From: Streptomyces sp. NBC_01707
Lineage (GTDB): Bacteria; Actinomycetota; Actinomycetes; Streptomycetales; Streptomycetaceae
Direction of reading: 5' to 3'
Length of the DNA stretch: 64,000 bases
Assembly: GCF_041438805.1 (NCBI RefSeq)
Contig: NZ_CP109190.1
Location: forward strand, 8,866,001 to 8,930,000
Shown: in pieces, positions 1 to 64,000 of the stretch
Layout of the letters: the number at the start of each line of letters is the position of its first letter
Position numbering within the stretch: position 1 is the stretch's first letter
Notes under the pieces: model-generated
Database searches by the model: none
Seen by the model: the letters and a program-made list of their open reading frames with translations, nothing else
What the model was told of the DNA's origin: nothing
Translations under genes and position numbers: made by a program

Positions 1-879
1 GGGGTGTCCGGTGATCAGCTCCACGTCGTCGGTGGCTCGGTCGTACCTGTTCGCGGCGTGCAGGCGCGCCATCGTGGAGAGGTGATCGCGAATGTGATCA
101 GGCAGGCCCAGAGGCGTGAGCCTGGTGCGTACCCATTCCTCGTGGGGTACGTCGGCGTAGGTGATGTCTCTGCCCAATGCGTCGGTGAGTTCTTCCGCGA
201 TGGCTGCCATGTCGCGGGAGCGCTCTCCGGTCAGGCCGTAGGTGCGGCCCACGTGTGCGTCCGGCGAGGCGAGGATGGTGGCCGCCACCTCGGCGACGTC
301 CTGGATGGCGACCGGGGAGGTACGGCCCGATCCGAAGGGAAGCCGGATGGTGTCGTCCTGCGCGACGTCGGCGGCCATGGCCATCAGGAAGATCGGGTTC
401 TCCATGAACACCGTGGGCCTGATGTGGGTCACCGGGAGTCCGGACCAGTCGAGGGTCTGTTCGGCGAGCCAGTGCTGACGCTGTTGCCTGGATTCGCTGG
501 TGCTGGCCAGTGTCATCTGGGAGACCGTCAGCTGGGACATGTTGACGAAGATCTCGAGACGCCCCTGGTCCAGGGCGGCCACCGCCGCGGTCACAGTCGC
601 CTCCAGATAGTAGGAGGAGACGGTCAGCCCGAAGTACATCCGGCGACAGCCGTCGAGCGCCCGGACGACGTCGGCCGCCCGTGTCAGATCGCCCACGGCG
701 ACGTCCGCCCCCAGGTCGCGGAGCTCGGCGGCGCGCTCGTCGTCCCGGTGCACGAATGCGCGAACCGGCAGGCCGTCGCCGCGTAGGCGTTCCACCACCC
801 TCCGGCCGACGTCGCCGGCGGCGCCTGTCACGAGGGTCAGGGCGGTTTCGGGTGAGGGGATCGAGGGTCGGTGCACCAT
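1..879 (-). CDS. NmrA/SDR-like NAD(P)-binding oxidoreductase (3' end outside window)
   Basis: Reading the minus strand from the ATG at 879 gives 293 codons with no stop before the window edge, so the C-terminus is missing. The N-terminus has a Rossmann dinucleotide motif (TLVTGAAGDVGRRV) with the TGxxGxxG pattern of atypical short-chain dehydrogenases, then the GADVAVGDLTRAADV stretch usual in NmrA/NAD(P)H-quinone-oxidoreductase-like proteins and an HIRPTVFMEN segment. The catalytic Tyr-x3-Lys of classical SDRs is not seen, which fits the NmrA class (redox sensor or quinone reductase). An AGGA sequence about 9 nt upstream supports the start. It is divergent from the MFS gene at 1077, and such pairs often share a regulator. 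The substrate cannot be told. Confidence 0.8.
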   Translation of the reverse strand, partial: MVHRPSIPSPETALTLVTGAAGDVGRRVVERLRGDGLPVRAFVHRDDERAAELRDLGADVAVGDLTRAADVVRALDGCRRMYFGLTVSSYYLEATVTAAVAALDQGRLEIFVNMSQLTVSQMTLASTSESRQQRQHWLAEQTLDWSGLPVTHIRPTVFMENPIFLMAMAADVAQDDTIRLPFGSGRTSPVAIQDVAEVAATILASPDAHVGRTYGLTGERSRDMAAIAEELTDALGRDITYADVPHEEWVRTRLTPLGLPDHIRDHLSTMARLHAANRYDRATDDVELITGHP

Positions 880-1076
880 GGGCGTGATCCTGCCGGGTCG
901 CAGCGCCCGGCTGTGGGACGCCCTGCCGGTCAGACCGGGATGGAGCAGCGGTGCGACGAGTCACGGGAGATCATCCGCCGATGGGGGAGACGACATGAGA
1001 ACCCCGCGCTCGCGCCTGCACGGAGCGGCGAGCCACCTCGTGCCGGTCGCCGCTGCGGTGCGGGGCCGCTCGTAGG

Positions 1077-2309
1077 GTGACCTGCGTGATCGTTCGTGAC
1101 GGCGCAGGGAAGGCAGCCGGTGGCCGGCGGCCGGGCTATCCGGCGGCGGCAGTGGTGTTCGCCATCGGGATGGCCGGGACCACACTGCCCACTCCGCTGT
1201 ACGGGCTCTACCAGGAACAGATCGGGTTCTCCGAGCTGCTGGTGACCGTGATCTTCGCCGTGTACGCCGTCGCGGTCATCACCGTGCTCCTGGTGGCGGG
1301 AAACTACTCCGACGAGGTCGGCCGCCGACCCGTGCTGCTGTGCGCGATGGCTCTGTCGGCCGCGAGCGCGGGATGCTTCCTCCTGCAGAATGGCCTGCCG
1401 CTGCTCTTCGCGGGGCGACTGCTGTCGGGCTGTGCGGCCGGCCTGCTGAGCGGTGCGGCAACAGCGGCCGTCATCGAGTTGGCGGGTCCAGGACAGAAGG
1501 CGCGTGCCGGTTTCGCCGCCACTGCGGCGAACATGGGTGGTCTGGGGTGCGGGCCACTGCTCTCGGGCTTCCTCGCGCAGTACACGCCTTGGCCGCTGAC
1601 GCTGCCGTTCTGGGTCCACCTGGGGCTGGTGGCCGTGGCCGCGGTGATTACCTGGTTCCTGCCGGAGACCGTGGCCGAGCCGAAGAGTTGGCCGCCTCTG
1701 ACGCCGCAGGGAGTCACGGTGCCTTCCGAAGTGAAGGGTGTGTTCCCGCCCGCCTCGCTGGCGGCGTTCGCCGGCTTCGCGCTTCTCGGGCTGTTCACGG
1801 CGGTCGCGCCGAGCTTCGACGCGCGGACGCTGGGTGTGCACAACCTGGCTGTCTCCGGCGCCGTGGTCTTCTCCGTGTTTCTCGCTTCGACCGTCGGGCA
1901 GTCCTTGACTCAACGGATCGGCGCCCGCCTCGCGCTCCCCGTGGGGTGCGGCATTCTCGTCGCGGGCCTGCTGCTGGTGGCGTCGTCGCTGATCGCCGAA
2001 TCCATGGTGCTGCTCGTCCTGGGTGCCCTGTGCGGCGGCACCGGCCAGGGACTGGCCTTTCGCGCGGCACTCACCCTGGTCAGCAGTGCCGCCCCGGCAG
2101 AGCATCGTGGCGGCACCATTTCGGCGTTCTTCGTCGTCGCCTACACCGGGATCTCGGTGCCGGTGGTCGGGGTGGGTGCCCTGGCCACATGGCTCGGGCT
2201 GCGCCAAGCCGGACTGATCTTCACGGGCTGCGTGATGCTGCTGGCGGCAGGCGCGGGAGCGTACGCGGCATGCAGGCCCCCGGCGGGAGGAGTTGTCGGT
2301 CGCCGGTGA
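1077..2309 (+). CDS. MFS transporter
   Basis: 410-residue hydrophobic protein with about 12 predicted membrane segments, the usual size of a drug/metabolite:proton antiporter of the major facilitator superfamily. Motif A (GNYSDEVGRRPVL) lies in the loop after TM2 near residues 70-82. A glycine-rich TM4/TM5 region (LLSGCAAGLLSG) resembles the antiporter motif. The start is uncertain: GTG 1077 gives the longest form, and GTG 1086 has GGGTGA about 6 nt upstream. The protein is likely an exporter in the cytoplasmic membrane. Substrate unknown. The divergent NmrA-like gene may share its promoter region. Confidence 0.85.
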   Translation: MTCVIVRDGAGKAAGGRRPGYPAAAVVFAIGMAGTTLPTPLYGLYQEQIGFSELLVTVIFAVYAVAVITVLLVAGNYSDEVGRRPVLLCAMALSAASAGCFLLQNGLPLLFAGRLLSGCAAGLLSGAATAAVIELAGPGQKARAGFAATAANMGGLGCGPLLSGFLAQYTPWPLTLPFWVHLGLVAVAAVITWFLPETVAEPKSWPPLTPQGVTVPSEVKGVFPPASLAAFAGFALLGLFTAVAPSFDARTLGVHNLAVSGAVVFSVFLASTVGQSLTQRIGARLALPVGCGILVAGLLLVASSLIAESMVLLVLGALCGGTGQGLAFRAALTLVSSAAPAEHRGGTISAFFVVAYTGISVPVVGVGALATWLGLRQAGLIFTGCVMLLAAGAGAYAACRPPAGGVVGRR

Positions 2310-2749
2310 AGGCCGCGAGTCCTGTCGTCGGGGAGAAGCCGGAACACGTCGCGCCATTCGGTGACGTCCGCTCGTGTCACCGGTGAAGCCCTGAGAGCGT
2401 CGCTGTCGACGAAAGGGGTCCGGGACGCTGACAGGGCACGGCGCGAAGGTGGCGTCGTGCGCGCCATCACGACAGCCGGTGCTGGGCGTCGACCGGTGGG
2501 TGTGCGTCGGCACTTCGACGCCGGGTGGACGCCGCTTCCCTTGGCGAGGGCGCGGGGCCGGGGGCTGTGACCCCGGCTGTGATGCGCCGTCTGCGCGTGA
2601 CCGGGGCGTGCCGTCGGTGGCTGTGGGAGCGGCGGTCGTGGGCAGGCCGGTCGTGGGGACGCGGCCTGCGGTTCTGCGCCCGGTGGTTCTGTGCGGGGTG
2701 CTGGTCGCCCGGGACGTGCTGGGCGACCGGGGTGGTTCGTCGGGCCGGA
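2310..2749. other. 440-bp gap between convergent genes
   Basis: No convincing gene. Frames on both strands are open but look like random high-GC frames without ribosome-binding sites. The only clear element is the hairpin at 2703-2728. Confidence 0.5.
2703..2728 (-). terminator. Hairpin downstream of the transglycosylase gene
   Basis: GGTCGCCC and GGGCGACC form a perfect 8-bp stem around a 10-nt loop, 22 bp beyond the stop of the minus-strand transglycosylase gene. There is no T-run, as is common for Streptomyces terminators. Confidence 0.6.
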
Positions 2750-3217
2750 TCAGTAGGCCGAGTTGACGTTGTCGATCGAGCCGTAGCGGTGCGCGGCGTA
2801 GTTGGCGGAGGCCGTGATGTTGGCGACCGGGTCGTAGATGTTCGTCGAGGTGCCGGCGACGTGGTACGCGTTGAAGGTGGGGTCGATGACCTGCATCAGG
2901 CCCTTGGAGGGGATGCCCTTCATGGCGTTGGAGTCCCAGTTGTTGATGGCCTGGGGGTTGCCGGAGGACTCACGCATCAGGTTCTTGCGGATGCCCTCGT
3001 AGGTGCCCGGGATGCCCTTGGCGTGCATGACCTTCAGCGACTCCTTGATCCAGGCGTCGACGTTGCCGCCGGACTGGGCGGGAGTGGCGGCCGAGGCGGC
3101 CGGGGCGCTGACGACGGTACCGGCCACGACGGCGGCACCGGCCGCGACCATGCCCAGCGAGATCTTCTTGGTCTTGGTCATGCGAGCGAACTTCTTGGGC
3201 ATCGTGGTGATCCGCAC
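2750..3217 (-). CDS. Secreted transglycosylase (SLT-domain) protein
   Basis: 155-residue secreted protein. Residues 1-45 form a signal peptide: a KK-rich n-region, the hydrophobic stretch GMVAAGAAVVAGTVV and an ASA-type cleavage site. Residues 55-150 are a small lytic transglycosylase fold: RESSGNP carries the catalytic glutamate and KGLMQVIDPTF matches the GLMQ motif of SLT domains. The enzyme should cleave peptidoglycan outside the membrane, in wall remodelling or resuscitation. The GTG start at 3217 has AGGA 8 nt upstream; an in-frame ATG five codons later is the alternative. It has no LysM or other wall-binding domain, so it is a minimal form. The long AT-richer upstream region (3218-3841) suggests tight regulation. 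Confidence 0.88.
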   Translation of the reverse strand: MRITTMPKKFARMTKTKKISLGMVAAGAAVVAGTVVSAPAASAATPAQSGGNVDAWIKESLKVMHAKGIPGTYEGIRKNLMRESSGNPQAINNWDSNAMKGIPSKGLMQVIDPTFNAYHVAGTSTNIYDPVANITASANYAAHRYGSIDNVNSAY

Positions 3218-3841
3218 GTGGTAATTCCTGTTCTGTCGGGGGGTGATGCCAAGAATTGTTAATCAGGAGGGAATCCCTGGTCAATGACCACCTCTTACTA
3301 CTGCGATTAGTACCAGGCGCAGAGAATGATTGAAGAACTGGCTTCGTGGGACGGGTGGCGGGGCTCGGTGGTTCTACTATTCGACTTCGGAGTGACGCGG
3401 GCCATATGGCTCACCCCACACGGCAAATGCCTCAAAACGACACAAGAGTGACGCATGTCATGTGGCCTGCGTCATATCGGGAACGTTTAATTCGCTCACC
3501 GTAATTCTGAATAAGCGTTCCGTATCGGGGGTGGGGGTGGTGGGTTATTCGCGCGAACCGACGCGGAATCCCGGCCTTTGGTCGTAGGTATGGGCGGACC
3601 GGGGGCGACCGAGGAAACCGAGCGGAAGGGGACGGGGCCCGCGCTGGTGCGCAGCGGGAATTGACGATGCGGTGGCCCGCTGGGTCCGCCAGGGTGAACG
3701 CCGAATTCCAGCGTTCTCCGGAGGGCCGGGGACTGCGCGCTACGGACGAGGGGCGGCGCGACCGATCACGCAGAGGCGCCTGAACCCTACGAGTCGCGCC
3801 ACGGCGAAGTCGGCCCGCGCCGCTGCCCCGCTCGTTGTTCC
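3218..3841. other. 624-bp gap with relatively low GC upstream of the transglycosylase gene
   Basis: Visibly poorer in G+C than the rest of the window between about 3250 and 3530, as expected for a promoter/leader region. It holds the repeats described at 3391-3474. I looked for a ydaO/c-di-AMP riboswitch, known upstream of some Streptomyces wall-hydrolase genes, and did not recognise its conserved core. No gene is supported from 3541 to 3841. Confidence 0.5.
3391..3474. promoter_or_regulatory. Imperfect 20-bp direct repeat plus 7-bp inverted repeat
   Basis: AGTGACGCGGGCCATATGGC (3391-3410) recurs as AGTGACGCATGTCATGTGGC (3447-3466), 16 of 20 identical and 56 bp apart. The second copy also forms a perfect inverted repeat, TGACGCA (3449-3455) with TGCGTCA (3468-3474). 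The spacing and symmetry look like a transcription-factor operator for the transglycosylase gene about 180-250 bp away. The regulator is unknown. Confidence 0.45.
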
Positions 3842-4543
3842 TCAGTGGTTCCCGTCGGCGTAGGGGGAGTGAGGACGGGCCTCGGTGGCGATGACGGCCG
3901 CCTGGATGCGGCGTTCTACACCCAGCTTGGCGAGCAGCCGCGAAATGTGGTTCTTCACGGTCTTTTCCGAGAGGAAGAGCCGCTTGCCGATTTGGCGGTT
4001 GGTCAACCCCTCGCCGATCAGGTCCAGGATCTCGCGCTCGCGCGGGGACAGCCCCGAAAGGGCGTCGTCCGCAGCACAGGCAGGGGTGTCGTCGTGCCGG
4101 AGCGTCCTCATCAAACGTGTGGTGGTGGCGGGATCGAGCATGGACTGGCCCGATGCGACGGCCCGGACCGCCGAGACGAGGTCCGATCCCTTGATCTGCT
4201 TCAGCACGTATCCCGCGGCGCCGGCCATGATCGCGTCCAGCAGTGCGTCGTCGTCGTCGAACGAGGTGAGCATCAGACAGGCCAGGCCGGGCATGCGGGA
4301 TCGCAGTTCGCGGCAGACGGTGATGCCGTCGCCGTCCGGCAGACGTACGTCCAGGACTGCTACATCCGGTCGTAGCGCGGGCCCGCGGGCGAGCGCATGG
4401 TCGGCGGTGCCGGCTTCACCGACGACCTCGATGTCCGGCTCGGTGTCGAGCAGGTCGCGCAGGCCCCGGCGTACGACTTCGTGATCGTCGAGCAGGAACA
4501 CCTTGATGGGTGCTGATTCCGAGAACTGGGGTGCGTCATCCAT
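3842..4543 (-). CDS. NarL/FixJ-type response regulator, DevR/OsdR-like
   Basis: 233-residue DNA-binding response regulator. The receiver domain (residues 13-130) has the acidic pair D19/D20, phospho-acceptor D65 ([11 protein letters not shown]) and conserved lysine K115. A LuxR-type helix-turn-helix follows near residues 165-215 ([11 protein letters not shown] to [13 protein letters not shown]). The ATG at 4543 is preceded by AAGGGG. It is very similar along its length to the regulator at 56982-57695, so the two are recent paralogues. DevR of Mycobacterium and OsdR of Streptomyces activate dormancy, redox and USP genes, which is the content of the surrounding DNA. No intact kinase lies next to it; the nearest kinase gene (9805-10418) is internally deleted. 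The flanking intergenic region toward the alcohol dehydrogenase gene carries box-like palindromes. Confidence 0.9.
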
Positions 4544-4770
4544 GATTGCCCCTTGCCCGCTCGTGCGTTCCGGCCCGGTCCTGCCCACATCTTCCGGGTG
4601 GTGCCAGGCCCGGACGGCTCATGGCCGTGTGCCGTGGAGCCTGCGTTCTCCCGACGGGACGGCTGGGTTCCCATTCAACATCGACCATGCCCGGTCCCGC
4701 GTGCGGCGGCCCGGAGCCCTGGTGCTGCGGGCGCAATTCCACTCTCGCTCTCCCGCCGGTTTCTCCGATT

Positions 4771-4805
4771 GGGCCGGTGCACCCGTTCTGGGTACCGACC
4801 GGCCC
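4771..4805. promoter_or_regulatory. Paired DevR/OsdR-like boxes upstream of the alcohol dehydrogenase
   Basis: GGGCCGGTGCACCC at 4771-4784, and GGGCCGGTCGGTAC on the minus strand at 4792-4805, one mismatch from the window consensus GGGCCGnnCGGyCC. The starts are 21 bp apart, two helical turns. They lie 79-113 bp before the dehydrogenase start and about 230-260 bp before the divergent response regulator. Confidence 0.6.
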
Positions 4806-4883
4806 ATGCGTGTCGGCAGTACTTCGGCACAGGATGGCAGTGGAAGGGCGCCACGGAGCAACGCGCACCAGGGAGCGATCGCG

Positions 4884-5951
4884 ATGAAGGCATTCGTTTT
4901 CCACGGGCCGGGCAAGGGTTCCTGGGACGAGGTACCGGACCCGGACATCGAGAACGCGTCGGACGCCATTGTCCGAGTCGGCACGACAACGATCTGCGGC
5001 ACGGATCTGCACATCCTCAAAGGTGACGTGCCCGAGGTGACACCGGGCCGGGTGCTCGGCCACGAGGCCGTCGGGGAAGTAGTGGAGGTGGGCGACGACG
5101 TGCGGACGGTCCGTCCCGGGGACCGGGTACTGGTGTCCTGCATCTCCTCGTGCGGCCGTTGCCGCTTCTGCCGCGAGCGGCGCTACGGACAGTGCCGCGG
5201 CGGCGGCGGATGGGTACTGGGACACCTGATCGACGGCACGCAGGCCGAGTACGTGCGCATCCCGCACACCGACCTGTCGGTGCACCCGCTCCCCGCCGCG
5301 GTGGACGACAAGGACGGTGTGCTGTTCTCCGACATCCTGCCCACCGCCTACGAGGTGGGGGTGCTCAACGGCGGGGTCCGCCCGGGTGACACCGTGGTCA
5401 TCGTCGGCGCAGGCCCGATCGGACTGGCCGCCATCGCCACCGCACGGCTGTACTCCCCCTGGCGGATCATCGTTGTGGACCTGGCCCGGTCCCGGCTGGA
5501 GGCAGCACGGGCGTTCGGGGCGGACGCCGTGGTGAACGCGGGAGAAGATCCTCAGCAACTCGTCGAAGACCTCACCGAAGGCCTCGGGGCCGATGTGGCC
5601 ATCGAAGCGGTCGGCGTACCGGACAGTTTCGAACTGTGCACGAGGGTGGTCCGCCCGGGTGGGCGTGTGGCGAACGTCGGGGTGCACGGCAAGCCGGTAG
5701 ACCTCCACCTGGAGGACCTGTGGATCAAGGGTGTGACGATCACGACGGGGCTCGTGGACACGTACTCCACGCCCGTCCTCCTGCGCCTGCTGACCGCCGG
5801 CCGCCTGTCCACGGGCTCGCTGGTGACGCACCACTTCGACCTCGATCAGATGGAGGAGGCGTACGAAGTGTTTGCAGCCGCAGCCGAGACCGGCGCACTC
5901 AAGGTGGTGCTGGGCGGCGTGCAGCACGACGTCGTCGATGTACCCGCATGA
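4884..5951 (+). CDS. Zinc-dependent alcohol dehydrogenase
   Basis: 355-residue medium-chain dehydrogenase. Structural-zinc loop cysteines are in CISSCGRCRFCRERRYGQC (residues about 90-108). Catalytic-zinc ligands are CGTD near residue 38 and GHEAVGEV near residue 60. The cofactor-binding motif VGAGPIGLAA sits near 175. The start ATG 4884 has AGGGAG 8 nt upstream. The reaction is NAD(P)-dependent alcohol/aldehyde interconversion; the substrate is not evident. The gene is divergent from the response regulator, has paired box-like palindromes in its promoter region, and ends in a strong hairpin. Similar dehydrogenases belong to the OsdR/DevR-controlled set in S. coelicolor, so a redox-balancing role under hypoxia or stress is the best inference. 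Confidence 0.92.
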   Translation: MKAFVFHGPGKGSWDEVPDPDIENASDAIVRVGTTTICGTDLHILKGDVPEVTPGRVLGHEAVGEVVEVGDDVRTVRPGDRVLVSCISSCGRCRFCRERRYGQCRGGGGWVLGHLIDGTQAEYVRIPHTDLSVHPLPAAVDDKDGVLFSDILPTAYEVGVLNGGVRPGDTVVIVGAGPIGLAAIATARLYSPWRIIVVDLARSRLEAARAFGADAVVNAGEDPQQLVEDLTEGLGADVAIEAVGVPDSFELCTRVVRPGGRVANVGVHGKPVDLHLEDLWIKGVTITTGLVDTYSTPVLLRLLTAGRLSTGSLVTHHFDLDQMEEAYEVFAAAAETGALKVVLGGVQHDVVDVPA

Positions 5952-5997
5952 CAGCGTGAAGGACGTCCTCGATCACGGTCGAGGACGTCCTGCTGTC
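5950..5997. terminator. Strong bidirectional hairpin between dehydrogenase and USP genes
   Basis: A perfect 13-bp stem (5960-5972 with 5979-5991, 6-nt loop) is extended by GACAGC (5950-5955) pairing with GCTGTC (5992-5997). It overlaps the dehydrogenase stop codon and is 7 bp from the end of the convergent USP gene, so it should serve both. Confidence 0.85.
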
Positions 5998-6003
5998 GCT
6001 TCG

Positions 6004-6879
6004 TCACTGGGGCTGCGGCACCACCGCGACCGCACAGTGCGCATGGTGGAGTGCCGCGTGCGCCGTACGGCCGATCTGCAGGCCTACGAGCCCGTGCCGC
6101 CGCGGTGCTCCCACGACGAGCAGGTCGGCGGCGGCGGAGCGGTGTACGAGCACCAGATGGGCCGGTCCTTCGACCGTGGAGCGGCGTACGGCGACATCGG
6201 GATGTCTGCCGAGGAACGGTCCGAGGGCCTGATCGAGTTCCGTTTCCGCGCGCATCTCGCGGGAGACACCAGGAGCGCTCGTGTCGCGCAGGAGTCCGGT
6301 GCCCTCGTACCCCGGGCGACGCCAGGAGCGCACGGCGTCGATCTCACTTTTCCGGACGGCGGCCTCCCGGAACGCGAACGCGACGGCAGCCGTTCCCCGT
6401 GCCGGGTCGGCCACACCGAGAAGGATGCGGCCGTGCGCGCCGACGGTTCCCGTGGCGTCGCCACGCACCACGACGACGGGGCAGTGGGCGCGGGCCGCCA
6501 CGGCCAGACTCACCGAGCCCAGCAGGAGCTCCTTGAGCTGGCCGCGGCCCCTTGAGCCCGTGACCAGCATCGTGGCCCTGTGCCCCTCGTCCAGCAACGC
6601 GGTGACCGTGTCCTGGGCCAGCACCTCGGCCGTGACCGTCACCTCGGGGTCACGGACGGCGGCACGCGCGGCCGCATCGGTCACGATGCTGTCCGCCAGC
6701 ACTTGCTCGGAGGGGCGTTCGAGGCTCTGTTGCAGGCTTGCCGCCTCGTAACGCTCCCACCGGGAGACGTACACGAGTCGCAGCGGCAGCCCGTGACGGG
6801 CGGCCTCGTCCGCGGCCCAGTCGACTGCCCGGAGACTGGAATCCGATCCGTCCACGCCCACGACCACGGGCAGCTCCAT
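6004..6879 (-). CDS. Universal stress protein, two UspA domains
   Basis: 291-residue cytoplasmic protein made of two UspA folds (residues 1-145 and 150-290). The first opens with VVVGVDGSDSS and has the ATP-binding signature GSRGRGQ followed by LLGSVS (G-x2-G-x9-G-S/T). The second is more diverged (LLGVADPARG; VVGAPRRHG) and lacks a clean nucleotide motif, so ATP binding probably rests on the first domain. The start ATG 6879 begins the first beta strand; the ribosome-binding site is a weak GGTGGGG. Box-like palindromes at 6956-6990 lie 77-111 bp upstream. Tandem USPs of this kind are typical DevR/OsdR targets and act in dormancy and redox stress. It closely resembles the USP at 57841-58716. 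Confidence 0.9.
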   Translation of the reverse strand: MELPVVVGVDGSDSSLRAVDWAADEAARHGLPLRLVYVSRWERYEAASLQQSLERPSEQVLADSIVTDAAARAAVRDPEVTVTAEVLAQDTVTALLDEGHRATMLVTGSRGRGQLKELLLGSVSLAVAARAHCPVVVVRGDATGTVGAHGRILLGVADPARGTAAVAFAFREAAVRKSEIDAVRSWRRPGYEGTGLLRDTSAPGVSREMRAETELDQALGPFLGRHPDVAVRRSTVEGPAHLVLVHRSAAADLLVVGAPRRHGLVGLQIGRTAHAALHHAHCAVAVVPQPQ

Positions 6880-6955
6880 CGTCCCCACCGCCTTTCTTCC
6901 CGCGGCTGGAAGAACCCCGTGTCGCCACCGTGACATCCGCACGGGATCGGCGGGA

Positions 6956-6990
6956 GGGACGATCGGTCCCCAATGCGGGACGTTCGGCCC
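6956..6990. promoter_or_regulatory. Paired DevR/OsdR-like boxes, divergent USP / cNMP-fold promoter region
   Basis: GGGACGATCGGTCC (6956-6969, with one more C at 6970) and GGGACGTTCGGCCC (6977-6990) are near-perfect palindromes starting 21 bp apart. They have the GGGAC...GTCCC architecture known for DevR sites. Confidence 0.65.
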
Positions 6991-7104
6991 AACGGGAGCG
7001 GCGGCTGCCCGGAGCGGTGGACGCGGCGCCGACGGATTCGTCCGCCCCGCTCGGTGGCGAGCCGGGCTGCCGAGGGCCCGCCAGAGACCACGGGACAGGC
7101 CTTA

Positions 7105-7118
7105 GGGCCGGTCGGCCC
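7105..7118. promoter_or_regulatory. DevR/OsdR-like box
   Basis: GGGCCGGTCGGCCC, a 14-bp palindrome apart from its central two bases, 165 bp upstream of the cNMP-fold gene. The same 14-mer recurs exactly at 10565-10578. Confidence 0.6.
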
Positions 7119-7282
7119 CCGGGCCACCCCGGACAGCCCCTGCCGACCACCGGGAAACCGGTGGAAACTGGTACCAGGTCCGTCGGAGGAGGCGTACGAG
7201 ACGGCACGGGAGCGCAGAGAGATCCATCCGCTTCTCGCCACCTCACCGACGACGAATGCCGCCCTTGTGGAGGAGACCCGAT

Positions 7283-7741
7283 ATGACCTCTCCGACCATG
7301 CGGTCGCTCGGTCCCGAGCACCGCGACCGGCTCATGCACTTCGCCACGGAAGTGTCGTTCCCCGAAGGGACACGCATCTTTGAGGAAGGACAGAGCGCCG
7401 ACCACTTCTGGATCGTGCGGACCGGCACGGTCACTCTCGACTTCTGTGTGCCGGGACGCCCCCCGGCGGTCATCGAGTCCCTCGGTCATGGTGAACTCAT
7501 CGGCTGGTCCTGGTTGTTCAGCCCATATGTGTGGCAGCTGGGAGCAGAGGCGATGACCCTGGTACGCGCGTACGAGCTGGACGCGGCTCAGGTACGCCAG
7601 GAGTGCCAGGCGGATCCCGAGCTGGCCACCGCCGTGGCTCTGTGGGTCGCCCGGGTGGTGGCCCACCGGTTGCAGTCCACCCGGGCCCGGCTGCTCGACC
7701 TGTACGCCCCGCACGGAAGCGGGCTGACCAACAGCACCTGA
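7283..7741 (+). CDS. Cyclic-nucleotide-binding-fold protein without DNA-binding domain
   Basis: 152-residue protein with a Crp/Fnr-type jelly-roll domain across residues 12-130 (FPEGTRIFEEGQSADHFWIV, then ESLGHGELIGWSWLF). The phosphate-binding cassette matches poorly: GELIGWSWL lacks the usual RxA, so real cyclic-nucleotide binding is doubtful. There is no C-terminal winged helix; the protein stops where a Crp homologue would enter its HTH, about 70 residues short. The start ATG 7283 has a strong GGAGGAG. It probably acts as a small sensor or partner protein. Box-like palindromes lie in the shared intergenic region, which ties it to the stress regulon; short proteins of this type occur in the S. 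coelicolor osd region. Confidence 0.8.
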   Translation: MTSPTMRSLGPEHRDRLMHFATEVSFPEGTRIFEEGQSADHFWIVRTGTVTLDFCVPGRPPAVIESLGHGELIGWSWLFSPYVWQLGAEAMTLVRAYELDAAQVRQECQADPELATAVALWVARVVAHRLQSTRARLLDLYAPHGSGLTNST

Positions 7742-7877
7742 GCCGTCGCCCCGCCGAGCGGACCTCCCACCTGGGGTCGAAGCGCGCTGAAGATCGCCCA
7801 CCACAGCCGGTGGCCTCACCGGCTGCGACGAGGCGCGACCGCGGCACCCACGGGGCGCCGGAACGTTCGCGCCCGGA

Positions 7878-8756
7878 TCACGGCGCGGGAACGGTTGCCG
7901 GTCCCGGAACGGTGATGACGGGGCAGTGCGCCCGGTGCAGCAGACCATGAACCACCGAGCCGAGCCGCATGCCGGTGTATCCGCCCTGCCCTCGTCGGCC
8001 GACCACGACGGCCAGGGCGTCCTCGGAGGCGCGGGCAAGCTCTTCCACAGGGTGCCCCCGCGCCACCTCGTGGGTGACGTGCACGTCCGGGTACTCGGCG
8101 GACGGCCCGGCGACCGCTTCGGTGAGCAGCTTGAGCCGCTCCGGCTCCGCCGAAGCCGACTCCCTGAAAGAGATCATGGACGACGGCCGCACCAGCAGGG
8201 CACGGAGTTCGGCGCCACGCAGGGCGGCCTCCTCGAAGGCGAAAGCCACAGCTGCGTCCGACGCCGGGCTGCCGTCGACTCCGACGACCACGTGGGGCGG
8301 CTGCTGGGTGATGTGCTCGGGCTCGCGCACCACGACGACCGGACAGGGCGCCTGCGCACTGACCGGCACGGTCACCGAACCCGCGCTCAGGAATTCCGCG
8401 AGGCGGCCCAGCTCGCGCGTCCCCAGTACGATCATGCGGGCCTGCCGGCTGTGCCGGCAGAGCAGAGGGGCCGGCATTCCGTCCAGCAGCTCGGTGACCA
8501 CCTCGAGGTCCTCGTGCCGTTCGTGGATACGGGCTGCCGCCTGCGCGAGCGAGTCGTCTCCATGGGCGCGCAGGGCCAGATGCTGTGCGGTGCTGTCCAC
8601 ATGGTGGCCGTGGTGGGTCGGAGGGACCGCCAACAGGAGCCGTACGGTCAGTCCTCTGCGGTGGGCCTCGTCGGCCGCCCAGACCAGCGGCAGATGGAAC
8701 GGTCTGTTCAGGTCGACACCGACGAGCACTTCCGAGTGGTCCAGATTGCTGGTCAT
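7878..8756 (-). CDS. Universal stress protein, two UspA domains
   Basis: 292 residues, two UspA domains. The first (residues 8-145) opens with VLVGVDLN and has a degenerate nucleotide loop (GTRELGRLAEFLSAGSVTV). The second (residues 155-285) opens VVVGVDGSPASDAAVAFA and has the better loop (GRRGQGG, then LGSVVHGLL), so ATP binding probably rests on the second domain, the reverse of the USP at 6004. The start ATG overlaps the stop of the upstream USP gene in an ATGA, so the two are translationally coupled and share the promoter beyond 9667. Confidence 0.9.
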   Translation of the reverse strand: MTSNLDHSEVLVGVDLNRPFHLPLVWAADEAHRRGLTVRLLLAVPPTHHGHHVDSTAQHLALRAHGDDSLAQAAARIHERHEDLEVVTELLDGMPAPLLCRHSRQARMIVLGTRELGRLAEFLSAGSVTVPVSAQAPCPVVVVREPEHITQQPPHVVVGVDGSPASDAAVAFAFEEAALRGAELRALLVRPSSMISFRESASAEPERLKLLTEAVAGPSAEYPDVHVTHEVARGHPVEELARASEDALAVVVGRRGQGGYTGMRLGSVVHGLLHRAHCPVITVPGPATVPAP

Positions 8757-9667
8757 GACTTCTCCTGTTCCGGTTCTGCGGCCCCACGGGCACGCGGGAC
8801 GAGCAGGACCGGGCAGTGGGCATGGTGGAGCACGGCATGGGTGACCCGTGCCAGCGACGGCCCGAAGAGGCGGGGACCCCGCCCGCCGGCCATGACCAGC
8901 AGGTCCGCGTCGCGTGATGCCTCGACCAGCACACCGGCCGTCGAGTTGCCCTTCTCCACATCCGTCGTCACGGCCAGGCCGGGGAACTCCTCCCGGATCC
9001 GGTCGGCGACCGTCGAGATCTCGCTGGAGCGCCGATGGGCGATCTCGTCGACGTCATCCATCAGAGGAGTGACGAGGCCTACGTACTGGAATACGTTCCA
9101 GACGCTCAGCATGCGCAGGGAGGCTTTGCGCAGTTCGGCGGCCCGTGCCGCATGGCGGACACATTCCAGGTCCGCTGCGCCGCCCAGGGCGGCCAGTACG
9201 ACACCCGCCCGTGCGCGTTGCCCGTCGTCGCGGACCACGACGACGGGCACCTCGCCCTCCGCTGCCACCTGCAGTCCGACCGAGCCGAGCAGCAATGCGG
9301 AGAACCCGCCCAGTCCGCGGCTGCCGACAACGATGGTGCCATCCGTTCCGGCTGCCGAGCGCAGACCGGCCGCCGGCTTGCTCCGGCTGAGTTCGGTCGT
9401 GACCTCGACACCGGGGTAGTGCCGGGTGACTTCGGCTGCCGCCCTCTCCAGCAGCTCCCGTCCCGCCTTCCCGATCCGGTCCAGTGTCTCGACGGACAGG
9501 TGCGCGGCCCGGTTCTCGGTGTCCGTGCCGTGGACGATACGCAGCGGGCTTTCTCTTCGCGCCGCTTCAGCGGCCGCCCACAGGAGTGCGGAACCGGCAG
9601 CGGCCGAACCATCGGTGCCGACCACGACCACCCCGTGTCGCGGAGGGCCGGAAGCATTGCTCGTCAT
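8753..9667 (-). CDS. Universal stress protein, two UspA domains
   Basis: 304 residues. The first UspA domain (residues 12-150) opens VVVVGTDGSAAAGSALLWA and ends with the loop GSRGLGGFSALLLGSVGLQV, which satisfies G-x2-G-x9-G-S. The second (residues 160-300) has a partial loop (GGRGPRLFGPSLARVTH). Two adjacent ATGs (9670, 9667) follow an AGGAGGA; 9667 gives the better spacing. First gene of a coupled USP pair with the gene at 7878. A pair of box-like palindromes at 9729-9763 lies 62-96 bp upstream, in good promoter position for regulator binding. Confidence 0.9.
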   Translation of the reverse strand: MTSNASGPPRHGVVVVGTDGSAAAGSALLWAAAEAARRESPLRIVHGTDTENRAAHLSVETLDRIGKAGRELLERAAAEVTRHYPGVEVTTELSRSKPAAGLRSAAGTDGTIVVGSRGLGGFSALLLGSVGLQVAAEGEVPVVVVRDDGQRARAGVVLAALGGAADLECVRHAARAAELRKASLRMLSVWNVFQYVGLVTPLMDDVDEIAHRRSSEISTVADRIREEFPGLAVTTDVEKGNSTAGVLVEASRDADLLVMAGGRGPRLFGPSLARVTHAVLHHAHCPVLLVPRARGAAEPEQEKS

Positions 9668-9728
9668 CATTCCTCCTTGCCACGTCGGGGCATCCTTCAC
9701 GTTGCCACCACGGCCTTGCGCCGGACGA

Positions 9729-9763
9729 GGGCCGGAGGGGCCCGCGTGCGGGCCGAAGGTCCC
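9729..9763. promoter_or_regulatory. Paired DevR/OsdR-like boxes upstream of the USP pair
   Basis: GGGCCGGAGGGGCC (9729-9742) and GGGCCGAAGGTCCC (9750-9763) start 21 bp apart, each one base from the window consensus outside the two central positions. Confidence 0.55.
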
Positions 9764-9804
9764 CTGACAGCTGTGCGGCGCGCAGGCAGTACCGGGCGCG
9801 CTGC

Positions 9805-10418
9805 TCAGCCGTCCGTTTCCGTGCCGGACAGAGGCACCCGCCAGACGATCCTGGTTCCTCCCCCGGGCGGGGTGTCCTGACGGAACACACCTCCCAGTGC
9901 GAGGGCTCGCTCTTGCATGTTGTGCAGTCCACTTCGCGCAGCTCCTGGCGGGACGCCCACGCCGTCGTCGGTGACGGTCAGTGTCACCATGCCTGCGGCC
10001 GCCTCGACGTGCACGTCGACGTTGCGAGCGGCGGCATGACGGGCGGTGTTGCTCAGCGCTTCCTCCAGGACCGCGATGAGAGGGCCGGACACCGCTGATG
10101 GCACCTCGGCGTCGATGGAACCGTCCACCCGCAGTGTGGGTCTGAAGCCCAGCGAGGGCGCCGCGGCCTCGATGGCCGCGGTCACCCTCCCAGCGCGCCG
10201 TACCTGGCGTCCACCAGCTCGACGGCAGCCTCCACGATTCCGCGTAGTACCTGGGCCAGGTCCAGTTCCCTCCCGACCGAGAGAACCGCCTCGAGAAGAC
10301 TGTGCAGGCTGTCCCGCGTTCCGCGTACGGCGCTGATGCGGATCTCCAGCTCGCGGAGAAGCTCGTCCAGAGGGAACAGCGCGAGGCCCTCGGCACCCGC
10401 CGCATGCTCTTCGCTCAC
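9805..10418 (-). pseudogene. Sensor histidine kinase remnant with internal deletion (OsdK/DevS-like)
   Basis: Two pieces of one kinase gene in different frames. From the GTG at 10418 the N-terminus reads to a TGA at 10182-10184, ending AAVELVDARYGALGG. It matches residues about 45-76 of the intact kinase at 55248 (IVEAAVVVVDAEYGALG). From about 10187 another frame continues with the HATPase_c end: an N-box EALSNTARHA, D-box TDDGVGVPPG and the terminal GGTRIVWRVPL. Almost all of both GAF domains and the whole phospho-accepting His region are absent, about 370 codons by comparison with the intact paralogue. The piece cannot autophosphorylate. It was probably the partner of the response regulator at 3842. 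The promoter region still carries a box pair (10544-10578). Confidence 0.88.
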
Positions 10419-10543
10419 CGCGACACCATCCCCTCCGGTCCGGTTGGCGCCCACCTCGCACGATAGGGCTCCGGAAGGGATCGGGCCCGCGTCGTCGTGG
10501 CCGTCCGCGGGGCCTGCGGAACACCGTGGCCGGACCCGGGAAT

Positions 10544-10578
10544 GGGCTGAGCGGGGTGTGCACCGGGCCGGTCGGCCC
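10544..10578. promoter_or_regulatory. DevR/OsdR-like box pair, kinase remnant / HTH-PNPOx promoter region
   Basis: A perfect box GGGCCGGTCGGCCC at 10565-10578 is identical to 7105-7118. A degenerate half-conserved copy, GGGCTGAGCGGGGT, lies at 10544-10557, again 21 bp away. Confidence 0.55.
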
Positions 10579-10639
10579 GTGCGGTCTGCGTCGTTCCGGC
10601 ACAGGATTGATGCTGAGGCCGATCTGCGCGAATGCGCGG

Positions 10640-10683
10640 ACAGTGATCGCACCGACCAGCAACAGTGATTGCACCGACCAGCA
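10640..10683 (+). repeat. 22-bp tandem duplication before the HTH-PNPOx gene
   Basis: Two adjacent 22-bp units (10640-10661 and 10662-10683) differ at one base (CAGTGATCGCACC versus CAGTGATTGCACC). They end 16 bp before the start codon, so they lie in the 5' leader or over the promoter. Confidence 0.85.
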
Positions 10684-10699
10684 GAGGGATGTGCGCAGC

Positions 10700-11413
10700 A
10701 TGTCGGAGGAAGAACCCCGGGGCCCCTCGCCCGAGGAACGCGCGACGACGCCGGGTGACGTGGGCAGACGCATTGCGGCACGTCGCGAAGAGCTGGGGCT
10801 GACCAGGCAGGAGGTGGCCGACAGGTCCGGTTCGGCCGCCACCTACATTCAGTACCTCGAGGAACAGCCGGCCATGCCCAGCATGAGTTTCATGCTGCGG
10901 CTGGCCAATGCTCTGGACACGACCGTTTCCGAGCTCACCGGCAGCAGCATGGATCTTCCGCCCGGTACCGGCCGTGCGGGTCGCCACTCGCGACTCATCG
11001 AGCTGAGCGCTGACGAGTGCCGTGCGCTGCTGTCCACCCACGGGGTGGGGCGAATCTCTGTCTCCACGACGGACGGGCCGACCGTTGTCCCGGTGAACTA
11101 CGTGGTCGTCGACAGCCTTCTGGCCTTCCGGACGGCAGCCGGTGCCACGCCTGCCGGCGCGGCGGGCCACGTGGTCGCCTTCGAGGTCGACCACATCGAC
11201 GACGCGCTGAGTCAGGGGTGGAGTGTTCTGGCCATCGGCACGGCGTCGACGGTGGACGACCCGAACGTCGTACAGCACCTGAACGAGGTGGCGTACACGG
11301 CCCCGTGGGCGGACGGACCGCGCGACCTGTGGCTGACCATCGCCCCCACTCGGCTCACCGGTCGGCGCGTCCAGGTATGTCAGAGCCCCACCCCGCCTTC
11401 GCCTTCCGGCTGA
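10700..11413 (+). CDS. XRE-type HTH protein fused to a PNPOx-like flavin-binding domain
   Basis: 237 residues. Residues 12-75 are an XRE/Cro helix-turn-helix (VGRRIAARREELGLTRQEVA, then SAATYIQYLEEQ). Residues 98-225 are a pyridoxamine-5'-phosphate-oxidase-type split barrel (LSTHGVGRISVSTTDGPTVV, PVNYVVVDSLLAFRT, VAFEVDHIDD) that usually binds FMN, F420 or heme. It is probably a redox-responsive DNA-binding protein or reductase. ATG 10700 was chosen because it begins the conserved protein, although its AGAGGGAT lies some distance upstream; GTG 10691 is the alternative. A box pair and a 22-bp tandem repeat precede it, and the kinase remnant is divergent. Confidence 0.85.
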   Translation: MSEEEPRGPSPEERATTPGDVGRRIAARREELGLTRQEVADRSGSAATYIQYLEEQPAMPSMSFMLRLANALDTTVSELTGSSMDLPPGTGRAGRHSRLIELSADECRALLSTHGVGRISVSTTDGPTVVPVNYVVVDSLLAFRTAAGATPAGAAGHVVAFEVDHIDDALSQGWSVLAIGTASTVDDPNVVQHLNEVAYTAPWADGPRDLWLTIAPTRLTGRRVQVCQSPTPPSPSG

Positions 11414-11435
11414 TCCTCGGCGCATGCGGCAGGGA

Positions 11436-11469
11436 GTGGGAGCCGCGCCGCCGTCTGCGCAGCTCCCAC
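11436..11469. terminator. Hairpin between convergent HTH-PNPOx and protease genes
   Basis: GTGGGAGC (11436-11443) pairs with GCTCCCAC (11462-11469), with a possible inner GCGC/GCGC stem. It lies between the two stop codons and can serve both genes. Confidence 0.6.
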
Positions 11470-11477
11470 CCGGCCTG

Positions 11478-14400
11478 CTACTTCCGCACGCCGACCGCGC
11501 GGATGATCTCCTGCTTGACCGAGCCGCCCTTGTCGTCCGAGGCCGAGGACCGCACGGACATGTACTGGGCGTCGTTCGGCACCCGGACCGAGCCGGCCCA
11601 CGTGGCGGACTTGCCGCGCACGCCGTCGAGTTCGACGGACTTCCATGTCGCGCCGTCGTCGAAGGAGACCTCCAGCGTGGAGCCGGTGATCCGCCCGGTG
11701 TCCGGCGCGCCCTTGACGTACTCGGAGAAGATCCCGAGATCCAGCCGCCTCCCGGCCCGCACATCACCGTGCAGGTCGGTGTCGACGTCGAACCCGAGGT
11801 TGAGCATGGGCAGGAACGTCCAGTGGTCGGTCGGTGTGGCGGACGACTTGAAGGTCCACTCGGAGTGGCCCTTCGTGGCGAGCCGCCAGACGTCCGGGTC
11901 CAGGGTGGTGTCCGTGACCACCTTGAAGTCCTGTTCGGTGGGCTTGACGTTCCGGGCGTACGCGCCCGAGCTGGTCTTGCGGTCGACCCGCACCCCGTCC
12001 ACGTACACCTCGGTGAACTGGGTCATCGAGGTCTCGTTCCACACATCGCCGAAGCCGGTGTGGTCCGGTCCCGAGTCACCCCAGCCAGGTGTGTTGAACC
12101 GCAGGTTGTTGCCGAGGCGCTGCTGGCCCCAGCCGAGGCCGGTGCCCAGCCACGGGTGCCAGACCGGCTTGAACCAGTCGGTCGCGGAGCGCGTGCCGCC
12201 GCGGTGGTGCACGACGCCGGTGCGCTGCTCGATGGCGCCCGGGCCGTTCGACATGGAGACGTGCCATCCGTTGTCGGGGCCGGCACTGATGTAGTCGGTG
12301 CGCTCCACGGGGAACTTGATCTTCTCCTGGAAGCCAATGCCGATCGGGAAGGTATCGGTGATCGAGTAGCGGAACTCGCCACCGTCCGCGGCCTTCGTCG
12401 CGTGGAACTTGTTGTCCACGACGGCCAGTTCACTCTTGCCCGGGCGGTACGTCAGGTCGGTGGGGATCGCCCCCGGGTAACCCTTGGTGAGGTCGTACAC
12501 GTACGGCGTGTTCTCGGTGCCGGTCAGTTCGACACTCCGGTGGAGCCGCGCAGTCTCGACGAGCCGCGCTCCGTCCGCCGCGTTCACCGTCGCGATGTAC
12601 AGCGGACGTGTCGCCCCGTCGGCCCCGGAGAACGTGGCCGACAGGCGCCCCGGCGCCTCATCGGTGACGAACAGGGCCTTCGCGCCCGCGTCCTGCGCGT
12701 TCTGAGCCAGCTCGGCGGGGGTGATCGCGGCCGTGCGGCGTACGACGACCGCCTTGCCCGTCACGTCCTTGCCGGCGTAGTCGGCAGTGCTGCCGGTGCC
12801 GGCGTCCACCAGGGACATCCGCTTGCGTCCGGTGAACAGGTCCGATCCGCTCTGGACGACCGCCTCGCCGAGCCGAGTGCCGCCTGCCTCGACATCCAGC
12901 CGCGGCTTGCCGAGCCGCCACACGGTCCGGTACTCGAAGGTGCCCGTGGCGGGTTTGCGGGTCGGCGCCGCGAAGATGCTGTCGTACTTCAGCGGAACCA
13001 GCACGGCTCCGGTGTAGGACGCGCCGTTGGCCGAACGGTTGAACTTCATGTTCAGCTGGCGGGTCTCAGTCCGCTGATCCACCTGAGCCCGGATCTCGCG
13101 CAACGTCCGCCCGTCGAGGGTGACTTCACGGTCGCGGTCCAAGGTGACCTCGGGCTCGGCGAGAAAACCGAGACCCAGCGAGTCCTTGCCCTTGCTGCCG
13201 TGTACGTCGAGGAAGCTGGACAGGGTGTATGTGCCGGGCTGCAGGCGCAGCTGCAGCGTGCCGGAGTCGTTGACCGCGGCAGGGAAGGGATCCGCGCCCT
13301 GAGCCAGCTTCTGCACGGCCAGGTTGGCGGCGGTGGCCGCGCCGTCGCGGTCCTTGACGTGGACGGTGAGGGTGTAGCGCTCCTCCTCCTTGTTCAGACC
13401 GAAGGCCGTGTGCGCGACGACCGTGTCACCGTCCCTGGCGACGATCCGGCCCGATGTGACGCCGACGGCTGCTGCGGTGCCGTCACCGGTGACCGTGGTC
13501 TGCGCGGTGCCGTGCGCGGGCACGGTGAGGGTGGAGTCGGCGAGGGCGACCACACCGGCGGGAGCGCCCTCTGCGGACAGCCCCAGGGTGACCGGCCGGT
13601 CCGAGGAGTTGCTGTACGTCAGCGTCCTGGTGACCGGCTTGTTCCCCTCGTACGGCCAGCTGACGAAGCCCAGGTCTGCGCTGCCGGTCGCGGTGATCTG
13701 CGCGGAGACGGCGGCCGGGACGTCGACGCGGCCCGCGCCCACCTCGTACGACGTGCCGTCGATCTGCTTGGACGTGCTCATCAGGCCGTCCTTGAGCTGC
13801 TGCCCCGTCCAGTCCGGATGCTTCTGGGCGAGCAGCGCCGCCACGCCCGCGACATGCGGGGTCGCCATCGACGTACCGCTCATCGACGTGTACGGGCCGC
13901 TGCCCGTGACGAGTTGAGAGCGGGCCGCGAGGATGTTCACGCCCGGCGCCGACAGGTCGGGCTTGAGCGCGTTGTCGCCGAGGCGCGGACCCTGGCTGGA
14001 GAAGTACGCACGCTTGTCGGCGGAGTCGACCGCGCCGATCGTGAGTGCGGAGTCGGCGGCGCCGGGGGAGCCGATGGTGCCGGGGCCGCCCGCGTTGCCC
14101 GCGGCGATCACGAACAGGGCGCCCGTGTCCTTGGAGAGGGTGTTCACCGCCTGGGCCATCGGGTCGGTGCCGTCGCTGCCCTCCGACGAGCCGAGGCTCA
14201 TCGAGACGATTCTGGCGTGGACGTCCTTGGCCGCCCACTCCATCCCGGCGATGATCTGCGACTCGGTGCCGGACCCCTGGTCGCTGAGGACCTTGCCGAC
14301 GGCGAGCGTGCTGTCCGGCGCGACGCCCTTCTCCTTGCCGTCGGACGCCGCACCGCTGCCGCCGACGGTGGAGGAGACGTGCGTGCCGTGCCCGTTCCGG

Positions 14401-15212
14401 TCGGCGACCTCCTGGCCCTCGATGAAGCTCTTGGTCTCGCTCACCCGGTCCTTGAGATCGGGGTGGGTCAGATCCACACCGGTATCGAGGACGGCGACCT
14501 TGACGCCCTTTCCGGTCAGCCCCGCCTCCCAGGCCGCGGGGGTGCCGATCTGGGCGTTGCTGGTCTCCATGGCGGCGTCGACCCGGGCGTCCAGCCAGAT
14601 CTTCTCGACGCCGCCCGCCAGGCGCACGCTGCCCGGAGCCGCGCCGCGCGCCTTGGAAGTGACGTCCGGCGCGACCGAACGCCAGAACTCACCGGACGTC
14701 GAGGCCTCCAGCGCCGCACCGCCCACGCTCGGCAGTCCACGGACCTGGCGGGCCCCGTGGGGCGTCGTCGCGCTCCGGGCGTTCTTCGTGTACGTCACGA
14801 TGAGCGGCAGCCCGTCGGAGGACGGGTCACCCAGCCCCTGCTCGAGCAGAGCGGTGACGTCGAAGAGCTCGGCGTCGAGGACGCCCGCCTGGAGGTAGGG
14901 CCTGGCCTCGTCGGGTATGACAGTGATCCGGCCGTCGGAAATCTCGCTTCGGACCGCTCCGGTAGCGCCTTCGGGCCGCTCGACGGCGACCGACTTCTGC
15001 CCGGCTCCGAGGTCGGTCACGGTCACCTGGTCACCGGTGATGAGGGTGACGGTTCGCGCGGTGGTGGGTGCGTGCACGGTCGACGCGGCACGATCGGTGT
15101 CCGACGCCGTCCCCGTTGTCCCGGCTGCGACGGCCTGCCCGGCCGGCAGCAGTACGAGCGACAGCCCGGCTGCCAGCAGCCGAGACCTCCGCCTCGCGGA
15201 TGCTCTGGTCAT
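11478..15212 (-). CDS. Secreted subtilisin-like serine protease (peptidase S8)
   Basis: 1244 residues. A signal peptide (residues 1-30, RRRSRLLAAGLSLVLLPAG, with AVAA cleavage) is followed by a propeptide to about 210. The S8 catalytic domain spans about 215-510: Asp243 (VAVLDTGVDLTHPD), His275 (NGHGTHVSS), oxyanion Asn373 (AAGNAGGPG) and Ser448 (SGTSMATPHVAG). The remaining 700 residues are beta-rich extracellular modules, including a PA-like insert near residues 820-860 (VVVRRTAAITPAELAQNA). ATG 15212 has GGAGGAG 8 nt upstream. It is an extracellular protease of the very large Streptomyces type, probably for nutrient scavenging or processing of secreted proteins. It stands as a single gene. 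The minus-strand codon pattern is clean throughout; long open frames on the opposite strand are shadows. Confidence 0.95.
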   Translation of the reverse strand: MTRASARRRSRLLAAGLSLVLLPAGQAVAAGTTGTASDTDRAASTVHAPTTARTVTLITGDQVTVTDLGAGQKSVAVERPEGATGAVRSEISDGRITVIPDEARPYLQAGVLDAELFDVTALLEQGLGDPSSDGLPLIVTYTKNARSATTPHGARQVRGLPSVGGAALEASTSGEFWRSVAPDVTSKARGAAPGSVRLAGGVEKIWLDARVDAAMETSNAQIGTPAAWEAGLTGKGVKVAVLDTGVDLTHPDLKDRVSETKSFIEGQEVADRNGHGTHVSSTVGGSGAASDGKEKGVAPDSTLAVGKVLSDQGSGTESQIIAGMEWAAKDVHARIVSMSLGSSEGSDGTDPMAQAVNTLSKDTGALFVIAAGNAGGPGTIGSPGAADSALTIGAVDSADKRAYFSSQGPRLGDNALKPDLSAPGVNILAARSQLVTGSGPYTSMSGTSMATPHVAGVAALLAQKHPDWTGQQLKDGLMSTSKQIDGTSYEVGAGRVDVPAAVSAQITATGSADLGFVSWPYEGNKPVTRTLTYSNSSDRPVTLGLSAEGAPAGVVALADSTLTVPAHGTAQTTVTGDGTAAAVGVTSGRIVARDGDTVVAHTAFGLNKEEERYTLTVHVKDRDGAATAANLAVQKLAQGADPFPAAVNDSGTLQLRLQPGTYTLSSFLDVHGSKGKDSLGLGFLAEPEVTLDRDREVTLDGRTLREIRAQVDQRTETRQLNMKFNRSANGASYTGAVLVPLKYDSIFAAPTRKPATGTFEYRTVWRLGKPRLDVEAGGTRLGEAVVQSGSDLFTGRKRMSLVDAGTGSTADYAGKDVTGKAVVVRRTAAITPAELAQNAQDAGAKALFVTDEAPGRLSATFSGADGATRPLYIATVNAADGARLVETARLHRSVELTGTENTPYVYDLTKGYPGAIPTDLTYRPGKSELAVVDNKFHATKAADGGEFRYSITDTFPIGIGFQEKIKFPVERTDYISAGPDNGWHVSMSNGPGAIEQRTGVVHHRGGTRSATDWFKPVWHPWLGTGLGWGQQRLGNNLRFNTPGWGDSGPDHTGFGDVWNETSMTQFTEVYVDGVRVDRKTSSGAYARNVKPTEQDFKVVTDTTLDPDVWRLATKGHSEWTFKSSATPTDHWTFLPMLNLGFDVDTDLHGDVRAGRRLDLGIFSEYVKGAPDTGRITGSTLEVSFDDGATWKSVELDGVRGKSATWAGSVRVPNDAQYMSVRSSASDDKGGSVKQEIIRAVGVRK

Positions 15213-15437
15213 GGATGTCTCTCCTCCGCGCACCCGGCGAATCGGTGGTTCCGGGTGCTGCGAAGAGTTTCCGGTCCGGACACCTGCTTGTGGCCGTTCA
15301 GATCTGGCGGTTACACGCCTTGGCGGTAACACGTCATCAAATGTGGCTCCAGGGAGCGGGTTACGCCCAGCCGTGGTGCCAGGTGTACCGGCCGAGCCGG
15401 ATGCGGGTGGACGCCCCTGCCCGGACCGTCAGCCGCG
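15213..15437. other. Protease promoter region
   Basis: Contains the start-proximal leader of the protease gene. No gene is seen. The first crotonase fragment begins at its right-hand end. Confidence 0.4.
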
Positions 15438-15600
15438 GCGCCGCGGCTACGCGCAGGCCGGTGGCCGTGAAATCGTCCCCGCCTGCGGCATGCTCGTCGC
15501 CGCGGACAGCTCCCGGTTCGGGATCCCCGAGGTCAAGCGCGGCCTCGTCGCCGCCGCCGGCGGGCTCTTGCGGCTGCCGCAGCGCAGCTCGTACGCCATG
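15438..15600 (+). pseudogene. Enoyl-CoA hydratase (crotonase) fragment, middle part
   Basis: A plus-strand frame reads RGYAQAGGREIVPACGMLVA and then RFGIPEVKRGLVAAAGGLLR, the substrate-pocket and oxyanion-hole region of crotonases (typically GYAxAGGxE and ARFGxPEVxxGL). There is no start, ribosome-binding site or C-terminus, so it is a relic. Its N-terminal counterpart lies inverted next to it at 15601-15690. Confidence 0.7.
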
Positions 15601-15690
15601 GCCGTCTCGTCGGCGATGTGGCGGGTGCAGCCGTTGCGGGCTTCGGGGCGGTTGAGCGTCACCCTCGCGACGGGCCCGTGGACGACTGAT
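15601..15690 (-). pseudogene. Enoyl-CoA hydratase N-terminal fragment, inverted
   Basis: The minus strand reads VVHGPVARVTLNRPEARNG, the first beta strands of a crotonase (typically GPVxxITLNRPEARNA). It faces the plus-strand fragment at 15438-15600, so the parts of what was probably one gene are now in opposite orientation. Confidence 0.6.
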
Positions 15691-15738
15691 CGTAGGGGCC
15701 TTGCTCCTCCGGCATGGCGCGCAGCCTTCCCAGTGACG

Positions 15739-16923
15739 TCAGACCGCGCCGTCAGCGCGCAGGGCGGCGATGGCGGTGCCGTCGTAGCCGAGCCCGCGCA
15801 GCACGCTGTCCGTGTGCTCGCCCACGGCGGGAACAGAGTCCATGCGGGGGTCCAGCCCACTAAGGGTGGCGGGCGGCAGCAGGGCCTTGATCGCGCCCCC
15901 CGGAGTCGACACGTCCCGCCAGCGGTCACGGCCGGACAGGACCGGGTGATTCCAGTACTCCTCGACCGAATTGAGCCGCGCGTTGGCGACCTTCGCGTCG
16001 TCCAGGAGCTTCACCGCGTCGGCAGCGTCCAGCGTCGCGAAGCGAGCGGCGACGATGGCGTTGAGTTCGTCACGGCGGGCCACCCGGGCCGAGTTCCGGT
16101 GGAACCGCGGGTCGGTGGCGAGGGAGGCGTCGCCGAGGAAGACCTCGCAGAAGGACACCCATTCGCGTTCGTTCTGGATGGCGAGCAGCACGGTCCTGCC
16201 GTCCGCTGCACCGTACGGTCCGTACGGGGCGATCGTCGCGTGCTGGGCGCCGACGCGTGCGGGTTGCGTGCCCGAGTACGCCGTGTAGTACGCAGGGGAG
16301 CCCATCCACTCCGAGAGCGCCTCGAAGAGCGACACCTCCACGGAGCGGGCCCGGCCCGTCGTCCGCCGTTCGTACAGTGCGGTGAGGATGCCTGAGTACG
16401 CGTACATGCCCGCTGCGATGTCAGCGATCGAGATGCCCGCCTTGGCGGGCTCTTCGGGTGAACCGGTCAGCGACACCACACCCGTCTCGCACTGCACCAG
16501 CAGGTCGTACGCCTTGCGGTCCGCCCACGGGCCTGTGTTGCCGTATCCGGAGATGTCACAGACGACGATGGAGGGGTAACGCTCACTCAACTCAGCCGCT
16601 CCCAGTCCGAGTCGGCCGGCAGCGCCCGGGGCAAGGTTCTGCACGAAGACGTCGGCACCGGCGAGCAGCCGCTCCAGGACGTCACGGCCTGCGGGCGTCT
16701 TGATGTCGAGTGTCAGCGACTCCTTCGACCGGTTGAGCCAGACGAAGTAGCTCGACTGGCCGTGCACGGACTCGTCGTAGCCCCGGGCGAAGTCACCGGT
16801 ACGCGGGCGTTCGACCTTGATGACTCTGGCCCCCAGGTCGGCGAGCTGACGGGTGGCGAAGGGCGCTGCGACGGCCTGCTCCAGGCTGACGACTGTGATT
16901 CCTTCGAGGGGAAGCGGGCTCAT
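15739..16923 (-). CDS. CaiB/BaiF family CoA transferase
   Basis: 394 residues, the standard length of class III CoA transferases. The N-terminus GITVVSLEQAVAAPFATRQL and LGARVIKVERPRTGDFAR are typical. The expected catalytic Asp is in the KAYDLLVQCETG segment near residue 147, and ISIADIAAGMYAYSGILTAL is the conserved helix after it. The reaction moves CoA between organic acids, activating a carboxylate for beta-oxidation-type breakdown. ATG 16923 overlaps the stop of the truncated PrpD-like gene as ATGA, the remains of an operon. It looks intact although both neighbours are decayed, so it may be a late survivor; whether it is still expressed cannot be told. Confidence 0.9.
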   Translation of the reverse strand: MSPLPLEGITVVSLEQAVAAPFATRQLADLGARVIKVERPRTGDFARGYDESVHGQSSYFVWLNRSKESLTLDIKTPAGRDVLERLLAGADVFVQNLAPGAAGRLGLGAAELSERYPSIVVCDISGYGNTGPWADRKAYDLLVQCETGVVSLTGSPEEPAKAGISIADIAAGMYAYSGILTALYERRTTGRARSVEVSLFEALSEWMGSPAYYTAYSGTQPARVGAQHATIAPYGPYGAADGRTVLLAIQNEREWVSFCEVFLGDASLATDPRFHRNSARVARRDELNAIVAARFATLDAADAVKLLDDAKVANARLNSVEEYWNHPVLSGRDRWRDVSTPGGAIKALLPPATLSGLDPRMDSVPAVGEHTDSVLRGLGYDGTAIAALRADGAV

Positions 16924-17399
16924 GCGTAGTCCTCCGGATGGTGTACGGGGAAAGTGTCGCGCATGAGTTGTGCGGCACCCTTCCGGTCGAGGCCGAGGAG
17001 CAGTCCGGGTGCATCTGCCCCGCAGTCGGCGACTTTTGCGGCGAACTCTTCCTTGCTTGCGGCAAGTTGGGGGGATCCGGGCGGTGGTGCGAGGGTCGTG
17101 CGGGGCACGGTTCCGTGGCCGATCGTAATCTGGACGGATGTGTCTCCGGTCAGCAGTCCCGGGCCTTTGGAGGTCCGAACAGCCTCCACCGGACCGATGA
17201 GGCGCTGTGCGGGCGGGCGCTCGACGTAGCCGTCGGTGTACGACACGAATCCGGGGTGGTCGTCGAGGAGGGCCGAGGTCAGCGCGTACTCCAGGCTGAA
17301 TTTGCCCTGCAGCCCGGTGCGCGGCTTCGAGTGGATCAGCGGGTGCACCGCAGCTTCGGGGGTATGCACGACGATGCGGACGACGTCCGACGCGCGCAT
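16920..17399 (-). pseudogene. MmgE/PrpD-family protein, C-terminal fragment
   Basis: 159 codons matching the C-terminal third of MmgE/PrpD (2-methylcitrate dehydratase-like) proteins: VHPLIHSKPRTGLQGKFSLE followed by YALTSALLDD and GYVERPPAQRLI. Family members are about 450 residues long, so about 290 N-terminal residues including the catalytic region are lost. The frame opens at 17399 without a convincing ribosome-binding site, next to a fragment of a different gene on the other strand. Its stop overlaps the CoA-transferase start. Confidence 0.8.
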
Positions 17400-17404
17400 C
17401 AGCG

Positions 17405-17524
17405 CAGTGGTACCGGTCCGACGGGCCTGTCACCGAGGACGAACTCGTCGAGCGCTACGTCTCGCTGGGGCTGACCGTCGTCGAGAACCGGCCGCGCGTG
17501 CCTGGGCGCTCCGTCCGCGGCTGA
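17405..17524 (+). pseudogene. C-terminal 39-codon gene fragment, possibly a TetR regulator
   Basis: Plus-strand frame QWYRSDGPVTEDELVERYVS, then LGLTVVENRPRV, ending at a TGA 17522-17524. Codon use is clearly coding and the pattern resembles the end of TetR_C domains (RWYxPDGPLTxxELxxxY). The rest of the gene is gone; at the breakpoint it meets the truncated PrpD gene. It may have been the regulator of the CoA-transferase operon. Confidence 0.4.
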
Positions 17525-17542
17525 CGATGAGGTGTGATCTGT

Positions 17543-17575
17543 GAGCCCCGGTCCCGGTGAGCGGGGTCTGGGCTC
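17543..17575 (+). terminator. Hairpin after the 3' gene fragment
   Basis: GAGCCC (17543-17548) pairs with GGGCTC (17570-17575), with an inner CCC/GGG pairing, 18 bp past the TGA of the fragment, followed by TTC. Confidence 0.45.
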
Positions 17576-17976
17576 TTCGGCCGCACACCGCCTCGGAGAT
17601 CTAGCCGTCCACTCTTGCGGACAGTTGCCCCGAGCCGTGCACCCTGTCACCCGAACGGGCCGTCCGGGCTGCGATCGCGGCAGGGGCTGGTACGGGCGCG
17701 GCGCCGTGGCCTGCCGGGCCGACACCTCACACTGCACTCCGAGCGCTTGGTGAGAGCCTGCCGGGCGACATCGACCGCGTCGCGGAGGGCCTTGAGGAAA
17801 CGGGGTCCGAAAGCCGTGGGGCAGTAGGTCACTGGCCACCTGCAAGCAGCCGCTGGCAGGTGGCCCTTCTTTCCGGCTGTCGCCCTGCGCCGGTGTGCGG
17901 TGGCGGGCGTCAGGTGGCCCGCCTAGCGTGACCGATGGCAGCAGAGGCCCGGAGACAGCGAAAGGGTGTGAACCCC
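17576..17976. other. 400-bp gap upstream of the alpha/beta hydrolase
   Basis: No supported gene. A minus-strand frame from GTG 17832 (TYCPTAFGPRFLKALRDAVD) has fair codon use but no ribosome-binding site and no recognisable family, so it may be another relic. The hairpin at 17834-17865 is the only clear structure. Confidence 0.4.
17834..17865. terminator. 10-bp perfect hairpin
   Basis: GGCCACCTGC (17834-17843) and GCAGGTGGCC (17856-17865) with a 12-nt loop, followed by CTTCTTTCC on the plus strand. Terminator-like, but no intact gene ends here. Confidence 0.6.
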
Positions 17977-18663
17977 ATGGCCGACAAGCCCGCCATCGTT
18001 CTGGTCCACGGCTTCTGGGGTGGCGCCGCCCACTGGGGCAGGGTCATCACCGAGCTGCACAGGCGGGGCTTCAACTCCCTGCACGCGGTGGAGATCCCGC
18101 TGACCTCGCTGGTCGACGACGCCGCACGCACGCGCAAGATGGTCCAGCGGATCGAGGGACCGGTGGTGCTGGTGGGTCACTCCTACGGCGGAGCGGTCAT
18201 CACGGAGGCCGGGGACCTGTCCAACGTGGCTGGGCTGGTCTACATCGCCGCATTCGCCCCGGACGCGGGGGAGAGCGCCGGTCGGATCAGCGAGGAGACG
18301 CCTTCGGCCGGGATGGCCAACCTGGCCTCGGATTCCGACGGCTATCTCTGGATCAAGCAGGACAAGTTCCACGAGAGCTTCGCCCAGGATCTGCCGCCCG
18401 ACGAGGCGCTGGTCATGGCGGTGACCCAGAAGGCGCCGCTCGCATCGACATTCGGCGACACCGTCACCACCCCGGCCTGGCGCGCAAAGCCTTCCTGGTA
18501 CCAGGTCTCCACCGCGGACCGCATGATCCACCCGGACAACGAACGTCGCATGGCGCAGCGCATGAACCCGCGCAGGATCGTGGAACTGGACGCAAGCCAT
18601 GCTTCTCTGGCCTCCCGTCCCGGCGCGGTCACCGACCTGATCCAGGAAGCGGCCGGCGTCTGA
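17977..18663 (+). CDS. Alpha/beta hydrolase (esterase/lipase-like)
   Basis: 228 residues, one alpha/beta-hydrolase domain. The oxyanion segment LVHGFWGGAAHW (residues 8-19), nucleophile elbow GHSYGG (Ser at about 74) and late histidine DASHASLASRPG (near 210) fit the catalytic triad; the acid is probably in the STADRMIHPDN region. AKPSWYQVSTADRMI is typical of the Streptomyces salicylate-esterase-like group. No signal peptide, so it is cytoplasmic. ATG 17977 was chosen; AAAGGG lies 10 nt upstream. The gene stands alone and is convergent with etfA. Substrate unknown. Confidence 0.88.
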   Translation: MADKPAIVLVHGFWGGAAHWGRVITELHRRGFNSLHAVEIPLTSLVDDAARTRKMVQRIEGPVVLVGHSYGGAVITEAGDLSNVAGLVYIAAFAPDAGESAGRISEETPSAGMANLASDSDGYLWIKQDKFHESFAQDLPPDEALVMAVTQKAPLASTFGDTVTTPAWRAKPSWYQVSTADRMIHPDNERRMAQRMNPRRIVELDASHASLASRPGAVTDLIQEAAGV

Positions 18664-18675
18664 CCGCGGCCGCCG

Positions 18676-18712
18676 GCCTCACGCGAACGCCTGGCCGCGG
18701 GAGTCGTGAGGC
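18676..18712. terminator. Hairpin between convergent hydrolase and etfA
   Basis: GCCTCACG (18676-18683) pairs with CGTGAGGC (18705-18712) around a 21-nt loop. Confidence 0.5.
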
Positions 18713-18735
18713 GCACCCGCGGCCGGTTCGGCAGG

Positions 18736-19698
18736 TCAGCCCTTGCGGGTGTTGACCTCGTCGGTGAGTTGGGGGACGACCTGGAAGAGGTCGCCGACGA
18801 CGCCGTAGTCGACGAGGTCGAAGATCGGGGCCTCGGAGTCCTTGTTGATCGCGACGATGGTCTTCGAGGTCTGCATCCCGGCCCGGTGCTGGATCGCACC
18901 CGAGATACCGGACGCGATGTACAGCTGCGGGGACACCGACTTGCCGGTCTGGCCGACCTGGTTGGAGTGCGGGTACCAGCCGGCGTCGACCGCGGCACGC
19001 GAGGCACCGACCGCCGCACCCAGCGAGTCGGCGAGCGCCTCGATGATCGCGAAGTTCTCCGCACCGTTGACACCACGGCCACCGGAGACCACGATCGCCG
19101 CCTCGGTCAGCTCCGGACGCCCGGTCGACTCACGCGGCGTCCGCGACAGCACCTTCGTGCCCGTGGCCTGCGCCGAGAAACTGACCGCCAGGGACTCCAC
19201 CGCACCCGCGGCCGCAGCCGCCTCGACCGGCGCCGAGTTCGGCTTCACCGTGATCACCGGGACACCCCGCGAGACACGGGACTTCGTGGTGAACGACGCC
19301 GCGAACGCCGACTGCGTCGCGACCGGCCCCTGCTCACCGGCCTCCAGATCCACCGCGTCCGTGATGATCCCGGAACCGATCCGGACCGCGAGACGGGCCG
19401 CGATCTCCTTGCCCTCGGCAGAGGACGGAACCAGCACCGCGACCGGGGACACCGCCTCGACCGCAGCCTGCAGCGCATCCACCTTCGGCACGACCAGATA
19501 ATCCGCGAACTCGGCGGCATCCACGGTGAGGACCTTGACCGCACCATGCTCGGCGAGCACCGCAGCGGTGGCCCCGGCACCCGCGCCCAACGCGACCGCA
19601 ACCGGCTCACCGACCCGACGCGCCAGCGTCAAAAGCTCCAGAGTGGGCTTGCGGACAGCACCGTCCACGTGATCGACAAAGACGAGAACTTCAGCCAT
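18736..19698 (-). CDS. etfA: Electron transfer flavoprotein subunit alpha
   Basis: 320 residues, full length for EtfA/FixB. The N-terminus is [20 protein letters not shown]. The C-terminal FAD-binding domain carries [40 protein letters not shown] and [19 protein letters not shown], all characteristic. With EtfB it accepts electrons from acyl-CoA dehydrogenases and passes them to ETF:quinone oxidoreductase. It starts 57 bp after etfB in the same direction. The TetR operator upstream of etfB suggests control by acyl-CoA supply; an acyl-CoA dehydrogenase at 53.5 kb is a possible client. Confidence 0.97.
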
Positions 19699-19755
19699 GG
19701 GACTTCAATCTCCTGCAACTAACGAAGGAACGAGGGACGGACGCAACAGCCGGCT

Positions 19756-20541
19756 CTAGATGAACTTCTGACCCGCGAGGAACTCGGCGAGCTGCTTGCC
19801 GCCCTCACCCTCGTCCTTGACGATCGTGCCCGCCGTACGAGCCGGACGCTGCGCCGCGGAATCCACCGCGGTCCACGCACCCGCCAGACCGACCTCGTCC
19901 GCATCGATCTCCAGATCCTCCAGATCCAAAGACTCGACCGGCTTCTTCTTCGCCGCCATGATCCCCTTGAACGACGGGTAACGCGCCTCACCCGACTGGT
20001 CCGTCACCGACACCACCGCCGGCAACGACGCCTGCAACTGCTCCGACGCACTGTCACCGTCACGACGCCCGGTCACCGTGCCACCCTCGACCCGCACCTC
20101 GGACAACAACGTCACCTGCGGCACACCCAGACGCTCCGCCAGCACCGCCGGCAACACACCCATCGTCCCGTCCGTCGACGCCATCCCGCACACGACCAGG
20201 TCGTAACCCGTCTTCTCGATCGCCTTCGCCAGCACCAACGACGTACCGATCACATCCGAACCGTGCAGATCGTCGTCCTCGACATGAACAGCCTTGTCCG
20301 CACCCATCGACAACGCCTTACGCAACGCGTCCTTGGCATCCTCCGGACCCACCGTCAACACGGTGATCTCCGCATCATCCGCCGCGTCCGCGATCTGCAA
20401 CGCCTGCTCCACCGCATACTCGTCCAGCTCCGACAACAGACCGTCGACATCCTCACGGTCCAGCGTCAGATCATCCGCGAAATGCCGGTCACCCGTCGCA
20501 TCGGGCACGTACTTCACACAGACAACGATCCTCAAGCTCAC
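19756..20541 (-). CDS. etfB: Electron transfer flavoprotein subunit beta
   Basis: 261 residues. LRIVVCVKYVPDATGDR starts the EtfB/FixA fold; DGLLSELDEYAVEQALQI, CGMASTDGTMGVLPAVLAE and the recognition loop TDQSGEARYPSFKGIMAAKK are diagnostic. The GTG start at 20541 has AGGAGAG 7 nt upstream. Cytoplasmic heterodimer partner of EtfA. The promoter faces that of the TetR gene, and the palindrome at 20585-20597 lies 44 bp before the start codon, where repressor binding would block transcription. Confidence 0.97.
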   Translation of the reverse strand: MSLRIVVCVKYVPDATGDRHFADDLTLDREDVDGLLSELDEYAVEQALQIADAADDAEITVLTVGPEDAKDALRKALSMGADKAVHVEDDDLHGSDVIGTSLVLAKAIEKTGYDLVVCGMASTDGTMGVLPAVLAERLGVPQVTLLSEVRVEGGTVTGRRDGDSASEQLQASLPAVVSVTDQSGEARYPSFKGIMAAKKKPVESLDLEDLEIDADEVGLAGAWTAVDSAAQRPARTAGTIVKDEGEGGKQLAEFLAGQKFI

Positions 20542-20584
20542 GCCGGCTCTCCTACCTCGGTGTGGTTCCTGATTTCGACCATAT

Positions 20585-20597
20585 GGCACTCAGTACC
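20585..20597. promoter_or_regulatory. TetR operator between etfB and the tetR gene
   Basis: GGCACTCAGTACC, palindromic apart from the centre and one mismatched pair, preceded by CCATAT. Two further copies follow the tetR gene at 21366-21378 and 21389-21401. Confidence 0.75.
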
Positions 20598-20650
20598 CTC
20601 TGTAAAGGTACGTAGTGTCGAACGGCCGCAGTTGGTGTTAGGTTCCCGGC

Positions 20651-21355
20651 ATGACCGAGGCGCGCAGACCAGTGAAGAAGCCACCCATGCGGGAGGTGCT
20701 CGCAGAGGCGGCGTTCCAGCTCTTTCTGGAACGGGGCTTCGAGCGGACGACGGTGGACGACATCGTCGCGCGGGCCGGGGTCGGGCGGCGTTCGTTCTTC
20801 CGCTACTTCCCTTCCAAGGAGGACGTGGTCTTCCCCGACCACGAGCGCTGTCTCGCCGATATGACGGCGCTTCTGGAGGCGGCCGACGACGGCGACCCGG
20901 TGGGCACGGTGTGCGACGCGGCCCGGCTCGTGCTACGGATGTATGCCGCGAATCCGGAGTTCTCCGTCCAGCGCTATCACCTGACGCGGGAGGTCCCCGG
21001 CCTGCGGACGTACGAGTTGTCCGTGGTCCGCCGCTACGAACGCACGCTGGCCGAGTATCTCCGTGGCCGTTACGACGGCACCCCGGACGGCCCGCTGCAC
21101 GCCGAGGTGATCGCCGCGGCCGTGGTCGCCGCGCACAACAACGGCCTGCGGTCGTGGCTGCGTTCGGGCGGCAAGGGGGACGCGGAGGCTTCGGTCGACC
21201 ATGCCCTCGGGGTCGTGCAGCAGGTCTGGGGAGCCGCAGCCGAAGGCGTCGCCACGCCGGCCGCGGGCGACGACGTCGTCGTGGTGGTCGCCGCCAAGGG
21301 CACGCCCATGTGGCGCGTGGTGCAGAAGGTCGAATCGGCCCTCGCCGCGGACTGA
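20651..21355 (+). CDS. TetR-family transcriptional regulator
   Basis: 234 residues. The HTH lies at residues 15-65 (REVLAEAAFQLFLERGFERT, VDDIVARAGVGRRSFFRYFP). The C-terminal ligand domain contains NPEFSVQRYHLTREVPGLRT. The start ATG 20651 has no strong ribosome-binding site and may be leaderless. It is divergent from etfB and 110 bp upstream of the DUF35 gene. Three palindromic operators flank it (20585, 21366, 21389), so it probably represses etfBA, itself and the following gene, likely in response to an acyl-CoA or fatty acid. The ligand is inferred from the neighbours only. Confidence 0.92.
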   Translation: MTEARRPVKKPPMREVLAEAAFQLFLERGFERTTVDDIVARAGVGRRSFFRYFPSKEDVVFPDHERCLADMTALLEAADDGDPVGTVCDAARLVLRMYAANPEFSVQRYHLTREVPGLRTYELSVVRRYERTLAEYLRGRYDGTPDGPLHAEVIAAAVVAAHNNGLRSWLRSGGKGDAEASVDHALGVVQQVWGAAAEGVATPAAGDDVVVVVAAKGTPMWRVVQKVESALAAD

Positions 21356-21365
21356 CCTCGGAGTA

Positions 21366-21401
21366 GGTACTCAGTACCTTTACGTCTCGGCACTCAGTGC
21401 C
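21366..21401. promoter_or_regulatory. Two TetR operators upstream of the DUF35 gene
   Basis: GGTACTCAGTACC (21366-21378) and GGCACTCAGTGCC (21389-21401), each a perfect palindrome around a central C, 23 bp apart. The second with its flank (CCATATGGCACTGAGTGCC on the minus strand) matches the upstream copy at 20579-20597 in 17 of 19 positions. Confidence 0.8.
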
Positions 21402-21465
21402 ATATGGTGCGTCTGCGTCGAAGCACGGCGCCGACGCACCCGAGCCGAGTCCAAGGGGTCGAGAC

Positions 21466-21855
21466 GTGTCCCATTCAGTTTCAGCAAGTAAGGCCGCGCC
21501 GACGGTGCCGGCAGAAGCCGGACTGATCCACCAGCTCTGCCACTGGTGCGGTACGGCGTCGTTCCGGCGGCTGTTGTGTCCGGTGTGTGCATCGAGCGAT
21601 CTCGAATCCGTACGCAGCGACGGCCTGGGTGTCGTCGTGCGCTCCAGCGTGGTGCACCGCTATACCGAGGCTGCTCGCAACGAGTCCTTGGTCCGGCTGC
21701 CCGAGGGCTTCGTGTTCCGGTGCCAGGTCGTGGGTGCCGCACCGCATCTGGTGTACGTGGGCGCGCGAGTGCGCCCCGTCACCGGCGCCGACCCGGACTC
21801 CGGGGAGCCCCTCCTCGAACTCTGCGACCCGGTCGGGCGCGCCGATTGGCAGTGA
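21466..21855 (+). CDS. Zn-ribbon/OB-fold DUF35-type protein
   Basis: 129 residues. Residues 20-50 hold a rubredoxin-like zinc ribbon with two CxxC pairs (CHWCGTASFRRLLCPVC); the rest is an OB-fold (VVVRSSVVHRYTEA, VFRCQVVGAAPHLVYVGARV, DSGEPLLEL). Such proteins partner thiolases or acyl-CoA dehydratases in fatty acid and steroid side-chain breakdown, possibly binding acyl-CoA. GTG 21466 has AGGGG 8 nt upstream. Two TetR operators lie 64-100 bp before the start. No thiolase is adjacent; the downstream genes are relics, so its original partner has probably been lost. Confidence 0.8.
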   Translation: MSHSVSASKAAPTVPAEAGLIHQLCHWCGTASFRRLLCPVCASSDLESVRSDGLGVVVRSSVVHRYTEAARNESLVRLPEGFVFRCQVVGAAPHLVYVGARVRPVTGADPDSGEPLLELCDPVGRADWQ

Positions 21856-21928
21856 ACCGGTCCCCGCGCAGGCGGACGCCCGGACATCACCGGCAGCCGC
21901 GAGATGCCTCCGGTGAGGACGTCCAGGC

Positions 21929-22165
21929 ATGCCTGAATGCAGCAGGATCCGCGTCGTGGGCTGCGGCTTGACGGGGCCAGGCATCACGGAGGTCCATGTC
22001 AGGTCCGGCCTGGACGTCAAGGTCGCCGAGCGTGGCGAGGCAGCTCCGGCGGCGGGCCGGTCCCGGGCCGTCGCGTGGCTCGACCGGGGTTTGCGCGGCG
22101 GGAAGTTGAGCGAGCCGGAGCGTCAAGGCGCGCTCGACAGGCTCGCATTCACGACTGACACCCCG
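21929..22165 (+). pseudogene. 3-hydroxyacyl-CoA dehydrogenase N-terminal fragment
   Basis: From ATG 21929 the frame reads SRIRVVGCGLTGPGITEV, a Rossmann GxGxxG motif, then SGLDVKVAERGEAAPAAG and LRGGKLSEPERQGALDRLAF, typical of 3-hydroxybutyryl-CoA dehydrogenase residues 5-75. The match ends abruptly near TTDTP at about 22160; a full enzyme has about 285 residues. At the break it meets the antisense acyl-CoA ligase fragment. GTGAGGA upstream shows that the original ribosome-binding site survives. Confidence 0.78.
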
Positions 22166-22175
22166 AACGCTGCCG

Positions 22176-22295
22176 GAAGCCGCGCGCCCGGATCTCGCCC
22201 CTGCTGCCCCGGGGCATGGTGGTGCCGTCCTCGGCGCGGATCTGGATTTCGGTGTCGGTGAGCTGGATGCCGGCGCAGCCGATGGATGCGCTCCT
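22176..22295 (-). pseudogene. Acyl-CoA synthetase (AMP-binding) fragment
   Basis: The minus strand reads ASIGCAGIQLTDTEIQIRAE, DGTTMPRGSRGEIRARGF, the segment before the hinge of AMP-forming acyl-CoA ligases (compare GxPxPGxExxIxDxxGxxxPxGexGEIxVRG). No start, Walker-like loop or C-terminal domain remains. The fragment stops at the breakpoint shared with the dehydrogenase fragment. The stretch 22296-22700 upstream is not recognisable. Confidence 0.6.
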
Positions 22296-22751
22296 GCTCC
22301 TGGATGAGGGCGGGTCCATCGGTCGATGGCCGGATGGGGCTCTTCCTGCCGGCTGCCGAGACCGATCGCCGTGATCATGTGACTTTGCCGCCGCCCGTCC
22401 GTCGGAGGTGGCACCGTCGCACGTTCGCGCGGCGGTGCTTCGACGAAGCGTCTGAGGGGGTTCGGGGTCTCCGTCGGCGAAGTCATCGTCGGAGAGACGC
22501 ACAACTCAGTTTTTCTCATTGTGTGTTGAGCGCCGCAATGGCGCTCGCACTGCCACATGTGGTCAGCACGCCCTGACGGGTGAATGTCCCGGCCCGGCGG
22601 GCGCCGGGCCGCACATGTCGCCCCCATGGCTGGTTTGCTGCAGCTGGAAACTGGCGCGAGGCTCCGGGGGGCCGCCGGCCGCCCCCGGTGGAAGCGGCGC
22701 CCTGCCGGGTGCCGAGCCCACCCGCGAAGGACCGATCGAAGGAGCGTCGTA

Positions 22752-24473
22752 GTGACGACGATGGGCACAGCAGGGGCGGACGAGACAGACGAGTCGTACG
22801 CGAACGAGCTGCCGGTACACAGCAGGGAGCCGGGAAACATCATCGTCAGGTGGATGAGCACCACCGATCACAAGACGATCGGCACGATGTACCTGGCCAC
22901 GTCGTTCGGCTTCTTCGTCGTCGGTGGTGTGCTGGCTCTCGTCATGCGCGCCGAGCTGGCCCGTCCCGGCACGCAGATCGTCTCGAACGAGCAGTTCAAC
23001 CAGGCGTTCACGATGCACGGCACGATCATGCTGCTGATGTTCGCGACGCCGCTGTTCGCCGGGTTCGCGAACTGGATCATGCCGCTGCAGATCGGCGCAC
23101 CCGACGTGGCGTTCCCACGGCTGAACATGTTCGCGTACTGGCTGTACCTCTTCGGCTCGATCATCGCGGTGGCCGGCTTCCTCACCCCGAACGGCGCCGC
23201 GGACTTCGGTTGGTTCGCCTACTCCCCACTGACCGACGCGGTTCATTCACCGGGGATCGGCAGCGACATGTGGATCATGGGTCTGGCCTTCTCCGGCTTC
23301 GGCACGATCCTCGGCTCGGTCAACTTCATCACCACGATCATCTGCCTTCGCGCGCCCGGTATGACGATGTTCCGCATGCCGATGTTCGTGTGGACCGTGC
23401 TGCTGACCGGTGTACTGGTCCTGCTGGCCTTTCCGGTGCTGGCGGCTGCACTTCTGGTGCTGGAGGCAGACCGTAAGTTCGGGGCGCATGTGTTCGAGGC
23501 GGCCAACGGCGGTTCGCTGCTCTGGCAGCACCTCTTCTGGTTCTTCGGCCATCCGGAGGTGTACATCATCGCGTTGCCGTTCTTCGGCATCGTCAGCGAG
23601 GTCATTCCTGTCTTCAGCCGCAAGCCGATCTTCGGCTACGTCGGCCTGATCAGTGCCACCATCGCGATCGCGGGCCTGTCCGTGACCGTGTGGGCGCACC
23701 ACATGTACGTCACCGGCGGTGTGCTGCTGCCGTTCTTCTCGTTCATGACCTTCCTCATCGCGGTACCGACCGGTGTGAAGTTCTTCAACTGGATCGGCAC
23801 GATGTGGAAGGGATCGCTGTCCTTCGAGACACCGATGCTCTGGTCCATGGGCTTTCTGGTGACGTTCCTCTTCGGTGGTCTGACCGGCGTCATCCTGGCC
23901 TCGCCCCCGCTGGACTTCCACGTCTCGGACTCGTACTTCGTCGTCGCGCACTTCCACTACGTCGTCTTCGGCACCGTGGTCTTCGCGATGTTCTCCGGAT
24001 TCCACTTCTGGTGGCCGAAGTTCACCGGCAAGATGCTGGACGAGCGGCTCGGCAAGATGACGTTCTGGACGCTGTTCGTGGGCTTCCACGGCACATTTCT
24101 GGTGCAGCACTGGCTCGGTGCCGAGGGCATGCCGCGTCGTTACGCGGACTATCTCGCCGCCGACGGCTTCACCGCGCTGAACACGATCTCGACGATCTCC
24201 TCGTTCCTGCTCGGCCTGTCGATGCTGCCGTTCTTCTACAACGTGTGGAAGACCGCCAAGTACGGCAAGAAGGTCGAGGTCGACGACCCGTGGGGCTTCG
24301 GCCGTTCGCTGGAGTGGGCGACCTCCTGCCCGCCGCCGCGGCACAACTTCGTCACCCTGCCGCGGATCCGTTCCGAGTCCCCGGCGTTCGACCTGCACCA
24401 CCCCTCGGTACGGACCCTCGACGAGGGCGCCCACCGTCCCGGCGCCACACCCGCGACCCCCGGTGACCGGTAG
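22752..24473 (+). CDS. ctaD: Cytochrome c oxidase subunit I
   Basis: 573 residues with 12 predicted membrane helices, the aa3-type oxidase core. Heme a and CuB ligands are visible: FTMHGTIML (low-spin heme His), [10 protein letters not shown] (CuB His and the His-Tyr cross-link), [10 protein letters not shown] (the two further CuB histidines) and [11 protein letters not shown] (heme a3 and heme a). The GTG start 22752 has AAGGAG 7 nt upstream; ATG 22761 is the alternative. It is not accompanied by ctaC, ctaE or cox assembly genes, so this is the orphan paralogue and must borrow subunits from the main oxidase. It starts an apparent operon with a small membrane protein and a type II NADH dehydrogenase. 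Confidence 0.96.
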
Positions 24474-24516
24474 GCGTGAGCGCGGCAGTCCGCCGAGAAG
24501 GAGGAAGGAGCACCGA

Positions 24517-24858
24517 GTGGACCCCGACAAGGAGAGCGCCCGCGGACTGGCACAGATGGAGGGCTATCTGCTGTGGAGCGCAGAGGTCGAGGAGGCGCGC
24601 AGGCTGGCCCGCCGTTTCACCGACGAACTGCCCTGGCTCACCACCACCCAGCGTGAGGACGTGGCCCGCGTGTACACCGCGGACCGTGTCGTCGCATCCC
24701 GGGCGATGGTGGCCCGGATCGCCACCCGCTCCACCGAACTGCGCGGCGAGTACAACGACCGCTATCGCAGGCTCAGGGCGCGCTGTGTCGCGGCGGCAGT
24801 CGTCACCGTCGGCGCGGTCAGTGGTACCTGCACGGCTCTCACCCTGCTGACCCGCTGA
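24517..24858 (+). CDS. Small protein with C-terminal membrane anchor, in ctaD operon
   Basis: 113 residues, family not recognised. Residues 1-88 are charged and helical (GYLLWSAEVEEARRLARRFT, REDVARVYTADRVVASRAM) and residues 90-111 form one hydrophobic helix (CVAAAVVTVGAVSGTCTALT), so a cytoplasmic domain on a membrane tail is likely. The GTG start 24517 has AAGGAG about 7 nt upstream. It begins 43 bp after ctaD and is followed by the NADH dehydrogenase gene, so an accessory role in the alternative respiratory module is the reasonable guess. Confidence 0.75.
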   Translation: MDPDKESARGLAQMEGYLLWSAEVEEARRLARRFTDELPWLTTTQREDVARVYTADRVVASRAMVARIATRSTELRGEYNDRYRRLRARCVAAAVVTVGAVSGTCTALTLLTR

Positions 24859-24991
24859 CATCGGGCGGTCGTCCGTTCTGTCGTCCTCAGCAGGCGAACT
24901 CGGACCCGGTTCGTGAGGATGGTGGGTGACGGGCGTGTGTGACCTGGCAGGAGAACGGGCGCCCGCGCAGACCCGAGAAGGGACGGACACC

Positions 24992-26353
24992 GTGGCACGA
25001 CCCAGGATTCTCGTCGTCGGCGCCGGATTCGGCGGGGTCGAGTGCGTACGCCGTCTGGAGCGCGCACTCAAACCCGGTGAGGCCGACATCGCGCTCGTCG
25101 CCCCGTTCTCGTACCAGCTCTACCTGCCACTTCTGCCGCAGGTGGCGTCAGGCGTGCTCACACCGCAGTCGGTCGCGGTGTCGCTGCGCCGCAGCCGTCG
25201 GCACCGCACCCGGATCATCCCCGGCGGGGCGATCGGCGTGGACACGACGGCGAAGATCTGCGTCATCCGCAAGATCACCGACGAGGTCGTCGACGAACGG
25301 TACGACTACATCGTCCTTGCCCCCGGCAGTGTCACGCGCACCTTCGACATCCCCGGCCTGCTCGACAACGCCCGCGGGATGAAGACTCTGGCCGAGGCCG
25401 CCTACATACGCGACCACGTGATCGCACAGCTGGACCTGGCGGACGCCAGCCACGACGAGGAGGAGCGGGCCTCCCGGCTGCAGTTCGTGGTGGTCGGCGG
25501 CGGATACGCGGGCACCGAGACCGCGGCCTGCCTGCAGCGGCTCACCACAAGTGCCGTCCGGTACTACCCCAGGCTGGACCCGAAACTCATCAAGTGGCAT
25601 CTGATCGACATCGCCCCGAAGCTGATGCCCGAGCTGGGGGACAAGCTCGGGCTCAGCGCCCTGGAGGTGCTGCGCGAACGCGGGATCGACGTGTCGCTCG
25701 GAGTCTCGGTCGCCGAGGCGGGGCCGGACAAGGTGACGCTCACCGACGGCCGGGTGCTGCCCTGCCGCACGCTGATCTGGACGGCCGGTGTGACCGCGAG
25801 CCCGCTGGTCGCCACCTTCGGCGCGGAGACCGTACGGGGCCGTCTGGCGGTGACCCCGGAGATGACCCTGCCGGGCTTCGACGGTGTCTTCGCGCTCGGC
25901 GACGCCGCCGCCGTACCCGACCTGGTCAAGGGCGGCGGCGCGGTCTGCCCGCCCACCGCGCAGCACGCCATGCGGCAGGGCCGCAGGCTCGCCGACAACC
26001 TGATCGCCACGCTCCGTCACCAGCCGCTGAAGCCGTACGAACACAGAGACCTCGGGCTCGTCGTGGACCTCGGTGGCAGGGACGCGGTCTCCAAGCCGCT
26101 CGGCGTCGAGATGCACGGAATCGCCGCGCAGGCCGTGGCCCGCGGCTACCACTGGTCGGCGATGCGGACCAATGTGGCCAAGGCCCGGGTCATGACGAAC
26201 TGGATGCTCAACGCCATAGCCGGTGACGATTTCGTACGCACCGGATTCCAGTCCCGCAAGCCGGGCACCTTGCGCGAGTTCGAGCACACGAACTCCTACC
26301 TCACCCCGGAACAGGTCCGCCAGCACACCGCCTCATTGACCGCCCGAGGCTGA
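24992..26353 (+). CDS. Type II NADH dehydrogenase-like FAD oxidoreductase
   Basis: 453 residues. Two dinucleotide motifs are present: RILVVGAGFGGVECVRRLE (FAD, residues 5-20) and FVVVGGGYAGTETAACLQ (NADH, residues about 165-185). The second FAD motif, PGFDGVFALGDAAAVPD, lies near 300. The C-terminus contains KARVMTNWMLNAIAG, fitting membrane association. It should pass electrons from NADH to menaquinone without pumping protons. The GTG start 24992 has AAGGGA 9 nt upstream. It lies 134 bp after the small membrane protein, probably in the ctaD operon. Confidence 0.9.
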   Translation: MARPRILVVGAGFGGVECVRRLERALKPGEADIALVAPFSYQLYLPLLPQVASGVLTPQSVAVSLRRSRRHRTRIIPGGAIGVDTTAKICVIRKITDEVVDERYDYIVLAPGSVTRTFDIPGLLDNARGMKTLAEAAYIRDHVIAQLDLADASHDEEERASRLQFVVVGGGYAGTETAACLQRLTTSAVRYYPRLDPKLIKWHLIDIAPKLMPELGDKLGLSALEVLRERGIDVSLGVSVAEAGPDKVTLTDGRVLPCRTLIWTAGVTASPLVATFGAETVRGRLAVTPEMTLPGFDGVFALGDAAAVPDLVKGGGAVCPPTAQHAMRQGRRLADNLIATLRHQPLKPYEHRDLGLVVDLGGRDAVSKPLGVEMHGIAAQAVARGYHWSAMRTNVAKARVMTNWMLNAIAGDDFVRTGFQSRKPGTLREFEHTNSYLTPEQVRQHTASLTARG

Positions 26354-26409
26354 TCCGGGACAAGTCAGGGAGCGGCATGTCGCGTCGGTGAGGCGACGGG
26401 CCACCGTTC

Positions 26410-27282
26410 TCACACGTCGCGGATCCGCAGATCCATCCGGTCGAGGTGGTCGGTGTCCGCGACGAGGTCGATCGCGACGATTCGACCGGCCTCGACGGTG
26501 AAGCCGATGACGACCCGCGGTCCTCCGCCCGGGGCCCAGACGGCGCCGGGAAGCCCGTCGATCAGGGCGGGCCGTGCTGCCGAGGCGCGCGCCGCGAACG
26601 TGCCGGCCACCGCAGCGGCCCCCACCGCCCCGGCCACGCCCGACAAGGCCGCCGCAGAGTCGACACGGAGTACGACGTCGGGATCGAGCAAGGCCAGCAG
26701 CGAATCGAAGTGGCCGCCGCGCGAAGCGGCCAGGAAGGCGTCGACGACTTCACGCCGACGGGCCATGTCGGTCCCGGGATCCGGGACCGTGCCCTGTACG
26801 CGCCGGCGCGCCTGACTGGCGAGCTGCCGGGTCGCGGCCGGGGTGAGTTCCACGATGGGGGCGATCTCGTCGAACGGCACGGCGAACATGTCGTGCAGCA
26901 CGAACGCCAGACGTTCCGCGGGCGACAGCGTGTCCAGCACCACGAGCAGCGCCAGCCCGACCGAGTCGGTGAGCTCCGCCCGCTCCTCCGGCCCGACGCC
27001 GAAGTCGTGGCCCACGGCGGACCCCGGCAGCCGCGATTCCCAGGGATCCTCACGGCGGGTCTCGCGGCTGCGCAGAATGTCGAGCGAGACCCGGGCGACG
27101 ACCGTCGTCAGCCATCCACGGAGGTTCGCCACGTCTCCGACGTCGGTGCGGACGAGTCGCAGCCAGGTGCTCTGGACGGCGTCGTCGGACTCTGCGGCCG
27201 AGCCGAGCATCCGGTAGGCCACTGCCCGCAGCCGGGGCCGGTGCTCCTCGAAGCGGGCCGCCAGGAGTTCCTGTTCGTCCAT
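26410..27282 (-). CDS. ECF sigma factor with SnoaL-like C-terminal domain (SigJ/ECF41-like)
   Basis: 290 residues. Sigma-70 region 2 is at residues 8-75 (RFEEHRPRLRAVAYRMLGSA, DDAVQSTWLRLVR) and region 4 at about 120-175 (LSPAERLAFVLHDMFAVPFD, TPAATRQLASQARRRVQ). The C-terminal 110 residues form an NTF2/SnoaL-like domain (VVDAFLAASRGGHFDSLLAL, LDPDVVLRVD) that in ECF41 factors controls activity from within, replacing a separate anti-sigma factor. The start ATG 27282 has GGAGGAG. No anti-sigma gene is adjacent, consistent with that class. The target regulon is unknown; the divergent side holds repeats at 27356-27418. Confidence 0.9.
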   Translation of the reverse strand: MDEQELLAARFEEHRPRLRAVAYRMLGSAAESDDAVQSTWLRLVRTDVGDVANLRGWLTTVVARVSLDILRSRETRREDPWESRLPGSAVGHDFGVGPEERAELTDSVGLALLVVLDTLSPAERLAFVLHDMFAVPFDEIAPIVELTPAATRQLASQARRRVQGTVPDPGTDMARRREVVDAFLAASRGGHFDSLLALLDPDVVLRVDSAAALSGVAGAVGAAAVAGTFAARASAARPALIDGLPGAVWAPGGGPRVVIGFTVEAGRIVAIDLVADTDHLDRMDLRIRDV

Positions 27283-27355
27283 CGGTCGCTCTCCTCCGTC
27301 GCTCCGTGTCGTACGAGTGACCCATGGGACCAGGCCTTTGCGACACGCTCCGGGA

Positions 27356-27418
27356 GCCGACACGCCGACACGCCGACACGCGAGGGAGGCCGGCACTCCG
27401 ACACGCGCGGGAGGCCGG
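27356..27418. repeat. 8-bp tandem repeats and a 21-bp direct repeat
   Basis: GCCGACAC occurs three times in tandem (27356-27379). A 21-bp unit beginning CCGACACGCG and ending GGAGGCCGG occurs at 27373-27393 and 27398-27418 with one mismatch. It lies between the sigma-factor start and the end of the aldo/keto reductase gene. Confidence 0.8.
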
Positions 27419-27462
27419 TGACCGCCGGAGAGCGGGCACCGGCCTCCCGGAGACCGGGCGGC

Positions 27463-28461
27463 TCAGCCGTTGCCTTCGTGGCCCGCGGTCAGCGCCGGGT
27501 CGCGCTCCACCACCGGGTCCAGAACGTCGTCGATGGCCTTGAGCAGATCCGCGTCGAACCTCACGCCCGCTGCCCTCACGTTCTCCGTGACCTGCTCGGG
27601 CCGGGAGGCACCGATGATCGCGGCGGAGACGTTGGGGTTCTGCAGCACCCAGGCGACGGCCAGCTGAGCAAGGCTCAGACCGGCCTGGTTCGCCAGCGGC
27701 CCCAGCTGCTGGACCCGCTCCAGGACGTCGTCGCGGAGCCAACCGGCGACGAACGATGCCCCGCCCTTGTCGTCCGTAGCCCGCGAACCGGCCGGCGGCT
27801 GCGCCCCCGGCTTGTACTTGCCCGTCAGCACGCCCTGGGCGATCGGCGACCAGACGATCTGACCGATGCCGAGCTCCTCGGACGCGGGCACGACTTCACT
27901 CTCGATGACCCGCCACAGAGCCGAGTACTGCGGTTGGTTGGAGACGAGCGGAACATTGAGCTCGCGGGCCAGGCCGTGTCCGGCGCGCAGTTGGTCCGCC
28001 GTCCACTCCGAGACGCCGATGTAGAGGGCCTTGCCGGAGCGGACCACGTCGGCGAACGCCTCCATGGTCTCCTCCAGCGGCGTGCTGTGGTCGTAGCGGT
28101 GCGCCTGGTACAGGTCCACATAGTCGGTCTGCAGCCGGCGAAGCGAGTTGTCGATCGACTCGAGGATGTGCTTGCGGCCCAGACCGCGGTCGTTCTGCCC
28201 GGGGCCGGTCGGGAAGTAGACCTTCGTGAACACCTCGATGCTCTCGCGGCGCTGGTCCTTCAGCGCCCGGCCGAGGACGGCCTCGGCGCGGGTCTCGGCG
28301 TAGACGTCCGCGGTGTCGAAGGTGGTGATTCCGGCGTCCAGGGCGGCCCGGATACAGGCGGCGGCCGCGTCCTCCTCCACCTGGGAGCCGTGGGTGATCC
28401 AATTCCCGTAGGCGATCTCACTGATCGTCAGACCGCTGCGGCCGAGTCGGCGGAATTCCAT
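27463..28461 (-). CDS. Aldo/keto reductase
   Basis: 332 residues, (beta/alpha)8-barrel NADPH-dependent oxidoreductase of the KCNAB/YghZ-like group. The catalytic tetrad is visible: Asp and Tyr in FDTADVYAETRAE, Lys in FTKVYFPTG, His in YQAHRYDHST. The cofactor-binding end reads GASRPEQVTENVRA. The start ATG 28461 has AGGGAGAG upstream. It reduces aldehydes or ketones, perhaps in detoxification. It is a single gene in the gap between the rho and sigma genes; nothing in the sequence points to a specific substrate. Confidence 0.92.
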   Translation of the reverse strand: MEFRRLGRSGLTISEIAYGNWITHGSQVEEDAAAACIRAALDAGITTFDTADVYAETRAEAVLGRALKDQRRESIEVFTKVYFPTGPGQNDRGLGRKHILESIDNSLRRLQTDYVDLYQAHRYDHSTPLEETMEAFADVVRSGKALYIGVSEWTADQLRAGHGLARELNVPLVSNQPQYSALWRVIESEVVPASEELGIGQIVWSPIAQGVLTGKYKPGAQPPAGSRATDDKGGASFVAGWLRDDVLERVQQLGPLANQAGLSLAQLAVAWVLQNPNVSAAIIGASRPEQVTENVRAAGVRFDADLLKAIDDVLDPVVERDPALTAGHEGNG

Positions 28462-28533
28462 GTGCCTGCTCTCCCTGTGCTGATGCGTGAACACGTCATG
28501 CTAAGCGTGCGCCGGTGTGCCGGCCGGGAGGAC

Positions 28534-29672
28534 TCAGGCGTCGGGCACGGTGCCCTGGATCCGGCGGAGGAAGTCCGCGTTGTCGGGGGTCTGCCGGATC
28601 CTGTCCAGCAGCACTTCCAGCATCGCCTGCGGGTCCCTCGTGTGCAGTGCGCGCCGCAGTCCTCGTACGGCGGTCAGTTCGGCGGCGGGGAGCAGCAGTT
28701 CCTCTCGGCGGGTGCCGGACTGCGGAATGTTCACGGCCGGGTGGATCCGTCTGTCCGCCAGTGCGCGGTCCAGCCGGAGTTCCATGTTCCCGGTGCTCTT
28801 GAGCTCTTCGAAGAAGTAGTCGTCGGCGCGGGACCCGGTGTCCGTCAGCGCGGTGGCGAGGATGGTCAGCGAGCCGCCCTCCTCGGTGCGGCGCGCGGCG
28901 CCGAAGAGTCGCTTGGGTCCGAGCAGGGCGGCGGCGTCCACACCACCGCTGAGGGTGCGGCCTCCGGCGGACGCCGCGTTGTTGTGGGCACGGCACAGCC
29001 GGGTGAGCGAGTCGAGCAGGATCACCACGTCCTGGCCCTGCTCGACGAGCCGCTTGGCGCGTTCCACCGCGAGTTCGGCGAGGGCGATGTGCTCCTTCGC
29101 GGGCCGGTCGAACGTAGAGGCGAACACGTCGCCGCGCACGGAACGGCGCATGTCCGTCACCTCCTCGGGGCGCTCGTCGAGCAGCACCACCATGAGGGGG
29201 CACTCCGGATGGTTGGCTGCGACAGCGGCGGCGATCTGCTGCAGCAGGACTGTCTTGCCGGTCCTGGGCGGGGCGACGATCAGCCCGCGCTGTCCCTTGC
29301 CGACGGGGGCGACGAGATCGACGATGCGGGTTGCCGGGCTGCCGCCGGGTGTCTCCAGACGCACCGTTGCCCGGGGTGGAGAGGGGTGAGATCGGCGAAG
29401 TGCGGCCGGCCCTTCAGCGCCTGCGGGGGACGGCCGTTGATCCGCTCGACCGCTGACAGGGTGCGCGGCCGGTCGCAGAGGCCTTCGACGAGATCGCCCC
29501 TGCGCAGGCCGTGCCGGCGGACGAGGGCCGCAGGTACCTGGACGTCGGCGGGGGAGGGGTGGCCGCCGTCTGTGCGCAGCGCGCCGTGCCCCTGGTGCGT
29601 CAGGTCGAGGACTCCTGCCACGTTCGTCGGCAGTTGTCGCTGGTCAAGAGGGTGCTTGAGGGTGGTGGTCAT
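28534..29672 (-). pseudogene. rho: Second transcription termination factor Rho, frameshifted
   Basis: Two frames of one short Rho gene. From ATG 29672 an RNA-binding N-domain reads PADVQVPAALVRRHGLRRGD, RINGRPPQALKGRPHFADLT and PLHPGQR, then leaves frame near 29364. In the next frame the protein continues RLETPGGSPATRIVDLVAPV with the Walker A APPRTGKTVLLQQ, Walker B DVVILLDSLTRL, the Q-loop region GGRTLSGGVDAAALLGPKR and the R-loop GAARRTEEGGSLTILATAL, to a stop at 28534. One missing base in the CAACGGTGCGTC region explains the shift. Except for this the gene is complete (about 380 codons, without the long N-terminal extension of the main actinobacterial Rho). It is either a recent pseudogene, a sequencing error or, less likely, two polypeptides (GTG at 29364). 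Confidence 0.85.
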
Positions 29673-29930
29673 GCGGGGTGGTCCTTTCGCGACATGGCGA
29701 ATGAAGGGGCCCGACGGATGCGTAGGGGCGGTGGGATCACGCCCCGGACGACGGGCAGGAAAGTCCGTACCGGACTGGAGGAAGGTGGTGCGGGAAGCTG
29801 CGTCGCCGGTCAGGAAAGGACGGACGGAGCAGCGACAGGAAGGAGAACGGCACCGGCGCCCGAATCGGGGCGTTACACACGTGCCGTTTGCACTTTACCA
29901 CCTGGCGGACGCGTCAGGTGCCGGGAATAC
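29673..29930. other. Rho-paralogue leader/promoter region
   Basis: Several purine-rich GGAAGG stretches and a lower-GC patch near 29870-29905 (ACACACGTGCCGTTTGCACTT). No gene is seen. It likely holds the promoter and leader of the rho-like gene. Confidence 0.4.
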
Positions 29931-29967
29931 GGAAGGGCGGTGGCTGCTGTGCAGCCACCGCCCTTCC
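29931..29967 (-). terminator. 16-bp perfect hairpin downstream of meaB
   Basis: A perfect 16-bp stem (29931-29946 with 29952-29967) closes a 5-nt loop, 22 bp after the meaB stop. It is the clear end of the mutA-mutB-meaB operon and may also insulate the rho gene. Confidence 0.88.
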
Positions 29968-29989
29968 CTGCTCGCCCTGCCCGGTCCGC

Positions 29990-30976
29990 TCAGTCGCCCC
30001 GGAAAGCGCCGAGGATCTCTTCGGCCGCGAGGGTTGCCGTCAACTCGCCGTCACGCACGCGCTGTTCGAGCGAAGGTGTGAGCGCACGGACCTGCGGATG
30101 GCTGCGCAAGCTGTCCAGCAGCTCGTCGCGCACCATCGTCCAGGTCCAGTCGACCTGCTGGTCACGCCGCTTCGCGGCCAGCCGCCCCGTCGAGTCGAGC
30201 AGCGCACGGTGCTGCTCCAGCCGCTCCCACAGGGTGTCGAGGCCGGTCGACTCACGGGCACTGCACGTCAGCACCGGCGGAGTCCAGGCCGCGTCCGCCG
30301 GGTGCATCAGCCGCAGGGCGCCCGCCAGTTCGCGGCCCGCCGCACGCGCGTCCCGCTCGTGCGGACCGTCGGCCTTGTTCACCGCGATCGCGTCCGCCAG
30401 CTCCAGTACGCCCTTCTTGATGCCCTGCAGCTGATCGCCGGTGCGGGCCAGCGTGAGCAGCAGAAACGTGTCGACCATCTGGGCCACGGCCGTCTCCGAC
30501 TGGCCCACCCCGACCGTCTCCACCAGCACCACGTCGTAACCCGCCGCCTCCATCACCACGATGGACTCCCGGGTCGCCTTGGCCACCCCGCCCAGCGTCC
30601 CGGCGGTGGGGGAGGGGCGGACGAACGCCGCAGGATCGACCGCAAGCCGCTCCATCCTGGTCTTGTCGCCCAGGATGGAGCCGCCGGTCCGGCTGGAGGA
30701 CGGATCGACGGCCAGCACCGCGACCCGGTGCCCCAGCCCGGTGAGCATCGTGCCCAGTGCATCGATGAACGTGGACTTCCCGACCCCCGGTACGCCACTG
30801 ATTCCGACGCGCCGCGCGTTGCCGGAGTGCGGCAGCAGCTCACGCAGCAACTGCTGGGCCAGCGCCCGGTGATCGGGGCGGGTGGACTCGACGAGAGTGA
30901 TGGCGCGCGCGATGTGCGCCCGCTTCCCGTCGAGCACCCCCTTCACATAGCTGTCGATTTCGATCGTCGGAGGCAT
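29990..30976 (-). CDS. meaB: Methylmalonyl-CoA mutase-associated GTPase MeaB
   Basis: 328 residues, G3E-family P-loop GTPase that loads and protects the B12 cofactor of methylmalonyl-CoA mutase. Walker [16 protein letters not shown] lies near residue 60; [29 protein letters not shown] and the base-specificity NKAD follow. The C-terminal dimerisation helices ([16 protein letters not shown]) are present. The start is 12 bp after mutB, so it is the last gene of the operon. Confidence 0.95.
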
Positions 30977-30988
30977 CGGGTCAGCGGC

Positions 30989-33190
30989 TCACAGCTCATG
31001 GCCGAGCGCGGCACCGAGCCGCGTCACCAGATCGAAGGCGGCATCGGGGATCACCGTGCCCGGCGGGAACACGGCCGCCGCACCCGCCTCGTGCAGCGCT
31101 TCGACGTCCTGCGGCGGGATCACCCCGCCGACCACGATCATGATGTCGTCGCGGCCCTCGGCGGCCAGCTCCTCACGGAGCGCCGGTACGAGGGTGAGGT
31201 GCCCGGCAGCCAGCGAGGAGACGCCCACGATGTGCACATCCGCCTCGACCGCCTGCCGCGCCACCTCGGCCGGCGTCTGGAACAGCGGGCCGACATCGAC
31301 GTCGAAGCCCAGGTCGGCGAAGGCCGTCGAGATCACCTTCTGACCGCGGTCGTGACCGTCCTGGCCCATCTTGGCGACCAGGATGCGCGGACGGCGCCCC
31401 TCCGCCTCCTCGAACCGGCCGACCAGCGTCCGGGTACGGTCCACGGAAGGTGACTCCCCTGCCTCGTTGCGGTACACACCGGAGATCGTACGGATCTGCC
31501 CCGCATGCCTCCCGTACACCTTCTCCAGGGCGTCCGAGATCTCGCCGACCGTGGCCATCGCCCGCGCCGCGTCGACCGCCAGCGCCAGCAGATTGCCTTC
31601 GAGACCCGCGCCGGGACCGCTCTCGGCCGCGGCCGTCAGTGCCCGCAGGGCGGACTGGCAGGCTGCCTCGTCGCGCTCCGCGCGCAGCCGCCGCAGCTTC
31701 TCGATCTGTTGGGTGCGCACCGAGGAGTTGTCGACCTTGAGCACATCGATCTGCTCTTCCGTCTCCACCCGGTACTTGTTGACTCCGATCACCGGCTGCC
31801 GCCCGGAGTCGATCCGCGCCTGGGTACGGGCCGCGGCCTCCTCCACCCGGAGCTTGGGGATGCCCGCGTCGATGGCCTGCGCCATCCCGCCCGCTGCCTC
31901 GACCTCCTCGATGTGCTGCCAGGCCCGCCGCGCCAGGTCGTACGTCAGCTTCTCCACGTACGCGCTGCCGCCCCACGGGTCGATGACCCGGCCGGTACCC
32001 GATTCCTGCTGGAGCAGCAGCTGGGTGTTCCGGGCGATCCGCGCCGAGAAGTCCGTCGGCAGTGCGAGGGCCTCGTCGAGCGCGTTGGTGTGCAGCGACT
32101 GCGTGTGTCCCTGGGTGGCGGCCATGGCCTCCACGCAGGTCCGGGTGACGTTGTTGAACACGTCCTGCGCGGTCAGCGACCAGCCCGAGGTCTGCGAATG
32201 GGTGCGCAGCGAGAGGGACTTGGCGTTCTTCGGTTCGAACTCCTTGACCAGCTTCGCCCACAGCAGGCGGGCCGCCCGCATCTTCGCGATCTCCATGAAG
32301 AAGTTCATGCCGATCGCCCAGAAGAACGACAGCCGGGGTGCGAACGCGTCCACATCGAGACCCGCGTCCCGACCGGCCCGCAGGTACTCCACCCCGTCGG
32401 CGAGGGTGTACGCCAGCTCCAGGTCGGCCGTCGCGCCCGCCTCCTGGATGTGATACCCGGAGATGGAGATCGAGTTGTAGCGCGGCATCTTCTGCGAGGT
32501 GTACGCGAAGATGTCGGAGATGATCCGCATGGAGGGCTTCGGCGGATAGATGTAGGTGTTGCGGACCATGAACTCCTTGAGGATGTCGTTCTGGATGGTC
32601 CCGGCCAGCTTCTCGGGCGGTACACCCTGTTCCTCGGCGGCCACGATGTACAGCGCGAGTACGGGAAGCACCGCTCCGTTCATCGTCATCGACACCGTCA
32701 TCCTGTCCAGCGGGATGCCGTCGAACAGTTGGCGCATGTCGTAGATCGAGTCGATCGCCACACCGGCCATGCCGACGTCGCCGGTCACCCGCGGGTGGTC
32801 ACTGTCGTAGCCGCGGTGGGTCGGCAGGTCGAAGGCGACGGAGAGTCCCTTCTGCCCGGCTGCGAGGTTGCGGCGGTAGAAGGCGTTGGACTCCTCGGCC
32901 GTGGAGAACCCCGCGTACTGCCGGATCGTCCAGGGCTGGTTGACGTACATCGTCGGGTAGGGACCGCGCAGATACGGGGCCATGCCCGGATACGTACCGA
33001 GGAAGTCGAGCCCTTCCAGGTCACGCCCGGTGTACAGCGGCTTGACCTCGATGCCTTCCGGAGTCTCCCACAGAAGATCGCCGTCGGAGCCACCGGTGGA
33101 CTCCTTCACCGCCGTGTGCCACTGGTCCTCGGACCCCTCGGCGCCGGTGCCCGGCCCGAGTTCGATGTCGGAGAAGTCGGGGATCCGCAT
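30989..33190 (-). CDS. mutB: Methylmalonyl-CoA mutase large (alpha) subunit
   Basis: 733 residues, full length. The N-terminal TIM barrel binds substrate ([24 protein letters not shown]-like [20 protein letters not shown]). The C-terminal cobalamin domain has the base-off motif [14 protein letters not shown] (DxHxxG at about residue 610), then [14 protein letters not shown] and [10 protein letters not shown]. With adenosylcobalamin it interconverts methylmalonyl-CoA and succinyl-CoA, linking propionate and odd-chain or branched substrates to the TCA cycle and supplying polyketide extender units. Its ATG overlaps the mutA stop by one base, so the subunits are translationally coupled. Confidence 0.97.
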
Positions 33191-35049
33191 TACGCCACAC
33201 CCATACGGTCGAGAACGGAGGAGAGCACGGCCACCACGTCGCAGCCCGCGAAGACGTACTCGTCGACACCGGGATACTCGGCGGGCCGGCCCGCGAGGAA
33301 CACCCGCTGCGCGCCGGTCGCGCGCAGCGCCGAGGCCACGGCTTCCGCCTGCTCGGCGTACAGCGCGTCACCGGAACACAGGCACGCCACCGTGGCCCCA
33401 CTGGTCGCGAAGGCCTCGGCCGCCGTCGAGGCGTCCACCGTCGCCGGGTCGTGCACGGGCTCGATCCCGCCCGCCTGGAACAGGTTCGAGGCGAACGTGG
33501 CCCGCGCGGTGTGCGCCGACGCGGGGCCGAGCGCCGCAAGGAACACCCGGGGCCGTCGGCCCGTCGACGCCAGATGGGCGTCCGACCGGGCACGCAACGC
33601 CTCGAACGCCTCGTCACGACGCACCGTGGGCAGCCCGCCCGACGCGCCGTCGGCGGCGGGGGTCACCTCGCGCTCCACCGGGCGCTCCGCAAGGTGCGGG
33701 AACTCGCTGACACCGGTGACCGGCTCCTTGCGCCGTGCCAGATCCTTGCTGCGCGCCGCCCAGGTCTCCGCCAACCGCTCACCGATCAGGCCGGAGCCGA
33801 GCGCCGCGGCCTGACCGCCGGCCCGCTCGATCTCCTGGAAGAACGCCCAGGCGGAGTCGGCGAGTTCAGCGGTCAGCCGCTCCACGTACCAGGAGCCGCC
33901 CGCCGGGTCGATCACCCGGGCCAGATGCGACTCCTCCATGAGGATCGTCGACGTGTTACGGGCGATACGACGGGCGAACGCGTCCGGCAGACCCAGCGCG
34001 TGATCGAACGGCAGCACGGTGACGGAGTCGGCCCCGCCGACGCCCGCGCCCAGACATGCCAGTGTCGTCCGCAGCATGTTCACCCACGGATCGCGCCGCG
34101 TCATCATCACCGACGACGTCACCGCGTGCTGGCGCTGCGCGCCGGCGTCCGCGGCCCCGCACACCTCGGCGACCCGCGCCCACAGCCGGCGCGCCGCGCG
34201 CAGCTTGGCGATGGTCAGGAACTGGTCGGCGGTGGCCGCGTACCGGAACTCCAACTGGGCACAGGCCGCGTCGACGGAGAGCCCCGCCCCGGTCAGCGCG
34301 CGCAGATAGGCCACACCGGTCGCCAGCGAACTGCCCAGCTCCTGGGCCGCCGATCCACCGGCCTCGTGGTACGGCAGCGCGTCCACGGTCAGCGCCCGCA
34401 GCCCGGGATACTCCTTGGCGCACCGCTCGGCCCAGTGCACGGCGGCCGCCGGCTCCGGTGCACTGCCGCTGCGCGCCGCGTGGCCCAGTGGGTCGGCGCC
34501 GAGAGTGCCGCGGGCGGACTCCGGGGCCACGCCCCGCTCCGCATACAGCCGCAACAACTCCGTTGCGGCGGAGTCGAGTTCGCTGCCCGCGTCGAGCACG
34601 ACCGGAGCCAGATCGAGATAGACGCCGTCCAGCGCACGCGCGAGCCCGGACACCGGCACGCCCGTCGCACCGCCGACGGTCAGCCACAACGAGGTGACAC
34701 CGTTCTCCAGATCTGCGAGCACGGCTTCGTTGAGCCGGGACGGATCCGTCAGGCTGTGCCGCTGCCGTACGTCCCAGCCGTTCGCCGCGTTCCCCTCGGC
34801 CTTGCTGCCGCGGGTGAAGGGGGCGAAGCCCGGAAAACCGGCATCGGGCGCGTCATCGCGTGAGGTGTACAGAGGGCGGGTGATGAGCCCGGCCTCCACT
34901 GTGGTGGACAGTGCTTCCTCGGCTGCCGAACCCGCAACATCCTTGCCCGACTTGCGCAGCACACCTTCGACAAGGCTCTGCCACTGCTCATGGGCTGGGT
35001 CAGGGAATTCGGCGGCCAACGAAAGCCCGTCAGCAGGCAGGACCGTCAT
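33190..35049 (-). CDS. mutA: Methylmalonyl-CoA mutase small (beta) subunit
   Basis: 619 residues. Same barrel architecture as MutB ([56 protein letters not shown]), but the C-terminal region reads [20 protein letters not shown] where MutB has DxHxxG. It therefore lacks the cobalamin ligand and is the non-catalytic partner. First gene of the operon; the start ATG is at 35049. Confidence 0.95.
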
Positions 35050-35472
35050 GCCCAGATGCTAGGCGAAGGCTCAGATGAGCAGCAGGGGAACCGCCTGTGA
35101 CCTTGCCCTCTCCGCGCGCACTTGATCCTTTACGGACGGTGGCGTAATCGGGGAGCTGTCGGCGGTCAGGACCGGGCACCCCTGCCGCCCCGCCCGCCGC
35201 TGTTCGACACCCCCTCGTGACACCCGATCGGCCCACTCGCGTCCGGGTACACCGCACCCGGCTCACCGGTCCCGCCGGTTTCGGCGGCGTCTGTCCGATC
35301 GTCACCCCCGACCCCGTCGAAGCGGTATCGGCACCGACCGCGTCCGCGCATTCGATCAGGGACCCCGCAAGGCGGCCGCTCAGCTCTCCGTTCCAGGGGA
35401 ATTGCCACAGTGCATCACGAAATATCCGAAGTTATGCTGCAGGCAATCCATCCGTCAGGAGAGGACACGCCC
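35050..35472. other. Divergent promoter region, mutA / DUF6325 gene
   Basis: 423 bp without a supported gene. I looked for a cobalamin riboswitch (B12 box) before mutA and did not see one. An AT-richer patch lies near 35100-35150. Confidence 0.45.
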
Positions 35473-35901
35473 GTGACTGTGGGACCTGTGGAGTACCTCG
35501 TCGTCGCATTTCCCGGGAGCCGTTTCACCGGGGCCATTGCGCCGGCGCTGGCCGAAGCGGTCGCCTCGAAGGCGGTGCGGATCCTCGACCTGACGTTTGT
35601 GTACCGGGGCGAGGACGGCACGCTCGAATCAGTGGAGCTGGACGACCTCGACCCTGATGACCTGGTGTCGTTCGAGCCGGTCGAGGGAGTGGTCGGTGGC
35701 CTGTTGAACAGCGAGGACATCCGGACTCTCGGGGAGAGCGTGCCACCGGGCAGCTCCGCCGCACTGATCGTGTGGGAGGACCTGTGGGCCGTGCCGCTCA
35801 CAGCGGCCGTCCGGGCCTCGGGCGGTCAGGTGGTGGCGCATGAGCGGATCCCCGCCGAGATCGCGGAGGCGGCCGTGGCCGCCGGCGGTCCCACCGGCTG
35901 A
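35473..35901 (+). CDS. DUF6325-family protein
   Basis: 142 residues. The start GTG 35473 was chosen because AGGAGAGG lies about 8 nt upstream and the conserved sequence begins VGPVEYLVVAFPGSRFTGAI. Later motifs are VRILDLTFVYRGEDGTLESV and GSSAALIVWEDLWAVPL. No signal peptide or membrane helix. Proteins of this family usually sit directly before a short SHOCT-domain protein, as here, but their function is not known. Upstream ATGs at 35410 and 35437 are possible but less likely starts. Confidence 0.8.
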   Translation: MTVGPVEYLVVAFPGSRFTGAIAPALAEAVASKAVRILDLTFVYRGEDGTLESVELDDLDPDDLVSFEPVEGVVGGLLNSEDIRTLGESVPPGSSAALIVWEDLWAVPLTAAVRASGGQVVAHERIPAEIAEAAVAAGGPTG

Positions 35902-35967
35902 CCTTGCCCGGCCCGCAACAGGCCGTCGCACCGTACGCACCGCACCGCACTGGAAGGGGCGCACATC

Positions 35968-36294
35968 ATGCCGATTTTCCGAGGACCGGGCATGAACCGC
36001 AGAGGACCGGGACTGCTGGGCACCGTGGCGCGCACCGCCGTCGTCGCGGGCACGGCATCGGCGGTCAGCGGACGGGTCCAGCAGCGCCAGCAGCAGAGGT
36101 GGGGCGCGCAGGAAGCGGCCGCACAGGAGGAGGCCACCGCACAGCAGCAGACCCCCCCTGCCCGGGCAGCGGCTCCCGCGCCCCCGGCGGACGACATCAT
36201 CGACCGGCTGGAACGACTGGCCGAGCTGAAGAAGCAAGGGATCCTGACCGACGCCGAGTTCGAGGCGCAGAAGGCGAAGATTCTGGCCGGCTGA
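35968..36294 (+). CDS. SHOCT-domain protein
   Basis: 108 residues. An N-terminal basic/hydrophobic part (GLLGTVARTAVVAGTASAVS) could touch a membrane; a low-complexity Gln/Ala linker (residues 38-70) follows; the C-terminal SHOCT helix pair reads DDIIDRLERLAELKKQGILT, DAEFEAQKAKIL. SHOCT domains are found in oligomerising membrane-associated proteins of unknown role. It lies 66 bp after the DUF6325 gene and is probably co-transcribed. Confidence 0.88.
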   Translation: MPIFRGPGMNRRGPGLLGTVARTAVVAGTASAVSGRVQQRQQQRWGAQEAAAQEEATAQQQTPPARAAAPAPPADDIIDRLERLAELKKQGILTDAEFEAQKAKILAG

Positions 36295-36381
36295 ATCCGG
36301 CCGGGGCGAATCCATTCATCAGCCGTGTCGGCAGTAAGCCGTGCCCGGAATGAGTCGCGTCCGGAATAAGGGGAATCCATC

Positions 36382-37206
36382 GTGCAAACCGCCAGGGCCG
36401 TTGCGGCTGCCACCGTTGTCAATCTGCGTGACCTGGGCGGCATTTCGCTGGGTCGCGACCGCTGCTTCCGGTCGGGAGCGGTGCTGCGCTCCGGACCGCT
36501 CAGCGCATTCGACGCGGCCCGGGACGTGGCGGTGACCGCCCTGGGGATCCGGACGGTCGTCGATCTGCGCACCGCCGACGAGCGCATGGCGGCCCCCGAC
36601 CGGCTGCCGCCCGGAGCCCGGCTCTTCGTCGCCGACGTCCTCGGCGACAACCCGGGCGTGGCACCCGCCCGGCTGCGCGCGCTGCTCAGCGATCCGGTGG
36701 CCGCGGAGGAGGTGCTCGGGGGTGGAAAGGCCGAGGGGCTGTTCGCGCAGACCTACCGGAAGCTGGTGCTGTCGCCGGGCGCCGCGGCCGCCTACCGTGC
36801 CTTCGTCGAGACGGCCGCGGACGACCGTGCCCGGCCGGTGCTGTTCCACTGCACGGCGGGCAAGGACCGCACCGGGTGGGCCACCGCGCTGCTCCTGCTC
36901 ATGGTCGGGGCGTCACGCGATGTGGTACGGGCGGAGTTCCTCGCCGTGAATCCGGTGGTGCGGGCTGCCTTCCAGCCGTATGTGCAGGGCTTCCTGGACG
37001 CGGGCGGCGATCCCGAGATCGCAGCCGCGATCATCGAGGTCCGTCCCCGCTATCTCTCGACCGCGCTCGACGCGATGGACGAACGGTGGGGCGGTCTGGA
37101 CGGCTATGTGCGTGACGGTCTGCGCATCCCCGAGCCCGTGGTGGAGCGGCTGCGGAGCGGGCTCGTGGTCTCCGCCCGGCCGGAACCGGCCATTGCCGCC
37201 ACCTGA
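36382..37206 (+). CDS. Tyrosine/serine protein phosphatase (PTP-like)
   Basis: 274 residues. The N-terminus NLRDLGGISLGRDRCFRSGA and LGIRTVVDLRTADE are typical of the bacterial lipid/tyrosine phosphatase family of the MptpB/IphP type. The catalytic P-loop HCTAGKDRTGWATALLL contains C-x5-R (Cys near residue 157). The GTG start 36382 has AAGGGG 8 nt upstream. Its substrate may be phosphotyrosine, phosphoserine or phosphoinositide. No signal peptide. It stands as a single gene between small conserved proteins. Confidence 0.9.
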   Translation: MQTARAVAAATVVNLRDLGGISLGRDRCFRSGAVLRSGPLSAFDAARDVAVTALGIRTVVDLRTADERMAAPDRLPPGARLFVADVLGDNPGVAPARLRALLSDPVAAEEVLGGGKAEGLFAQTYRKLVLSPGAAAAYRAFVETAADDRARPVLFHCTAGKDRTGWATALLLLMVGASRDVVRAEFLAVNPVVRAAFQPYVQGFLDAGGDPEIAAAIIEVRPRYLSTALDAMDERWGGLDGYVRDGLRIPEPVVERLRSGLVVSARPEPAIAAT

Positions 37207-37433
37207 TCGGCCAAAGCGGTCATCCGCGAAGGATCCATCGGTCGACTCCATACCCCTGACGGGTAGGTCGTCGCCTGCCTGCACGGCCGAGGTGATTGCC
37301 GTGGGCCGGGCCGCGGACGAGGACACTCCGCGGTCATACGCGAGGAGCGGCCCGGGTACCGGGGAACCGGCGCCCGGACCACCCTCGGTATCGTGGGAGT
37401 ACGGGATCAAGGGTTCTCCGAGAGGGGTGCACG

Positions 37434-37838
37434 TTGACCGAGCGCAAACCCGCCGGTGTCAGCTTCGAATCGTGGGTCGACAAGCAGATCCGTGAGGCCG
37501 AGCAGCGCGGCGACTTCTCCCAGCTGCCGGGTTTCGGCAAGCCGCTGCCCGGTATCGACCGCCCGTACGACGAAACCTGGTGGATCAAGGCGAAGATGCA
37601 GCGTGAGGGGGTGTCGATGCTGCCGCCGGCCCTGGCCCTGCGCAAGGAGGCGGAGGACACCCGTGCCTCGGTGTCCGAAGCCCGCTCGGAGGCCGAGGTG
37701 CGCCGGATGCTCACCGAGGTCAACGAGAAGATCGAGGCGGCGATCCGCAGGCCGCCGCCGGGCCCCCTGCTGAACATGCGCCCGTTCGACATCGACGCCG
37801 TGGTCGAGGCATGGCGTGCGGAGCGCGGTCCGGCGTAG
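37434..37838 (+). CDS. DUF1992 (DnaJC28-like) protein
   Basis: 134 residues, with the conserved DUF1992 core FESWVDKQIREAEQRGDFSQ, LPGFGKPLPGIDRPYDETWW, IKAKMQREG. The domain occurs in eukaryotic DNAJC28 and in stand-alone bacterial proteins; its function is unresolved. A TTG start at 37434 is chosen because AGAGGGG lies 6-7 nt upstream and the conserved N-terminus (TERKPAGVSFESWV) begins there; upstream in-frame sequence has no ribosome-binding site. It ends before a strong hairpin. Confidence 0.85.
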   Translation: MTERKPAGVSFESWVDKQIREAEQRGDFSQLPGFGKPLPGIDRPYDETWWIKAKMQREGVSMLPPALALRKEAEDTRASVSEARSEAEVRRMLTEVNEKIEAAIRRPPPGPLLNMRPFDIDAVVEAWRAERGPA

Positions 37839-37856
37839 GTCACGGCAGCGGGCAGG

Positions 37857-37882
37857 GGAGGCCGGGAGTGGACCCGGCCTCC
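37857..37882 (+). terminator. 10-bp perfect hairpin after the DUF1992 gene
   Basis: GGAGGCCGGG (37857-37866) pairs with CCCGGCCTCC (37873-37882) around a 6-nt loop, 18 bp after the stop. It ends one base before the first possible start of the acetyltransferase gene. Confidence 0.8.
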
Positions 37883-37883
37883 G

Positions 37884-38393
37884 ATGCGTAATACTCCCTT
37901 TATGAAACCGAGTGTTACGCGACCGGTCGGCGGGGCAGGCTGCCGGGATGTGCTGATCCGGCGGGCGACGGCGCGCGACGCCAAGCGTCTCACCCGGTTG
38001 GTCAGGAACTCCCGCGCCTACGAGGGGCCGTACGCGCCCATGGTCGCCGGATACCGGGTGGGGCCCGACTACATCGAGACCCATCGTGTCTTCGTGGCCG
38101 TCCACAGCGGTACGGACCAGTTGCTCGGGTTCTACTCGCTGGTGCTCGAACCGGCCGAACTGGATCTGATGTTCGTCGCCGACGATGCGCAGGGTCTCGG
38201 TATCGGACGGCTGCTGATCGCGCATCTGCGCGGCGAGGCGCAGCTGGCCGGGCTCACCGGTGTTCGCATCGTCTCGCATCCGCCTGCCGAGGGCTTCTAC
38301 CGCAGTGTCGGTGCCCTGCGGACCGGCACTGCCACGGCCAACCCGCCCGCGGTGATGTGGGACCGTCCCGAACTGACACTTCCGGTCGCCTGA
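37884..38393 (+). CDS. GNAT-family N-acetyltransferase
   Basis: Up to 169 residues. The GNAT acetyl-CoA site is clear: LDLMFVADDAQGLGIGRLLIAHL near residues 92-114 in pieces (LMFVADDAQG, GLGIGRLLIAHL), then the ending EGFYRSVGALRTG. Start uncertain: ATG 37884 sits directly after a terminator hairpin, ATG 37902 follows a TAATAC and could be leaderless, and GTG 37950 would begin at the first conserved strand (VLIRRATARDAKRL). It acetylates a small amine or protein N-terminus, unknown which. Confidence 0.85.
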   Translation: MRNTPFMKPSVTRPVGGAGCRDVLIRRATARDAKRLTRLVRNSRAYEGPYAPMVAGYRVGPDYIETHRVFVAVHSGTDQLLGFYSLVLEPAELDLMFVADDAQGLGIGRLLIAHLRGEAQLAGLTGVRIVSHPPAEGFYRSVGALRTGTATANPPAVMWDRPELTLPVA

Positions 38394-38411
38394 CAGGCCG
38401 CGAGGGAGCCC

Positions 38412-38479
38412 GGCCGGGACCCGGTGACCCGGATCCCGGCCGAACGGCCGGGACCCGGTGACCCGGATCCCGGCCGAAC
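38412..38479. repeat. 34-bp perfect tandem duplication
   Basis: Two identical 34-bp units (38412-38445, 38446-38479) between the convergent acetyltransferase and VOC genes. Each unit contains CCGGGA...TCCCGG inverted halves, so each can fold and the pair probably works as a double terminator. Confidence 0.85.
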
Positions 38480-38499
38480 GCCTGGTGCGCCGGGAACCG

Positions 38500-38889
38500 T
38501 TACGAGGCGAAGCCACCGTACGGGCGCGTGATGAGCTCCATGGCATGTCCGGCGGGGTCGAGGAAGTAGATGCCCCGGCCGCCGTCGTTGTGGTTGATCT
38601 CGCCCGGATGCTTCCGGTGCGGATCGGCCCAGTAGGTGATCCCGAGCTCCTTGATGCGGGCGTACGACGTATCGAACTCCGCCTCCGAGACCAGGAAGGC
38701 GTAATGCTGCCCGACGATCGATTCGGCGGGAATGGTCGCGAAATCCAGCGTGACCCCATTTGCCGTGGCGACCGCCACGAACGGGCCCCATTCCGCCCCG
38801 ATTTCCAGACCCAGGATGTGTGCAAGGAATTCGGCGGATTCCCGGTTGTTCCGGGCGTGAATGATGGTGTGATTCAACTCGACTGACAC
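38500..38889 (-). CDS. VOC (glyoxalase/dioxygenase) family protein
   Basis: 129 residues, two beta-alpha-beta-beta-beta modules of the vicinal oxygen chelate fold: ELNHTIIHARNNRESAEFLA, HILGLEIG in the first; GRGIYFLDPAGHAMELITRP in the second, with metal-ligand-like His (HTIIH) and Glu (MELIT). Probably a lyase, dioxygenase or resistance-type protein; substrate unknown. ATG 38889. Confidence 0.88.
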   Translation of the reverse strand: MSVELNHTIIHARNNRESAEFLAHILGLEIGAEWGPFVAVATANGVTLDFATIPAESIVGQHYAFLVSEAEFDTSYARIKELGITYWADPHRKHPGEINHNDGGRGIYFLDPAGHAMELITRPYGGFAS

Positions 38890-39108
38890 TGTGGAATGCC
38901 TCCAACGGGCATCTCACGGGCACCTCCACGCCTCACCCGGCCGGTGACCGGCGCGCGATGCCGTATTCAAGATCGTAGGCGCGTCCGGCACCGTTCGTCG
39001 AGGGCATGGCCGACGGCGCATTCGGGCTGCCGCCCCGACGTGAGATCTCTACGGTGGGGTAGGAGGCGGCGCAACGGGTTCGACAGCTACCGCGGACGGA
39101 GGCTCACG

Positions 39109-39636
39109 GTGACCCCGACACCCGGCGAGGACCGCGAAGCGGACAGCGGTCGGGAGTCCGACCTCGGCCGCCACGAGACGGCCGAGGAGCGGGCGGACCG
39201 GCTGTGGACGGATCTGCTCCAGGAACTGCGCGTCGCCCAGACCGGCGTCCAGATCCTGTTCGGCTTTCTGCTGGCCGTCGTCTTCCAGTCGCGGTTCGCC
39301 GCTCTGTCGGACATGAACCGCACCATTTATGTGGTCACCGTGATGCTGGGGTCGGCCACGGCCGCCGCGCTGATCGGGCCCGTCTCCCTCCACCGGCTGC
39401 TCACCGGGCACCGGCTCAAGCCGCAGACCGTGGTGTGGGCGTCGCGACTGACCGTGCTCGGCCTCGTGCTGCTGTTCTGCACGATGTGCTCCGCGCTGCT
39501 GCTCATCCTGCGGGTGGCCCTCCACAACGCGCTCGCACTGTGGCTGGTGGGCGCCATGGCCCTGTGGTTCCTCATCTGCTGGTTCGTGTTCCCCGTCTGG
39601 GTGCTGGCGCGCTCGGCATCGGAAGGCGAGAAGTGA
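39109..39636 (+). CDS. DUF6328 four-helix membrane protein
   Basis: 175 residues. A charged cytoplasmic N-terminus (residues 1-40, WTDLLQELRVAQTGVQILFG) is followed by four membrane helices (about 40-65, 72-92, 105-128, 136-160). The GTG start 39109 has CGGAGG 7 nt upstream. This family is common in actinobacteria and not characterised. Single gene. Confidence 0.85.
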   Translation: MTPTPGEDREADSGRESDLGRHETAEERADRLWTDLLQELRVAQTGVQILFGFLLAVVFQSRFAALSDMNRTIYVVTVMLGSATAAALIGPVSLHRLLTGHRLKPQTVVWASRLTVLGLVLLFCTMCSALLLILRVALHNALALWLVGAMALWFLICWFVFPVWVLARSASEGEK

Positions 39637-39695
39637 CCTCGGAGGCGTACGCGGCGTGCGGCGGGCAGCCGAACAGTTGACTGCGACCGTTCGGC

Positions 39696-40520
39696 TCAGA
39701 TGTCCTCGGCAGCCGGGCTTCGGATGTCGGTGACGGTGAAGAGCCCGCCGTCCGGGTCCAGCAGGGTTGCCTCCGTGCCGTGCCCCTGTGTCCGCTGCTC
39801 GACCACCGAACCCCCGTGCTGCCGCGCCGCCGAGACGGCTGCCGCCACATCGGACACCGGGAAGTGGACCTGCCAGTGCGGGCGGACCAGTGGATCCGGC
39901 GCGGCCTCGACCGCACCGGAGCTGATCCGGGCCAGCCGCTTGCCGCCGCAGTCCACCACGACCTCGTCCTTCTCGTACGAGACCTCGCAGCAGCCGGGAC
40001 GTCCGGTCGCCCAGTCGAGGACCTGGCCGTAGAAGATCGCGGCGTCGAAAGCGTCCCTGGTGCGCAGTTCGAGCCACGCGTTCGAGTGGTCGTCGGGCGC
40101 CGGCGGTGAGGTCGCCGCTTCGGTCCGCTCCCAGATGCCGAACACCGCGCCGTCGCGGTCCGCCGCCAGGGCGCCGCGTCCCTTGCCGAGTGCCAGTGGC
40201 CCCACCGCCACCGTGCCGCTGCGCTCACGGATACGCGACGCAGCCACATCGGCGTCCTGCACGGCGAAGTACGGAGTCCATGCCACCGCGACCCGGATGG
40301 CTGTGGCGATCGCCGCGATACCGGCCACCGGTACGTCGTCGCGGCGTGCGACGGAGAATTCCTGCCCCAGCTTTCCCGGCCGGAACGACCACCCCAGCGT
40401 GGCGGTGTAGAACTCCTGTGCCGACTTGAGGTCCCGGGTCATGAGGTTGACCCAGCAGGGCGCCGACGGTCCGGTCAGCGGTGCCGAGGGGGGCGCGGTC
40501 CTGGGTCTGCTTCCCGTCAT
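39696..40520 (-). CDS. Two-domain VOC family protein
   Basis: 274 residues, two complete VOC domains. The first (residues 15-130) opens CWVNLMTRDLKSAQEFYTAT, LGWSF; the second (residues 145-270) contains WLELRTRDAFDAAIFYGQVL and ends GTEATLLDPDGGLFTVTDI. Such tandem proteins resemble the hydroxylase CatE-like group or antibiotic-binding proteins in Streptomyces. ATG 40520; a weak AAGG lies upstream. Role unknown. Confidence 0.88.
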   Translation of the reverse strand: MTGSRPRTAPPSAPLTGPSAPCWVNLMTRDLKSAQEFYTATLGWSFRPGKLGQEFSVARRDDVPVAGIAAIATAIRVAVAWTPYFAVQDADVAASRIRERSGTVAVGPLALGKGRGALAADRDGAVFGIWERTEAATSPPAPDDHSNAWLELRTRDAFDAAIFYGQVLDWATGRPGCCEVSYEKDEVVVDCGGKRLARISSGAVEAAPDPLVRPHWQVHFPVSDVAAAVSAARQHGGSVVEQRTQGHGTEATLLDPDGGLFTVTDIRSPAAEDI

Positions 40521-40636
40521 GGTGCTGCTGCCTTCATCGGTTCTGCGGCACACGCATGCCGTGGCGGTCGGGCCTCTACCAGCCTCACTTCGGTCGGTCG
40601 GTCGCGCAACACGCGCCGATGCGGACATGCACCTGC

Positions 40637-40969
40637 TCAGTCGCGCGTCTCGTCCTTCTCGTGCCGGATGGGCTCGTTCCCGTGGTCACCCAGTTCGTAG
40701 GGGGAGAGCCCTCGCCCGTCGGCCGGGAAGCTGTCGTCGCCGTGGACGTCGCGCTCCTCGACGTGTGTGCGGTGGTCCGGCCGCAGCGGCTGCTCATCGG
40801 GCCGGGGCGGCGGCAGTTCCTCGGCCCGGCGCCGCCGTCCCAGCCAGACGGCGCCGATCAGCATGCCCACGAGGGCCACGCCGACGATCGCCATCACGAC
40901 GCCGAGCGCACCCCGCCCGTCCGCGAGCGTGACGGCCAGGGAATTGAGGGCTCCATTCGATACGTCCAT
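40637..40969 (-). CDS. DUF6479-family single-pass membrane protein
   Basis: 110 residues. One N-terminal membrane helix (residues 22-44, GVVMAIVGVALVGMLIGAVW), followed by RRRRA, so the C-terminal 65 residues are cytoplasmic, acidic and proline-rich (EELPPPRPDEQPLRPDHRTH). The ending SPYELGDHGNEPIRHEKDE is typical of the family. Function not known. ATG 40969. Confidence 0.8.
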   Translation of the reverse strand: MDVSNGALNSLAVTLADGRGALGVVMAIVGVALVGMLIGAVWLGRRRRAEELPPPRPDEQPLRPDHRTHVEERDVHGDDSFPADGRGLSPYELGDHGNEPIRHEKDETRD

Positions 40970-41013
40970 GCATGCCGGATACCCCGAGCCGGGGCCGTCA
41001 CTCGGCTATGACC

Positions 41014-41041
41014 TTGAATTCATGTTTTAAGTGGATATAAC
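41014..41041 (+). promoter_or_regulatory. Consensus-like promoter before the 41057 gene
   Basis: TTGAAT (41014-41019) and TATAAC (41036-41041) with 16-bp spacing in a marked AT-rich patch. The expected transcript start (about 41048) falls inside the AAAGGAG of the first start codon. Confidence 0.55.
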
Positions 41042-41056
41042 GAGAAAGGAGTTTCA

Positions 41057-41530
41057 GTGCTCGCCGACCGCTTCGTGTCGCCGACACCCAGCCGTGGGGT
41101 GAGCCTGGAGGAGGGGCAGCACCGAGAGCGGAAGGAACCCCCCGTGAACAGCACACAGGAGCAGGCAGACGAGAACCGGTACGGCAAGGAGGTGGCGGTC
41201 GCCGTCAGCGGATGCTCGAAGGACGACGCACGGATGGTCTTCGACGTGCTGCGGGCCGCCTTCACCACCGACCGCGCCTCGGTGGACGTGCCGCAGGACC
41301 TGGGCGGGAAACGACCCACCGTATGGAACGTGACCGTCGATGTGTCCGAGGCGAGGGTGGTCTCGGGCCCCATCACGATCGGCAGGCCCGTGACACTCGA
41401 TGTGCAGGGCGGCTACTGGGCGGTCGACGAGCTCAGGAGGCACCTGGCGGACGCCTTCACGGTGCGGGTCGTCGGAACGGTCTCCGGCGACCAGGAGGAG
41501 GAGGTACGCCTGCGGGTGGAGAGCAGGTGA
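41057..41530 (+). CDS. Conserved hypothetical protein
   Basis: Up to 157 residues, family not recognised. No signal peptide or membrane helix. The C-terminal 110 residues are alpha/beta (EVAVAVSGCSKDDARMVFDV, SGPITIGRPVTLDVQGGYWA). Two possible starts: GTG 41057 with a near-perfect AAAGGAG, or GTG 41144 with GGAAGGAA, which fits better with the promoter at 41014-41041. The extra 29 codons have coding-like third positions. It lies upstream of the aldehyde oxidoreductase operon but is 100 bp away from it. Confidence 0.7.
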   Translation: MLADRFVSPTPSRGVSLEEGQHRERKEPPVNSTQEQADENRYGKEVAVAVSGCSKDDARMVFDVLRAAFTTDRASVDVPQDLGGKRPTVWNVTVDVSEARVVSGPITIGRPVTLDVQGGYWAVDELRRHLADAFTVRVVGTVSGDQEEEVRLRVESR

Positions 41531-41629
41531 GGCGCGCACCTGCGCCCGGAGTCGGCGCAATGCATCGGGAGGCCTCGGCGTATCTGGTACAAAGCACCCA
41601 AAAGCTACTGCTTTGAGAGGTGCGAACGG

Positions 41630-42196
41630 GTGGAACATGCGAGCCGGTGGGAGGGCGGTGCCGGTGATCCGGAGTCGGCTCTTCACCGTTCGACGCTGAC
41701 GCTGCACATCAACGGAACCGAACGGACCCTGTCGCTCGACCACCGCACCACCGTCCTGGACGCGTTGCGTGAGCACCTCGGCCTCACCGGCGCGAAGAAG
41801 GGCTGCGACCACGGCCAGTGCGGGGCGTGCACCGTCATCGTCGACGGCCGGCGCGCCAACAGCTGTCTGCTGCTCGCCGTCGCACACGACGGGTCCGCGA
41901 TCACCACCGTCGAGGGGCTCGCCGACGGGGACGAGCTGCATCCCCTGCAGGAAGCCTTCCTCGCCCGGGACGCCCTGCAGTGTGGATACTGCACCCCCGG
42001 CCAGATCTGCTCGGCGGTGGGCATGCTCGCCGAGGCAGCCGACGGCTTCCCGTCCCACGCCACCGAAACAGGCCTGCCCGGCTCCGGCCCGGCCCGGCTC
42101 ACTGCCACCGAGATCCGCGAACGGATGAGCGGCAACCTGTGCCGCTGCGGGGCGTACCCCCGAATCGTCGAAGCGATCCTGGACGTGGCGCCGTGA
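41630..42196 (+). CDS. paoA: Aldehyde oxidoreductase [2Fe-2S] subunit (PaoA/YagT-like)
   Basis: 188 residues. The plant-type ferredoxin domain has cysteines in [16 protein letters not shown] and ANSC; the second cluster has [12 protein letters not shown] and [15 protein letters not shown]. This is the small subunit of a xanthine-oxidase-family molybdoenzyme and carries electrons from the Mo site to FAD. The GTG start 41630 follows GAGAGG; the 25-residue N-terminal leader is not a Tat signal, unlike E. coli YagT, so the enzyme looks cytoplasmic. Its stop overlaps the next start (GTGA). Confidence 0.92.
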
Positions 42197-43179
42197 AGCC
42201 GTTCGAGTATCTGCGCGCCCGCAGCACCGCCGAGGCGGTCCGCGCGAGCGCCGCTCGCCCCGGAGCCGTGTATCTCGGCGGAGGCACCAATCTGATCGAC
42301 CTGATGAAGCTGGGTGTGACCACCCCCGACCTGCTCATCGACGTCAGCGGGCTGCCCCTGGACCAGGTGACGGACACGGCCGACGGCGGTCTGCGCATCG
42401 GCGCGACCGTGCGCAACAGCGACCTCGCCGGCCATCGCACCGTGCGCACCCGCTACCCCGCCCTGTCGCAGGCACTGCTCTCCGGGGCCTCCGGGCAGCT
42501 CCGGAACACCGCCACGACCGGCGGAAACCTGCTGCAGCGCACCCGCTGCCCGTACTTTCAGGACACCTCGAAGCCCTGCAACAAGCGGGCACCGGGCACC
42601 GGCTGTCCCGCCCGCGAAGGCGCCCACCGGGATCTCGCCGTCCTCGGTCACTCCGTGGACTGCGTCGCCACCCAACCCTCGGACATGGCCGTCGCCCTGG
42701 CCGCCCTGGACGCGGTGGTCCAGCTGTACGGACCGGACGGCGAACGCTCCGTACCCGTCACCGACTTCCACCGGCTGCCGGGGGACACACCCGAGCGCGA
42801 CACGGTGATCCGGCCGGGCGAGCTGATCACCGAGGTGCTGCTGCCGCCCGGTCCGGACAGCGCGGTCTCCCTCTACCGCAAGGCTCGCGACCGCGCCTCG
42901 TACGCCTTCGCCCTGGCCTCCGTCGCCGCGGTCGTCACCGTTCGCGACGGCCGGATCCAGCACGCCGCGCTGGCCTTCGGCGGGCTGGCCCACCGCCCGT
43001 GGCGGGCCCGTGCCGCGGAAGAGGTCCTGCGGGGCGCCACCGCCGGCCACGACACCTTCACCCGGGCCGTGGACGTCGAACTCGCGGCCGCCCGGCCGTT
43101 GCGCGACAACGCGTTCAAGGTGGAGCTCGCCCGCGGTCTGGCCGTCGACGCCCTGACCGCACTCACCGCCGCCGTCTGA
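42193..43179 (+). CDS. paoB: Aldehyde oxidoreductase FAD subunit (PaoB/YagS-like)
   Basis: 328 residues. The FAD-binding N-terminus [20 protein letters not shown] and [19 protein letters not shown] are typical. The cysteine-rich insertion [20 protein letters not shown] plus the next Cys matches the [4Fe-4S]-binding loop that distinguishes the PaoB/YagS and HcrB type from ordinary xanthine-dehydrogenase medium subunits. The GTG start overlaps the upstream stop by 4 bp. Translationally coupled middle gene of the operon. Confidence 0.92.
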
Positions 43180-43198
43180 GAACGTGAGGACTCCCGCC

Positions 43199-45298
43199 AT
43201 GAGCCAGGCCCCCCAGCCGCTGGGCAGCCCCGTGGCCCGCCGCGAAGGCCGGGACAAGGTCACCGGAGCCGCCCGCTACGCAGCCGAGCACACCCCGCCC
43301 GGCTGCCTGTACGCCTGGCCCGTACCCGCCACCGTCGTACGCGGCCGGATCACGGCGATCCATACCGGCGAGGCACTCGCCCTGCCCGGCGTGCACACCG
43401 TCCTCACCCATGAGAACGCCCCGAGACTGAGGCAGCCCGACGACCCGGCCCTCGCCGTCCTCCAGGACGACCGGGTCCCGCACCGGGGCCGGCAGGTGGC
43501 GCTCGTGGTGGCCGAGACGTTCGAGGCCGCGAGGGCAGGAGCCGAGGCCGTCCGGATCGAGTACGAGAGCGCCGGACACGATGTCCGGCTCACCGAGGAC
43601 CACCCGGGCCTGTACACACCGCAGACGGTGAACGGCGGATACCCGGCCGTCCGCGAACGCGGAGACTTCGACCGCGCCTTCGCCGGGTCCCCCGTACAAA
43701 TCGACGTCACGTACACACTCGGGCCCCTGCACAACCACCCCATGGAACCGCACGCCTCCACCGCCCACTGGGCCGACGACGGGCAGCTGACCGTGTACGA
43801 CTCCAGCCAGGGCACCGGAACGGTCCGTGACACCCTGGCGACCGTGTTCGGGCTCCGGCCCGATCAGGTCACGGTCGTCTCGGAACACGTCGGCGGCGGT
43901 TTCGGCTCCAAAGGCACCGCGCGCCCACAGACCGTCCTCGCCGCCATGGCCGCACGCCACACCGGGCGCCCCGTCAAACTCGCCCTGCCGCGGCGCCAGT
44001 TGTCCGCAGTCGTAGGCCACCGCGCACCCACCGTGCAACGCATCCGACTCGGCGCGGAGTTCGACGGCACCCTCACCTCGCTCGCCCACGAGATCATCAC
44101 CCACACCTCCACGGTCAAGGAGTTCGTGGAACAGGCGGCCGTGCCGGCCCGCGCGATGTACTCGTCCGGGCACAGTCGTACGGTTCACCGGGTGGCCGCC
44201 CTGGACGTACCCAGCCCCTCCTGGATGCGCGCACCCGGCGAGGCCCCCGGTATGTACGCGCTGGAGTCGGCCATGGACGAGCTCGCCGTGGCCCTCGGCA
44301 TCGACCCCGTCGAACTGCGTCTGCGCAGCGACCCCGCGTACGAACCCGACTCCGGCCGCCCCTTCAGCAGCCGCGGCCTCGCCGCCTGCCTGGAGGAGGG
44401 TGCCGCACGGTTCGGCTGGTACGACCGCGACCCGCGCCCCGCAGTCCGCACCGAAGGCCCACTGCTGCTCGGTACGGGCGTCGCCTCCGCCACGTACCCC
44501 GTGTACGTCGGTGGTTCCAGCGCGTCGGCGCACGCAGCAGCCGACGGCACCTACCTCATCAGGATCAACGCCACCGACATCGGCACCGGCGCCCGCACCG
44601 TCCTTGCGCAGATCGCCGCGTCCGTGCTCGACGCCCCCGTGGCCGACGTCCGGATCGACATCGGCAGCAGCGCACTGCCCGAAGCGCCGCTGGCCGGAGG
44701 ATCCGCGGGTACGGCCTCCTGGGGATGGGCCGTGCACAAGGCGTCCGCCGCCCTGGCACGACACCTGCTCGAGCGCACCGGGCCCCTTCCCGACGAGGGC
44801 CTCACGGTCACCGCGGACACCTGGGAGGACGCGGCGGTGGAATCCCCGTACGCACGGCATGCGTTCGGTGCGCAGTTCGCCGAAGTCGCCGTCGACACCC
44901 GCACCGGTGAGGTCCGGACGCGCCGCATGCTCGGCGTCTTCGCCGCCGGACGTATCCTCAACTCCCGAACCGCGCGCTCCCAGTTCATCGGTGGCATGAT
45001 CATGGGGCTCGGCATGGCACTGACCGAGGGCAGCACGATCGACCCCGTCTTCGGCGACTTCACGCAGAACGATCTCGCCTCCTACCATGTGCCCGTCTGT
45101 GCCGACATCCCACAGATCGAGGCGCACTGGATCGACGAGGACGACCCGCATCTCAACCCGATGGGCAGCAAGGGCATCGGTGAGATCGGCATCGTGGGCG
45201 CCGCGGCCGCTCTCGGCAACGCCGTGCGGCACGCGACCGGCGCCCGGGTGCGCAGCCTCCCGCTCACGCCGGACAAGCTGCTGCCGTATCTGCCGTAA
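43199..45298 (+). CDS. paoC: Aldehyde oxidoreductase molybdenum-binding subunit (PaoC/YagR-like)
   Basis: 699 residues, the catalytic subunit with molybdopterin cytosine dinucleotide. Landmarks are the N-terminal GRDKVTGAARYAAEHTPPGC, HNHPMEPHASTAHWADDGQL, the GGGFGSKG loop, MRAPGEAPGMYALESAMDEL, and the C-terminal MGSKGIGEIGIVGAAAA holding the catalytic base Glu. The start ATG 43199 has GAGGA 8 nt upstream, 19 bp after paoB. The complex should oxidise aromatic and other aldehydes to acids, as E. coli PaoABC does. No MocA-type cofactor-inserting gene (PaoD-like) lies next to it, so maturation must rely on a gene elsewhere. Confidence 0.92.
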   Translation: MSQAPQPLGSPVARREGRDKVTGAARYAAEHTPPGCLYAWPVPATVVRGRITAIHTGEALALPGVHTVLTHENAPRLRQPDDPALAVLQDDRVPHRGRQVALVVAETFEAARAGAEAVRIEYESAGHDVRLTEDHPGLYTPQTVNGGYPAVRERGDFDRAFAGSPVQIDVTYTLGPLHNHPMEPHASTAHWADDGQLTVYDSSQGTGTVRDTLATVFGLRPDQVTVVSEHVGGGFGSKGTARPQTVLAAMAARHTGRPVKLALPRRQLSAVVGHRAPTVQRIRLGAEFDGTLTSLAHEIITHTSTVKEFVEQAAVPARAMYSSGHSRTVHRVAALDVPSPSWMRAPGEAPGMYALESAMDELAVALGIDPVELRLRSDPAYEPDSGRPFSSRGLAACLEEGAARFGWYDRDPRPAVRTEGPLLLGTGVASATYPVYVGGSSASAHAAADGTYLIRINATDIGTGARTVLAQIAASVLDAPVADVRIDIGSSALPEAPLAGGSAGTASWGWAVHKASAALARHLLERTGPLPDEGLTVTADTWEDAAVESPYARHAFGAQFAEVAVDTRTGEVRTRRMLGVFAAGRILNSRTARSQFIGGMIMGLGMALTEGSTIDPVFGDFTQNDLASYHVPVCADIPQIEAHWIDEDDPHLNPMGSKGIGEIGIVGAAAALGNAVRHATGARVRSLPLTPDKLLPYLP

Positions 45299-45485
45299 GG
45301 GTGGATGCGGCGTGGTCACGCTCCGTGGTGCATTCAGCGGTCCGCTCACCTTCGTGTTGCGCAACCGGTCCCACCGGGTCACCCTAAGGAGTGACCTAAT
45401 AGTGACATCTGCTCACTCTTCGTATTCGGGGGTCGTTGGTTCAACGGGGCGAAGCAGATGGGCCTGGACGTGAGGAGCCTCGACG

Positions 45486-45962
45486 ATGACCGTTCCACTC
45501 GACCGGCATTATCTGGTCGAACTCCAGGTATCGGAAGAGCGCGTTTCGCAGTTGCGACGAATAGTCGCCGCGCATCTCCGCCACTGGAGTCTCGAACTTC
45601 ACATCCGGCCGGTGTGCCGGGGTGTGGAGGAGCTGCTGACCAATGTCCACCGGCACGTCGGTGGCGACAACAAGTGCGTCGTCGAACTCCGCTGGTCCGG
45701 ACGGCACCTCACGGTCTCCGTCGCCGACAACAGCTCCGAGATGCCGCGACTGCTCAGCAGCGGCGGCGGTGGTCTCAGCCGTGTCATGGCCCTCAGCCAC
45801 AGCTGGGGCACCTGTAGGACCCTCGACGGCAAAGTCGTCTGGTTCACCCGCTACGCCGAGGCGCCGCGGAACACCGATCTGCTGCCGCGCGCACCCCTGC
45901 CAGGAGTACGCGAGTTCCTGCTGCCGCCGGCCTCCGAGCCTGCCGAGCCCGCCCTCGTCTGA
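45486..45962 (+). CDS. Anti-sigma/regulatory ATP-binding protein (RsbW-like HATPase)
   Basis: 158 residues, one GHKL ATPase domain. N-box CRGVEELLTNVHRHVGGDNK, G1-like VSVADNSSEMP, and a shortened G2 region GGGGLSRVMALSHSWG. Proteins of this type bind or phosphorylate anti-anti-sigma factors, or act as regulators in the BldG/SpoIIE networks of Streptomyces. The start ATG 45486 has GAGGAG 8 nt upstream. It stands alone, as most of the many Streptomyces copies do. Confidence 0.85.
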   Translation: MTVPLDRHYLVELQVSEERVSQLRRIVAAHLRHWSLELHIRPVCRGVEELLTNVHRHVGGDNKCVVELRWSGRHLTVSVADNSSEMPRLLSSGGGGLSRVMALSHSWGTCRTLDGKVVWFTRYAEAPRNTDLLPRAPLPGVREFLLPPASEPAEPALV

Positions 45963-46172
45963 GGCGGGCGCCGACGACAGGGGCGGCGGGGATCCCTGCC
46001 CGGACCGGTATCCGAGTCCCTACGCGAAGAAGTCTGCTCTGCCCACCGGCGCGGATGACGTGCACAGCGCACGTACGATCCGCGCCGGTCGGGTGTCCGC
46101 ACCGGAACCCGCGTTGCGCGACGGGGCGTCGCGCGGCACGGTCGAAGAATCCGAGGCAAGGAGACCACAGTC

Positions 46173-47597
46173 ATGCCCATCGCGACGGTCAACCCGGCGA
46201 ACGGTGAGACCCTCAAGACGTTCGAGGCACTGGGAGAGGCGGAGATCGAGCATCGGCTCGCGACCGCGGACACCACGTTCCGGGAGTACCGCACCACCGC
46301 TTTCGGTGAACGGGCCCGGCTGCTCAACCGGGCCGCCGACCTCCTCGACGAGGACCAGCAGGACATCGCCCGCACCATGACCACCGAAATGGGCAAGCCC
46401 ATCAAAGCGGCCCGCGCGGAGGCCGCGAAATGCGCCAAGGCCATGCGCTGGTACGCGGCCAACGCCGAGGGACTTCTCGCGGACGAGCACCCGCCGGCCG
46501 ACGACGTACGCGACGCCGGAGCCTCCCGGGCCTACGTCCACTACCGTCCGCTGGGCCCGGTCCTCGCCGTGATGCCGTGGAACTTCCCGCTGTGGCAGGT
46601 CGTGCGGTTCGCCGCCCCCGCACTCATGGCGGGCAACGTCGGCCTGCTCAAGCACGCGTCGAACGTCCCGCAGACCGCGATGTACCTGGAGGGCCTGTTC
46701 CGCCGGGCAGGCTTCCCGCCCGGCTGTTTCCAGACGCTGCTGGTGGGAGCGGGAGCGGTCGAGGCGATCCTGCGTGACCGCCGCGTCGTCGCCGCCACCC
46801 TCACCGGCAGTGAACCGGCCGGCCGCTCCGTCGCGTCGATCGCGGGCGACGAGGTCAAGCACACCGTGCTGGAACTGGGCGGCAGCGACCCGTTTCTCGT
46901 CCTGCCGTCGGCCGACATCCCGCAGGCCGCCCGCACGGCGGTGACCGCCCGGGTCCAGAACAACGGGCAGTCCTGCATCGCCGCCAAGCGATTCATCGTG
47001 CACACCGATGTGTACGACGAGTTCGCCGAGCGGTTCACCGCGGGCATGAACGGTCTGACGGTCGGTGACCCGCAGCAGGAGACCACCGACGTCGGCCCGC
47101 TCTCCAGCGAACAGGGCCGCGCCGACCTGGAGGAGCTGGTGGACGACGCCGTGGACCAGGGCGCGACCGCACTGTGCGGGGGCAGCCGGCCCACCGGCCT
47201 GGGTGCGGAGCTGGACCGCGGCTGGTTCTACACCCCCACCGTCCTCAGCGGGATCACCCCCGCCATGCGGATCCACCGCGAGGAGACCTTCGGCCCCGTC
47301 GCCACGCTGTACCGCGTCGAGGACCTGGACGAAGCCGTGACCCTCGCGAACGACAGCCCGTTCGGCCTCAGCTCCAACGTGTGGACGCGCGACGCCGACG
47401 AGAGCCGTCGGTGCGTGCGTGACCTGCAGGCCGGCGGCGTCTTCTTCAACGGCATGACCGCCTCCCACCCCGCGCTGCCGTTCGGCGGGGTGAAGCGCTC
47501 CGGTTACGGGCGGGAGCTGGCCGGTCACGGCATCCGTGAATTCTGCAATGCCACGACGGTCTGGTACGGCCCCGAGCCGGACGGAAGCGGCTCCTGA
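46173..47597 (+). CDS. gabD: Aldehyde dehydrogenase, succinate-semialdehyde type
   Basis: 474 residues. The N-terminus PIATVNPANGETLKTFEAL, the catalytic Glu in LELGGSDPFLVL, catalytic Cys in NNGQSCIAAKRF, and C-terminal FGGVKRSGYGRELAGHGIRE place it in the NAD(P)-dependent succinate-semialdehyde dehydrogenase group (GabD/Sad). The length fits the YneI/Sad-type subgroup. It oxidises an aldehyde to its acid, probably at the end of GABA breakdown, but the partner transaminase is not in view. The start ATG 46173 follows AAGGAGACC. Confidence 0.88.
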   Translation: MPIATVNPANGETLKTFEALGEAEIEHRLATADTTFREYRTTAFGERARLLNRAADLLDEDQQDIARTMTTEMGKPIKAARAEAAKCAKAMRWYAANAEGLLADEHPPADDVRDAGASRAYVHYRPLGPVLAVMPWNFPLWQVVRFAAPALMAGNVGLLKHASNVPQTAMYLEGLFRRAGFPPGCFQTLLVGAGAVEAILRDRRVVAATLTGSEPAGRSVASIAGDEVKHTVLELGGSDPFLVLPSADIPQAARTAVTARVQNNGQSCIAAKRFIVHTDVYDEFAERFTAGMNGLTVGDPQQETTDVGPLSSEQGRADLEELVDDAVDQGATALCGGSRPTGLGAELDRGWFYTPTVLSGITPAMRIHREETFGPVATLYRVEDLDEAVTLANDSPFGLSSNVWTRDADESRRCVRDLQAGGVFFNGMTASHPALPFGGVKRSGYGRELAGHGIREFCNATTVWYGPEPDGSGS

Positions 47598-47735
47598 GGG
47601 CTGTCCCGTCATCCCTGGTGGATCGGCACGCGGCATCGGATGCGGTGCATCGCAAGGCGGAGGGGCGTCATCGTACCGGTCGTATTCGGACGTTCCGGCC
47701 GAGTCGCCCGGCGGGTTCCGCCCGGCGGCGAGGGC

Positions 47736-48059
47736 TCAGCGGCCGACGGCCTTGGCCAGCTGGGCCTTTGTCATGGTCGAGCGTCCCTTGACGTTCTTCC
47801 TTCTGGCCTCTTCGTAGAGCTGGTCGCGCGTGGGGTCCTGGGCCCCGTCGTGGGAGCGCAGCTCGGCGCGCCGCAGGGACGAGAGGTCGTGGACCAACGT
47901 ACGGCTCGCGGTCGTCGGCTCACCGGAGCGGGCGCGCTCCTTGTTCGCCGTGCGCGCCGCGATCTCCTCTGCCCGCTCCTCGCTCACTCCGAGCTCCTGC
48001 GCGCTCTCCTTGATGTGCTCGTACTGCCGCTCGCGCCTGGGACTGGATCCGCGTGGCAT
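47736..48059 (-). CDS. Small Rho_N/SAP-like protein (plasmid-stabilisation type)
   Basis: 107 residues. An N-terminal helical part (QYEHIKESAQELGVSEERAE, EIAARTANKERARSGE) is followed by a C-terminal Rho_N/SAP-like helix-extended-loop-helix (RDQLYEEARRKNVKGRSTMT, KAQLAKAVGR) that normally binds nucleic acid. It is often annotated as a plasmid-stabilisation protein; no partner gene is adjacent. ATG 48059. Confidence 0.8.
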   Translation of the reverse strand: MPRGSSPRRERQYEHIKESAQELGVSEERAEEIAARTANKERARSGEPTTASRTLVHDLSSLRRAELRSHDGAQDPTRDQLYEEARRKNVKGRSTMTKAQLAKAVGR

Positions 48060-48440
48060 GTGCGGTCACTTCCTCTCCGTGGCCTCCGTGCCCGAGAGGG
48101 ACGGTCCGGGGTGCACCACCCAGTGTCCCAGCGGCTCCCGGGGCCTGCATCGGAATACGGTCCCGTGCGGCCGCCCGGGTGCTCGCGCAGCCGTGGCGTG
48201 CGCGTGTCCGTCGGCGGCGGCCCGGCCGCGGCCGGTCGGGCGACGGCGGTGCGGCCCCGCCGACGGGGCGCGGCCGACAGCCCTTCGTGCGGCCGGGACC
48301 GCAGCTGGGCGGCTCAACTGCGTGGGTCACCCGTTCGGGTGTGTGGCGGGACGCGGTCCACGTGATTCAGCGGGTCGATTCATACCTTTTGATCCTAATA
48401 TGGGCGAGCTGATCGGTTCCGGAGTCCGGAGGTATGCGCG
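48060..48440. other. 380-bp gap with AT-rich patch
   Basis: No gene supported. A short AT-rich patch at 48375-48402 (CATACCTTTTGATCCTAATA) just before the DUF1269 gene probably holds its promoter, but no clear -35 box is visible. Confidence 0.4.
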
Positions 48441-48935
48441 ATGTCCACCCTCACCGTGTGGAAGTTCCAGTCCGCCGAGGGCGCGGAGGATGTGGAGAGC
48501 ACACTGAAGGTCCTCCAGAAGGAGGGGCTGATCAAGATCCTCGACGCCGCCGTGGTCAGCTGGCCGACCGACAAGGCGAAGCCGAGAACGAAGCAGTTGC
48601 TCAACCTGGTCGGCGCCGGCGCCCTGAGCGGCACGTTCTGGGGGATGCTCTTCGGGCTGATCTTCCTCATGCCGCTGCTGGGCGCGGCCATCGGTGCGGC
48701 GGCCGGGGCGCTGGGCGGCAAGCTGGCCGACGTCGGCATCGACGACGACTTCATCGCGGAGGTCAAGAAGCAGGTGACGCCCGGAACTTCGGCGCTGTTC
48801 CTGCTCACCACGAACGAGGTGCCCGACCGGATCAGCGACGCGCTCCCCGGCGGCGGCGCCGAGCTTCTCCACAGCAACCTGGACACCCTCAGCGAGGCCC
48901 GGCTCCGCGAGATCTTCGGCGAGGACGCCGAGTGA
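48441..48935 (+). CDS. DUF1269-family membrane protein
   Basis: 164 residues. The N-terminal ferredoxin-like part (STLTVWKFQSAEGAEDVEST, LKVLQKEGLIKILDAAVV) is followed by a glycine-zipper membrane region near residues 58-90 (GALSGTFWGMLFGLIFLMPL, GAAIGAAAGALGG). The C-terminal half returns to an alpha/beta pattern (VTPGTSALFLLTTNEVPDRI). Family members are stress-associated membrane proteins of unknown function. The start ATG 48441 is taken; GGAGG lies 7 nt upstream. Confidence 0.88.
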   Translation: MSTLTVWKFQSAEGAEDVESTLKVLQKEGLIKILDAAVVSWPTDKAKPRTKQLLNLVGAGALSGTFWGMLFGLIFLMPLLGAAIGAAAGALGGKLADVGIDDDFIAEVKKQVTPGTSALFLLTTNEVPDRISDALPGGGAELLHSNLDTLSEARLREIFGEDAE

Positions 48936-49002
48936 TCCGGTGTCTTCCGCCCGTCCAGCCGTATCCCCCTGACTCTCTCTTCCGAGCAGACCCGGAGTGT
49001 CC

Positions 49003-49566
49003 GTGAACCAGCTCAGCCCTCTGCGACGCGCCCTCGGCGGCCGCGCAGCCCGCAGTCTGACCCCCGCCGTGCTGGCCGCGGTGCTCATGGCGGGCGCCGC
49101 CGCCTGCGACTCCGGCGGAACGTCTCCGGGAACGGCCAGGAGCACCCGGACGGTGTCCCCGGAGCCGCACGAGTCGCCCTCCGCGAGCGCCTCGCCGCGC
49201 TCCCAGAGCGACTTCGAGGCCTCGGTCTCCGCAGAGCTCGAGCGCAGCCGGCAGAAGGCCGCCCAGCAGCTCGCAGGGGTCAAGGGGAAGGGCAACGCGA
49301 TCAAGGACGTCTCGGTGAACGGGCTGCCGATCGCCACGGGTGAGCAGTTCCGCAGTGCGCTGGTCCGCGTCACCAACCCCACCGACAAGGCCGCCTTCTA
49401 CGCCGTCCGGGTGGAGTTCGTCGACGCATCGGGGAAGGTGCTCGACTCGGTGGTGCTCGGCTTCCCGGACGCCCCGCCCGGCCGGACGGTCAGTGAACAC
49501 GCGAACAGCCGTAAGGCGGCCGGAGTCAAGACGTTCCCCCGGATCACCCAGGCCGAGCGCAGCTGA
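49003..49566 (+). CDS. Putative lipoprotein
   Basis: 187 residues. An RR-containing n-region, hydrophobic stretch AVLAAVLMAGAAAC and Cys near 35 look like a lipobox (weak, AAAC rather than LxxC). A Ser/Pro/Thr-rich linker (residues 38-70) follows, then an immunoglobulin-like FxLYD-type domain (FRSALVRVTNPTDKAAFYAV, RVEFVDASGKVLDSV). It is probably anchored outside the membrane. The start GTG 49003 has CGGAG 6 nt upstream. It is followed by glsA after 13 bp, so co-transcription is likely. Confidence 0.75.
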   Translation: MNQLSPLRRALGGRAARSLTPAVLAAVLMAGAAACDSGGTSPGTARSTRTVSPEPHESPSASASPRSQSDFEASVSAELERSRQKAAQQLAGVKGKGNAIKDVSVNGLPIATGEQFRSALVRVTNPTDKAAFYAVRVEFVDASGKVLDSVVLGFPDAPPGRTVSEHANSRKAAGVKTFPRITQAERS

Positions 49567-49579
49567 CGGCCGGAGCGAG

Positions 49580-50926
49580 GTGAGCTCCGCGGCCGGTGCG
49601 GTGACGGATGCGCTGCACGAACTGCGCACCCGGTTCGCCGGTGTGCGCGACGGCGTACCTGCCGACTACATCCCGCAGTTGGTGATGGCCGACCCGGAGG
49701 CGTTCGGGCTGGCCCTGATCAGCATGGACGGCCATCGCTACAGCACGGGTGAGGCCGACGTCCCGTTCACCATGCAGTCCGTCTCGAAACCCTTCGTCTA
49801 TGCCCTCGCGCTGTGCGAGCTCGGACTCGACGGTGTGTCCCGATGGGTGAACGCCGAGCCCAGCGGTGAGGCCTACAACGCCATCAGCCTGGAACCGGGC
49901 ACCGGCCGGCCGGACAACGCCATGGTCAACGCCGGTGCGATCGTCACCACCGCGCTGATCCCCGACACCGCCGACACTCCGAGGTTCGACCGCATCCTCG
50001 ACTGTCTGAGCCGGTTCGCCGGCCGGCGGCTGGACGTGGACGAGGCGGTGTACGCCTCCGAGGTCGCCACCGGCGACCGCAACCGTGCCCTCGCGTATCT
50101 GATCCGCAGCGCGGGCCCGCTGCCGGTCGACCCGGTGGGAGCCGTGGAGACGTACTTCCGGCAGTGTGCGGTACGCGTCACCACGCTGGACCTCGCCGCG
50201 ATGGCCGCGACCCTTGCCAACGGCGGTGTGAACCCGCTCAACGGTGACGTGGTCGTCGAGGAACCGGTCGCCGCGCAGGTGCTCGCCGTGATGGCGACCT
50301 GCGGCATGTATGACACGTCGGGCGACTGGCTGCTGCGGGTGGGGCTGCCCGCCAAGAGCGGGGTGTCCGGCGGCCTCATCGCCGCAGGACCGGCCCGGTT
50401 CGGCCTGGCGGCCTACAGCCCGCGGCTGGATCCGACCGGCACATCGGTCCGCGGGCGCATCGCGCTGGGGGCGCTGTCGGAACGGCTCGGGCTGCATCTG
50501 ATGCACAACCCGGCGCTCGCCGCCTCGACCGTCACCCTGGTCACCACCGCCGACGATCTGCCGTCCGCCCCGACGGAGGAGCAGGAGCGCGCCCTGCGGG
50601 AACGGGTGGCGGTCGTCGCCGCGCAGGGCGCCCTCGACTTCACCGCGGCGGAACGCGTGCTGTACGCGCTCGACGAGTCCGGGCCGGAGGAGACCGCGTC
50701 CGTGGTGCTGGATCTGCGGCAGGTGACCGGCATCGACACGGTGGCGAGGTCGATGCTGTGCTCCGGACTGGCCCGGCTCACGGAGGGTGGCCGGCGCACG
50801 GCCGTGGTCGACCCGGCCGGTCATCTCGAAGTGACCGGCGGCGACCCGACGGCTCCCCGGCGCTTCACCTCCCGCGAGGAGGCCGTCGAGCGCGCCGCGC
50901 GGGAGGCGGGACGCCCGACGACCTGA
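49580..50926 (+). CDS. glsA: Glutaminase A with C-terminal STAS domain
   Basis: 448 residues. Residues 1-310 are a beta-lactamase-fold glutaminase: the SxxK nucleophile in FTMQSVSKPFVYALAL (Ser near 63), NAMVNAGAIVT, and SGDWLLRVGLPAKSGVSGGL. The residues after 330 form a STAS domain (TASVVLDLRQVTGIDTVARS, MLCSGLARLTEGGRRTAVVD). It hydrolyses glutamine to glutamate and ammonia. The STAS extension may bring regulation by nucleotides or partner proteins. The start GTG 49580 has GGAG just upstream. Confidence 0.93.
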   Translation: MSSAAGAVTDALHELRTRFAGVRDGVPADYIPQLVMADPEAFGLALISMDGHRYSTGEADVPFTMQSVSKPFVYALALCELGLDGVSRWVNAEPSGEAYNAISLEPGTGRPDNAMVNAGAIVTTALIPDTADTPRFDRILDCLSRFAGRRLDVDEAVYASEVATGDRNRALAYLIRSAGPLPVDPVGAVETYFRQCAVRVTTLDLAAMAATLANGGVNPLNGDVVVEEPVAAQVLAVMATCGMYDTSGDWLLRVGLPAKSGVSGGLIAAGPARFGLAAYSPRLDPTGTSVRGRIALGALSERLGLHLMHNPALAASTVTLVTTADDLPSAPTEEQERALRERVAVVAAQGALDFTAAERVLYALDESGPEETASVVLDLRQVTGIDTVARSMLCSGLARLTEGGRRTAVVDPAGHLEVTGGDPTAPRRFTSREEAVERAAREAGRPTT

Positions 50927-50944
50927 CGGCACCGGACCGCGCTG

Positions 50945-51775
50945 CTACCAGATGGCCTGGACCCACTCGGGGTGATCGATGAACGGGTTCCTGTTGTGCT
51001 GGTACCGGTCGAATATGACGTCGTTGCGTCGCTCCTCGAAGGAGTCCGGCGGGTCCTCCTGGCTCCACTGCTTCAGCACGGAGAGCCTGCCGATGTTCGG
51101 CGCGGAGCCGTTGTTCACCTGGTCGTTCGGTTCGAGGTCGGCGAAGGCGTCGTCGCCCTCGTACCGCACCGCCATGTAGAGGATCATGCGGGCGACGTCG
51201 CCCTTGACCGCGTCGCGCGGTTCGAAGGAGTCGCTGTCGGTGTAGTTGCCGGCCGCTCCGCTCACCGCGGTGCCGCCGTTGTCGAAGTCCTTGTTGCCGC
51301 GGATGGAGTTGACCGTGACGTCCTCCGGGCGCAGGTGGTGGATGTCGGTGCCGGGTCCGGTGCTGGTGCCGAAGTCGCCGTGGGACTTGGCCCAGACGTG
51401 CTCGCGGTTCCACTGGCCGACCGCGCCGCCGTTGTCGCTCTTGGGCTCGGAGCGACCGGTGTAGAGGAGGATCACGTTCGAGGAGTTGGCGGGGTCCTGG
51501 TCGGTGTCCTTGAGCGCGTCCCAGACCTGGCTGTAGGAGATCTTGGTCTGCACGCTGATGATCGAGTGGAGGGCGCTCTTGAGCTGCGTTCCGGTCTTGC
51601 CGAGCGCGTCCTGGTAGTACGTGTCGTCGAGCGTGGCGAGCGGCGTCGCGGCCACCGGTGTGGTCCGGGGTGCGGTCGGCGTGGCGGGTGCGGCGGCCGC
51701 GGTGCCGGCGAGTACCGCGAAGGCGGCGAAGGTGGCCAGCAGTGGGCGCCGGTAGGGAAGGTGACGACGGGACAT
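50945..51775 (-). CDS. Secreted endonuclease I family nuclease
   Basis: 276 residues. A signal peptide (residues 1-28, RRPLLATFAAFAVLAGTAAA) is followed by a mature endonuclease I domain: VGQWNREHVWAKSHGDFGTS (catalytic-region His), TDIHHLRPEDVTVNSIRGNK and GDVARMILYMAVRYEGDDAF. Similar to Vibrio Vvn and E. coli EndA and to the B. subtilis extracellular nuclease BsnA. It should degrade extracellular DNA and RNA for nutrients. The start ATG 51775 has GGAGAGG upstream; the gene is convergent with glsA, 18 bp apart. Confidence 0.92.
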   Translation of the reverse strand: MSRRHLPYRRPLLATFAAFAVLAGTAAAAPATPTAPRTTPVAATPLATLDDTYYQDALGKTGTQLKSALHSIISVQTKISYSQVWDALKDTDQDPANSSNVILLYTGRSEPKSDNGGAVGQWNREHVWAKSHGDFGTSTGPGTDIHHLRPEDVTVNSIRGNKDFDNGGTAVSGAAGNYTDSDSFEPRDAVKGDVARMILYMAVRYEGDDAFADLEPNDQVNNGSAPNIGRLSVLKQWSQEDPPDSFEERRNDVIFDRYQHNRNPFIDHPEWVQAIW

Positions 51776-51994
51776 GTGGGGTGTCCTCTCCGGAAAAACA
51801 GGCACCGCGGCGCCGTCACGGGGTGGGGGACGGTGCCGCGCTGTTCGTGTGCGGTACGTGGTCAGCGGGAGCCTTCCACACGCACGGTGACCGAGGTGTG
51901 AACGCTGTGTACCTATCATGTGCAGGTCAATCGGGCTCTCGGATGCGGTCCCGGAGCCGCAGGGCGAGAATTGCGGCAAGGACGAGGAGGCGGC

Positions 51995-52201
51995 ATGAGC
52001 GAAGAGCCCGAATCCGTACCCGTATCCATGGCTCGGGGCGTGACCCCGGACAGCCTCTTGCACACCGGCGGGAGCGAGCATCCGTCGGCCGAGGATCTGG
52101 TGCTCGCCTCCGGGCGGGACCTGACTCCGCAGAATCTTGAGTGGGCGCAGCGCCGGCTGGCACGAGAGGGCCGGGCGGCGATGGAGAAGCAGTTGCCGTA
52201 G
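51995..52201 (+). CDS. Small conserved hypothetical protein
   Basis: 68 residues, family not recognised. Acidic N-terminus (SEEPESVPVSMARGVTPDSL), then LASGRDLTPQNLEWAQRRLA, EGRAAMEKQLP. ATG 51995 with GAGGAGG five nt upstream is a strong start. No membrane helix. It lies 61 bp before the methyltransferase gene and may share its transcript. Confidence 0.7.
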   Translation: MSEEPESVPVSMARGVTPDSLLHTGGSEHPSAEDLVLASGRDLTPQNLEWAQRRLAREGRAAMEKQLP

Positions 52202-52262
52202 GCGGCCGGTGCGGCGGGGAGTGTGTGGGCGCTCCCCGCCGCTCGGCTAGCCTGAATGCACA

Positions 52263-53420
52263 ATGAACCGTTTGACGACGTCACAGGGCGGGTTCGACCT
52301 CGCCCGCTTCCCCGAGCACCCGCGCGACCCGTTCCGCGCCTGGGACGCTGCCGACGAATATCTGCTGCGGCAGCTGGAGGGGATCGAAGGAGCCGAGCCG
52401 GTCGACCTGTCCGGCGCCGTGGTCGTGGTGGGCGACCGCTGGGGTGCGCTGACCACCGTGCTGGCCGGGCACCGCCCCGTGCAGATCACCGACTCGTACC
52501 TCGCGCAGCGCGCCACCCTGGCGAACCTCGTCCGCAACGGTGCCGACCCGGACACCGTGCGTCTGCTGTCGCCCAGGGACACGCCGCCGGAGCGGATCGA
52601 CGTCCTTCTCGTGCGCGTCCCCAAAAGTCTGGCGCTTCTGGAGGACCAGCTGCACCGGCTCGCCCCCGCCGTGCACGCCGGCACCGTCGTCATCGGCACC
52701 GGCATGGTGAAGGAGATCCACACCTCCACCCTCAAGCTGTTCGAGCGGATCATCGGACCCACCCGCACCTCCCTCGCGGTCAAGAAGGCACGACTGATCT
52801 TCTGCACCCCCGACCCGGCCCTGGCCCGTACCCTCAGCCCGTGGCCGCACCGCTACGACCTGCCCGACGGCATCGGCACCGTCTCCGGCCGGACCGTCGT
52901 CAACCACGCCGGGATCTTCTGCGCGGAGCGCCTCGACATCGGCACCCGCTTCTTCCTGAACCATCTGCCCGAGCGCAGCGGCCGGGACCGCATCGTCGAC
53001 CTGGGCTGCGGAAACGGGGTCGTCGGCACCTCCGCCGCGCTCGCCAACCCCGAAGCGACGGTGACCTTCATCGACGAGTCGTACCAGGCGGTCGCCTCGG
53101 CCGAGGCGACGTTCCGGGCCAACCTCGGGACGGACGCCGAGGCCGACTTCGTGGTCGGCGACGGGATGGCGGACGTGCCGCCGGGCAGTGTCGACCTGGT
53201 GCTCAACAACCCGCCGTTCCACTCGCACCTGGCGACCACCGACGCCACGGCCCGGACCATGTTCCACGGGGCGCGCACCGCGCTGCGGCAGGGCGGCGAG
53301 CTGTGGGTCGTCGGCAACCGGCACCTCGGCTACCACACCCAGTTGCGCCGTACCTTCGGCAACTGCACCACCGTCGCCGGTGACCCCAAGTTCGTCGTGC
53401 TGCGCGCCGTCAAGCGCTGA
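52263..53420 (+). CDS. rlmG: RlmG-like 23S rRNA (guanine-N2)-methyltransferase
   Basis: 385 residues. The N-terminal half is a degenerate methyltransferase-like domain (VVVVGDRWGALTTVLAGHRP, VLLVRVPKSLALLEDQLHRL). The C-terminal half is the active class I domain, with SAM motif RIVDLGCGNGVVGTSAALAN and catalytic NNPPFHSHLATT (N-P-P-F, used for exocyclic amines). The layout matches RsmC/RlmG enzymes; by length and order RlmG (G1835) is more likely. ATG 52263. Confidence 0.88.
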   Translation: MNRLTTSQGGFDLARFPEHPRDPFRAWDAADEYLLRQLEGIEGAEPVDLSGAVVVVGDRWGALTTVLAGHRPVQITDSYLAQRATLANLVRNGADPDTVRLLSPRDTPPERIDVLLVRVPKSLALLEDQLHRLAPAVHAGTVVIGTGMVKEIHTSTLKLFERIIGPTRTSLAVKKARLIFCTPDPALARTLSPWPHRYDLPDGIGTVSGRTVVNHAGIFCAERLDIGTRFFLNHLPERSGRDRIVDLGCGNGVVGTSAALANPEATVTFIDESYQAVASAEATFRANLGTDAEADFVVGDGMADVPPGSVDLVLNNPPFHSHLATTDATARTMFHGARTALRQGGELWVVGNRHLGYHTQLRRTFGNCTTVAGDPKFVVLRAVKR

Positions 53421-53523
53421 CAGACGGGACGGGTCCCCGTGGCCCTTCCGGATTCTTGCAACACGTTCTACTGTGTGCGCCGCCGCACACGGGCGACGCG
53501 ACCGCGAGACTCCTGGAGGGGCC

Positions 53524-54714
53524 GTGCACCTCGAATACACGCCTGAGCAGCAGCAGTTGCGCGCCGAGCTGCGCACGTACTTCGCCGGACTCGTTCCCGA
53601 CAACGCCTACAGCAGGTACGACGACCCCGCCGCCCAGAAACGCTTCTACCGCGAGACGATCCGCCGCCTCGGCGCCGACGGCTGGCTCGGCGTCGGCTGG
53701 CCGACGGAGTACGGCGGACGTGGCCTGTCCCCGATGGAACAGTTCATCTTCTTCGACGAGGCCGCCCAGGCGGGGGTACCGCTGCCCCTGATGGCCCTCA
53801 ACACCGTCGGACCGACGATCATGCAGTTCGGCACGGACGAGCAGAAGGCGTACTTCCTGCCGAAGATCCTGGCCGGCGAGATCGACTTCGCGATCGGGTA
53901 CAGCGAACCCGACGCCGGAACCGACCTGGCCGCCCTCAAGACCCGGGCCGTGCGCGACGGCGACGAGGACACCGGCCATTACACGGTCAACGGTCAGAAG
54001 ATCTGGACGACCAACGGCGACACCGCCGACTGGGTCTGGCTCGCCGTCCGTACCGACCCCGACGCCCCGCCCCACAAGGGCATCACGATGCTGCTCGTCC
54101 CGACCGGCGACCCAGGCTACTCCTGCACGCTGATCAACACCCTCGCCTCGCACGACACCACCGCCAGCTACTACGAGAACATCCGTGTCCCCGTCTCCCG
54201 CCGCGTCGGCGACGAGAACAAGGGGTGGCGGCTCATCACCAACCAGCTCAACCACGAACGCGTCACCCTCGCCGCCCACGGCACCATGGCCATCCGCGCC
54301 CTCCACAACGTGCAGCGCTGGGCCACCGACACCAAGTTGGCCGACGGGCGCCGGGTGATCGACCTCGGCTGGGTCCGCACCCGACTCGCCCGCACCCACA
54401 CCCGGCTCGACGCCATGAAACTCCTCAACTGGCAGATGGTCTCCGCCGTCCAGGAAGGCACCCTCACCCCGCAGGACGCCTCCGCCGTCAAGGTCTACGG
54501 CTCCGAGGCGCGCCGTGACGCCTACGCCTGGCTGATGGAGGTCGTCGGCTCGGCCGGACCGCTCAAGGAGGGCTCGGCGGGCGCCGTCCTGCACGGCGAA
54601 CTGGAACGCGGATACCGGTCCGCCGTCATCTTCACCTTCGGTGGCGGCAACAACGAGATCCAGCGGGAGATCATCTCCTGGATCGGCCTGGGGATGCCGC
54701 GCGTGCGCCGCTGA
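53524..54714 (+). CDS. Acyl-CoA dehydrogenase
   Basis: 396 residues. FAD and substrate motifs are AIGYSEPDAGTDLAALKT and YTVNGQKIWTTNGDTADWVW, with the C-terminal helical bundle ending FTFGGGNNEIQREIISWIGL. The C-terminal arginine and nucleotide contacts (GGGNNEIQR) are intact. Members of this subgroup oxidise cyclic, branched or steroid acyl-CoA esters. The GTG start 53524 has GGAGG 5 nt upstream. The catalytic Glu position cannot be fixed by eye. Electrons would go to the ETF encoded at 18.7-20.5 kb. It is a single gene here. Confidence 0.92.
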   Translation: MHLEYTPEQQQLRAELRTYFAGLVPDNAYSRYDDPAAQKRFYRETIRRLGADGWLGVGWPTEYGGRGLSPMEQFIFFDEAAQAGVPLPLMALNTVGPTIMQFGTDEQKAYFLPKILAGEIDFAIGYSEPDAGTDLAALKTRAVRDGDEDTGHYTVNGQKIWTTNGDTADWVWLAVRTDPDAPPHKGITMLLVPTGDPGYSCTLINTLASHDTTASYYENIRVPVSRRVGDENKGWRLITNQLNHERVTLAAHGTMAIRALHNVQRWATDTKLADGRRVIDLGWVRTRLARTHTRLDAMKLLNWQMVSAVQEGTLTPQDASAVKVYGSEARRDAYAWLMEVVGSAGPLKEGSAGAVLHGELERGYRSAVIFTFGGGNNEIQREIISWIGLGMPRVRR

Positions 54715-55247
54715 CCGCGTGTGACGAGGATCTATGGTTGGCACAAAAGATGGATAGTTGGCACCTCTGGACTGACGGGCGATGGGCCTTGTCTGTCGAC
54801 TTCGCGAGGCCGCTGACCTGATGTTTTGGTAGGTATGTCGAGGTTTGGATGCATCGTGCGTGCGTGTCTCCCGCTCGACGAACGAGCGTACGGGATCACG
54901 TAAGGGGAGGTTCTGATCGCAGGCTGTCATGAGCTGCGCCGCGTAGAGGCTCAGCCGTTGACTCAAGCGGAAGTGTTCGCCTCGGCCGAGATCGGATGCA
55001 AGGAGGCCGGGGCCTCGCTCCGGTCATCGGGCTCGCACACAGTGTCCAGCAACGCGCGGGCGCATGCGGCGGGCTGCCAGCCGCGGCTGGTTCCGATCGA
55101 CGAGAAGCCTGCAGATTCCGTGCACTGCCCCAGGCGCTGCTCGACTGTACGGCTGAGTGGGTTGGAGTCCACCAGGTGCCTCGTCGTGGTCGGTCCTACC
55201 GTGGAGGTGTGGCCCGCCTGGGATGGGTGGGGCAAGGTGGAGGCACC
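54715..55247. other. 530-bp gap upstream of the kinase gene
   Basis: Lower GC than the neighbours. No gene is recognised; frames have poor codon bias. It contains the GTTGGCAC repeat (54737-54764) and marks the start of the second stress island, possibly an insertion boundary. No DevR-like box was seen. Confidence 0.4.
54737..54764. repeat. GTTGGCAC direct repeat, 20 bp apart
   Basis: GTTGGCAC occurs at 54737-54744 and 54757-54764, in an AT-rich patch right after the acyl-CoA dehydrogenase stop. Each copy is preceded by a similar ATGG-containing stretch. Confidence 0.5.
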
Positions 55248-56963
55248 GTGGGCGACAACGGAACTGACCGCTGTGGTGGGGCGCGACGTCGGCTGAGCAC
55301 GTTGCCGGCCGACCTCCAGGGGCGCCTTGATGCCGTGACCCATAGCTCTGCCGGGACGGCCCGGCTACTGGATGCCGTGATGTCGGTGGGAAGGGGACTC
55401 GATCTGCCCCAGGTGTTGCGCCGGATCGTCGAAGCCGCAGTTGTTGTGGTCGATGCCGAGTACGGAGCCCTGGGAGTGGTTGGCGAGGGAACCCGGCTGA
55501 CGCAGTTCCTGCCCGTGGGCGTCACCGTGGAGCAGCGGGAGGCCATCGGCCCGCTGCCAGCGGGGCACGGCCTCCTGGGCGAGCTCATCCGTCATCCTGA
55601 GCCCCTGCGGCTCGCGGAGCTTGCCGAGCATCCGGCGTCGTACGGGTTCCCGCCGAACCACCCCCCGATGCATTCGTTTCTGGGGGTGCCCATCCGGGTT
55701 CGCGACGAAGTGTTCGGCAATCTGTACCTCACTGAAAAACGGGGCGGTCGTGCATTCGACGCAGAGGACGAGACCGTGCTGTCGACGCTGGCCGTGGCGG
55801 CGGGAGTGGCGATCGAGAACGCTCGCCTGTACGCGGAGACGTGCGATCGCCAACGGTGGCAGGAAGCCAATAGTGAGATCGTCGCGGGTCTGCTGAGCGG
55901 GGTGAACGAGGCTCACGTCCTGCAGATGATCGTCGATCGTGCCTCGCATATTCTCTCCGCGGACCTCGGCGTCCTGGCACTCCCCACGGAGGGTAGGAGC
56001 CTCCGGGTGGCACTGGCGTCAGGTGTGGACGCCGAGATTCATCAAGGTCTGGTCCTGCCACGTGAAGGATCGTTCGTCGGCGCGGCTCTCGATGCGGGCG
56101 AGCCGATCACCAGCCGCGATGTCGGGCACGATCCGCGGATCACCGAGGGCCCGCCGAGGTGGGCGGGGCTCGGCCCGGCTGTCGCGGTCCCGATGATTAC
56201 GGGAGAGCGGACCCGTGGGGTGCTGTTGTTGGCCCGCGTACGGGAGCGTCCTGCCTTCACCACGTCGGAAACCTTGCCCCTGCTGACCTTCGCAGGTCAG
56301 GCTGCGCTGGCGATGGAACTCACCGAACGGCGCAAGTCCGCCGAGCAGATCGCTCTGCTGGAGGACCGGGACCGCATCGCCCGGGATCTGCACGACCTGG
56401 CCATTCAGCGGCTGTTCGCCACCGGTATGACCCTGCAGAGCGTGGTGCGGTTCGTGGATCATCCACAGGCGAGCGAGCGGTTGCTGCGCGCGGTGGACGA
56501 TCTGGACGAGACCATCAAGATCATCCGATCCACGATCTTTGGCCTACGTGCACGCGGACCGGGCCGTGCCGACCAGGGGCTGCGAGGCCGGACGGTGGCT
56601 ACGGTGGAACAGGCCGCACGTACCTTGGGCTTTCAACCCTCCCTGCGGATGGGAGGGCTCATTGACACAGATGTGCCGGCAGAGATCGCCGAGCAGGTGA
56701 TCGCCGTTCTGGGGGAGGCGCTGAGCAATGTTGCTCGCCATGCACAGGCCACGTCGGTGGACATCTCGCTCGTGGTGGGTGAGGGGGCGCTGAACCTCGT
56801 CGTGTCCGACAACGGTGTGGGCATGCCCGAGAACGGTGGTTCCCGAAGCGGGCTCGCCAACCTTGCACGGCGTGCCGAGAAGCTCGATGGCGAGATGAGA
56901 GTGGGGGCGTCGGGGAAGGGTGGCACCCAGCTGAACTGGCGGGTGCCACTGCGGCTGCCCTGA
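55248..56963 (+). CDS. Sensor histidine kinase with two GAF domains (OsdK/DevS-like)
   Basis: 571 residues from GTG 55248 (GGAGG 4 nt upstream). The order is GAF-A (residues 45-195), GAF-B (215-355), HisKA_3 with the phospho-accepting His382 (RDRIARDLHDLAIQRLF), and HATPase_c with N-box GEALSNVARHAQ (Asn about 494) and D-box SDNGVGMPENGG. GAF-A contains PPNHPPMHSFLGVPIRVRDE and, 22 residues after the first His, the Tyr of GNLYLTEK. This spacing equals that of heme ligand His149 and distal Tyr171 in M. tuberculosis DevS (from memory), so a gas- or redox-sensing heme is plausible. It lies tail-to-tail with the response regulator at 56982. It is the only intact kinase in the window for two paralogous regulators. 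Confidence 0.92.
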   Translation: MGDNGTDRCGGARRRLSTLPADLQGRLDAVTHSSAGTARLLDAVMSVGRGLDLPQVLRRIVEAAVVVVDAEYGALGVVGEGTRLTQFLPVGVTVEQREAIGPLPAGHGLLGELIRHPEPLRLAELAEHPASYGFPPNHPPMHSFLGVPIRVRDEVFGNLYLTEKRGGRAFDAEDETVLSTLAVAAGVAIENARLYAETCDRQRWQEANSEIVAGLLSGVNEAHVLQMIVDRASHILSADLGVLALPTEGRSLRVALASGVDAEIHQGLVLPREGSFVGAALDAGEPITSRDVGHDPRITEGPPRWAGLGPAVAVPMITGERTRGVLLLARVRERPAFTTSETLPLLTFAGQAALAMELTERRKSAEQIALLEDRDRIARDLHDLAIQRLFATGMTLQSVVRFVDHPQASERLLRAVDDLDETIKIIRSTIFGLRARGPGRADQGLRGRTVATVEQAARTLGFQPSLRMGGLIDTDVPAEIAEQVIAVLGEALSNVARHAQATSVDISLVVGEGALNLVVSDNGVGMPENGGSRSGLANLARRAEKLDGEMRVGASGKGGTQLNWRVPLRLP

Positions 56964-56981
56964 TGTTTCGGGGCCGCACGG

Positions 56982-57695
56982 TTACGTCTGGTGCTGTCCG
57001 GCTTCAGGCGGCGGGGAAGGTTCCGTGGCGTGCGCAGCGATCACGGCTGCCTGGATGCGGCGCTCGACGCCGAGCTTGGCCAGCAGACGGGAGATATCAT
57101 TCTTGACGGTTTTCTCCGACAGGTAGAGGCGCTTGCCGATCTGGCTGTTTGTCAGCCCTTCGCCGATCAGTTCGAGGACGTCCTTCTCCCGCGGGGATAG
57201 CCCGGACAGCGCGTCGTCCCCCTCGGGTTCAGCGGCGGATTCCTCCTCGCGCAGGCTGCTCATCAGCCGTGCGGTGGTCGTCGGGTCGAGGGTCGAACGC
57301 CCGGATGCCAGTGTGCGGACGGCGGCAACAAGGTCAGAACCCTTGATTACCTTGAGCACGTAGCCTGCCGCGCCAGCCATGATCGCGTCGAGCAGCGCTT
57401 CGTCGTCGTCGAACGAGGTGAGCATCAGACAGGACAGCTCCGGCATCCGAGAGCGCAGTTCCCGGCACACGGCGATACCGTCGCCGTCCGGCAGCCGCAC
57501 ATCGAGAATCGCGACGTCCGGGCGGAGCGCCGGGCCGCGGGCCAGAGCCTGATCGGCTGTGCCGGCGTCGCCGACGACCTTGATGTCAGGTTCCGCGTCA
57601 AGCAGATCCTGCACCCCGCGCCTGACCACCTCGTGATCGTCGAGCAGGAACACGCGGATCGGTCTCTGGGTCGAGAACCCCGTCTCGTCGCTCAT
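56982..57695 (-). CDS. NarL/FixJ-type response regulator, DevR/OsdR-like
   Basis: 237 residues. Receiver with D19/D20, phospho-acceptor D65 ([12 protein letters not shown]) and lysine in [11 protein letters not shown]; LuxR-type HTH at about 168-215 ([40 protein letters not shown]). ATG 57695 with GAGGAGG upstream. Close paralogue of the regulator at 3842-4543; in the recognition helix region the pair differs as VKND versus VKNH. It probably activates the surrounding USP, nitroreductase and CBS genes together with its own promoter, since a box-like palindrome lies at 57772-57785. It is convergent with the kinase gene, 18 bp apart, instead of forming an operon. Confidence 0.92.
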
Positions 57696-57771
57696 GGTGC
57701 CCTCCTCGCCGTCGAGGGTTGCGCAGTCCCGCCCCTCCGTCATAGTGCGTCCGCACAGGAGCTACGCACCA

Positions 57772-57806
57772 GGGCCGAACGGGCCCACGCTCCGGCCGTT
57801 CAGATC
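57772..57806. promoter_or_regulatory. DevR/OsdR-like box upstream of the second response regulator
   Basis: GGGCCGAACGGGCC at 57772-57785 fits the window consensus. A degenerate copy, CGGCCGTTCAGATC, starts 21 bp further on (57793-57806). They lie 77-111 bp before the regulator's start codon. Confidence 0.5.
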
Positions 57807-57840
57807 TCAGGCACCGCGGCCACGAGTATCGTCGGCATGC

Positions 57841-58716
57841 TCAGCGGGTGTGGGGCACGACGGCCACCGGGCAGGGCGCGTAATGCAGAACCGCGTGATT
57901 CACCGGGCCGAGGTGGAGCCCGTGACGTCCACTGCCCCGCCGCGCGCCGACGACGAGGAGTTCCGCGCCCATAGCTGCTTCGATCAGGGCCTGGTGAGCG
58001 GGCCCCTGTACCACCGATCGCTCGATGACGGCATCGGAGCCAGTGCGGTCCAGCACCGACAGGACGTCTTCGAGGTGTTCCTCGGCCTGTTGGCGGTGGG
58101 CGGATGCCGGGGAACCCGAGAGAAGCGGATGGTCCATGGCCTCGTGGGCGGGGCAGCGCCAGGCCCGTACCGCGATCAGTTCACCTTGACGCGACGCCGC
58201 TTGTTCGAGTGCGAAGCGGGCGGCTGCTGAAGGACCTGCGGCGTCTCCGATCCCGACGACGATGCGGCCGGGCTTCGGTTGCGTGCTCGGCGGGGGCATC
58301 GGAATTACGACAACCGGACAGTGGGACCGGCCGGCCAGGGCGAGGCTGACGGATCCGAGGAGCATCCCGGCGATTCGGCCCCGGCCGCGGGAACCGAGCA
58401 CGACAAGGGCTGCCTCGTGGCTCTCCTGGACGAGTGCGGTCACCGGGTCTTCGGGCTGCACGTCGGCGGCCACGCTCACCTCAGAACGGAGACGTTGCGC
58501 CCGCTCCTGCGCGGAGGCGACGAGATGCTCGGCGAGGATCTGCTCGGCGGGACGCTCGGTGTCGAATGTGGGGCGCAGCCCTTCGTAGTGTTCCCACAAT
58601 GACGCATGGATGACGCGCAGAGGGAGTTGTTGTCGGGCCGCTTCCGTCGCTGCCCAGTCCAGTGCGCGCAGACTGCCCTCTGATCCGTCCACTCCGACGA
58701 CTACAGGGAGCTGCAT
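57841..58716 (-). CDS. Universal stress protein, two UspA domains
   Basis: 291 residues. First UspA domain opens LPVVVGVDGSEGSLRALDWA and has a good ATP loop, GSRGRGRIAGMLLGSVSLAL. The second opens RIVVGIGDAAGPSAAARFAL and ends GARRGSGRHGLHLGPVNHAV. It strongly resembles the USP at 6004-6879. It begins 61 bp after the nitroreductase stop, so the two probably form an operon controlled by the box at 59853-59866. The start ATG 58716 follows GGTGGGAG. Confidence 0.9.
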   Translation of the reverse strand: MQLPVVVGVDGSEGSLRALDWAATEAARQQLPLRVIHASLWEHYEGLRPTFDTERPAEQILAEHLVASAQERAQRLRSEVSVAADVQPEDPVTALVQESHEAALVVLGSRGRGRIAGMLLGSVSLALAGRSHCPVVVIPMPPPSTQPKPGRIVVGIGDAAGPSAAARFALEQAASRQGELIAVRAWRCPAHEAMDHPLLSGSPASAHRQQAEEHLEDVLSVLDRTGSDAVIERSVVQGPAHQALIEAAMGAELLVVGARRGSGRHGLHLGPVNHAVLHYAPCPVAVVPHTR

Positions 58717-58777
58717 CGCTCCCACCGCCTTCCCTGCTCGAACGGCCGCCTGCCTCGGTGGCATACGACCCGAGTTT

Positions 58778-59779
58778 CTACGGCTCGATGGTCAGTACCT
58801 GGTCAAGGGGGCGGCGTGGTGTCCGGGGCCCCGCCGGGCCGTATCCCAGGCGGATGATCATTTGTGCATGTCCCTTGCCGAAGACCGGGTCGCGCAGGAC
58901 CCATCTCAGGTCCGGCCATTCGAGGGGTTGTGTCGCGAAGGAGCTGGACACGTGGTGAAGTGTGGCGGTGAGCAGGACACGTTCCAGGGCCTGCCCGGCG
59001 CGCAGCCAGTCCTCGGGACGGTCGCCCGCGGTGCTCAGAAGAGCCAGCTGCGGCCGGTTCTCGAACAGGACGCGTACTCGCCCTGCGAGGACGGCTGTGC
59101 CTGCGAAATCGCGGACGGTCGCCCTATCGGACGCGTCACGCGGCCCGAACGCGTAATCCGGAATTCCGTCGGCTGGGACCTCTGTCTTTGTGTCCCGGGT
59201 CCAGCTGCGCTGTTCCGCCTCTCGCGCCGGATCCCTGCGGTCGTATCCCTCGGCATCCCGGATTAGTTCGAGCACGGTCTCCAGATGCGTCGGAGTCATG
59301 AAGGCGAAGTCCGCGCCCTCGATGCGGGCCGCTTCGGCGAAGCGCGCACGAATGTCCTCGGGGATGGCCCGCTCATCGAACGGATAGCGGCTGGTATGCC
59401 GATCCCGGATCGCGGGGTGGAGTGCCGCGAGTGCTTCGTCCGCCGGCTTCCGGGCGGAGTCAGCGCGGATGCCCAGGCGTACGACGGCCAGGAGGGGCGG
59501 GTCCGACGGTTCGGGCAGGAGCGTGGTGACGCAGTCCAGGCCGAGGTGGGCGGCAGATACCCGCAGGTTCAACAGGGCCGCGCCGCAGCCGACATGGAGT
59601 CCGCGGGTGGAGGGGTCGGCCTCCGGCATCGCACGATCGAGGTCCGCGCGGAGCGTGAGGGTGCGGCTGGAGCGTTCGTAGCGAAACTGCCAGGGCTGGG
59701 CGTTGTGCATGGACGGCGCGGTGGTGGCATCGGCGACTAGGTCGGTCAATGTGGCGTCGTGGAGCGTTTTGGTGAGCAT
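58778..59779 (-). CDS. Acg-like nitroreductase family protein
   Basis: 333 residues. The N-terminus APSMHNAQPWQFRYE is the FMN-phosphate contact typical of the nitroreductase fold, and the protein has the duplicated layout of mycobacterial Acg (Rv2032), a DevR-controlled dormancy protein. Further landmarks are RDRHTSRYPFDERAIPEDIR and the C-terminal LLSTAGDRPEDWLRAGQALE. Acg proteins bind FMN but lack ordinary nitroreductase activity and may store flavin. The start ATG 59779 has GGGAGA 7 nt upstream. Box at 59853-59866. Confidence 0.9.
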   Translation of the reverse strand: MLTKTLHDATLTDLVADATTAPSMHNAQPWQFRYERSSRTLTLRADLDRAMPEADPSTRGLHVGCGAALLNLRVSAAHLGLDCVTTLLPEPSDPPLLAVVRLGIRADSARKPADEALAALHPAIRDRHTSRYPFDERAIPEDIRARFAEAARIEGADFAFMTPTHLETVLELIRDAEGYDRRDPAREAEQRSWTRDTKTEVPADGIPDYAFGPRDASDRATVRDFAGTAVLAGRVRVLFENRPQLALLSTAGDRPEDWLRAGQALERVLLTATLHHVSSSFATQPLEWPDLRWVLRDPVFGKGHAQMIIRLGYGPAGPRTPRRPLDQVLTIEP

Positions 59780-60071
59780 CGCAGGTCTCCCGGAGAGACG
59801 GGAACAGTCGATGGCCTCTTCAGAATGGGGCGGATCGGAGTCCCGTACCAATGGGCCGTTCGTCCCTCGACAGGGCCGGATGGACTCCCCGGCGGGGCCA
59901 CTGGGTGCTCGATTCTCGCGAGGAGGACGGATGGGGACGTGTTGCCGGACATACGGGACAGCGAACGTCCAGACGCTTGCTCGTGCTTGTCGCAGGACGA
60001 CGCCTCACCGGGGCGGCGCCATGGCGCCGGGACCCTTCGGCTCGGTGCCTGCGGGCAAGGCAATCGCCAGC
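59780..60071. other. Nitroreductase promoter region and CBS-BON gene end
   Basis: Holds the DevR-like box. No gene is seen. Confidence 0.4.
59853..59866. promoter_or_regulatory. DevR/OsdR-like box upstream of the nitroreductase
   Basis: GGGCCGTTCGTCCC, 74-87 bp before the nitroreductase start codon. A weaker GGGCCGGATGGACT follows at 59873-59886, 20 bp away. Confidence 0.55.
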
Positions 60072-60722
60072 TCATGCAGATGACAGGCCTTCGAGTCGGC
60101 AGTCGACGCTGACCACGCCTTCCACGGACTGAGCGAGGCGGGCGGCGACGGGAACAAGGGTGGCGTGGCGGACACGACCGGTGAGCGTGACCACACCCCG
60201 GGTGACATTGACCTTCACTCGGTCCGAGACGGGGAATAGCCGGTTGACGACCTCACGACGAATCTCGGCCGCGAGCTCGTCGTCGGCGCGCAGGAAAACC
60301 TTGAGGAGATCGGCGCGGCTGACGATGCCCTTGAGGCTGCCATCGGCGTCAACGACCGGTAGGCGCTTGACATGCCGGTCGACCATCAGCCGGGCGGCCT
60401 GCGGGAGGGGCGCGTCAGGCTTGACCGTAACGGCGGGGCTCGTCATCAGATCCTTGGCTCGGACCGAGCCGGCCTTGGCGATGTCGCCCAGGTGGTGCAT
60501 TTGCTCGATCATTCCGGGCGCGTGGTCGTGGAACTCCTCCTTCGGGAGCAGGTCGGCTTCGGAGACGACGCCGACGACTCGGCCCTCGCCTTCGATGACG
60601 GGTACGGCCGTGACTTTCCACTGCTCCATGGCGGCGGCAATCTCTTTAAATTCCGCGTCAAGGGTGATGGTGACGACAGTCTTCGTCATCACGTCGTTGA
60701 CGGTGTACCGGCCAGAGGTCAT
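60072..60722 (-). CDS. CBS-domain pair with C-terminal BON domain
   Basis: 216 residues. CBS1 (residues 8-60: VNDVMTKTVVTITLDAEFKE, VVGVVSEADLLPKEE), CBS2 (85-140: AKDLMTSPAVTVKPDAPLPQ, HVKRLPVVDADGSLKGIVSR), and a BON domain (150-210: VVNRLFPVSDRVKVNVTRGV, VTLTGRVRHATLVPVAARLA). Such proteins sense adenosine nucleotides via the CBS pair and are frequent members of DevR/OsdR dormancy regulons. ATG 60722. No clear box was found in its upstream region, so its membership in the regulon rests on context. Confidence 0.9.
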   Translation of the reverse strand: MTSGRYTVNDVMTKTVVTITLDAEFKEIAAAMEQWKVTAVPVIEGEGRVVGVVSEADLLPKEEFHDHAPGMIEQMHHLGDIAKAGSVRAKDLMTSPAVTVKPDAPLPQAARLMVDRHVKRLPVVDADGSLKGIVSRADLLKVFLRADDELAAEIRREVVNRLFPVSDRVKVNVTRGVVTLTGRVRHATLVPVAARLAQSVEGVVSVDCRLEGLSSA

Positions 60723-61034
60723 GGCAAATCCCTCGGTGAGTGTGGGCGAGCGGCCGACTGGTGCCCTGGGGGCGCACAGGTGCCCAACAGCGCGCGCGGC
60801 CGGGGCGGCAGGCGGCTCGTGGGCCGTGGCCGCGGTGATCGGCGACTCGGGAGAATTCCCCGCAGAGGCCCGCTACGGCCGTGGTGTCGAGACGCATCGG
60901 ACGACACGTCGACGAGCGAAGCCTTCATAGCCTCCATGGTTCGCCTCCAACCCCTCACTCGCAGCCTTGCACTGGCGGTAACGGAGCGCGGGAGAGTCCC
61001 GCGGCGTCAGATGGTGCAAGCCGCTCGGTCCCGG
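60723..61034. other. Gap upstream of the CBS-BON gene
   Basis: 312 bp. Promoter region of the CBS-BON gene; no gene, no recognised operator, and no terminator visible for the beta-CASP remnant that ends at 61035. Confidence 0.4.
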
Positions 61035-61825
61035 TCAGCGGACCAGGACAGCTTCCCCGGGCTTGGGTACCACCGCTGTCCAGCCCAGTTCACGGTTGAT
61101 CCGGTCCCGCAGGGCTTCTGACGACGACTCCTCGCCGTGGACCAGATAGGTCGTACGTGGTGCGGGGGAGCCGCGCAGCGAGTCCATGATCCGGTCGGTA
61201 TCGGCGTGTGCCGAAAAGTGCGGTAGGTCGGCCACCTCTGCGCGTACGGGGACGTATTCGCCGAACATTTTGAGTGTGTGGGCGCCGTCGACCAGGTCGC
61301 GGGCCCTGATGCCGGCGGCTGCGAAACCGACGATGACGACGGCGTTGCGTGGATTGGGCAGGAGCCGGTGGAGGTGGTGCAGGACCCGGCCGCCGGTGGC
61401 GATGCCGGCCGAAGAGACAATGACGGCGGGACCGGGCGTGCTGTTGAGGTCGATGGACTCCTGGACGGTTCGCGCGGGCAGAAACGGGTCAGGGCTGATC
61501 GCTGTCTCGCCGTGGTCGAGAATCTCGGGCCTGATCTCGGGGGAGCGGGCACGCAGTGCTTCGCGGTAGACGTCGAGCGCGACCAGAGCCATGGGGCTGG
61601 CCACATAGACGGGAACAGACCGGGGCAGGACCCCGTCCTGGCGCAGGGCGGCGAGCTCGTGGAGGACAACCTCGGTGCGGTCGATCGCGAAGGCCGGGAT
61701 GACGACGGTTCGGCCGCGCGCGAGCGCACGCGTGAGTACGGCTGCGAACGCGGCGTGGGCTCTTCCGGGATCATGGTGACGATCGCCGTACGACTCCATC
61801 AGTAGTACGTCGGCGCCTTCCGCTC
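61035..61825 (-). pseudogene. Beta-CASP metallo-beta-lactamase RNase/exonuclease, N-terminus lost
   Basis: About 263 residues of the beta-CASP and C-terminal parts of an MBL-fold nucleic-acid processing protein: GADVLLMESYGDRHHDPGRA, TVVIPAFAIDRTEVVLHEL, SSAGIATGGRVLHHL, then the zinc-site HFSAHADTDRIMDSL and YLVHGEESSSEALRDRI. The N-terminal MBL half carrying the HxHxDH motif is absent. Upstream the frame stays open, but its content is the complement of the GH65 fragment and not protein sequence of this family. It is therefore a non-functional remnant unless another start rescues a partner function. Confidence 0.85.
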
Positions 61826-61834
61826 CGCCGATCT

Positions 61835-62288
61835 GCAGGAACTTTTCGACCGCCTCGGGTACCGGTTCGACGACGAAGTGTGGCGCACGACCGTCAATTA
61901 CTACCTGACTCGTACCGGTCACGGATCGACCCTCAGCAGCCTGGTGCATGGTTGGGTCCTCGCCCGCCGGAAGGGGCCGGACGCCTGGCGGTACTGGGAG
62001 GAAGCCCTGCTCAGCGACGTGGCAGACATTCAGGGCGGCACCACCGGCGAAGGTATCCACCTGGGTGCCATGGCCGGCACCCTCGATCTCGTCGAACGGG
62101 TCGTCGCAGGACTCGAGGCAGGCCCGGACGGACTCCGCATCGACCCCGTCCCGCTCCGGGAGGTGCCGCGCTGCTCGTTCACGTTCTGTTACCGCGGGCA
62201 CCGGGATATTCGCGTCCAGTTTCTGCCTGGCCGGTTGGGGATTCGCGTGCCTCACTCGCGACTCAATCCCCTCTGCCCGTGTGTCTAG
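61835..62288 (+). pseudogene. GH65 glycoside phosphorylase, C-terminal fragment
   Basis: The plus strand reads YRFDDEVWRTTVNYYLTRTG, HGSTLSSLVHGWVLARRKGP, DVADIQGGTTGEGIHLGAMA and GTLDLVERV, ending at TAG 62286-62288. This matches the last 150 residues of GH65 enzymes (maltose/trehalose/kojibiose phosphorylases; compare SHGSTLS and ADVQGGTTAEGIHLGAMAG). The first roughly 600 residues, including the catalytic acid, are missing. The fragment starts right at the breakpoint with the beta-CASP remnant. Confidence 0.85.
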
Positions 62289-62447
62289 CCGGCGAGCGGC
62301 TGGTGACCGTGGCCGCGGGGGAACAACGTTGGTTTCGTCTGCCCGTGCGCTCTCTTCGTCGTGACAACGATGGTCGGTACAGCGCGCGCTCGACGGCCGC
62401 GAGCCCGAGAATGGAGTAGCTCTCAGCTGGTTCCGGAGGTGCATGGT

Positions 62448-63959
62448 GTGAATGCCGTACACGGACAGCAGCAGACCTCGATCGTGGAGCCTGAACGCTC
62501 AGCCAGGCCCGATCGCCTCTTCGACAAGGAAGACGAATGGGCAGCCTTGATGGCCTTCTCGAGCGATCCGCATCCGGGAAAGGGCCTCGGCGTCGTCATG
62601 GGTCGGCCCAGGCAGGGCAAAACGCTCCTGCTGGAATCGGTGGCACGCGCCACGGGCGGGTTCTATTTCTGTGGGCAGGAAGCCACCCAAGCCGAGTCCT
62701 TGCGCAGGTTGGGCGAGGAGTACGCGCGATACCGGCAGGTCGCACAGCCCAGCCACTGGCGTGATTGGAAGGAAGGCATCGATGCCTTGCTGGCGCTGGG
62801 CGACACCCGGCCGCTGCCCGTCATCATCGACTCGTTCCCCGATCTTGTCGCGGCGAGCCCGGCATTGCCCTCTGTCATCCACGGAGCCCTCCGGCACCTC
62901 GACAGACCGCCACTGGAAAGTCGTGCGCGATTGCTGCTCGGTGGTGAGACCGCACCGGTCATGATCCGGCTGTTCGCGCACTCCTCGCCGCTGCACGCAC
63001 TCGCCGCTCTGAAGCTCCACATCCAGCCCCTGGACTTCCGCAAGACGGCGCAACTGTGGGGCATCGACGACCCGAGGCTCGCCTTTCTCGTCTACACGGT
63101 CGTCGGCGGGACGCCCGCCTATCGGCACGACTACGTCGACGACGATGTTCCTGTCGATCGTGACGACTTCGATGCCTGGGTCTGCCGCACCGTCCTGAAT
63201 CCGCGCATGCCGCTTTTCCACGAGGCTCGCCATCTCCTCGACGAGGAGACCGGGCCCTGGAGCCACGGGGTTTGTCACTCCGTACTTGCCGCCCTGGCCA
63301 GAGGCTGCACGACCCACGGCGAAATCGCCACCTTCCTGGGACAGCAGCTCACAGATGCCTCCCGGACCCTCGCCCTCCTCCGCGACCACGGTCTGCTCCA
63401 ATCGCAGACGGACGGGCTGCAGTCGGGGGTCAAGCGCCATCGCATCGCGGACCCGCTCCTCGCGTTCGAGCACGCCTTGGCGCGCCCACGCAGGGCGGCT
63501 CTTGAGCAAAGCGACGCCGAGACGGTGTGGGCAGGCGCGCGAGCCGATTTCAACTCTCTTGTCGCCGGACCGCAGTTTGCTCAAGTCTGCCGGGAGTGGG
63601 CGGTCCGCTTCGCCGACTCGGCGGTCTTCGGTGCCGACCATGTCACGGCGTCGTACGGCTCCCTCGGCGACCCGTCGGCGACGGCCGGGCTGGATGCCGA
63701 GGTCGTGGTCCGCCGACAGGACGGCCCGATGGCCGGTTCCCTTCTGTCGGTGGGGCTCGCACGATGGCATACCGGCATGGGCATCCACCATCTGCAACGT
63801 CTGCGGTGCATCCTGGATGGACTCAATTCCCTTGAGGATGTAAGCCACGTCCGACTGGCCCTATACGGTGCTTCGGGGTTCAGCCCCGAGCTCCATGCGG
63901 CGCATGCTCGTGGCGAAGTCATGCTCGTCGACCTTGACCGTCTGTACCGGGACGCGTAG
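62448..63959 (+). CDS. P-loop ATPase, archaeal-type/DUF234-like (STAND-related)
   Basis: 503 residues. Residues 20-60 lead to the Walker A region VVMGRPRQGKTLLLESVARA; the Walker B equivalent is LPVIIDSFPDLVAASPALPS (residues about 122-141). Then LHALAALKLHIQPLDFRKTA and YTVVGGTPAYRHDYVDDDVP match the archaeal ATPase family, and a winged helix follows (LARGCTTHGEIATFLGQQLT, ALLRDHGLLQS). The C-terminal DUF234-like nuclease-fold region (TAGLDAEVVVRRQDGPMAGS) retains a possible D-E catalytic pattern. The GTG start 62448 has CGGAGG 8-9 nt upstream. Role unknown; homologues are sometimes linked to defence or mobile DNA. It ends 40 bp before the window edge. Confidence 0.82.
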   Translation: MNAVHGQQQTSIVEPERSARPDRLFDKEDEWAALMAFSSDPHPGKGLGVVMGRPRQGKTLLLESVARATGGFYFCGQEATQAESLRRLGEEYARYRQVAQPSHWRDWKEGIDALLALGDTRPLPVIIDSFPDLVAASPALPSVIHGALRHLDRPPLESRARLLLGGETAPVMIRLFAHSSPLHALAALKLHIQPLDFRKTAQLWGIDDPRLAFLVYTVVGGTPAYRHDYVDDDVPVDRDDFDAWVCRTVLNPRMPLFHEARHLLDEETGPWSHGVCHSVLAALARGCTTHGEIATFLGQQLTDASRTLALLRDHGLLQSQTDGLQSGVKRHRIADPLLAFEHALARPRRAALEQSDAETVWAGARADFNSLVAGPQFAQVCREWAVRFADSAVFGADHVTASYGSLGDPSATAGLDAEVVVRRQDGPMAGSLLSVGLARWHTGMGIHHLQRLRCILDGLNSLEDVSHVRLALYGASGFSPELHAAHARGEVMLVDLDRLYRDA

Positions 63960-64000
63960 CAGACGCCGTTGTGAGATGTGCGTGCCCTTCGGTGGTCACC

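Follow-up and report, generated by a model that had tools for sequence, protein, structure and literature searches.

OsdR-type boxes at two-turn spacing and a -10 frame in two stress-gene islands of a Streptomyces genome

Regulators, kinase and target genes

The window is the whole stretch of 64,000 nucleotides of Streptomyces sp. NBC_01707 that was analysed (NZ_CP109190.1, positions 8,866,001 to 8,930,000). It encodes two DevR/OsdR-like response regulators on the minus strand, copy 1 at 3842-4588 (Pfam Response_reg and GerE) and copy 2 at 56982-57743, which is 75% identical to copy 1. The closest solved relative of both is DevR (PDB 3c3w; E values of 1.3e-77 and 4.6e-75, respectively). Among the features sought for a regulon of this type, residues K179, K182 and N183, which we take to be the DNA-contact residues, and the phospho-acceptor Asp54 are kept in both copies in the alignment to 3c3w, and the DevR recognition stretch is conserved in both. 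A DevS/DosT/OsdK-like kinase with two GAF domains, HisKA_3 and HATPase_c is encoded at 54996-56963 on the plus strand, convergent with copy 2. The histidine of its HPPM motif is conserved, and its first GAF domain appears from sequence to be closest to 2vzw, presumably DosT, and to DevS. The genome also contains other response regulators of the same family, for which 13 matches were scored.

The gene set of the window, which includes USP, zinc dehydrogenase, nitroreductase and PNPOx genes and the regulator itself, fits OsdR/DevR regulons, and genes for PPDK and HSP20 are located just to the right of the window. The target genes looked for in such a regulon (USPs, nitroreductase, HSP20 and others) were found.

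OsdR-type boxes in the two stress islands

OsdR is an oxygen and dormancy regulator related to DevR of the tuberculosis bacterium. The passages of PMC5069765 on the OsdR regulon give AGGGCCGATCGGCCCT as the OsdR consensus and describe sites tested by EMSA. Sequence comparison showed that the core of the window motif equals this consensus; the boxes are a known kind of site, that of the published OsdR motif. Using a scoring matrix derived from 26 published S. coelicolor OsdR sites, the eight best positions in the window were 7105 (19.0), 59853 (17.1), 57772 (16.5), 6956 (15.5), 10565 (14.3), 6977 (13.9), 9750 (12.4) and 9729 (11.4), all of which match the published matrix and are located between genes by our reading of the open reading frames, while the ninth-ranked position was 315 (11.0).

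At a score of at least 11, the window contained 9 sites as compared to 2.0-2.8 in Markov models. The two stress islands, with limits set once the sites were known, held 8 sites in 12.6 kb (Poisson P 5e-8), where the site density in 17 randomly drawn 20-kb pieces of this genome predicts 0.48, and the window outside the islands held 1 site against 2.0 expected. With a matrix reduced to 16 sites that lie outside the S. coelicolor islands, the six top positions again fell within the two stress islands. Other parts of the genome also had boxes with a score of at least 11, numbering 13 over 340 kb. Motif frequency had been named as a check in the earlier note. The matrix sites are concentrated in the two islands. 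The loose consensus, allowing up to 2 mismatches, showed no clear enrichment: it matched the window 124 times versus 102 +/- 14, a count reached in 7 of 100 shuffles, and was dropped as uninformative. A gapped two-box pattern gave no excess in the strain's own genome (13 matches versus 15 in the control), and a more stringent two-box search of 150 genomes was rejected, with simple repeats swamping the matches listed.

All nine 14-mers put forward in the earlier note were found in place, and those at 7105 and 10565 are the same over 14 bases, as claimed. Six of the nine are confirmed as boxes since they rank among the top eight of the matrix, while 4792 is weak and both 4771 and 10544 (score -6.3, rank 2495) fail. 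The boxes were said to sit only between a list of stress genes; the eight strong sites are indeed intergenic, but 57772 and 59853 were missed, and the unlisted second island in which they lie holds two of the three best sites. The proposal of a DevR/OsdR-type regulon is supported by the motif core, the gene set and the relationship of both regulators to DevR, and the earlier finding is mostly right.

Box spacing and the -10 frame

To quantify the spacing, we counted box pairs in 80 related loci, where 43 of 128 non-redundant pairs were 20-22 bp apart, as compared to 0.59 per bp at other distances. Forty permuted matrices pooled yielded 12 of 186 pairs at 20-22 bp, with none from 35 of them and at most 7 from any one; alike pairs were kept in these counts and each permuted matrix had fewer strong sites (7-105 versus 335 at a score of at least 12). 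The two-turn spacing suggested earlier is therefore strongly over-represented in related loci, although at 20-22 bp rather than exactly 21 bp, and in the 80 loci the majority of strong boxes lacked a strong partner at that distance. No pairs were seen in loci L134-L149 from other families, which at 2.5-3.7 kb are too short. The pair counts in 20 other-family loci and those in the analysis of the 16-site matrix and the random stretches include alike pairs.

We also examined the position of -10-like elements relative to the boxes. For this analysis, as for the distal members and one TANNNT count given below, a box was used if an annotated gene neighboured it on one side only, and of the 335 sites with a score of at least 12 this retained 163 oriented boxes; boxes with neighbours on no side or both sides, at contig ends, or alike (60%) were left out. 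In 78 of the 163, ANNNT stood 31-33 bp away from the centre of the box, where about 11 would be expected, and the mean per 3-bp window was 11 with a next largest value outside the slots of 20. Among 15 distal members of pairs, there were 11 ANNNT at +52 to +54 (0.8 expected). Neither slot fits 55 of the 163 oriented boxes, and the signal at +53 was also raised in the direction opposite to the gene (24 versus a mean of 11), perhaps from unannotated divergent genes. TANNNT gave no peak near Streptomyces boxes, and the frame became visible only because the first T was dropped. A similar frame was seen in another family, in 20 loci chosen from the best 27 matches listed. Slot use in the 80 loci was 40 proximal to 0 distal-only for regulator genes, 7 to 0 for the dehydrogenase and 4 to 16 for USP genes. 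Part of the promoters in these loci and in the window have a proximal box over the -35 region, as placed by the predicted -10, and a second box two turns upstream. The ANNNT frame is new here and defines a proximal slot and, with less certainty, a distal one.

Within the window, the proximal slot fits 6 and the distal slot 1 of 7 boxes, counting single or gene-proximal boxes including the weak 4792 and excluding 10544, 4771 and distal members. By our own arithmetic, the chance of 6 of 7 proximal is about 2e-5 with either direction allowed, not 4e-7, as the gene direction was chosen after reading the boxes. Of nine boxes with a score of at least 10 in the 40 kb to the right of the window, ANNNT was proximal for 2, distal for 2 and neither for 5. 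Of 15 further loci of the genome, 5 carry an isolated strong box with a score of at least 12, and a proximal-slot ANNNT in either direction was present in 1 of these 5, which is at chance level.

In the first island, the USP gene at 6004-6879 (-) has a proximal box at 6956-6969 with ANNNT at +31 and a distal box 21 bp away at 6977-6990; its predicted -10, CACGGT at 6927-6932 (-), is placed by the frame in other species. The strongest box, 7105-7118, is in the distal slot of the cNMP-fold gene (+, start 7256 or 7283, end 7741) with ANNNT at +53 and a degenerate proximal neighbour at +21 (score -0.6), giving a predicted -10 GAAACT at 7164-7169 (+). Another USP gene, starting near 9670 (-), has a proximal box at 9729-9742 (ANNNT at +32), a distal box 21 bp away at 9750-9763 and a predicted -10 CAACGT at 9699-9704 (-). 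The box at 10565-10578 is proximal to the HTH-PNPOx gene at 10700-11413 (+), with ANNNT at +31 only in the PNPOx direction and a predicted -10 CAGGAT at 10602-10607 (+). Upstream of the zinc dehydrogenase gene (+), the weak proximal box at 4792-4805 (score 7.4, rank 22) has ANNNT at +32 and a predicted -10 CAGGAT at 4830-4835 (+). The near-palindrome 21 bp away at 4771-4784 is no box by the matrix (score 0.5, rank 314); it would occupy the proximal slot of the divergent regulator gene (-), and a minus-strand ANNNT at +53 from 4792 is at +32 from 4771.

In the second island, the second DevR-like regulator gene (-, likely start near 57695) has a proximal box at 57772-57785 with ANNNT at +32 and a predicted -10 CACTAT at 57742-57747 (-), through which box it may be autoregulated. 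The nitroreductase-like gene (-) has a proximal box at 59853-59866 with ANNNT at +33, a weaker distal box 20 bp upstream at 59873-59886 (score 7.3) and a predicted -10 CATTCT at 59822-59827 (-). Among the four pairs put forward earlier at 21 bp, there is support for 6956/6977 and 9729/9750, marginal support for 4771/4792 and none for 10544/10565. The pair 59853/59873, one member of which is weak, had been overlooked.

Probable two-slot promoters and their relation to known systems

Because the motif core equals the OsdR consensus, the regulators are DevR-like and pairs peak at 20-22 bp, we consider it very probable that the boxes are DevR/OsdR-type regulator sites in two-slot activator-dependent promoters. 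Motif identity, location, spacing and the slot/-10 frame were computed; the activating signal, regulator binding and its cooperativity in this strain and the transcription starts are inferred, the last solely from the predicted -10 positions. One or both of the window's regulator copies would bind the boxes, and the GAF kinase at 54996-56963 probably drives them. The proximal box would cover the -35 region, its centre some 43-45 bp upstream of the transcription start, and the distal box would lie another 20-22 bp upstream, or two helical turns, in promoters with a poor -10, NANNNT without a leading T. Under low oxygen or a related stress, phosphorylated dimers would fill both slots on one DNA face, touch one another and recruit RNA polymerase.

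That the boxes are chance palindromes of a genome with 70% GC would agree with the unclear enrichment of the loose consensus and with the high-scoring boxes elsewhere in the genome, but is extremely improbable given the density of sites in the islands, the pairing peak and -10 frame, and the fact that, of 235 strong sites in the 80 loci, just 1 falls within a homologue of the window genes that were used. It is no more plausible that the boxes, being GC-rich palindromes, are hairpins serving as transcription terminators or RNA elements: they are located upstream of predicted gene starts, their spacing and -10 frame suit DNA-bound dimers, and a terminator scan of 4500-11500 yielded one candidate (1.3 expected) at 10715-10736, where there is no box.

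Somewhat less remote, yet still unlikely, is that the sites belong to another regulator and that the DevR-like proteins act elsewhere, since the box-binding protein in this strain is proposed from sequence and the genome has the further family members noted above. Against this, the motif is that of the EMSA-tested OsdR sites in the passages of PMC5069765, the recognition stretch is kept in the window regulators, and a regulator gene is the sole annotated neighbour of 63 of 235 strong sites in the 80 loci.

As for the systems with which these DevR/OsdR-type promoters can be compared, the DevR/DosR box consensus in Mycobacterium tuberculosis is GGGAC-type and differs from the window box, and CRP is an unrelated protein family with an unrelated box. 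The nearest system is OsdR/OsdK of S. coelicolor (SCO0204/SCO0203), which according to the relevant passages of PMC5069765 shares the box, the kinds of targets (USP, zinc dehydrogenase, nitroreductase, PNPOx, Crp-like and the regulator itself) and their grouping in an island; unlike that system, the window has two regulator copies, and its kinase gene is convergent with copy 2 whereas the paper refers to an osdR-osdK operon. Those passages describe only a partial overlap between the OsdR and DevR/DosR target lists, and for OsdR give neither a rule for box spacing nor the position of a transcription start or -10; nor did a limited literature search find a published spacing rule for its boxes. 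For DevR/DosR of M. tuberculosis, passages of PMC3029386 likewise describe closely packed boxes, with the proximal one over -35 and a cooperative secondary site, and passages of PMC5360333 report -10 elements of poor quality, ATGATC and AGTATT among them, and liken DosR promoters to CRP class II promoters, with the activator over -35. The slot/-10 frame agrees with published DosR promoters.

More tentatively, and with rather less than even confidence, a single grammar may operate in Mycobacteriaceae-like genomes and Streptomyces, in which two slots are separated by 21 +/- 1 bp, ANNNT follows the proximal box at +32 and the -10 is too poor to act unaided. Since promoters differ in the slot that holds the strong box, slot strength might determine in what order and above which threshold genes are switched on, possibly read by two regulator paralogues.

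A loose motif here becomes a positional rule, with a box, a second box at about 21 bp and a -10 at +32, which could help to tell working OsdR sites from chance palindromes in GC-rich genomes. The results suggest that the layout of mycobacterial dormancy promoters is common to soil streptomycetes, and this shared layout is testable in laboratory Streptomyces strains.

Boxes and genes of the stress islands

The near-palindrome GGGCCGnnCGGyCC, read in the earlier note as the mark of a DevR/OsdR-type regulon, is the core of the OsdR consensus AGGGCCGATCGGCCCT, which was derived from 12 Streptomyces species and is supported by EMSA, with base changes weakening binding (PMC5069765). Scoring 14-bp boxes with a symmetric matrix built from all 26 sequences in Table 1 of that paper (the published-site matrix), we obtained as the top eight window positions 7105, 59853, 57772, 6956, 10565, 6977, 9750 and 9729. 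Six of the nine sites originally proposed are among these, whereas 4792, 4771 and 10544 scored 7.4, 0.5 and -6.3. When the matrix was restricted to the 16 published sites that lie outside the S. coelicolor islands (the outside-island matrix), the first six places went to 7105, 57772, 59853, 6956, 10565 and 6977, with 9750 and 9729 dropping to places 9 and 10, after 315 and 35804. The background in the same genome (9.9 Mb, three contigs) was 13 sites scoring at least 11 in 17 random 20-kb stretches. Two islands of together 12.6 kb, the limits of which were set after the sites had been seen, hold 8 such sites versus 0.48 expected.

The GC content of the window (C1:8866001-8930000) is 66-71%. The region first described holds a DevR-like response regulator (copy 1; 3842-4588, minus strand), genes for a zinc dehydrogenase, three USPs, a cNMP-fold protein and an HTH-PNPOx protein, and a kinase remnant (9805-10842, minus strand) with HATPase_c as the sole domain recognised in the scanned ORF; read by eye, a DevS/OsdK-like N-terminal start lies in a different frame. 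A second island at 55-61 kb contains a GAF-GAF histidine kinase (54996-56963, plus strand), a second DevR-like regulator (copy 2; 56982-57743, minus strand) and genes for a USP, a nitroreductase-like protein and a CBS/BON protein. The stress island extends past the window into the right flank (C1:8930001-8950000), where there are genes for PPDK, a P-type cation ATPase, two USPs and an HSP20/alpha-crystallin protein, the last with a box scoring 17.9 and ANNNT at +52 from the box centre.

Regulators and kinase

The best solved relative of both regulators is DevR, 3c3w (E 1.3e-77 and 4.6e-75), followed by structures at 1.3e-43 and 1.8e-39. The two copies are 75% identical over 240 residues, and the 3c3w alignments show an EKTVKN stretch with K179, K182 and N183 kept in both, residues that contact DNA in DevR. 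The first GAF domain of the kinase matches 2vzw, presumably DosT (E 2.8e-48), and DevS (9.8e-44). It keeps the histidine of HPPM, which by our own counting corresponds to H149, the haem histidine of DevS. Named relatives of the regulator are mostly from Streptomyces, with some from Actinacidiphila and Kitasatospora, so that the host is probably a Streptomyces. Kinase and regulator copy 2 are convergent (54996-57743). Among 80 loci around the regulator's closest relatives, 29 have a kinase homologue adjoining the regulator gene; in 27 of the 29 it lies 3' of that gene and is encoded on the other strand. The window and these 27 loci thereby differ from S. coelicolor, for which an operon is described (PMC5069765).

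Spacing of box pairs

Spacing was scanned with the published-site matrix in these loci, the best 80 of 580 confirmed. The 216 non-redundant strong sites provided 432 flanks, in which a second box scoring at least 8 was most frequent at distances of 21 bp (17), 22 bp (11), 20 bp (5) and 32 bp (5); the baseline was 0.24% per position. Mean scores peaked at 21 and 22 bp and rose less at 20 bp and 29-30 bp; there was another rise at 10 bp, a distance at which the boxes overlap themselves. Among 128 non-redundant pairs at 14-160 bp, 43 were at 20-22 bp (11, 18 and 14), distributed over 31 of the 80 loci, while other distances averaged 0.59 per bp (largest 4). Pooled over forty column-permuted palindromic matrices, 12 of 186 pairs fell into the 20-22 bp range (none for 35 of the 40, largest 7), and the outside-island matrix gave 66 such pairs in 42 loci versus 1.1 per bp elsewhere, with alike pairs kept. 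The spacing is therefore 21 +/- 1 bp; the majority of strong boxes lack a strong partner at that distance. A minor excess at 30-32 bp (8 of the 128 pairs) lies near three helical turns.

The fixed 21-bp spacing claimed at first thus survives as an excess around 21 bp, but with a range of 20-22 bp. Among the pairs on which the claim was based, 6956/6977 and 9729/9750 are good, while 4771/4792 is weak and the fourth contains 10544, with its score of -6.3. The boxes at 59853 and 59873 form a 20-bp pair with one weak member. For SCO0517, Table 1 of PMC5069765 gives two sites, at -248 and -268, with 20 bp between them; the words 'spacing' and 'tandem' are absent from the main text of that paper.

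Two slots relative to a -10-like element

Among 235 strong sites taken from the 80 loci, only one fell within a homologue of the window genes used. The sole annotated downstream neighbour was a regulator gene for 63, a USP gene for 26, a cNMP gene for 15, a dehydrogenase gene for 11 and a nitroreductase gene for 10, and 73 sites had none of the genes used. Boxes oriented towards their gene share an A at +31 to +33 from the box centre and a T four bases later, a signal unsought at the outset. ANNNT occupied this proximal slot in 78 of the 163 oriented boxes that were less than 60% alike; 3-bp windows held 11 on average and at most 20 outside the slots, and the corresponding window facing away from the gene held 12. 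Another peak at +53, the distal slot, comprised 33 boxes, 30 of them without the first, and 55 boxes fitted neither slot. The distal slot is less secure because the +53 count away from the gene was also raised over background (24). TANNNT showed no peak near the oriented boxes of these loci.

The proximal signal is not confined to regulator genes: ANNNT gave 38 hits at +31 to +33 for 96 proximal or single boxes of non-regulator genes (5.6 expected) and 40 hits for 52 boxes of regulator genes (2.5 expected), the element in Streptomyces regulator promoters being frequently GATGATCG. The 15 distal members of pairs gave 11 hits at +52 to +54 (0.8 expected). Where ANNNT placed the strong box in the distal slot only, a proximal neighbour scoring at least 4 was present in 20 of 30 cases; at a null offset such a neighbour occurred in 4 of 163.

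Six of the seven window boxes (4792, 6956, 9729, 10565, 57772 and 59853) have a gene-ward ANNNT at +31 to +33, and 7105 has one at +53; in the opposite direction the counts are 0/7 at +31 to +33 and 2/7 at +52 to +54, with a chance rate of 6.2% per slot. Since the directions were picked after the sequence had been read, a fair chance for six of seven must allow either direction, and is by our own arithmetic about 2e-5. Box 10565 is directed at the HTH-PNPOx gene, not the kinase remnant; in the weak pair, 4792 would serve the dehydrogenase and 4771 the divergent regulator. Over the 40 kb that follow the window on its right, nine boxes score at least 10, with ANNNT proximal in two, distal in two and in neither slot in five, one of these being too close to the end of the stretch for testing one side.

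A second sample was drawn from 16 genomes of a different family in the same class (probably GTDB Mycobacteriaceae) and consisted of 20 loci, each 20 kb long, surrounding the best regulator matches there. With a matrix refined on the same 20 loci, pairs at 21-23 bp numbered 8 of 33 (5 at 22) at the loosest threshold and 4 of 16 and 1 of 7 at stricter ones. In 104 flanks of the boxes so found, ANNNT was maximal at +31 (17) and +32 (10; mean 3.2); TANNNT was maximal at positions 51-53, which jointly held 10 against an average of 0.26 per position. DosR boxes are described as tightly packed, the proximal one over the -35 region (PMC3029386). Seven DosR -10 regions are tabulated (e.g. ATGATC, AGTATT, AGGGTT), five of which contain ANNNT by our own count, with transcription starting about 10-13 bases past the A (PMC5360333, Table 2). 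Carried over, this distance would put the proximal box centre at roughly -43 to -45.

The interpretation as a DevR/OsdR regulon stands in the main, and both motif and regulon are already known. What is new here is the predicted two-slot frame of OsdR-type promoters in Streptomyces, a computed result.
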